Origin: a virus
Strand: one strand, 5' to 3'
Virus record (IMG/VR): IMGVR_UViG_3300006875_000154
Location: 1 to 24,719 of that record
Length of the DNA stretch: 24,719 nt
This document shows, in pieces, positions 1 through 24,719 of this stretch. The stretch's first letter is position 1. Each line of letters opens with the position of its first letter. Both the position numbers and the translations under genes were made by a program. The notes under the pieces are model-generated. The model had not been told where the DNA came from. It saw only the letters and a list, made by a program, of their open reading frames with translations, and made no database searches.

Positions 1-385
1 AATCTGGATTTTTACCACCAAAGTATTGATTCTCTTGGATAGCATCTATTTCCCACCATTCACCATTATATTCGATTACATCACCGACTTCAACAAATAA
101 ATCTAATTCTTTTAAATATTCTCTTATAAATCCAAAAGAACACGCCTGATTATAATCCTGACCAAACTCCGTTCCTTCGTATGTTTGTGTGTCACGAGTT
201 ATCAACGCAGGAGTTTTTACAGGACTGTGATATACTTTTTTATCTGATTCATTGTACAAATTTGTTTTTGTATTCTCAATTGATAATTTATACACAGCAA
301 CTTCTGTATCTATAATATCTGCAATTAATTCCATATTAAATTTGTGGACAAGACCTGCATCTCGTGTTCCATGAAATAATGGCAT
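1..385 (-). CDS. Neck protein, T4 gp14-like (partial, C-terminus beyond left edge)
   Basis: An open frame runs from ATG at 385 off the left edge of the window (128 codons visible). It starts four bases after the stop of the gp13-like gene, and an SD-like AGGAT lies upstream inside that gene's last codons. The visible residues include VEVGDVIEYNGEWWEIDAI and then ENQYFGGKNPD. This resembles the part of T4 gp14 in which a short GD-hydrophobic strand is followed by an FEI/WEI strand and an aromatic-rich loop. In T4, gp14 sits with gp13 on the portal vertex and forms the neck that joins head and tail. The assignment rests on this local similarity and on the direct coupling to the gp13-like gene; it is moderate because the gene is truncated. 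Confidence 0.6.
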   Translation of the reverse strand, partial: MPLFHGTRDAGLVHKFNMELIADIIDTEVAVYKLSIENTKTNLYNESDKKVYHSPVKTPALITRDTQTYEGTEFGQDYNQACSFGFIREYLKELDLFVEVGDVIEYNGEWWEIDAIQENQYFGGKNPD

Positions 386-389
386 AATT

Positions 390-1520
390 TTATCCTATGT
401 AAATTGCTAAAGGTGTTCCATTCAAACTAACATTTAGATGTTCTGTTTCCGCTCTTTTTGCTTCCAACAATTTAGTACGAGTCATTGTATCTAACATTGT
501 TCTCAATTCATCTATCAGAGCCTGTTTCTCTGTTCCAGCAGCACCCAATAAGTCTGCAGCATTTAGTGTTGTTTCACCATTTGGAATTGGAATACTGCCA
601 TACTTACCACGAATATATCCAAGATTTTCTTTTGCAAGTGCAAGTGTGTACTTAAATATCCATTGTCTTCCAACTGAATTTATATGTTGATACTTCATGT
701 GCTGATATGGAGCATTTGAAATATCAGATACAGTTCCATTTGCATATTTTAATGGATTAGACCTCTCCTCTTTTACAATATATTCGATCCAAAGTTTAAA
801 ATCTCTAACTGGAATTGGAAATATTCTCATTTCATTATTTATCAATTCAAATGAATACGATGATTTTCTCATCAAATCATTAAATTCAATTGCCTGAACA
901 CGCAATAAATCTGCGTACATAGGCATCAACATAAAAGAAACACCAGTAGAATAACCACCAAACCCAAATGTATCTAACATTGCTTGATTACCCAAATAAG
1001 GATCATAGAAACGAATAGAAGCAGGTGGTGCATAATGATGAACCTTTTTTATCTCAATCGAACCGGTTGATGCATATATGTCCCTAATCAGGGTATCTAA
1101 ATTATATCTCTGTTTATTTGTCTGTATATCTATTGATGCTGAATGAAATGTTACATTACCATTCGTGAATGTCTCAGAACCGTATTCTGTTGCAAGTTGT
1201 ACAATACCGCCCATATTGGTTGAAATGTTTCTATGTGTTAAATTGGATGCGGTTGGCGAACCCATAATACTCAACATATTCTGCTGTATATTGTATTGGT
1301 TTACATGGTTGGAATATTCCGATACGGCCTCTTCAAAACAAGCATAAAAGTTAGTTGCTTGTAATTCAACATCGACTAGAGGATAACCCAATCTTCTAGC
1401 ACACCAATCTGCAACATTGTCTGCATCGGTTTGAAAATTGGATTCACTGTCATAGAATCCAAATGGGGTACTTCCAGTTGTAAAAGTGGAAGTACCCGTC
1501 CAAATTGGAATATCTGTCAT
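390..1520 (-). CDS. Neck / head-completion protein, T4 gp13-like
   Basis: 376 residues. The N-terminal part (TPFGFYDSESNFQTDADNV, then WCARRLGYPLVDVEL and NFYACFEEAV) is the pattern I associate with gp13-type neck proteins of marine T4-like phages. T4 gp13 is shorter (about 309 residues) and binds the portal vertex after DNA packaging. The ATG at 1520 directly abuts the PhoH stop codon, and the gp14-like gene follows four bases downstream, so the pair is almost certainly co-translated. It lies downstream of the capsid genes, whereas in T4 gene 13 lies upstream of 17. No membrane segment or enzyme motif is visible. The family call comes from remembered similarity plus context, not a search. 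Confidence 0.6.
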   Translation of the reverse strand: MTDIPIWTGTSTFTTGSTPFGFYDSESNFQTDADNVADWCARRLGYPLVDVELQATNFYACFEEAVSEYSNHVNQYNIQQNMLSIMGSPTASNLTHRNISTNMGGIVQLATEYGSETFTNGNVTFHSASIDIQTNKQRYNLDTLIRDIYASTGSIEIKKVHHYAPPASIRFYDPYLGNQAMLDTFGFGGYSTGVSFMLMPMYADLLRVQAIEFNDLMRKSSYSFELINNEMRIFPIPVRDFKLWIEYIVKEERSNPLKYANGTVSDISNAPYQHMKYQHINSVGRQWIFKYTLALAKENLGYIRGKYGSIPIPNGETTLNAADLLGAAGTEKQALIDELRTMLDTMTRTKLLEAKRAETEHLNVSLNGTPLAIYIG

Positions 1521-2267
1521 TTACTTCTCGGTTTTTGTTTCTTCAAAATATTTTAATATATCGTCAACAATAGGATGACGGTGGTTTGTTTTTAATTCAT
1601 AAACCCCCAATCCATTTATTTTATCTTTCATATTAAATAAATATGGCAAACCAGAGTCTTTTTTCTGTTTTAAATCAATTTGTGATATATCACCCGTTAG
1701 CATCATTTTTGAATTAATACCAAGACGCGAAAGTATCATTTCCATTTGTGCCTTTGTTACATTCTGTGACTCATCTACAATCACACAAGCATTAACAAAT
1801 GTTCTACCACGAAGAAAAGAAATAGGAGCAATTTCTATCTTATCTTCCATCATCAATTTTTCAATCTTCTCTTTATGATATAATTGAAACATATTCGCTT
1901 GAATAGGAGATAACCAAGGATCCATTTTTTCTTTAATGTTACCAGGAAGAAATCCTAAGTCTTCATTAGAAACGGTTGGTCTTGTAATTATTATTTTCTC
2001 TACCTCACGGTAAAAAAAACATTCAAGCGCAATTTGTGTTGCCAAAAGTGTTTTACCCGAACCAGCTTTACCAACAAACACCGAAATATCATCCTGCAAG
2101 GCATCAGCCTTTATTCTTTTTTGTTCCTCATTGAGAGTTAATTGAAATTGTATTTTATTTTTTATCGTTTTTCTTCCTTTCTTTATACCCGAATTATTTA
2201 GACCCGAAACTTCGTCTTCACCTAACAAAACATTTTTACTTTCTTCTTCGTTATGGTCGGTCTTCAT
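1521..2267 (-). CDS. phoH: PhoH-like ATPase
   Basis: 248 residues with a P-loop ATPase of the PhoH family (superfamily 1 helicase-like core). Walker A is GKAGSGKT (residues 66-73), Walker B is VIVDESQN (about 162-169), and the family motif TGDISQID follows at about 191-198. The first 40 residues are charged and probably disordered. SD sequence AGGAG lies six bases before ATG 2267 and overlaps the stop codon of the gene ahead, so the two are coupled. PhoH proteins are very common in marine myoviruses. Their role in infection is unsettled: RNA or nucleotide metabolism and phosphate-stress links have been proposed. Family identity is clear; function here is not. Confidence 0.93.
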   Translation of the reverse strand: MKTDHNEEESKNVLLGEDEVSGLNNSGIKKGRKTIKNKIQFQLTLNEEQKRIKADALQDDISVFVGKAGSGKTLLATQIALECFFYREVEKIIITRPTVSNEDLGFLPGNIKEKMDPWLSPIQANMFQLYHKEKIEKLMMEDKIEIAPISFLRGRTFVNACVIVDESQNVTKAQMEMILSRLGINSKMMLTGDISQIDLKQKKDSGLPYLFNMKDKINGLGVYELKTNHRHPIVDDILKYFEETKTEK

Positions 2268-2275
2268 ATTTGCTC

Positions 2276-2875
2276 CTAGAGTAATTTGGACAGGGTGTCT
2301 CCCAATGATTTTACATCACCTTCAATCATGGATAAAATACTATCCAATTTTTCAGGTTTATGGGTCCATTCAAAACCAACGATGGCAATAAACTCCGAAC
2401 TTTTTTTTATCGGATATACCACGGCAGACTTTGATCCCCTTTGTGAAAAAAATGCCTTAGTAATTAAGTCCTCGATATTATCTACAACAGGATATACCGC
2501 CTTATGATTTATTACATCTTCTACGAAGTTAGAATAAAGTGACATCGGTAAGTTCTGATATTCTTTAAACTCTGTGCTTACACCATCTTCAAGTGATTCA
2601 AATGATGTTGAGAGTTTTGTCATGGATTTGCCTGTTTTGTATTTACCACCATTATGTCTTTGAAGTATAAATGCCCTTTGACAATTATATTCCTCTAATA
2701 GTTGGTCTAATATGGTTTGGATTAGTTTAGAATGAGAAATCTCTCGGTCAATTCTTTTTTGTTTGTATTCACCGTACTTGTATTTAAGAAACCAAGAAAG
2801 GAAAACACCCAAGAGTGTTGCTAGACTCGATACTCCTAATTTCAGTATATCTATGTATTGAATTTGAGTTTCCAT
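2276..2875 (-). CDS. Membrane-anchored protein with possible GAF-like domain
   Basis: 199 residues. A hydrophobic segment at about 9-28 is followed by a basic stretch (KYKYGEYKQKR), which suggests an inside-facing anchor. Residues 45-199 alternate strands and helices and contain FILQRHNGGKYKTG, then a long charged region and an AVVYPIKKSSEFIAIVGFEW strand pair. This layout resembles GAF-like sensor folds seen in some phage proteins, but I see no known ligand residues, so function is unknown. The only usable start is ATG 2875; the next in-frame Met is far inside the domain. No SD precedes it. The intergenic motif (2881-2889) ends five bases before the ATG, so the transcript may be leaderless. 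Downstream come phoH, gp13 and gp14. Confidence 0.6.
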   Translation of the reverse strand: METQIQYIDILKLGVSSLATLLGVFLSWFLKYKYGEYKQKRIDREISHSKLIQTILDQLLEEYNCQRAFILQRHNGGKYKTGKSMTKLSTSFESLEDGVSTEFKEYQNLPMSLYSNFVEDVINHKAVYPVVDNIEDLITKAFFSQRGSKSAVVYPIKKSSEFIAIVGFEWTHKPEKLDSILSMIEGDVKSLGDTLSKLL

Positions 2876-2880
2876 TTGAA

Positions 2881-2889
2881 ATAAATAGC
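2881..2889 (-). promoter_or_regulatory. Late-promoter-like motif (weak copy)
   Basis: On the coding strand the sequence reads GCTATTTAT, a weaker match to the TATATTTAT motif that precedes other transcription units in this window. It lies between a terminator and the start of the GAF-like gene, where a promoter is expected. The spacing to ATG 2875 is only five bases. Confidence 0.4.
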
Positions 2890-2903
2890 AATTATAAAAT
2901 AAA

Positions 2904-2927
2904 AAAGGGTGACAAATGCCACCCTTT
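2904..2927 (-). terminator. Rho-independent terminator after the paralog pair
   Basis: Perfect 8-bp inverted repeat AAAGGGTG / CACCCTTT with an 8-base loop, lying between the stop of the first paralog (2954) and the start of the next gene (2875). Read on the minus strand, the stem is followed by a T-rich run (TTTTTTATTTTAT). The A-rich flank on the other side also gives a U run for plus-strand transcripts, so it could work in both directions, but no plus-strand gene is seen. Confidence 0.85.
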
Positions 2928-2953
2928 GTTAAAAAATTATTTTTGTTTATTTT

Positions 2954-4240
2954 TTACTTTACGAACAATAAATTCCCATCAACTATTCTAAACTCACCTT
3001 TAGGTCTATATGATTCTGATGTTTCTTTGCCAAAATTTTCATCAAAGAATGAACGAATATGTTGTATAACAGCCATTATAGCCCAAGCAAGAATTATAGC
3101 GTGTGCAACTTGCATCATTGTTTTTAAAACATCACCAAATGGTGTTAAGAACGGAGCAAGTAAATCTACAATAGTTTGAAAACTAAATGTACCTTGTATA
3201 CCGTATGTCCATATTTGCCATGATTCTGCAACAACATACGATAAAATTGGAAATGTGAACGGTCCAGGACCACCTAATTTTGAAGATACTTTTGATGACA
3301 TAGGTAATAGTTTTTCAGCTACCTGTTCTCCAACTATTTCAATTAGTGTTGTCAATGGATGGAATATAGCTTTTACACCAAGTATAATATAGTCAGCAAC
3401 CTTTCTTCCCATTGGATTCTTTATCAAAATGTTTGTTAAATCTGCTTCATTCAGATTCATCAATTCTTTAATATATTGTTTATTAGAGAATATACCACGA
3501 TATGCCTCTGCAATATCTTCCATGGATTTCTCCACATCATCTGGAGTAATACCCTTTGTATCATTTGGTGTGAAATCACCTGCCATAACCCGTTTTTCAA
3601 ACAATCCACCGCCGGATAATTTTTGTGAAAAATAAGTGGTTATATGATTATAAATTGATTTTGCATCTTCAAAATCTTTTTTTGCATCTTCGTGTTTATG
3701 TGGATGTTTTTCCTTGAATGTCTTAATCCAAGCATCATCCATCGCACTAATAAGTTTTCCACCAATTTCAGCAATTTTTGCCTTTATGGTATTCATTACT
3801 TTAGCAAATCCAGCTTTTATCTTATTCATCAATTCTTGTATCATATCTGAGAAGTTTGTCCAAATTGTTTTAACACCTTCCCAGCCTTTTACAAAAGCGT
3901 CTTTTACCTTTACACCTACATCAGTAACCTTGTCAGCGGCTGCATCCCAAGACTTCTTAATGAAATCCGTAAATCCCTCATCGATGATTCCTTCTGAAAT
4001 AAGTTTCTGTTGTTTGTCTATTGAACGAATTGTACTTTCATTTATTTTTTTTATACCTTTATATTTCAAATAACCACCAATCACTAAACTTTGTGTTTCA
4101 GTCAATATACCTGATGCTAATATGTTATTTATTGCAAACTCATCTAGAAATGCATAATTCTTTAGTCGGTTTATTTGACGAGTTTGATTAACCTTTATTT
4201 CATTCAGCAATTTTGTTAAACTATATTTATTATGCTTCAT
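2954..4240 (-). CDS. Paralog A of tandem pair; probable processed virion protein
   Basis: 428 residues, clearly paralogous to the gene just upstream (4255-5562). Both have an N-terminal region of about 90-100 residues with a (S/T)xIRS(I/L)DK motif, then a GF(T/F) start to an amphipathic Trp-rich helical region, then hydrophobic helices, and a shared C-terminus (SESYxPxGxF, then DGNLLxVK). Candidate gp21-type cleavage sites are INE68|S, ISE83|G and IDE88|G; the last falls exactly where the Trp-rich part begins. ATG 4240 follows the paralog's stop after 14 bases, and a terminator follows the gene. The arrangement suggests a prohead-loaded protein with a removable leader. The hydrophobic C-terminal half could act on membranes. 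I do not recognise the family, so function is unknown. Confidence 0.65.
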   Translation of the reverse strand: MKHNKYSLTKLLNEIKVNQTRQINRLKNYAFLDEFAINNILASGILTETQSLVIGGYLKYKGIKKINESTIRSIDKQQKLISEGIIDEGFTDFIKKSWDAAADKVTDVGVKVKDAFVKGWEGVKTIWTNFSDMIQELMNKIKAGFAKVMNTIKAKIAEIGGKLISAMDDAWIKTFKEKHPHKHEDAKKDFEDAKSIYNHITTYFSQKLSGGGLFEKRVMAGDFTPNDTKGITPDDVEKSMEDIAEAYRGIFSNKQYIKELMNLNEADLTNILIKNPMGRKVADYIILGVKAIFHPLTTLIEIVGEQVAEKLLPMSSKVSSKLGGPGPFTFPILSYVVAESWQIWTYGIQGTFSFQTIVDLLAPFLTPFGDVLKTMMQVAHAIILAWAIMAVIQHIRSFFDENFGKETSESYRPKGEFRIVDGNLLFVK

Positions 4241-4254
4241 TTGAAATACTCAGT

Positions 4255-5562
4255 TTACTTTTTAACATAAAGTAAATTACCATCTTGTATTTTAAATTTA
4301 CCGTTTGGTGAATATGATTCACTTTTAACTGCTTCAACTTTATCAAATAAATTTATTAGTATGTTTGCAACAGTCCAACACAATAATGCCTTGTGGATAG
4401 CATCAACAGTTTCAGTTGCAATAGCAAGTCCAGGAAATAGTGCATTTAGAACTTGAACAATTGCCATTTGATTTTTTGTAAATTTTATGATAAGTTCAAC
4501 TGCCTCACCAAACAAAGTTCCTATAAGTTGAAAAGGATATGTACCTGGTCCACCAACTGTCTTTGTTACTGTTGAAAATCCAGAAAAAAGTTTTGGTCCT
4601 GCCCAACTAGCAATAGTTTGTCCTAATTTAGCGAAAGGCATAAAAACCCATTGTAATAATTCTATGGCATAATGAACTATTTTTTTAAGTGCAGGATTTT
4701 TTATTGCATCATCAAGGTGTTCTACTGATCCACCTTCATTTAGATTATTTTTTCTTATGTTTCTTTTTAATAATTCACTAACTACATTGTAATTTGATAA
4801 AAGTGAATTTCTTTTACGAATTAAATTTTCCATCTGAGCAACTTGTTCCAAACCCTTTTCAGCTTCGTCTGGAGAAACCTTTGGTTCTTCATCTACTGTT
4901 CCGTTTCCTGCCAATACATCTTTTTCCCAAAATGGAGCCGCAACCCATTTTTGATACCAAGCATCTTTCCACCATTTAGAAGTTTCGCCCAATTGTTTCA
5001 TTTCTTTAATAAAATCGGGATCTCCTTTTAATTTTGGTATTCTATCTTTTACTTTTCCAATGACTTGATCAGCAACAGGACCTGCTGCAGATGCAGATGA
5101 TCCACATAATTTCTGCAATCCATTTTTTGCTGAATTTATTACTTCTTGAACTAATGCCTTAAATTCTCCCCATATCCCCTTTACTTTACTCCAACCACCT
5201 GCAATAGCATCTTTTGCCTTGTCACCTAATGACTTTAATCCATCCCATATATCCCCAAAAAATCCTTCTTTTAATCTCAGTTCCATTTCTGATGAATTGG
5301 ATATAATTCTCACATTTTTATCCAAAGAACGAATCGATGATTCGGTTAATGATTTTGTTTTTGTTTTTGAAAATAATACTCTTAATGCCTTTTGTTCATT
5401 TACTGTAAAAATTTTTGATTTTAACAGTGAATGTATTGCTTGTTCGTCAAGTGATATTGCACTATTACGAACTGTGTCAAATCTTTTGAATGTATTATTT
5501 TCAGACATGACTTCATTCATAAGACTTCTTAAAGAGTTAGTGTCATTAATTTTAGATTTCAT
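4255..5562 (-). CDS. Paralog B of tandem pair; probable processed virion protein
   Basis: 435 residues from ATG 5562. I chose this start because GGAAA lies ahead of it, the promoter-like motif at 5604-5612 lies upstream, and its length matches paralog A. A longer frame opens at 5634, but that codon lies inside the preceding terminator hairpin. Leader of about 99 residues, with candidate protease sites LTE74|S and LKE99|G; the second aligns with IDE|G in paralog A, just before GFFGDIWDGLK. The middle holds Trp/Lys-rich amphipathic helices (GGWSKVKGIWGEF); the C-terminal third is hydrophobic, ending SESYSPNGKFKIQDGNLLY. Same inferred role as paralog A; function unknown. Confidence 0.65.
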   Translation of the reverse strand: MKSKINDTNSLRSLMNEVMSENNTFKRFDTVRNSAISLDEQAIHSLLKSKIFTVNEQKALRVLFSKTKTKSLTESSIRSLDKNVRIISNSSEMELRLKEGFFGDIWDGLKSLGDKAKDAIAGGWSKVKGIWGEFKALVQEVINSAKNGLQKLCGSSASAAGPVADQVIGKVKDRIPKLKGDPDFIKEMKQLGETSKWWKDAWYQKWVAAPFWEKDVLAGNGTVDEEPKVSPDEAEKGLEQVAQMENLIRKRNSLLSNYNVVSELLKRNIRKNNLNEGGSVEHLDDAIKNPALKKIVHYAIELLQWVFMPFAKLGQTIASWAGPKLFSGFSTVTKTVGGPGTYPFQLIGTLFGEAVELIIKFTKNQMAIVQVLNALFPGLAIATETVDAIHKALLCWTVANILINLFDKVEAVKSESYSPNGKFKIQDGNLLYVKK

Positions 5563-5603
5563 AGGTAGTTTCCAACTGTGTAAAATAAATTCTATTACAT
5601 TAG

Positions 5604-5612
5604 ATAAATATG
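5604..5612 (-). promoter_or_regulatory. Late-promoter-like motif before the paralog pair
   Basis: Coding-strand sequence CATATTTAT lies between the terminator of the ParB-like gene and the start of paralog B. The predicted leader is about 35-40 bases and carries the GGAAA ribosome site. Confidence 0.55.
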
Positions 5613-5625
5613 TGTGTAAATAAAA

Positions 5626-5652
5626 AAACCCCATGTAATTATCATGAGGTTT
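5626..5652 (-). terminator. Rho-independent terminator after the ParB-like gene
   Basis: Ten-base-pair stem with one mismatch (AAACCTCATG / CATGGGGTTT on the minus strand), 7-base loop, then a run of T with one A. It lies 20 bases past the stop of the ParB-like gene and ahead of the promoter-like motif of the paralog pair. Confidence 0.85.
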
Positions 5653-5672
5653 GCTTTATTAATATTGACTTA

Positions 5673-6662
5673 TTATTTCTTTACCATTGATTTTATTGTT
5701 TCTTTGACTAATGGTCTCAAAATACTAACTAATCTTTCTTGAAGTCTTTGTTTTTTAACTTTTTTCAAATATGATTCTTGTAATCTCTTTTGATTTACTT
5801 TGTTATATTCACGAAGTTTTTTCATAATAGATTCTGTTAGTGGTTTTTGACCACGACGCATTTGATAATATGATTCCATTTTATCCTTAACATCAGGACC
5901 GTATGGTGCCTTAAGATCGATAGCACCAGCTGCAATTGCCTTAGCAATAGTTGCAACTTCGGGAGCATTTATAACGGGCATATCTACACGATTTGGCGCC
6001 CATCCTGGAATTGCCTTTGGCATTTTTGCCGCATTAGCAACCATTTTTTTCTTTGCCTCTTCAACCGAACCACCCCATTTTTCAAAAGCTTCTTTACATT
6101 TTGCAGGATCTTTTTCTGCCCAATAACCTTTTTCTAAAACAGCATCAATAGCATCTTCGATTGGTTTACCACCAAATTGTGCAATATCACCTTTACCAGT
6201 ATTTCCACCACGACCTAAACCTTTTGTAACAACATTAAGTGCAGTTACAAGAGCACCACCTGGAAGGTCAATTTGTGTTGCATCAAGAGTTGCAGATGGG
6301 TCAACTAAGAATGTTGCTGCCCAACGGTGATGTCCGTCCATGATATAATTATCGTTTGATATAATCGCTTGTAAATCACCACCAGGTCCACTTGGCATAG
6401 GATTGATTTTCATTATTGCAGAAAAAGCAAATTCTACTGCTTTCTGTGGAACTACTTCTTTTTGAGACGGTTTTAATTTACCAGCAGCAACGGATACTTT
6501 TTTCGATGGAATTTGATCATCCGCAGTATCTCCATCAGCCTTTCCACCTTTGTATGCTGCTTTCGCCGCATCAGCTGGAACTTGACTTAGTGGCATAGCA
6601 TCTTTGGTTCCAAATACTTCATCATCTTCAAACAGTCTTCTCTTTTTGTTAGTCTGTTTCAT
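5673..6662 (-). CDS. ParB/sulfiredoxin-like domain protein of the head gene cluster
   Basis: 329 residues. The region LKPSQKEVVPQKAVEFA (63-79) followed by IMDGHHRWAA (107-116) is the signature of the ParB/sulfiredoxin-like fold found in several phage proteins; the DGHHRW segment corresponds to the nucleotide-binding GxxRR-type motif of ParB. Residues 1-60 are charged and low in order. The last 75 residues are strongly basic and helical, with repeated RLQE units and a candidate LTE|S cleavage site. An enzymatic role (CTPase, nuclease or kinase-like) cannot be decided from the motif. It is a single-gene unit between major capsid and the paralog pair, with its own promoter-like motif and terminator, which suggests a virion-related role. 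ATG 6662 is preceded by TGGGAAAA. Confidence 0.7.
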   Translation of the reverse strand: MKQTNKKRRLFEDDEVFGTKDAMPLSQVPADAAKAAYKGGKADGDTADDQIPSKKVSVAAGKLKPSQKEVVPQKAVEFAFSAIMKINPMPSGPGGDLQAIISNDNYIMDGHHRWAATFLVDPSATLDATQIDLPGGALVTALNVVTKGLGRGGNTGKGDIAQFGGKPIEDAIDAVLEKGYWAEKDPAKCKEAFEKWGGSVEEAKKKMVANAAKMPKAIPGWAPNRVDMPVINAPEVATIAKAIAAGAIDLKAPYGPDVKDKMESYYQMRRGQKPLTESIMKKLREYNKVNQKRLQESYLKKVKKQRLQERLVSILRPLVKETIKSMVKK

Positions 6663-6728
6663 ACTATTTTCCCATTATTACTTAAAAATACAAATTTTAA
6701 AAAGAGTGATCTGTTTGAACACTCAGAA

Positions 6729-6737
6729 ATAAATATA
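6729..6737 (-). promoter_or_regulatory. Late-promoter-like motif before the ParB-like gene
   Basis: Coding-strand TATATTTAT immediately downstream of the capsid-gene terminator. The predicted leader is about 60 bases and contains a small 5-bp inverted repeat (6704-6708 with 6720-6724) starting four bases after the motif. Confidence 0.6.
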
Positions 6738-6760
6738 AACTAAAATGAAAAAAAAACAAA

Positions 6761-6789
6761 AAAGGAGTGAGATTTTTTCTCACTCCTTT
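6761..6789 (-). terminator. Strong Rho-independent terminator after major capsid gene
   Basis: Perfect 11-bp stem AAAGGAGTGAG / CTCACTCCTTT with a 7-base loop, followed on the minus strand by TTTTTTG and nine T. It lies 22 bases past the capsid stop codon. It is the strongest terminator in the window, as expected behind the most highly expressed late gene. Confidence 0.93.
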
Positions 6790-6811
6790 ATTTTTCACCA
6801 ACCATCTAAGA

Positions 6812-8464
6812 CTAGATGTCACCTAAAGAATCGATTTGAATCAAACCGTAGAATTCAGGACGAACAATTTTCTTAGCATAGCGAGTCATCACGCCTTTTC
6901 TTGGTGTGAAGTTGGTTGGATCATATACCAATGGTGTCATTACAAGTGGAATGTAAGGAGCATAAACCGCACCTGTTTCCAAGAATTGTGAACCACGGAA
7001 ACCTACAAGAACTTGATTTTCAAGCATATATGGGTTCTTGTAAACTGTGATACGACCATTTAATTGACCAACTTTTTGTACACCCATTGCGAATTTCATA
7101 CCTTCACCATCAACTGCATAGCCAGGCATTGATTCAAGTATTGTAGCAACTTGTGGAGAACATACGAGGAAGTTTGCACCACCACGAAGTGTTTTCTGAT
7201 GAATTGTGTTTGATACTTTTTGAATCTTTGTGCCAAGTGTTTGGAACCAAGTTTGTTGGTTAAACGCAGAAGCAGCAGCTTGGTTTGTAGCATAGTCACC
7301 GAACAATCCAGTAGCACCATCATAAGTGCGACCGATACGAGCAGACCATCTTTCTGTTGTTTGTGCATTCTTAATCAACATATCAAGAATTTCCAAATCA
7401 ATTTCTTGTGAAATGTATTCAGACAACATAGATGTTAATTCTGCTTCAGCATCGATTGAGTGATATGCATTCAAATCTTGTGCGAATTCAGGTGTCCATA
7501 CTGCCTTCAACTTGCGTGTTTTAGCAACTATGGATTCTGAACGCAATTCTAGATTGATTTCTGGAATAGCTGTTGTGTCAGCTAATGCAGAACCTGCTGT
7601 GTCTTCAAAGTCACCACGAGAAGTTGCAGTAGGTTGTTTTTCGTAAGAAACAACTGCATTACCAGGAACTGCTGATGCAGAAACTACGAATGTAATTTGT
7701 GTGTTTGTTGAGTTTGCAGTTGTATATTGTGGGAAGTAACCCAAAATATTTGAACCAGAAATCTTGAAAGCACGAATTGCTTCTGTATCGTGTGTTGTCA
7801 TAGATGCAGAAGAAACTGTAACTGTAAAGATTTTACCACCTGCAAGAGATGCAGAGTAAGCATTTTGGAATTCTGTATCATACTGATATGTTGCTGGTGT
7901 ACTGTGAGAAACTGAACCAGTTGCACAGTTAGTAGAATCAACAGTAGTAGCAGTTACAGCCAATGTTGAAGTGTTTGCTTCATTGATTGAATAACCAAAA
8001 CGACCTGCACCATAAAGACCGCCTGAAGGATCAGCGTCTTTTGCATCTTTACCTGTCACACCGAATACAGAATCATTTTGTGAATCTTTACCTGCACCTG
8101 TTGTGAAACCAGGTTGTGCTGTACCATATTTGAAATCCAAGAAGAACACAAGACCAGAAGGCAAGTTCATTGGTTGAACAGAAACAAAATCTTTCGCAGC
8201 AATTTCAGAAAAAATACGGCGAACCAATGGAAGTGCAACGCCTGCCCATTCTTCTGAGCCAGCTGCTGTACCTGTACGGCTTGATTCATCAATAAGTTGT
8301 TTTGCTTGGTTTTCTAAAAGAACTGCAATAGAGTTCTTTTCATATTCATTATTCAAATTATCAAGAAGACCAGTTTTTGCCCATTTGTTGACAATTTGCT
8401 TGTTTTCTTTGATAAGTGCTTTGTGGGGATTCCCAGAAGCATTTAAGAGAGATTGTATACTCAT
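6812..8464 (-). CDS. 23: Major capsid protein, T4 gp23-like
   Basis: 550 residues (T4 gp23 has 521). Recognisable family blocks: EEWAGVALPLVRRIF and DFVSVQPMNLPSG (about 72-100), where T4 has the VGVQPMxxPTG segment; WTPEFAQDLNAYH and the following acidic helix; FLVCSPQVATILESMPGY; and a C-terminal YDPTNFTPRKGVMTRYAKK. The N-terminal 60 residues are a charged leader ending in LIDE60|SS, a good match to the gp21 site (I/L)xE|(A/G/S); T4 gp23 is cut after residue 65. The predicted mature shell protein is thus about 490 residues. SD AAGGAT precedes ATG 8464, and the gene follows the scaffold gene after 19 bases, so the two share a transcript. Confidence 0.95.
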   Translation of the reverse strand: MSIQSLLNASGNPHKALIKENKQIVNKWAKTGLLDNLNNEYEKNSIAVLLENQAKQLIDESSRTGTAAGSEEWAGVALPLVRRIFSEIAAKDFVSVQPMNLPSGLVFFLDFKYGTAQPGFTTGAGKDSQNDSVFGVTGKDAKDADPSGGLYGAGRFGYSINEANTSTLAVTATTVDSTNCATGSVSHSTPATYQYDTEFQNAYSASLAGGKIFTVTVSSASMTTHDTEAIRAFKISGSNILGYFPQYTTANSTNTQITFVVSASAVPGNAVVSYEKQPTATSRGDFEDTAGSALADTTAIPEINLELRSESIVAKTRKLKAVWTPEFAQDLNAYHSIDAEAELTSMLSEYISQEIDLEILDMLIKNAQTTERWSARIGRTYDGATGLFGDYATNQAAASAFNQQTWFQTLGTKIQKVSNTIHQKTLRGGANFLVCSPQVATILESMPGYAVDGEGMKFAMGVQKVGQLNGRITVYKNPYMLENQVLVGFRGSQFLETGAVYAPYIPLVMTPLVYDPTNFTPRKGVMTRYAKKIVRPEFYGLIQIDSLGDI

Positions 8465-8483
8465 TTTTTTATCCTTAATTAAA

Positions 8484-9548
8484 TTATTTTAAACCTGCTA
8501 ATTTGCGTAAACGATTTGCCATATCATTACCTTCATTCAAGATTGGTTTTGATGGGCGTGTACTTGCTGTTGGTTTAGAAGCAAAAGATTCTTTAAGTTG
8601 TTTAACTTTTGTTGTTCTAAACGATTCGCTAAGTGTAGCAAAAACTAATTTGACTTCACGAAGACTTGATGCACGATCAAAGTTTTCGATAACAGTCATT
8701 TTTTGACGCTCTGACAATGAGTGTTTTCTAAAAAGTTTGTTAGAGAACAATAATTTAGAATTAAGAAGATTTACCTCGTTTATTTTTGAACGCAAGAATT
8801 TGATAACAGCATAAGCTTCACGAAGTTTTGCTTCTGCAACTTCTGCTTCTTCATCTTCACCTTCTTCAACAGGTGCTTCCTCTTCGTCTTCCTCGCGGAG
8901 AGCACGGAGAACTTCTTTAATATCTACTTCTTCTTCATCTTCACCTTCTTCAACGGGTGCTTCTTCAGCTTCACCTTCCTCTTCCTCGCGGAGAGCACGG
9001 AGAATTTCTTTGATTTCAGCAACCTCTTCACTGTCTTCTTCATCTTCTACTAATTGAGTAAGTTTTTCACTCTTCATTTCAGTAGAGTCATCTGATGCAA
9101 CTGCTGATGGTTTCTTGTTGTCACCACTGCCGATTTCAGATGAATCAATGTCTTCTTCTAATTGACGAATTATCTCCATCAAATCTTCATCCATTGGTTC
9201 TTCTTCATCTTCACCTTCTTCAACTGGTGCTTCTTCATCTTCACCTTCTTCAACAGGTGCTTCCTCTTCTTCACCTTCTTCCATTGCAGGTTCTTCATCT
9301 TCACCTTCTTCCATCGCAGGTTCTTCTTCTTCACCCTCAAAGAATCCGTATTCTTCAACTGGTGCTTCTTCTTCACCCTCACCCTCTTCAACTGGCTCTT
9401 CTGCTTCTGCTTCTTCTGCCAATTTTTTGGAGAGCATCGATTGAAGACGAGGTGTAAATGCCTCCTCCAATGCGAGCTTTGCGTTTGCAAGTGCTACTTC
9501 CTTAACGGCTTTAGCATCTGCAATTGCTTCTTTCAGTAAGTCATTCAT
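8484..9548 (-). CDS. 22: Prohead core scaffold, T4 gp22-like, with acidic repeats
   Basis: 354 residues. The helical N-terminus (LKEAIADAKAVKEVALANAK, then FTPRLQSMLSKKL) leads into an extremely acidic centre of repeated EEAPVEEGEDEE units (about 45-255), two copies of IKE(I/V)LRALREE, and a basic helical C-terminus. A candidate gp21 site LNE339|G would release the last 15 residues (GNDMANRLRKLAGLK). T4 gp22 is a similarly acidic helical scaffold that gp21 chops up and removes before DNA packaging. The position between the prohead protease and major capsid genes supports the call. SD GGAG precedes ATG 9548, in a 110-base leader behind a promoter-like motif. The acidic segment is about 70 residues longer than expected for T4 gp22. 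Confidence 0.88.
   Translation of the reverse strand: MNDLLKEAIADAKAVKEVALANAKLALEEAFTPRLQSMLSKKLAEEAEAEEPVEEGEGEEEAPVEEYGFFEGEEEEPAMEEGEDEEPAMEEGEEEEAPVEEGEDEEAPVEEGEDEEEPMDEDLMEIIRQLEEDIDSSEIGSGDNKKPSAVASDDSTEMKSEKLTQLVEDEEDSEEVAEIKEILRALREEEEGEAEEAPVEEGEDEEEVDIKEVLRALREEDEEEAPVEEGEDEEAEVAEAKLREAYAVIKFLRSKINEVNLLNSKLLFSNKLFRKHSLSERQKMTVIENFDRASSLREVKLVFATLSESFRTTKVKQLKESFASKPTASTRPSKPILNEGNDMANRLRKLAGLK
8847..9350. repeat. Coding minisatellite in the scaffold gene
   Basis: Four 30-bp units in tandem (9201-9320, unit starting TTCTTCATCTTCACCTTCTT on the plus strand) with a degenerate fifth, plus isolated copies near 8847 and 8931. A second repeat, offset by 93 bp (starts 8891 and 8984), encodes IKE(I/V)LRALREE twice. 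All units are multiples of three and stay in frame, so copy-number changes alter only the length of the acidic scaffold arm. Confidence 0.85.
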
Positions 9549-9610
9549 TTAAAATCTCCAACTATTCTAGTGTTATTATTAACGACTAATGTATGTAAAA
9601 ATAATAATAA

Positions 9611-9651
9611 ACTCTATAAGGTGAAGATATTCTTAAATTCTTCAATAGAGT
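9611..9651 (-). promoter_or_regulatory. Stem-loop at predicted 5' end of gp22-gp23 mRNA
   Basis: A 7-bp stem ACTCTAT / ATAGAGT (9645-9651 with 9611-9617) encloses a second 5-bp stem GAAGA / TCTTC (9639-9643 with 9623-9627), separated by a 1-base and a 5-base bulge. It starts five bases after the promoter-like motif, so the RNA would begin at or within two bases of the helix. The rest of the 110-base leader is A/T-rich with no other clear element except the GGAG ribosome site. Confidence 0.5.
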
Positions 9652-9656
9652 ATTTT

Positions 9657-9665
9657 GTAAATATA
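9657..9665 (-). promoter_or_regulatory. Late-promoter-like motif before scaffold and capsid genes
   Basis: Coding-strand TATATTTAC in the gap between the 44-residue gene and gp22. Scaffold and capsid need very high expression, so a dedicated promoter here is expected. It is one of nine intergenic copies of the motif. Confidence 0.55.
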
Positions 9666-9673
9666 AGTATGTA

Positions 9674-9808
9674 CTAACTACTTTTTTCGGTATTTTTTTG
9701 TGAATTTTTTTCGGGAGGACCATAAGAGAATATAGATTTTACATCGTTCTGAGTGTATGTATATCTTTTATTCCTATCCTTTGTGTCTATTTTCTTTTCA
9801 TCCGCCAT
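9674..9808 (-). CDS. Small 44-residue protein between ART fusion and scaffold
   Basis: Short frame not found by length cut-offs. ATG 9808 lies 9 bases after an ideal GGAG ribosome site and overlaps the last 11 bases of the ADP-ribosyltransferase gene in another frame, a normal coupling geometry. The product is hydrophilic (MADEKKIDTKDRNKRYTYTQ, then NDVKSIFSYGPPEKN, then a Lys/Asn/Ser-rich tail) with no hydrophobic segment. Its location just ahead of gp22 recalls the small core genes 67 and 68 of T4, but I see no sequence similarity and assign no function. Confidence rests on start context and uninterrupted frame. Confidence 0.6.
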   Translation of the reverse strand: MADEKKIDTKDRNKRYTYTQNDVKSIFSYGPPEKNSQKNTEKSS

Positions 9809-10922
9809 GATTTTGCTCCACTAATATTTTGTAAATATTTCTTTTATCATTAAATCCTTGAATAGTATATCTACAATTTCTCGGAAGAGTTACCTCCGTT
9901 TCATGACAATATTCATTTACTTTACATGGTAAGGTTAATACGGAAGTTCCAGCGGGAATTAAAAACTCAAAAAGTGGTAATCTTTTTTTATCACCACCCT
10001 CACATATCAAAGGATTCAATGTTGTTGTTACAAACACTTCATCAACCCATTGACCGGCATCAACGAATGCCTGTAAAACATCTTCGTTTTCAACAGATTT
10101 GTAGGTTATTATGTTATAATCAAGTCTCTGCATTTGTTCACTAAATGCATAATCTAAACTACGAATTGTAAATGCATTCATTGCACTATTAAAAATCTTT
10201 TCTCTCTTATCGCCTTCTTTTGGTTTACCCATTTTAAGTTGTTGGCGTATTTCTTTCGGTGACATGAGTGATTCAGCAAATCGTATGATATTATTTATAT
10301 GACCGGTATTCAAATAATAATGTTGGAGTGCAGTTACAGTTTCTTTATCCAATTCTTTTTTACTCAATATACTATGTTTAGAGACAGCAATTGTTTCTAC
10401 TCGTTTGTATAATGCCTTTAAATCTTTGTCTTTACCTATAACTGAATCATACATATCTAATATTTCTTCGTAATCAAAATTAAGTAATTTATCTTGTGAT
10501 TCTGGATAAATTCCAGTTGTCTTTTTACTCAATTTTTCTACCTCTATTGGTTTAAGAAAACCAACCGTTTTTAATCCAGTTTTTTCCTCATTCGGTTCTT
10601 TTGGTTTTTCTTCTTCCTTTTTTTCCTCTTCTGGTTTTTTATCAGACTTTTCTTCCTCTGGTTTTTCCTCAGATTTCTCTTCTGGTTTTTCCTCAGATTT
10701 CTCTTCCTCAGGCTTCTCCTCCGGCTCTTCTTCCTTTTTTTCTTCTTCTGGTTTTTCATCAGGAGTTTCAGTTGGGGTTTCGGTGGGAGTTTCAGTAGGG
10801 GTTTCAGTAGGAGTTTCAGCCGGTGCATCATCCTCCTCATATAAAGACGATAACCTTTCTTTATTTTCAATAACTTTCCGCAATTCTTCACGGATTAGTC
10901 TTTTAATACTAAGAAAGGTCAT
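9798..10922 (-). CDS. Putative packaged ADP-ribosyltransferase with low-complexity N-terminal arm
   Basis: 374 residues in three parts. Residues 1-30 form a helix (IKRLIREELRKVIENK) related to the N-termini of other head-cluster proteins. Residues 33-113 are low complexity: five PTET units, then KPEEEK/SEEKPEE repeats. Residues 150-370 resemble C2/C3-toxin-type mono-ADP-ribosyltransferases: ALQHYYLNTGHINNIIRF (198-215), ITYKSV (272-277), FVTTTLN (297-303, the STS position), and NEYCHETEVTLPRN (336-349) with the ExE pair E341/E343. The first catalytic Arg of the R-S-E class appears to be Lys275. In T4 the head-borne Alt modifies host RNA polymerase on injection; a similar role is inferred. SD GGAG precedes ATG 10922. 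Target and activity are unknown. Confidence 0.72.
   Translation of the reverse strand: MTFLSIKRLIREELRKVIENKERLSSLYEEDDAPAETPTETPTETPTETPTETPDEKPEEEKKEEEPEEKPEEEKSEEKPEEKSEEKPEEEKSDKKPEEEKKEEEKPKEPNEEKTGLKTVGFLKPIEVEKLSKKTTGIYPESQDKLLNFDYEEILDMYDSVIGKDKDLKALYKRVETIAVSKHSILSKKELDKETVTALQHYYLNTGHINNIIRFAESLMSPKEIRQQLKMGKPKEGDKREKIFNSAMNAFTIRSLDYAFSEQMQRLDYNIITYKSVENEDVLQAFVDAGQWVDEVFVTTTLNPLICEGGDKKRLPLFEFLIPAGTSVLTLPCKVNEYCHETEVTLPRNCRYTIQGFNDKRNIYKILVEQNHGG
10758..10820. repeat. 12-bp tandem repeats encoding PTET
   Basis: About five 12-bp units (plus strand close to GGAGTTTCAGTA, varying at G/A positions) encode repeated TPTE in the flexible arm of the ADP-ribosyltransferase fusion. They are followed by irregular Glu/Lys/Pro-rich repeats down to about 10585. 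All are in frame. Confidence 0.8.
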
Positions 10923-10939
10923 CTATATTTCTCCAATGC

Positions 10940-11167
10940 TTAAATGTTTTCACTATCAATTTTTCTTTGGCGTCTAATTGCCGCATTTCTTTTTTCTGAT
11001 TTCCTTTTGGATGGTTTAATGTATTCCATACGATTTTTATATTCTTCAAGGATACCGGCTTCTTTCACCTTACGCTTGAAAATTTTAATCATAATATCAA
11101 CATTCATACCCGTATTTTTTACCTTTACATGAGCTGGTTTAGAGGTATTGTATACTCTGTCATTCAT
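10940..11167 (-). CDS. rpsU: Ribosomal protein bS21 homologue
   Basis: 75 residues from ATG 11167 (an in-frame GTG at 11173 is also possible, but the AAGGA site is better spaced for the ATG). The sequence NVDIMIKIFKRKVKEAGILE followed by EYKNRMEYIKPSKRKSEKR and then AAIRRQRK matches bS21: the F-KR-x-x-(E/K)-AG-(V/I)-L core and a basic C-terminal helix. Cellular bS21 is about 60-71 residues and lies by the anti-SD end of 16S rRNA, where it affects initiation. Phage-borne bS21 genes have been reported in several marine phages. Here it sits in the head operon between the DUF3008-like gene and the ADP-ribosyltransferase, so it would be made late. Incorporation into host ribosomes is an inference. 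Confidence 0.88.
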   Translation of the reverse strand: MNDRVYNTSKPAHVKVKNTGMNVDIMIKIFKRKVKEAGILEEYKNRMEYIKPSKRKSEKRNAAIRRQRKIDSENI

Positions 11168-11182
11168 AACCACATTTCCTTA

Positions 11183-11788
11183 TTATTTATTATTATCTTT
11201 TATTTCATAAAATCTACCGAGATGTTTTCCTATATTCTCGTAAATAGATTCTAATGTTCTTTGTAGTTTAACAATTTTTGCTGATGTTTTTTCAAACATA
11301 ATGACAGATTCTTTTAATCTTTTTGTATTACGAGAATGTGACATACCTTCAAACCAATCACCAGATTCTTCTACCATATTTTTACTTGCAAATTCAACAA
11401 GTCTTTTAATTTCCTTAACTATTTCCGGAAGTTGTTTAGATCTATGAATAACAGAACGGTGTTCATTATATCGAGATATAGCTTCAATATACTGTTGTTT
11501 TTGTTCTGATGTTAATCTTTTTGTACTAAACCGCTCACCCATTACTTCCTCAACTGCATCAGCAACAAGTTTGTTTATTTCTTCCTTTGTCATTGTTGTT
11601 TTCGTTTCACCAACTTTTTTAGGAAGACCTTTGTGAGATGTTGATGCATACTTTTCTAATTCCTTAATAGACATAGAATTAGCCAAATCTTTAACAGATT
11701 TACTCACTTTTGATGCAGGAACTTTACCTCTTTTATATGCAAGAGCCAATCCCATTATTTTTTGTTGTTGTTGTGAGAGTGCAGGCAT
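11183..11788 (-). CDS. DUF3008-like protein with helical C-terminus
   Basis: 201 residues. The first 60 residues (ALSQQQQKIMGLALAYKRGK, then a MSIKELEKYASTSHKGLPKK segment) match the small DUF3008 family: a polar Gln/Lys start, an AxxxKRGK turn, and a KELExxAST-xxxGLP ending. Residues 65-201 are a charged, mostly helical extension with a possible coiled coil (HRSKQLPEIVKEIKRLVEFA and the last 40 residues). ATG 11788 overlaps the gp21 stop by one base (TAATG) behind a GGAG site, so the two are translationally coupled. DUF3008-like proteins recur near head genes of marine myoviruses; a prohead-core role is inferred from that and from position, with no biochemical motif visible. Confidence 0.65.
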   Translation of the reverse strand: MPALSQQQQKIMGLALAYKRGKVPASKVSKSVKDLANSMSIKELEKYASTSHKGLPKKVGETKTTMTKEEINKLVADAVEEVMGERFSTKRLTSEQKQQYIEAISRYNEHRSVIHRSKQLPEIVKEIKRLVEFASKNMVEESGDWFEGMSHSRNTKRLKESVIMFEKTSAKIVKLQRTLESIYENIGKHLGRFYEIKDNNK

Positions 11789-12447
11789 TATTTATCTCCA
11801 AATAAACATTCACAAACATTACCTATTTCACAAATAATGTTTGTTATATTATTATTTATTCTTTGTAATTTAGGATCTATTTTTGCAATAGTTTCTAAAC
11901 TAACACCTTCGCGTATCAAACCTTCACTCATTCCATCTGGATACATAAATGCACCATGAGTTGACGGATTTGAAACGAAATCCCAACATAATAATTCAAA
12001 ATCCTCTTGAACTTCAACAGTTCCTTCACTTATTTCTTCCACCGAACCCAATCCCCTTGATGATATTCCAAGGCGAATACCGGCACCAAGAAGTTGTTTT
12101 AGAATGTTTCCAGATGGCGTTGGTAGAATTTCAACCTTACCAATAACATCATTACCGTCCCAATCAACACCAAGAACATTATGTGAAACATTACGAAGAT
12201 TTATTACAGATGAATCCGGATGGTCTAATTCACCAAGAGCACGATTTTCTTTTATATTCGTTGCAGCATATTTTTTTACTTCACGCATTAAAATCTTTTT
12301 TGGGTAGACTCTACCGTTTTGATTTTTTGCTTCCGCTCTCTGTAATACTCCCGAGACTATAACTTTACCGTCATTCTTTCTTTCAGATTCGGCAATCATT
12401 TTTGGACTTACACTAAAAAGTATAGTATCTACGAGTAGTTGTTTCAT
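11788..12447 (-). CDS. 21: Prohead core protease, T4 gp21-like
   Basis: 219 residues (T4 gp21 has about 212). Catalytic blocks of the herpesvirus-assemblin-like peptidase fold are visible: GVLQRAEAKNQNGRVYPK (33-50), GELDHP with the catalytic His76 (72-77), and GISSRGLGS with the nucleophile Ser129 or Ser130 (127-135), then WDFVSNPS. A likely self-processing site IRE180|G lies near the C-terminus. I start at ATG 12447 (MKQLLVDT), behind a TTAGG site; a longer frame begins with GTG at 12456. The enzyme matures capsid, scaffold and internal proteins at (I/L)xE sites, several of which occur in neighbouring products. It is coupled upstream and downstream by near-overlapping stops and starts. Confidence 0.93.
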   Translation of the reverse strand: MKQLLVDTILFSVSPKMIAESERKNDGKVIVSGVLQRAEAKNQNGRVYPKKILMREVKKYAATNIKENRALGELDHPDSSVINLRNVSHNVLGVDWDGNDVIGKVEILPTPSGNILKQLLGAGIRLGISSRGLGSVEEISEGTVEVQEDFELLCWDFVSNPSTHGAFMYPDGMSEGLIREGVSLETIAKIDPKLQRINNNITNIICEIGNVCECLFGDK

Positions 12448-12448
12448 A

Positions 12449-12952
12449 TTATGCACCTAATTCGTGTATTTTTTTACTAATTCTATTTATTTTTTCTGCA
12501 ATTTTAACCAAACGATTTCTCGATTCTCTCCAAAGAGTTCTTTGGTCAACTGCCATTTCAGTTTTTAACCTTGACGCGTGCTCTACCGCTCTTTCAACTT
12601 CATACATGATTCTATTTATATTTTTTATAGAGTCATTTATTTTTCTATTTGTTGTTCTTGTTTCATCTTTACGAAATTCTTTATATGATGCCTCATTTAA
12701 AGCACCCATTGCCTGTTTATAAACAGACTCAAAGTTTTTACCCTTTCCCTTCGGAACAACAGTATATCCTTGATTCTTTGCAACTTCTTCACTGTGTTCT
12801 TCAAAAGCATCTTCACTTGGTGCAAATGCCTTTGGTGTTTGATACCCCGCAACCATACCAGTTACACTAGTTTCAGAAATACCCATTTCATCATTGAATT
12901 TTATAAATTCTTCGGATTCTTTTATTTTTTGTATGAAAGATTCTACATTCAT
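12449..12952 (-). CDS. Small head-cluster protein, probable gp21 substrate
   Basis: 167 residues. The N-terminal half contains TSVTGMVAGYQTPKAF (28-43), a motif I associate with short proteins next to head genes in marine phages. The C-terminal 75 residues are a charged helix (INRIMYEVERAVEHASRLK). A sharp candidate prohead-protease site LNE87|A separates the halves. The gene ends one base before the gp21 start, and its own ATG 12952 has a TTAGG ribosome site that overlaps the preceding gene. Its position between portal and protease corresponds to T4 genes 67/68, so a core or internal head role is plausible, but no sequence evidence of homology is visible. Confidence 0.6.
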   Translation of the reverse strand: MNVESFIQKIKESEEFIKFNDEMGISETSVTGMVAGYQTPKAFAPSEDAFEEHSEEVAKNQGYTVVPKGKGKNFESVYKQAMGALNEASYKEFRKDETRTTNRKINDSIKNINRIMYEVERAVEHASRLKTEMAVDQRTLWRESRNRLVKIAEKINRISKKIHELGA

Positions 12953-12955
12953 ATA

Positions 12956-13267
12956 TTACCTAATCATTTGATTACGAATTAAAACATAACAATCCGCACC
13001 ACCCTCTATTCTTTCAATAGATAATTCGTGCATATAAGTTTTTGCCAAGTTACCTATATTAATACTCCCACCACCACTAAGATAAGCAGTTCCTGCAGCA
13101 CTACTAAAAGGAATTATAGCACCCGCACCGTAATTAGATCCGGTGAACCAAACTGTTCCACTAACTGTAATTGTTTTCAACCATTTTCCAGGATGTCCTT
13201 TTCTATCAAATTCGCTAGCACTCGATGTTGGAAAATTATAAGGATGTACTTCATTAAATGTTGGCAT
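12956..13267 (-). CDS. Small beta-rich protein, possible virion component
   Basis: 103 residues, rich in Gly, Ser, Thr and aromatics. Strand-like segments (WLKTITVSGTVWFTG, GAGAIIPFSS, GGGSINIGNLA, CYVLIRNQMI) suggest a compact beta fold like those of virion decoration or spike-type proteins. No catalytic motif, signal peptide or membrane segment is visible. ATG 13267 overlaps the stop of the preceding gene by one base, with GGAG ahead. Its strong coupling inside the portal-protease block supports a head-related role. I do not recognise the family. Confidence 0.5.
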   Translation of the reverse strand: MPTFNEVHPYNFPTSSASEFDRKGHPGKWLKTITVSGTVWFTGSNYGAGAIIPFSSAAGTAYLSGGGSINIGNLAKTYMHELSIERIEGGADCYVLIRNQMIR

Positions 13268-14109
13268 TATTTACTCCACGATAAATCTTCTATTAAACTG
13301 TAATAACGAAGAAGTGCAGAAATATGATTCTCTTCTACTTTTTTTATTGTCTTATATTCATCCAATAAATTAACTACTTCTATTAATTTTATTTTGATTG
13401 ATTTGTCTTTAACTCTATGAATATTTTTAGTAAATATATTTTTTATACTTACAGCTTCAGTCTGGATTAAAGACTTCAAATTGTTAGTGTTACTGACATT
13501 ACCAATATATTCACGAAGAAGAGTCTTTTGTGACTCATTTAAACTTCCATATTTTTCATTGAACCTTTCAACCATATACTTATAAGCAAGCAAACGAACT
13601 TCTTTTGGTTCATTAGCGATAGTAACACTCTCAGTTACAACTTTATGTTTGTTGTTTGCTGTTATATTTTCAAGAATTGTTATACGAGACTGAGTGAATT
13701 CGATTGGATTATCAATTTCGTTATTTTCAAATATCTTATAAACAGATGCCAATAACTTATAATTTTGAACTTTGGTCTGAAAAAAAGAATCTATATCAAA
13801 ATTTTCTTTTATAGATTTTATTAACTCATATTTTTCAGTTTGAAGTCTCTTCCTATTCAATCCTCTTCTTGCTTTAAGAACTGCTTCAATTAGCATATTT
13901 GCTTTGGTATCGGATTTTAGTCTTTCATCACAAAGAGTTTTATACAATCTATATTCTTTAATGAGTTCTGTATTCTTGTTGAAATACTTTTTTAGAATCT
14001 GTATAGCAACAGACTCATTCGCAGAGATAATATCCGATGTTATTTGACGAGTTAATAACTCGAATAACATGGCAGTATTTTTAAACTTTGAGTGTTTTAT
14101 TTTCTTCAT
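13267..14109 (-). CDS. Conserved helical head-cluster protein of unknown function
   Basis: 280 residues, almost entirely helical and rich in Lys/Glu/Asn/Ile. The start KFKNTAMLFELLTRQITSD followed by IQILKKYFNKNTELIKEY is a pattern I recall from proteins encoded just downstream of portal genes in marine and Bacteroidetes-type myoviruses; none has a known function to my knowledge. Two LNE/VTE-S sequences could be gp21 sites (SLNE|S, VVTE|S). ATG 14109 has an ideal AAGGA ribosome site, and a promoter-like motif lies about 36 bases upstream, so it opens a transcription unit running through gp21 and the bS21 gene. A scaffold/core role is an inference from position. Confidence 0.55.
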   Translation of the reverse strand: MKKIKHSKFKNTAMLFELLTRQITSDIISANESVAIQILKKYFNKNTELIKEYRLYKTLCDERLKSDTKANMLIEAVLKARRGLNRKRLQTEKYELIKSIKENFDIDSFFQTKVQNYKLLASVYKIFENNEIDNPIEFTQSRITILENITANNKHKVVTESVTIANEPKEVRLLAYKYMVERFNEKYGSLNESQKTLLREYIGNVSNTNNLKSLIQTEAVSIKNIFTKNIHRVKDKSIKIKLIEVVNLLDEYKTIKKVEENHISALLRYYSLIEDLSWSK

Positions 14110-14144
14110 TGTTCCTTATACCTGTTAGTGTTCACTATCATAGA

Positions 14145-14153
14145 ATAAATATA
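14145..14153 (-). promoter_or_regulatory. Late-promoter-like motif before the gp21 block
   Basis: Coding-strand TATATTTAT in the 51-base gap between the portal stop and ATG 14109. The leader of about 30 bases contains an imperfect TAGTG-AA-CACTA repeat (14126-14137) and the AAGGA ribosome site. Confidence 0.55.
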
Positions 14154-14160
14154 AAAAAAA

Positions 14161-16026
14161 TTATAATTCGTCTAATAAATTGTTTTCATCCAGTAAATTT
14201 GGTTCAATTTCTTCTTTTATGGAAGGTTTCAAACTTTCAGAAATTATTGATTTGGTCTTTACTTTAATACCAGACATACTACCAATTATTTTTTCAACAT
14301 CTTTGTTTTCAAGAGAAAGTGGGGATCCACCTTTATAGTCATGTTTTATTGAACCGTTTGGTTTAAGAGTACGACCAATATCTTTTCTACCAATAGGATC
14401 TCTTCCCATTGGATGTTTGTCTGTTCCATAATTTAGATTCTTAGCAGGTCTACCGGCACCTGGCCAACCACCATCTGGCATTTCCACATCATTTATTACA
14501 GTTGAACCACCACGAACTTGCATACTTGCAATATCATGTGGTGTTCCGAATGATTCCTTAGTTACTGCTGGATCATTACCTTCATTTTCAATTTGTTTTT
14601 GACGGAATGCGTGTTTAATATCTTCAAGGACTTCATTCTTTTCAAACTCAGCCTCGTCTTCGGAAAGATTAAATATATTTGAATAGATATATTTTAACGA
14701 AAATAGTTTCTTTTCTATAAGTGTTCCGGCTAAGTCAACTCTTTCTTTCATAAGAGCAACTTTTTCTTGTTCATAAATAATAGAAGGACCAGTAAGACCA
14801 AGTTCAAAGTTTACCAAATCTGCATTTTCATACCCCTGAGCATACAAATGAACAATTGCAATTTTAGTCAATTCTGATATTACTATTCTTTGGATTCTTT
14901 CAATTGTTCTTGCAAAACGAATATCTAATGCAGCCAATGTTGCTTTACCTTCTGCTCTTTCATCGTAGCCTAAAAATGGCTTTGGTACTTTTAGAGCAGC
15001 AAATATTTTACTTTTAAGATATTCAACATCTTCAATCGCTTGATATTGTAAACCGGCAAGAGTTTCAATCGAAGTACCAGATTGTCCACCACGAACTGGT
15101 AAGTAAAAATCTTCTAAAAGATTTTGCATATTGAATCTAAGATTATAATCACCAGTTTGTTCATTTATAACTGGAGTTTTCTTCATACGATTCATAATAT
15201 TTTGCATATATTGGTCTACTTCTGCCGGTGGTATATTACCAATATCAACCTTGAATATTCTTTTTTCAGGTGCTCTCATAATACGATGTATCAACATCGC
15301 ATCTTCCATGAGAACTAATTGTTTATAAAGTTTACGAGCACCTTCCAACATGGATTTACCATAAGGAAGATAATTGGTATCACCTAATAAACGAAAATGA
15401 GCAATTTCATAATTTTGAAATTCACCCTTTCCAAGTGGACCTTCATAGATAAATTTAGTCATGTAAATATGTTCTGGATCAGTTCCTTCTTCTCTTTGCA
15501 TTTCATACGGTGAAAATGGAACAACATTGGTAACACCAAGTTCATCCTTCACATCAAGATACAAATAAAAGTCACCGTATTTACATAGGTTACGAATCCA
15601 AGGCCATAAATTATATTCTATATTAATAATATCATAAAACAGATTTTTAAGTATTTTACGAATATTATCATTATCAGTTTTAATAGTTAAAACATCACCT
15701 TGATCATTTTTTAAGGTACTTTCATCTGAGTAAATATCCAATGCAGAAGAAATGATTGCATCGGTATCCATTGCCTCATAATCGGTGTATAAATCTATTT
15801 TTGTTGCTGAGAATGAATTATATTGATTGTATACTGATATTGGGGTTCCACGAGTTCCATGTAGGCGACCATATCTATCGATAACTTTTGAAGTGTGTGG
15901 ATTACCATCTGCTTGATAACGAGCGGTATCCACTACTCTTAGTTTTTTACCACCAACATTTCTTACAACAACATTCGTGGAAAAGAGAGTTTTCAATCTG
16001 TCAAATAATGATTTACTCTGAGCCAT
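14161..16026 (-). CDS. 20: Portal vertex protein, T4 gp20-like
   Basis: 621 residues (T4 gp20 has 524). Family features include the N-terminal SLFDRLKTLFS, YTDYEAMDTDAIISSALDIY (about 76-95), a beta-rich wing, EDAMLIHRIMRAPEKRIFKVD followed by PPAEVDQYMQNIMNRMK (the clip/stem approach), VRGGQSGTSIETLAG, and LKVPKPFLGYDERAEGKATL followed by DIRFARTIERIQR. The protein forms the 12-fold ring through which DNA is packaged and on which the prohead core starts. The last 120 residues, a polar Gly/Pro-rich tail ending in acidic LLDE repeats, extend beyond the T4 length; ISE|S near the end is a possible gp21 site. ATG 16026 has TAGGTG ahead. Confidence 0.95.
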   Translation of the reverse strand: MAQSKSLFDRLKTLFSTNVVVRNVGGKKLRVVDTARYQADGNPHTSKVIDRYGRLHGTRGTPISVYNQYNSFSATKIDLYTDYEAMDTDAIISSALDIYSDESTLKNDQGDVLTIKTDNDNIRKILKNLFYDIINIEYNLWPWIRNLCKYGDFYLYLDVKDELGVTNVVPFSPYEMQREEGTDPEHIYMTKFIYEGPLGKGEFQNYEIAHFRLLGDTNYLPYGKSMLEGARKLYKQLVLMEDAMLIHRIMRAPEKRIFKVDIGNIPPAEVDQYMQNIMNRMKKTPVINEQTGDYNLRFNMQNLLEDFYLPVRGGQSGTSIETLAGLQYQAIEDVEYLKSKIFAALKVPKPFLGYDERAEGKATLAALDIRFARTIERIQRIVISELTKIAIVHLYAQGYENADLVNFELGLTGPSIIYEQEKVALMKERVDLAGTLIEKKLFSLKYIYSNIFNLSEDEAEFEKNEVLEDIKHAFRQKQIENEGNDPAVTKESFGTPHDIASMQVRGGSTVINDVEMPDGGWPGAGRPAKNLNYGTDKHPMGRDPIGRKDIGRTLKPNGSIKHDYKGGSPLSLENKDVEKIIGSMSGIKVKTKSIISESLKPSIKEEIEPNLLDENNLLDEL

Positions 16027-16059
16027 GCATCACCTATTATTAAGTATTATTATATTGAT

Positions 16060-16068
16060 ATAAATATG
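16060..16068 (-). promoter_or_regulatory. Late-promoter-like motif before the portal gene, within an inverted repeat
   Basis: Coding-strand CATATTTAT lies in the gap between terminase and portal. It is framed by TTGATA / TATCAA arms, so the motif sits in the loop of a 6-bp inverted repeat, which could be an operator or chance in AT-rich DNA. Confidence 0.5.
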
Positions 16069-16073
16069 TATCA

Positions 16074-16094
16074 AAAATAGTTAAACACTATTTT
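16074..16094 (-). terminator. Weak hairpin at the terminase stop codon
   Basis: An 8-bp AT-rich stem AAAATAGT / ACTATTTT with a 5-base loop includes the terminase TAG stop codon. Only TTTTTGATAC follows on the minus strand. The stem has few G-C pairs, so at best it is a partial terminator; read-through into the portal gene is likely. Confidence 0.35.
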
Positions 16095-17680
16095 ATCAAC
16101 CATGTTAAGTCTTCATCTTGTCCATTTACTTTCATATTCCAGCCACTACTGTCATCACCAAATGAATAAGATGGTTTATGTATTGTTGACGACTTTCCTA
16201 AATAATCCAAACTCATTCTTGTTTTTAAAAGACCTTCTTGACGAAGTTTCAGAGCAGTATCTCTCACCCACAAACCTATTGCAAATGACATAACCAAATC
16301 ATCATTGTAACCTGTTTGTGCTTCTGCCTTTGAACCATTCCAAACAAACACATATAATTCTTCTACTAACCGTGAAGATTTTATAATAGGTGCTCTTTCA
16401 CGAAAATATGTTTCCAACTTTGAAATTAAAAGTGGTCTTGTTTTAGCACTTGTAGTGAAACCAGGAACCATTTGAGATTTATCTTTTAAGTCATAACCTT
16501 TTGGAATATGAACGGATGGATCAGTATAACCATCTTCTTTGTATGTATAATAAAGATTCGGATAACCCCTATCAATAATTTGTTGAATTACAGCCCATCC
16601 AATGTTAGCATTTTCAGGAACAAGTAATGCATCATTATATTCTGTTGCAACTGATACTAACATATTTCCATAAGTTTTTGTATCAAGTTTACCTTTATAT
16701 TCAGCAACTTGTTCCATGTTTTCAACATCAAGTACATGAAATGCTGAGTTATCGTTTCCGTCACCACGAGCAACATCTGCTACTACCATATATGTTTTTG
16801 AAGGATCAGGGTAGTCCCATATCCAAAGTGAATCTTCAATACCTCTTCTTTCTTTTGGTTCACATACATAAGTGTCTTCATACCACTTTACAAGTTCACC
16901 ATCAATAACAGCACGACCAGATGAAAGGAAGTTTCCATCACATTCTTGTTTAGCCATGTCAGGACCTAACAGTGCATCTTGTTCATCACGCCATGCTTGA
17001 TCTCGGTCTGGATGAACTTGCCATAATAATTCTATTGGATTGAAACCACTTTCACCTAACTTTGCCTTCACCCATTGTTTGTGATAAAAGTTACCAACAC
17101 CATTTGGAGTAGAGTTGATAATTGCAGTACCACCGGTTGCGAGTGTTTGTTGTGAAGATGCCCATATCTTATCTATGCCATCAATAAATGCAGCTTCATC
17201 TATAATAAGAAGTGAAAGTGCTTCAGAACGAGCGGAGTCAGCGGCAGCAGAAACGGCTTTAATTTGTGAACCGTTCTTAAATCGAAGTGAAAGTTTATTA
17301 TCTTCTTGAACGCCAGTCTTCAACCAACTAGGTAGATTGTCATACATAACACGAACTTTTGTTACCAAGTTTTTTGCAGTTTCTTGTTTCGTAGCAATAA
17401 CAAGAATATTTTTATCATTATTAAATAACATCATCCATAATGAGTATCCAGCAATTAAAGTTGAAATACCCAACTGACGAGATTTTAGGACTATGTTATA
17501 TCGATTATCATTAAATTCTTTTAGAACATCTTCTTGGAATGGATACAATTCAAAAAGTATTTTGCCTCTTTTTGGGTGTTGAATCTTTGCATACCTTTTC
17601 ATAAAATATACGGGATTTGCCGCACATTTGGCATATTCCTCTTTAATGATGTCTTTTAGATTTTTAGTAGATTGACTCAT
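16088..17680 (-). CDS. 17: Large terminase subunit, T4 gp17-like
   Basis: 530 residues from ATG 17680. I chose this start because it overlaps the preceding stop as ATGA; a longer frame opens at 17731 but its extra residues (MVFWWGRNSPRN) are an out-of-frame read of that gene. ATPase motor: SRQLGIS (68-74) as Walker A, LLIIDEAAF (157-165) as Walker B with the catalytic Glu, STPNG (190-194) as the coupling motif. Nuclease: VVADVARG with Asp302, VPEN with Glu356, and GYNDDLVMSFAIG with Asp460/461, matching the three acidic residues of T4 gp17. The enzyme pumps DNA into the prohead and cuts concatemers. No small terminase is recognisable in the window. Confidence 0.96.
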   Translation of the reverse strand: MSQSTKNLKDIIKEEYAKCAANPVYFMKRYAKIQHPKRGKILFELYPFQEDVLKEFNDNRYNIVLKSRQLGISTLIAGYSLWMMLFNNDKNILVIATKQETAKNLVTKVRVMYDNLPSWLKTGVQEDNKLSLRFKNGSQIKAVSAAADSARSEALSLLIIDEAAFIDGIDKIWASSQQTLATGGTAIINSTPNGVGNFYHKQWVKAKLGESGFNPIELLWQVHPDRDQAWRDEQDALLGPDMAKQECDGNFLSSGRAVIDGELVKWYEDTYVCEPKERRGIEDSLWIWDYPDPSKTYMVVADVARGDGNDNSAFHVLDVENMEQVAEYKGKLDTKTYGNMLVSVATEYNDALLVPENANIGWAVIQQIIDRGYPNLYYTYKEDGYTDPSVHIPKGYDLKDKSQMVPGFTTSAKTRPLLISKLETYFRERAPIIKSSRLVEELYVFVWNGSKAEAQTGYNDDLVMSFAIGLWVRDTALKLRQEGLLKTRMSLDYLGKSSTIHKPSYSFGDDSSGWNMKVNGQDEDLTWLIK

Positions 17681-18048
17681 TGTACTGCAAATATTATTCC
17701 TAGGACTGTTCCGACCCCACCAAAAAACCAAAGAAATTTATTGTCATACCAACGAGGTTGTAATTCTTCATTGATTTTTTCCAATTCTGCCTTCTGTTTT
17801 TGACAAGCATCAATTAATGCATTTCTATTACTGAGTTGTCTATTATAGAAATCAACACGAGAATTATACAAATCAATTACGGTATCTTGTACATTTACAA
17901 CTGTTTGTAGATATTCAACGGAATCTCTTAGGAGTTGAATTTTGTTTGCCAATTTAGTTACTTCGGATTTACTAAAACAAACAAGAGAATCTTTTTCAGA
18001 AGCAAATGTAGTGGATGCCATGAAAAGTAATGCGATAATATATTTCAT
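17677..18048 (-). CDS. Envelope coiled-coil protein with signal-like N-terminus and C-terminal TM
   Basis: 123 residues. The N-terminus MKYIIALLFMASTTFASEKD looks like a signal peptide or short anchor. Residues 25-97 form a long heptad-like helix (QLLRDSVEYLQTVVNVQDTV onwards), and a hydrophobic segment FLWFFGGVGTVLGIIFAV (about 104-121) ends the protein. Similar small coiled-coil proteins with a terminal membrane helix are common in phages of Bacteroidetes, usually unnamed. With the next gene upstream it may form a spanin-like pair that bridges the envelope during lysis, a guess from topology only. No lipobox Cys is evident. It overlaps the terminase start by four bases and follows its neighbour by three. 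Confidence 0.55.
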   Translation of the reverse strand: MKYIIALLFMASTTFASEKDSLVCFSKSEVTKLANKIQLLRDSVEYLQTVVNVQDTVIDLYNSRVDFYNRQLSNRNALIDACQKQKAELEKINEELQPRWYDNKFLWFFGGVGTVLGIIFAVQ

Positions 18049-18051
18049 AAC

Positions 18052-18384
18052 TTACTCTTTAATAAAATCTTTAACAAACTTTGTAGCTGAATCTGGATTT
18101 GTAATTTTTCTGTCACGATATATGTAGAATCTTTCTTTTACAATACGGACATTTTCCGATTTCACTTTGATAATGGAATCCAATTCATCTGCTCTTTTTT
18201 TCAAGAAGGTATAGTCATATTGATATTTTTGCACCAATGCCTCTAAACTATCTTTTGTTTTTGTCCATTGTTTAATTTCTGCTTTTGAACTTTGAGTATC
18301 CTTAAACATATAGAACACAAACAGTAAACCACCCAAAGTTGCAATGCCCTTTAGGATCCATTCTATTCTCTTATCAATCTCCAT
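18052..18384 (-). CDS. Membrane-anchored coiled-coil protein, possible inner-membrane spanin
   Basis: 110 residues. One N-terminal membrane helix (WILKGIATLGGLLFVFYMF, about 9-27) is followed by a 75-residue charged helix (KTKDSLEALVQKYQYDYTFL, KKRADELDSIIKVKSENVRI). This is the topology of Rz-type inner-membrane spanins, and the downstream neighbour also has envelope features. No sequence match to named spanins is evident, so the role is inferred from shape and from a holin-like gene 1.5 kb upstream. SD AAAGG precedes ATG 18384. Confidence 0.5.
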   Translation of the reverse strand: MEIDKRIEWILKGIATLGGLLFVFYMFKDTQSSKAEIKQWTKTKDSLEALVQKYQYDYTFLKKRADELDSIIKVKSENVRIVKERFYIYRDRKITNPDSATKFVKDFIKE

Positions 18385-18386
18385 AA

Positions 18387-18731
18387 CTAACCTTTTGTGA
18401 ATGTTGAAACCATTTTTGCCTTACCACGACCAGTTGCACCTTTTTTTCTTTTGCGTGTTACGGCACTTTTCTTTTGTTTTGATGACATACTTGCAGCTTT
18501 ACTTGCAGGTACACATTTTGGGTAAGCTCTCTTTCCACCTTTTCGTGACTTACTTCCAGCGGAAGAACCACAGGCAGGATGACCACCACTTTTATTTTTA
18601 CGAGAAATATCAACCCAACGGTCTTTAAACCAACGAGTCAATCCCCCACTGGGTTTTTTACCTTCAATTAAATATGTTTTTACATATTCACGAATAATCT
18701 TTCTAACCATATTTTCTTGTATTATATTCAT
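18387..18731 (-). CDS. Basic Cys-containing protein, DUF5872-like, with cleavable leader
   Basis: 114 residues from ATG 18731; ATG 18710 (MVRKIIREYV) is also possible, and an upstream ATG at 18737 overlaps the promoter-like motif and is unlikely. The leader MVRKIIREYVKTYLIE ends in LIE|G, an ideal gp21 site. The mature part (GLTRWFKDRWVDISRK, HPACGSSAG, GGKRAYPKCVPASKA, then a Lys/Arg-rich tail) matches what I recall as DUF5872, found in phages and giant viruses. It is very basic, so DNA binding or condensation inside the capsid is plausible. No SD is seen ahead of 18731; the motif ends four bases before that ATG, which suggests a leaderless mRNA. Confidence 0.65.
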   Translation of the reverse strand: MNIIQENMVRKIIREYVKTYLIEGKKPSGGLTRWFKDRWVDISRKNKSGGHPACGSSAGSKSRKGGKRAYPKCVPASKAASMSSKQKKSAVTRKRKKGATGRGKAKMVSTFTKG

Positions 18732-18735
18732 ACAC

Positions 18736-18744
18736 ATAAATATA
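18736..18744 (-). promoter_or_regulatory. Late-promoter-like motif before the DUF5872-like gene
   Basis: Coding-strand TATATTTAT followed by GTGT and then ATG 18731. It heads the block that ends with terminase. The very short spacing argues for a start site at or near the ATG. Confidence 0.5.
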
Positions 18745-18750
18745 GTAATT

Positions 18751-19290
18751 TTAAATTATACTCACCCAAGGAATAGGAACAGGAATAGGTTTTCCTGTTG
18801 CATCTGTTCCCATAACTGTTCCTTGTATAGTAGTTTGATGAGTAACCAATGCCGAACAAAGTACATCCAAAAATCTTTCAGTATATCCTTGTGAAAATGC
18901 TAACCAAATGTGAGTTGCAAGTGGTTCGGGAGCACCAGGAAAAGTAACCTTAGTACCTATTGTTGCAAGAGATAATGCAGGTTTTGGTACTGTTAAATCA
19001 AACTTAGCACCTGCCCAATAACCTATAAAACCAACAGCCATTAATTTTGAAGTAGTTTGTAATATATCACGGGAGGTTACACCTTGATTACTATTAACAG
19101 CGTTTGCTATCGCATCCTGCAAGAATGCCTTTTGACCTTGTATTAATTTTGCACCATATAATGTTTGTGCAAAACCCAATGTTGAATATGAATATGCAGT
19201 TGCTAATAGTTCACCAAATTGATTACCGTCTCTTGTTGTATTTGATTCAAGAGCCGGTCTCATTATTGCCTTAAAAATATCTTTATTCAT
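18751..19290 (-). CDS. Unknown hydrophobic protein between DUF-family genes
   Basis: 179 residues with a helical first part (FGELLATAYSYSTLGFAQTL, LMAVGFIGYWAGAKFDL) and a Pro-rich second part ending PIPVPIPWVSII. The moderately hydrophobic segments are rich in Ala/Gly/Tyr and do not look like clean membrane helices, so it may be a virion structural protein. No motif is recognised. ATG 19290 directly follows the preceding stop; no good SD is visible, so it may rely on translational coupling. It ends 19 bases before the next start, across the promoter-like motif. Confidence 0.5.
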   Translation of the reverse strand: MNKDIFKAIMRPALESNTTRDGNQFGELLATAYSYSTLGFAQTLYGAKLIQGQKAFLQDAIANAVNSNQGVTSRDILQTTSKLMAVGFIGYWAGAKFDLTVPKPALSLATIGTKVTFPGAPEPLATHIWLAFSQGYTERFLDVLCSALVTHQTTIQGTVMGTDATGKPIPVPIPWVSII

Positions 19291-19291
19291 A

Positions 19292-19867
19292 TTATGTTTT
19301 ATCTATTGCACCTTTGCCACTCGACGGCCATCCAAAACGGCAACTCCAATACCTTGCCTTGTGTCTTGGTCCAGGAGAATCACAATGGTGTCTTGCTCTA
19401 AATGATTTTCTTCTTTGAGGGTTACTCTTTTTAATTTTCATTGTTTTCTTACCACCTTCACCTTTGTGACCAAAGTTTACTTTAACAACATTACCGTTTG
19501 GTTTTTTTACATAAACAGAAAACTTTTTAGGACCACCTGGTGTTCTGAATGGTTTACCGAGAGAAACCTTTCTTCCACGATATTCCGCCTCATTCATCAT
19601 GTTTGGTTTATTCTCTTGTAAAGAAAAATGTAGTTCTGTTATTTTACCACAACCATTTGTGGAATATCCTTCAAGTTGGTATGATGGATTATTAACAACT
19701 TCTTTCACATTACGAAATCCACCACCAGCAGCTTTGTATGCCTTTACAAGAGCACCGGATGCATAAGCACTTGGCCACACTTTATATTTTTTCTTTATTC
19801 TTGATTTTACACTTGAATAAAGTTTTTTGTTTGTTGGTACTGCCCTTTCAACTATTATTTGTTTCAT
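19292..19867 (-). CDS. Two-domain phage protein (DUF6321-like C-terminal half)
   Basis: 191 residues. The first half (KLYSSVKSRIKKKYKVWPSA, YASGALVKAYKAAGGGF) is a short Lys/Tyr-rich domain seen at the start of several phage proteins. The second half (LGKPFRTPGGPKKFSVYVKK, then NVVKVNFG, RRKSFRARHHCDSPGP and ARYWSCRFGWPSS) is a conserved phage module I recall as DUF6321; it has His/Cys residues that could bind metal. Function is unknown; such modules occur near packaging and head genes of marine myoviruses. I start at ATG 19867, which overlaps the holin-like gene's stop (TGATG) behind CGGAG. The product is strongly basic. Confidence 0.65.
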   Translation of the reverse strand: MKQIIVERAVPTNKKLYSSVKSRIKKKYKVWPSAYASGALVKAYKAAGGGFRNVKEVVNNPSYQLEGYSTNGCGKITELHFSLQENKPNMMNEAEYRGRKVSLGKPFRTPGGPKKFSVYVKKPNGNVVKVNFGHKGEGGKKTMKIKKSNPQRRKSFRARHHCDSPGPRHKARYWSCRFGWPSSGKGAIDKT

Positions 19868-20157
19868 CAACTTCTCCGATTGTTTTGATCATCAATTGGT
19901 GGTTCTTGATAGTATTCATCTGGAGATACCTTTCTATATGAACTACTAAATCTCTCAGATGCAACAGAAAATAAACCACCAATAACTATGTAAAGAAATC
20001 CGTCAAAAATAAATTGTTCAACTTTTTTATCGTAGAAAATAGATAATGATGCCATTGCAACCATCATAGAAAATGAAAGAAATAACATAACTCGTTTTGA
20101 TGATATACCTCCACCAATACCAACGAATACATTTGATAAAACTTTATTCCCCTTCAT
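19867..20157 (-). CDS. Two-TM membrane protein, holin candidate
   Basis: 96 residues with two membrane helices, about 22-41 (RVMLFLSFSMMVAMASLSIF) and 48-66 (QFIFDGFLYIVIGGLFSVA), joined by a short charged loop (YDKKVE), then a 30-residue polar tail. This is the topology and size of class II holins, which time lysis by opening the inner membrane. No endolysin is recognisable beside it, though two spanin-like genes lie 1.5 kb downstream, so the assignment is from topology only. ATG 20157 lies inside the preceding gene (14-base overlap) with no strong SD. Confidence 0.5.
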   Translation of the reverse strand: MKGNKVLSNVFVGIGGGISSKRVMLFLSFSMMVAMASLSIFYDKKVEQFIFDGFLYIVIGGLFSVASERFSSSYRKVSPDEYYQEPPIDDQNNRRS

Positions 20158-20749
20158 TTTCTAATTTCTCAATAAAATTTTTTTTAAATTCTTCAAACTC
20201 TTTTTCTATTTTTTCCAATAGCTCATCTTTATTGATACTGGTTTTCCATTTTTCAATGTCACCGAAATCATTACTAAATTCCATCCTAGATAACTCATCA
20301 GCTATTAAATTTTTATCTTTCTCTGCTTCTTCTAACCAAGCAATAGCATTTTCTTTTACTTTTCTATTTTCATATTCATCCCATTTACCTTCAAGACGAA
20401 TTTTATGTTCCATATCAACTACACAATCAAAACACATACCATGAATACGCCTCATTTTTTCATCTAATCTTTTTGGCATACCACAAGTACAAGTTTCTTT
20501 TGGACAATTTGTAAATGTATTCAAATACTTATGTAATTCTTGTTGCCAAACTTTACCAAGTTTTACCTTATAGCCATTCTTTTGTTCCCATTCATTTCCA
20601 TCATCATCAAACCATTTATCACCGACTTGACGAATTTCTGTATCTTCTTTGTTTGTGGCATTATAACCAACTTGAACTTTCTGTTGACTATCATGTTCAC
20701 CTGCAAGAAGTTTTTTTACATCCTGCAAACTATCAATTTTTATTTCCAT
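20144..20749 (-). CDS. Conserved phage protein with a four- or five-Cys zinc-ribbon-like cluster
   Basis: 201 residues. A WFDDDGNEWEQKNGYKVKLG segment (46-65) is followed by C82-x4-C87-x-C89 and, after 16 residues, C106-x2-C109 (MCFDC), a spacing suited to a structural zinc site. Residues 110-201 form charged helices ending in a Glu/Lys/Phe-rich coil. I recall similar unnamed proteins in cyanophage and pelagic myovirus genomes. There is no enzyme motif. SD AAAGG precedes ATG 20749. The metal site may mediate protein or nucleic-acid contacts; this is inference. Confidence 0.6.
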   Translation of the reverse strand: MEIKIDSLQDVKKLLAGEHDSQQKVQVGYNATNKEDTEIRQVGDKWFDDDGNEWEQKNGYKVKLGKVWQQELHKYLNTFTNCPKETCTCGMPKRLDEKMRRIHGMCFDCVVDMEHKIRLEGKWDEYENRKVKENAIAWLEEAEKDKNLIADELSRMEFSNDFGDIEKWKTSINKDELLEKIEKEFEEFKKNFIEKLENEGE

Positions 20750-20771
20750 AACATAACCTTTTATTACTTTA

Positions 20772-23051
20772 TTAACTTTTATCTATGATTTGATAAACTG
20801 TTTTTATAAATCTTTTTTTAACTGGATCATTTGGGTTATTACCCATTTCTTTGAAAAACGCATCGTAATATTTTTTTAGTGAATCGGATACACCGAGTGG
20901 TATTTTATTGTATTGTAACATTTTCAATAATGATTTATCAGTTTCCATTGGAAAATGAGCTCTCATTTGTTCTACAAATTCTTCTGCATGAGCACCAATT
21001 TCCATAGTATCAGATAAATATGTTTTCCAATAATTTGAATCATCTGCTGATAAACGATTATATGATGCACGGTGAATTTTTTGAGAATTAGAAAATTCTT
21101 TTACTCTTTGTACATAATGTATCAACTCGTGTGCAATAGTAGGTATAAACACTTTCTTAACAAATTCTTGTATTATACTATCAACCGAAGTTTTTATTGT
21201 ACCACGCTTTGCAAGTTGTATCTTTACAAAGAATGGAATAAATTCAAATGTGAAATATATTCTAAATTCTGCTTTATCTAAAGATTTAATACCAGAACCC
21301 AATGCAGCACCGCCGGCAAACTCATCACTATTGGTAGAAAATTGTGTCAACTCAGAATTAAATTTTGTATAATTTATTTTATTGTTTAATTCATATTCTG
21401 AATCAAAATCTGGATCAAGTAAATGTTCTATTTCCAAAGCGATTCCTGCATTTTCTTCATCTTTATTATTTTTAAAACAATACTGTAAAACTTTTGTTAT
21501 TTCAGAAAATTTCGCATCAAGTCCCGCTTTAATTTCAATTTCAACAGATTGTAACTTAATACCATTAAAAAATTTATTACCATATTTTTTAACATAGTCT
21601 TCGTTTTTAATCCAACGGTTTACGATTGCAGTAATATATTCTTGATTTTCAAATCCAGATTTTACTCTAGGAAGCAAAATACGCTTAAATCCAAGAAAAC
21701 TTGAATCTAATCGTATTAAATCAGCGATTTCCTTAAAAAGTTCTACGGCAACTGGTTCTATTTCTTTCAATAAACCAGTTGGTAATGTTGCTACTTCATT
21801 TATTTGTTCTATTTCTTCTGTTATAACATTTTCAAATACTTTATCATATTTAATATCTTCAATATTTATAGAATCATCATTAAATAATATGTAATCATTC
21901 CAATTATTACTTATCCTACTTTTTAAACCATCAACACCATTATTAAATAAAAATAAAGAAGCGTATTTATCACCACCTAAAATTCTTGATAAAGTTTTAT
22001 AAAAAAGATAACCACTATATGCAAATTCAATAACTTCATCAGATTTTTTATTCAACCTATCTAACGCTTCTACAATTTTATTAACTATATTTTCTTCAAC
22101 TGGACTCTTCGTATCTATCAAAACATAATCTTTTTTATCTTTGAAAAGTTTTACTTTGTATAAGTAATCACCGTACTGATTATCTGGTATATTATCGGAA
22201 AAATAAAGCCCATATCCATATCTTTGTTTATTACTATCAACACTAACATTTGATATATCAAACTTATGAAAATTTTTTGAACTTCTGTGATAAGCTATTA
22301 TTTCTTCTGTTATAACATTTTCAAATACTTTATCCCAAAACTTTCTTGTTATCATGTGAAGTGGTCTTAATTCACCTTCTTTTTTCTTTTTCACTTCAAT
22401 CATTTCACCTCGTTTTTCATTAAACTTGGCAATAACCATATTGAATATCTTAACATCAAACCAACCAAATATAGAAATAAATCTACTCTTTAACTCTGAT
22501 AGTTTTGCTTCTCTATCACTCAATGCCTTGTGAATAGTTTCTCGTGTCATTTCACCAAAACTGGGAATATCATAAGAGATATGATTTGATATTATGTAAT
22601 AAACATAAGGATTTTGAATATCTTTGTATGGTAGGTTAGAAGAATTATTATACTTAGTCAACCGTTTAAACTCTTTAATTTTTGATAGGTCATCATTGCC
22701 GAGAGCATAAATTATAATTGTATCTTGACCGTCAAACTTTTCTATAATATCTGTTGCATGATATGGTGTATTTGATTTCATAACATTCGTTACACCATGT
22801 CTTTTTATTATTTGTACCTTTTCATCGTATGATAATGGAAGTGTTTGAATATCCATTTTATCATCAGTTACAACATAAACATTTTCTTTACCGAATTTAC
22901 GGCATAATCTATTATATTCTTCTCGTTGATGAATACCCATTGGATTGAATTTACCAGGAAATAAAACAACAATGTCCTTATCCACCAATTCATTTTCATT
23001 GAATATGGAAAGGTTCATTTCACGGATAAGTTTTAATATAGGGTTATTCAC
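20772..23051 (-). CDS. Three-module protein: nucleotidyltransferase-like, ART-like, HExxH metallopeptidase
   Basis: 759 residues. Module 1 (about 25-235) resembles NMNAT/cytidylyltransferase enzymes: VVLFPGKFNPMGIHQREEYN (28-47) stands where GxFxPxHxGH is expected, but the HxGH pair is degraded; SFGEMTRETIHKAL (164-177) matches the ISxTxIR region. Module 2 (about 252-400) resembles polyvalent-protein ADP-ribosyltransferases: AYHRSS (253-258, His255), GYGLYFSD (279-286, Tyr283) and a closing NDYILFNDD (385-393). Module 3 (about 430-759) carries HELIH (641-645) with EIGAHAEE (684-691) as a likely third-ligand region, a zinc metallopeptidase pattern. Identical DKVFENVITEEI linkers flank module 2. 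The N-terminus ILKLIRE resembles other head-cluster proteins. Start is GTG 23051 behind an ideal GGAGG. Activities are predicted only. Confidence 0.75.
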   Translation of the reverse strand: MNNPILKLIREMNLSIFNENELVDKDIVVLFPGKFNPMGIHQREEYNRLCRKFGKENVYVVTDDKMDIQTLPLSYDEKVQIIKRHGVTNVMKSNTPYHATDIIEKFDGQDTIIIYALGNDDLSKIKEFKRLTKYNNSSNLPYKDIQNPYVYYIISNHISYDIPSFGEMTRETIHKALSDREAKLSELKSRFISIFGWFDVKIFNMVIAKFNEKRGEMIEVKKKKEGELRPLHMITRKFWDKVFENVITEEIIAYHRSSKNFHKFDISNVSVDSNKQRYGYGLYFSDNIPDNQYGDYLYKVKLFKDKKDYVLIDTKSPVEENIVNKIVEALDRLNKKSDEVIEFAYSGYLFYKTLSRILGGDKYASLFLFNNGVDGLKSRISNNWNDYILFNDDSINIEDIKYDKVFENVITEEIEQINEVATLPTGLLKEIEPVAVELFKEIADLIRLDSSFLGFKRILLPRVKSGFENQEYITAIVNRWIKNEDYVKKYGNKFFNGIKLQSVEIEIKAGLDAKFSEITKVLQYCFKNNKDEENAGIALEIEHLLDPDFDSEYELNNKINYTKFNSELTQFSTNSDEFAGGAALGSGIKSLDKAEFRIYFTFEFIPFFVKIQLAKRGTIKTSVDSIIQEFVKKVFIPTIAHELIHYVQRVKEFSNSQKIHRASYNRLSADDSNYWKTYLSDTMEIGAHAEEFVEQMRAHFPMETDKSLLKMLQYNKIPLGVSDSLKKYYDAFFKEMGNNPNDPVKKRFIKTVYQIIDKS
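21810..21845. repeat. 36-bp direct repeat, copy 1 (after ART module)
   Basis: Perfect 36-bp copy of 22299-22334, in frame (offset 489 bp). On the minus strand it encodes DKVFENVITEEI (residues 403-414), between the ART-like and metallopeptidase modules. Confidence 0.95.
22299..22334. repeat. 36-bp direct repeat, copy 2 (before ART module)
   Basis: Perfect 36-bp copy of 21810-21845. It encodes residues 240-251, between the nucleotidyltransferase-like and ART-like modules. The two copies bracket exactly the ART-like module. Confidence 0.95.
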
Positions 23052-23052
23052 C

Positions 23053-23505
23053 TTATGCCTCCGGTGGAGTTGGCCATTCTATTGAAAATGGATTTAGTTG
23101 TGTTGTTATATCACGAAGAGATTGACGATATATTTGCCATTCTGTTTGTTTTTGATTTGATAGCGGTGAATCTGATAATTGTGTCCAATCACACTCTGAC
23201 AGTTTTTTGTTTCTCTCTTCACGAACAATTTTCCACATATTTTGTTTATCTTGTTCTTTTTCTTCATCCGTTTTAAGACGCGTTATTTGGTGTTCTATTA
23301 CTTCATTTTCTAATATTTCAAAATTGGATGCAAGTATAATATAATCATCTCCGGTTTGACCTTCTATAAAAGTATATGGTAGCCAACCAAATCCTTTGAC
23401 TGTATTATCGTCTAAAGTATTGAAATTGGATATATTACTCCAAACATTTGGTAAAGATTGTCTAATATCTTTAACTTGACCATTTTCTACATATGCATAT
23501 TTCAT
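23053..23505 (-). CDS. Tail-fibre assembly-like chaperone (Phage_tail_APC type)
   Basis: 150 residues. Residues 90-150 (REERNKKLSECDWTQLSDSP, QTEWQIYRQSLRDITTQ, FSIEWPTPPEA) match the tail assembly chaperone signature: RxxRNxxLxxxDWxxLxDxP, then WxxYRQxLRDI and a final WPxPP. The first 85 residues are variable with several Trp. Such proteins help fold or assemble tail-fibre proteins, and an RCC1-repeat protein end lies nearby at the right edge. SD TAGGAT precedes ATG 23505, and a promoter-like motif lies at 23531-23539. It ends one base before the GTG of the three-module gene. Confidence 0.8.
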   Translation of the reverse strand: MKYAYVENGQVKDIRQSLPNVWSNISNFNTLDDNTVKGFGWLPYTFIEGQTGDDYIILASNFEILENEVIEHQITRLKTDEEKEQDKQNMWKIVREERNKKLSECDWTQLSDSPLSNQKQTEWQIYRQSLRDITTQLNPFSIEWPTPPEA

Positions 23506-23530
23506 TTAATTATCCTATGTTTATCTACAT

Positions 23531-23539
23531 ATAAATATA
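23531..23539 (-). promoter_or_regulatory. Late-promoter-like motif before the tail chaperone gene
   Basis: Coding-strand TATATTTAT in the 43-base gap after the glycosyltransferase stop. The leader of about 25 bases holds the TAGGAT ribosome site. Confidence 0.6.
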
Positions 23540-23548
23540 ATTATTTTA

Positions 23549-24556
23549 TTACAAAATTATATTTTTAGTTAAACCTATAAGTTCTTTTCTAATATTTTCA
23601 AATGGTTTATCCCAATTACCATATTTTTCTTGTCTGAATAGTCTTGCGGAATTATACCACCTTGAAGTATCGCCAGGTACTACCCATGTATAATACGGCA
23701 TTATAGGTGTAACTATCCAAGTTGGAACTCCCATAGCAGCGGAGAGGTGTGCAATTGAAGTACAAGAAGTAATTATAACATCACAGCCCGCAATAATAGA
23801 AGCAGTATCGTCCCATGTTTTCATTTGCTCTCGCATATCAGAAAAAGGGAGTCCATCAACACAATCATCATCTCTTTGAAGTGAATAAAAAGTTGTATTT
23901 GGAACATCATGTAATCCAATCATTAATTCGGATGGAAATATTCTGTGTTGTTGGTGTTCAAATTCTTTTGAACCACTCCAACGAATACCAACTTTTAGTG
24001 TACCCTTCTTAGAAAACAAATTTCTTTTTTCTTTTGGAAACATAAATGGTTTACCATCTAAATCATTATATTCCATACCTAAAACATAAGCAGCAGACAT
24101 TGCTGGCACCCAATAATCATAATGTGTATGTGGTATTGCTTCAGTATTAATACAAATAAAACCGTGACGAGAGAATATTTCTTTTAATTCTTTATCACAT
24201 GATACTAAAACTCTTGCACCCATTTCTTCAAATTTTTTAGCAAAACGAAAATTAAGAATTTGATCACCATAACCACCTTCACATCTAAATAAAAGTGTTT
24301 TATTTTTTAATGGTTCATCTTTCCATATTTTTCCAGGTATCGGTGGTAATCCAAAAACATTTATATATCTACCATAATTGAAATATTCAAACGCTTTCAT
24401 CATATTTCCATGGCGCATTTCGTGCCAACCTAAGTTAAAAAGAACTCTATAATCATTTTGTGGTTGTTTTCTGAGTATATTTTCACTTTCACCTGGATTT
24501 CCGTTGATTGCGTATTCTAATGCAACATCAAGTGGATGTTTCATATCATTTATCAT
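23549..24556 (-). CDS. TPR-glycosyltransferase (GT9-like, GT-B fold)
   Basis: 335 residues. The first 65 form TPR-like helices (NLGWHEMRHGNMMKAFEYFN, 41-60). A GT-B glycosyltransferase follows: TLLFRCEGGYGDQIL (87-101, the GxGD nucleotide-binding turn), KVGIRWSGSKEFEHQQHR (188-205), FYSLQRDDD, and SCTSIAHLSAAMGVPTW (264-280), the donor-binding motif of heptosyltransferase-like GT9 enzymes. Closely similar proteins are frequent in pelagic myoviruses. Possible substrates are virion tail proteins, phage DNA or host surface glycans; none can be chosen here. ATG 24556 is preceded by AAAGG at a long spacing, and by two tandem promoter-like motifs. Confidence 0.85.
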   Translation of the reverse strand: MINDMKHPLDVALEYAINGNPGESENILRKQPQNDYRVLFNLGWHEMRHGNMMKAFEYFNYGRYINVFGLPPIPGKIWKDEPLKNKTLLFRCEGGYGDQILNFRFAKKFEEMGARVLVSCDKELKEIFSRHGFICINTEAIPHTHYDYWVPAMSAAYVLGMEYNDLDGKPFMFPKEKRNLFSKKGTLKVGIRWSGSKEFEHQQHRIFPSELMIGLHDVPNTTFYSLQRDDDCVDGLPFSDMREQMKTWDDTASIIAGCDVIITSCTSIAHLSAAMGVPTWIVTPIMPYYTWVVPGDTSRWYNSARLFRQEKYGNWDKPFENIRKELIGLTKNIIL

Positions 24557-24583
24557 ATTAAAATAAAACCTTTTATATAAAAA

Positions 24584-24598
24584 ATATAAATATAAATA
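24584..24598 (-). promoter_or_regulatory. Two tandem late-promoter-like motifs before the glycosyltransferase
   Basis: Two overlapping copies of the motif (core ATATTTAT, six bases apart) fill the gap between the stop of the right-edge gene and the glycosyltransferase leader. It is the only doubled site in the window. Confidence 0.5.
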
Positions 24599-24719
24599 TT
24601 ATGTTTTAATCCCATGATTAAAATTTAATCCAGATGATGAAGATACCCAAGTAGTATAACTTCCTATTTGAACTGGTGATGATTTGTTAACCCCAGTTCC
24701 ATCACCAAGTTGACGATTA
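24599..24719 (-). CDS. C-terminal end of an RCC1-repeat protein (partial)
   Basis: Only the last 39 codons are visible, ending at TAA 24599-24601. The sequence NRQLGDGTGVNKSSPVQIGS followed by YTTW is the start of an RCC1-type beta-propeller blade (xQLGDGTxxxxxxPVQI), and the remaining residues (VSSSSGLNFNHGIKT) close the protein. RCC1-repeat proteins in phages are often tail-fibre or other exposed virion proteins, which fits the nearby tail chaperone gene. The rest lies beyond the right edge, so domain content is unknown. Confidence 0.7.
   Translation of the reverse strand, partial: NRQLGDGTGVNKSSPVQIGSYTTWVSSSSGLNFNHGIKT

What the first reader, a model, noticed from the sequence alone, without database searches (positions are those of the whole stretch)
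21810..22334. Perfect 36-bp in-frame direct repeats bracket the ART module exactly
Identical 36-bp sequences 489 bp apart encode DKVFENVITEEI on both sides of the ART-like module. Perfect identity at the DNA level, including wobble bases, implies a recent duplication or insertion. The linker looks like an exchange point: recombination between the copies would delete the ART module cleanly and leave a two-module protein, so populations may carry both forms.
Basis: seen in the sequence. Interest (0 to 1): 0.75.

Follow-up and report, generated by a model that had tools for sequence, protein, structure and literature searches.

The report
Swappable effector cassettes in phage polyprotein
A virus of bacteria carries a three-part protein whose middle part (an ADP-ribosyltransferase) sits between two copies of the same 12-amino-acid linker, and related viruses have gained, lost or swapped parts at that linker, which also looks like a cutting site for the enzyme that matures the virus head.

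Summary
The repeat is real: two identical 36-bp copies (21810-21845, 22299-22334), 489 bp apart, in frame, each encoding DKVFENVITEEI, in a 759-aa gene of a T4-like phage. IMG/VR relatives lack exactly the ART module (L011, L012, L013) and keep one linker; another ends right after the second linker (L009); 65 of 80 carry the first module alone; nine other contigs carry all three. Module identities are incongruent (L004/L006: N 98%, ART 79%, C 93%; window/L010: N 75%, ART 98%), with most breaks at or just beside a linker. Perfect identity is not recency: most three-module relatives differ by 2-3 bases between linkers, and the window's left copy carries a variant otherwise seen only in right copies, which implies homogenisation. 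The middle module is an ART (AlphaFold pLDDT 85; best solved match an ejection protein in a cyanophage virion). The linker fits the T4 prohead-protease motif (L/I-X-E, cut after E). Best reading: a packaged, injected effector polyprotein built from exchangeable cassettes joined at processing sites. Exchange is shown; packaging and cleavage are inferred.

The parts
20772..23051 (-). 759-aa three-module gene (N-module / ART / C-module); 596-597 aa two-module, 413 aa N+ART and 247-248 aa N-only forms in relatives
22335..23051 (-). N-module, residues 1-239: nucleotidylyltransferase-like (cytidylyltransferase / NMN adenylyltransferase type) with a degenerate catalytic HxGH motif (GIHQ)
   Evidence: homologous Mel-JY01 protein hits PF01467 at 21.1 bits (cut-off 21) and NMN adenylyltransferase models; window protein itself gives no hit; weak Foldseek rows for NadD
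23019..23051 (-). N-terminal 11 residues VNNPILKLIRE, candidate capsid-targeting propeptide ending in I-x-E
   Evidence: L-[IL]-x-E conserved at about residue 11 in nearly all N-modules and in 40%-identical Mel-JY01
22299..22334 (-). left 36-bp repeat, residues 240-251 DKVFENVITE|EI; predicted prohead-protease site after E249 (between 22305 and 22304)
21846..22298 (-). ART module, residues 252-402, ADP-ribosyltransferase of the ART-PolyVal type
   Evidence: hhalign 98.5% vs ART-PolyVal-type group; AlphaFold2 pLDDT 85; VIA Z 9.9 to cyanophage A4 pre-ejectosome
21810..21845 (-). right 36-bp repeat, residues 403-414 DKVFENVITE|EI; predicted site after E412 (between 21816 and 21815)
   Evidence: last residues of the ART model disordered
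20775..21809 (-). C-module, residues 415-759, HELIH metallopeptidase-like (HELIH at residues 641-645, 21117-21131), begins EQINEVATLP
   Evidence: HELIH and EIGAHA invariant in divergent relatives; Pfam SprT-like only E 0.14, below cut-off
11788..12456 (-). prohead (head maturation) protease, proposed to cut the linkers
   Evidence: PHROG 207 E 1e-53
6812..8464 (-). gp23-type major capsid protein, supplies the likely cleavage rule QLIDE|SSRTG (residue 60); QLISE|ANRTG in Mel-JY01
   Evidence: PF07068 E 4e-79; motif comparison

Best explanation
The gene is a cassette polyprotein in the late (structural) region of a T4-like phage. Modules begin at a capsid-targeting-like decapeptide (hydrophobic..hydrophobic-[LI]-x-E): residue 11 at the N-terminus, and the two copies of the linker DKVFENVITE|E. 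I propose that the chain is drawn into the prohead like T4 Alt and the T4 internal proteins, that the phage's own prohead protease cuts after the E of each linker, and that the released enzymes (nucleotidylyltransferase-like, ART, metallopeptidase-like) are injected with the DNA to act on the host. Because the processing site must be nearly the same at every junction, its DNA is repeated at every junction, and phage homologous recombination uses that shared tract and the conserved end of the N-module to delete, gain or swap cassettes in frame. Shown: module gain, loss and swap, with most breakpoints at or beside the linkers; linker homogenisation; ART fold; site-like sequence at module boundaries. 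Inferred: packaging, cleavage, injection, catalytic activity and targets.
For: Architectures N (65 of 80 N-module loci), N+C, N+ART, N+ART+C; N allele 99.2% identical with N alone (L031) and N+C (L030), another 96.5-97.4% identical with N+ART+C, N+ART and N+C. Incongruent module identities and switch points at or near linkers. A standalone ART gene in another phage (L124) has a 28-residue leader ending QFTE|EIIAYHR and stops at IKYDPY, so its body matches the cassette from E to IKYD. T4 gp21 cuts after L/I-X-E (PMC9026906). The wider pattern [hydrophobic]..[hydrophobic][LI].E occurs at 0.22% of residues in other window proteins (1.7 expected here) but four times in this protein: residue 11, both linkers, and one inside the C-module. 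CTS-like N-termini are enriched in the window plus 60 kb of a 177-kb relative (21 of 90 vs 8.6% in interior stretches), and two adjacent unrelated genes there start with near-identical leaders MIKLKDLLKE / MKMIKLKDILKE. Prohead protease present. Closest solved fold to the ART is a domain of a virion ejection protein.
Against: No proteomic or biochemical data. L/I-X-E is short and common, and the wider pattern was written after seeing the linker. The N-C junction of L097 (ESIVGDKNINEV) lacks the ITE site, though a conserved INE|V follows. A fourth pattern match (IIQE, residue 629) lies inside the C-module. The N-module's catalytic motif is degenerate. Two of the three modules are assigned only weakly.
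Confidence: 0.55

Rival explanations
1. The linker is only a permissive inter-domain joint. Modules are exchanged there by homologous recombination, but the protein works as one uncut multidomain effector (a polyvalent protein), and the I-T-E motif is incidental.
For: Polyvalent proteins such as N4 vRNAP and ArdC/TraC1 are packaged or transferred unprocessed (PMC5512222); the linker is a short helix or disordered in models; one fused form (L097) lacks the site.
Against: VITE|E is intact in 24 of 26 linker copies read (SAITEE in the left linker of L009 and SVLTEE in L030, the latter still L-T-E), the site coincides with the leader end of a standalone ART, and the phage has a T4-type prohead protease.
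Confidence: 0.27
2. The linker is cut by the protein's own HELIH metallopeptidase module, as Iyer and colleagues propose for zincin-containing polyvalent proteins.
For: C-module has HELIH and an invariant EIGAHA; autoprocessing is the published proposal for such domains; in L009, which has lost the C-module, the left linker has drifted to SAITEE.
Against: The linkers are still present in L009 without the peptidase; a relative without this peptidase module, Mel-JY01, has an I-x-E (NNIIAE|GG) at its junction; the C-module is not confirmed as a peptidase by any profile above cut-off.
Confidence: 0.1
3. The ART is a mobile cassette moved by a dedicated recombinase, the 36-bp repeats being its recombination sites, and the protein sequence is secondary.
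For: Precise presence/absence of 489 bp with one or two repeat copies.
Against: Exchange is also seen outside the repeats (the last 17-75 nt of the N-module) and between alleles of every module; C-module loss in L009 shares a repeat on one side only; ordinary phage recombination suffices. No recombinase was searched for.
Confidence: 0.04
4. Chance or assembly artefact.
For: The window is a metagenomic virus record.
Against: Chance about 7e-12; the arrangement recurs in nine other contigs.
Confidence: 0.01

Closest known systems
T4 internal head proteins (IPI-III) and Alt with capsid targeting sequences
   Same: Phage-head genes with a T4-type prohead protease; short N-terminal leader ending L/I-X-E; Alt is an ADP-ribosyltransferase packaged and cut by gp21 (PMC9026906); IP genes vary between phages and are recognised by a shared N-terminal signal (PMC12373910).
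   Different: T4 keeps one effector per gene with the signal at its N-terminus; here the signal-like decapeptide is repeated inside one gene between effectors. Packaging is not shown.
Polyvalent proteins of phages and conjugative elements (Iyer 2017)
   Same: Several effector domains in one phage polypeptide, including ARTs and metallopeptidases, with mosaic architectures (PMC5512222).
   Different: Processing is proposed there by a built-in zincin; repeated, DNA-identical junctions at cassette borders were not among the passages read.
Microcystis phage Mel-JY01 WWT39297.1 (cytidylyltransferase like protein)
   Same: Same first module (40.8% over the match), same place in the late operon upstream of terminase, second module joined near an I-x-E motif.
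   Different: Second module is RNA-ligase-like by motif reading only; no ART, no repeated linker.
Cyanophage A4 pre-ejectosome protein (PDB 9k3a chain B, residues 1421-1611)
   Same: Best solved fold for the ART module, Z 9.9, rmsd 3.9, 145 residues, and a virion ejection protein by its title.
   Different: 17% identity; one domain of a very large ejection protein, not a cassette.

Membership tests
Polyvalent proteins | Two or more effector domains in one phage or plasmid polypeptide | tested here: met
   N-module, ART and HELIH module in one 759-aa ORF; ART fold by profile and model, the other two modules by weak homology or motif
Polyvalent proteins | Zincin-type metallopeptidase domain | tested here: inconclusive
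   HELIH and EIGAHA invariant, Pfam SprT-like E 0.14 and 0.18, below cut-off
Polyvalent proteins | Delivered into the host with the DNA | not testable with these tools
   needs virion proteomics or an injection assay
T4-type internal head proteins with capsid targeting sequence | Short N-terminal leader ending L/I-X-E | tested here: met
   LIRE at residue 11, conserved in N-modules and Mel-JY01; sequence only
T4-type internal head proteins with capsid targeting sequence | Genome encodes a gp21-type prohead protease | tested here: met
   11788-12456, PHROG 207 E 1e-53
T4-type internal head proteins with capsid targeting sequence | Present in the virion and cleaved there | not testable with these tools
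   no proteomics
ADP-ribosyltransferase, ART-PolyVal (PF18760) | ART fold and H...YGYGLYF motif | tested here: met
   AlphaFold2 pLDDT 85, Z 9.9 with other ART folds behind it, profile-profile 98.5% E 3e-15, motif aligned
ADP-ribosyltransferase, ART-PolyVal (PF18760) | Passes the Pfam gathering score | tested here: not met
   window protein gives no PF18760 row; relative L128 29.5 bits vs cut-off 31.2. So I call it an ART of this type by fold and profile, not a Pfam-level member
Cytidylyltransferase-like (PF01467) | HxGH catalytic motif | tested here: not met
   GIHQ in the window, GIHH in Mel-JY01; Mel-JY01 21.1 bits vs cut-off 21
Site-specific cassette system (integron-like) | Dedicated recombinase | not tested
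   no search for recombinase genes was made; general recombination explains the data

The most novel reading that the evidence does not exclude
A phage effector-delivery platform in which one 12-codon element is at once the head-protease processing site between packaged enzymes and the DNA homology tract by which related phages swap, gain and drop those enzymes, so that the content of the injected arsenal is rearranged in frame within a single gene.
Probability: 0.4. Interest if true: 0.8.

Novelty: new variant of a known kind. Interest (0 to 1): 0.6.

Why it matters
Phages inject enzymes that disarm the host, and it is unclear how that arsenal changes so fast. If the linker is a processing site, the phage has an in-frame plug-in slot: an enzyme with the right ends is packaged, cut free and injected. 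The prediction is sharp (two cleavage positions, E249|E250 and E412|E413) and readily testable, and the decapeptide pattern offers a way to find packaged effectors in uncultured T4-like phages.

Tried and rejected
Other modules between the same linkers: a degenerate linker scan and a looser core scan gave the same family plus, apart from one repeat in a baseplate-region protein, apparently unrelated proteins. Standalone C-module: none in two scans. ART relatives in bacterial genomes: no confirmed hit. Whole-protein AlphaFold2 model too weak to use for fold claims (pLDDT 55; Foldseek no row under E 0.001). Sequence search of the PDB with the ART profile found nothing. PADLOC and NCBIfam gave no informative hit for the window protein. 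The 78% copy at 23576-23611 in the neighbouring gene is not retained in L018 (WEDIFEEIRNELVD) and is taken as chance similarity. The T4 IPIII leader, recalled from memory as similar to the linker, could not be verified in the paper library and is not used as evidence. Repoila 1994 (T-even IP polymorphism) is not held. Read mapping for mixed populations was not possible.

Full report
What is there. The window is a fragment of a T4-like phage: gp23-type capsid protein (6812-8464), T4-type terminase (16088-17731) and a head maturation protease (11788-12456) are clear. The gene in question, 20772-23051 on the minus strand, encodes 759 residues. The 36-bp repeat is exact, at the coordinates given, 489 bp apart, in frame and on the coding strand. 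Chance is excluded (about 7e-12 expected; longest repeat in simulations 18 bp).

The three modules. The middle module is an ADP-ribosyltransferase: profile-profile comparison with an ART-PolyVal-type group gives 98.5% and E 3e-15, the module models well on its own (pLDDT 85, pTM 0.81) and its best solved match is residues 1421-1611 of a cyanophage A4 pre-ejectosome protein (Foldseek E 1.7e-4; Z 9.9 over 145 residues), with PARP and diphtheria-type ART folds behind it. The window protein does not pass Pfam's own cut-off. The last residues of that model, the second linker, are disordered. The first module resembles nucleotidylyltransferases only weakly and lacks the HxGH motif. The third has HELIH and an invariant EIGAHA, but no profile hit above cut-off.

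Relatives. A scan of IMG/VR with the whole protein returned 11 loci, a linker pattern 13, the N-module 80. The architectures are: N alone, typically 247-248 aa and ending KVYNEIIK, in 65 of those 80; N+C with a single linker (L011, L012, L013, L030) or a different junction (L097-L099, L102); N+ART ending KVFENVITEE and a stop (L009); N+ART+C (window, L003-L008, L010, L014, L018). Direct pairs with near-identical N-modules differ by one cassette: L030/L031 99.2% (N+C vs N), L010/L011 97.6% (with vs without ART), window/L009/L012 96.5-97.4% (three architectures).

Exchange, not recency. Module identities are incongruent: L004/L006 N 98%, ART 79%, C 93.5%; window/L010 N 75%, ART 98%, C 99% over 168 nt; L007/L006 N 70%, ART 99.8%. 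Most switch points fall inside or within tens of nucleotides of the linkers, or in the conserved last 17-75 nt of the N-module; identity also varies within the C-module. The two linkers of one genome differ by 0 nt in the window and L003 and by 2-3 elsewhere. The window's left linker carries AAT (Asn) where the other left or single linkers carry a Ser codon (Pro in L013); AAT occurs elsewhere only in right linkers. The identity is therefore best read as homogenisation of an older duplication. Direction: N+C with divergent C-modules and different junctions (L097, L102) suggests that N+C predates the ART insertion; this is inference.

Where the ART came from. In L124, another phage, a standalone ART gene 75% identical to the cassette has a 28-residue leader ending QFTE|EIIAYHR and ends IKYDPY. 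The cassette matches it from E-I-I-A-Y to I-K-Y-D. The cassette borders thus coincide with the leader end and the natural C-terminus of a free-standing enzyme.

What the linker is. The T4 prohead protease gp21 cuts after E in L/I-X-E, internal proteins carry 10-19-residue leaders that target them to the head and are removed, and Alt, an ADP-ribosyltransferase, is packaged, cut and ejected (PMC9026906). The linker reads DKVFENVITE|E. The capsid protein here has QLIDE|S, conserved as QLISE|A in Mel-JY01. A wider pattern with hydrophobic residues at -7 and -4, [LI] at -3 and E at -1 occurs at 0.22% of positions in other window proteins; in this protein it occurs four times, three of them at module starts and one (IIQE, residue 629) inside the C-module. 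The pattern was framed after seeing the linker, so this is supporting and not independent evidence. Leaders of this kind are enriched at protein N-termini in the window and 60 kb of a relative (21 of 90 vs 8.6% inside proteins), with two adjacent unrelated genes starting MIKLKDLLKE and MKMIKLKDILKE. The third module's first residues, INE|VATLP, are conserved in every N+C or N+ART+C form read and also fit.

How it most likely works. The chain is packaged in the prohead, cut by the prohead protease at each linker, and its enzymes are injected. Because each junction must present the same site, the DNA is repeated, and recombination at that tract and the adjacent conserved end of the N-module reshuffles cassettes in frame. 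Shown here: gain, loss and swap at the linkers, homogenisation, the ART fold, and the site-like sequence at the borders. Not shown: packaging, cleavage, injection, catalysis, targets. The main rivals are an uncut multidomain effector and self-processing by the HELIH module (proposed for polyvalent proteins, PMC5512222).

Novelty. Packaged ARTs, head proteases and mosaic polyvalent proteins are known. A repeated internal processing-site-like linker that doubles as the exchange tract within one gene was not found in the papers searched, but those searches cover only an open-access library. I file it as a new variant of a known kind.

Noticed in passing
9798-10922: A second candidate ART (EVFVTTTLNP stretch) with a Glu/Pro/Lys-rich repeat region and an N-terminal LIRE leader; a similar 388-aa protein lies at the matching place in Mel-JY01 (WWT39312.1). 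Family not confirmed by the scans.
   Followed up: partly
L258:3479-5359 (-), G003:C1:119467-119481: The 21-bp linker core GAATCTGTTATAACAGAAGAA recurs in frame (ESVITEE) in a 626-aa baseplate-region protein of the same 177-kb phage; no clear ortholog was found in other records searched.
   Followed up: partly
L220:17186-18130 and 18123-18767 (-): Two adjacent unrelated genes, one an ART-like protein, share near-identical N-terminal decapeptides (MIKLKDLLKE / MKMIKLKDILKE), as expected of a capsid-targeting leader.
   Followed up: partly
23576-23611: A 78% copy of the 36-bp repeat in the neighbouring glycosyltransferase-like gene (DKPFENIRKELI); not conserved in L018.
   Followed up: partly
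5673-6662: A ParB-like protein (DGHHRWAA) in the head operon; LR756508 has a ParB-like domain fused to a cytidylyltransferase and an RNA-ligase-like domain in one 915-aa protein (L027).
   Followed up: no
8484-9548: Scaffold-position protein with long Glu-rich simple-sequence repeats and a LAE|E motif.
   Followed up: no
L124:3577-5895: A run of small proteins made of VWNQV-type repeats beside the standalone ART gene.
   Followed up: no
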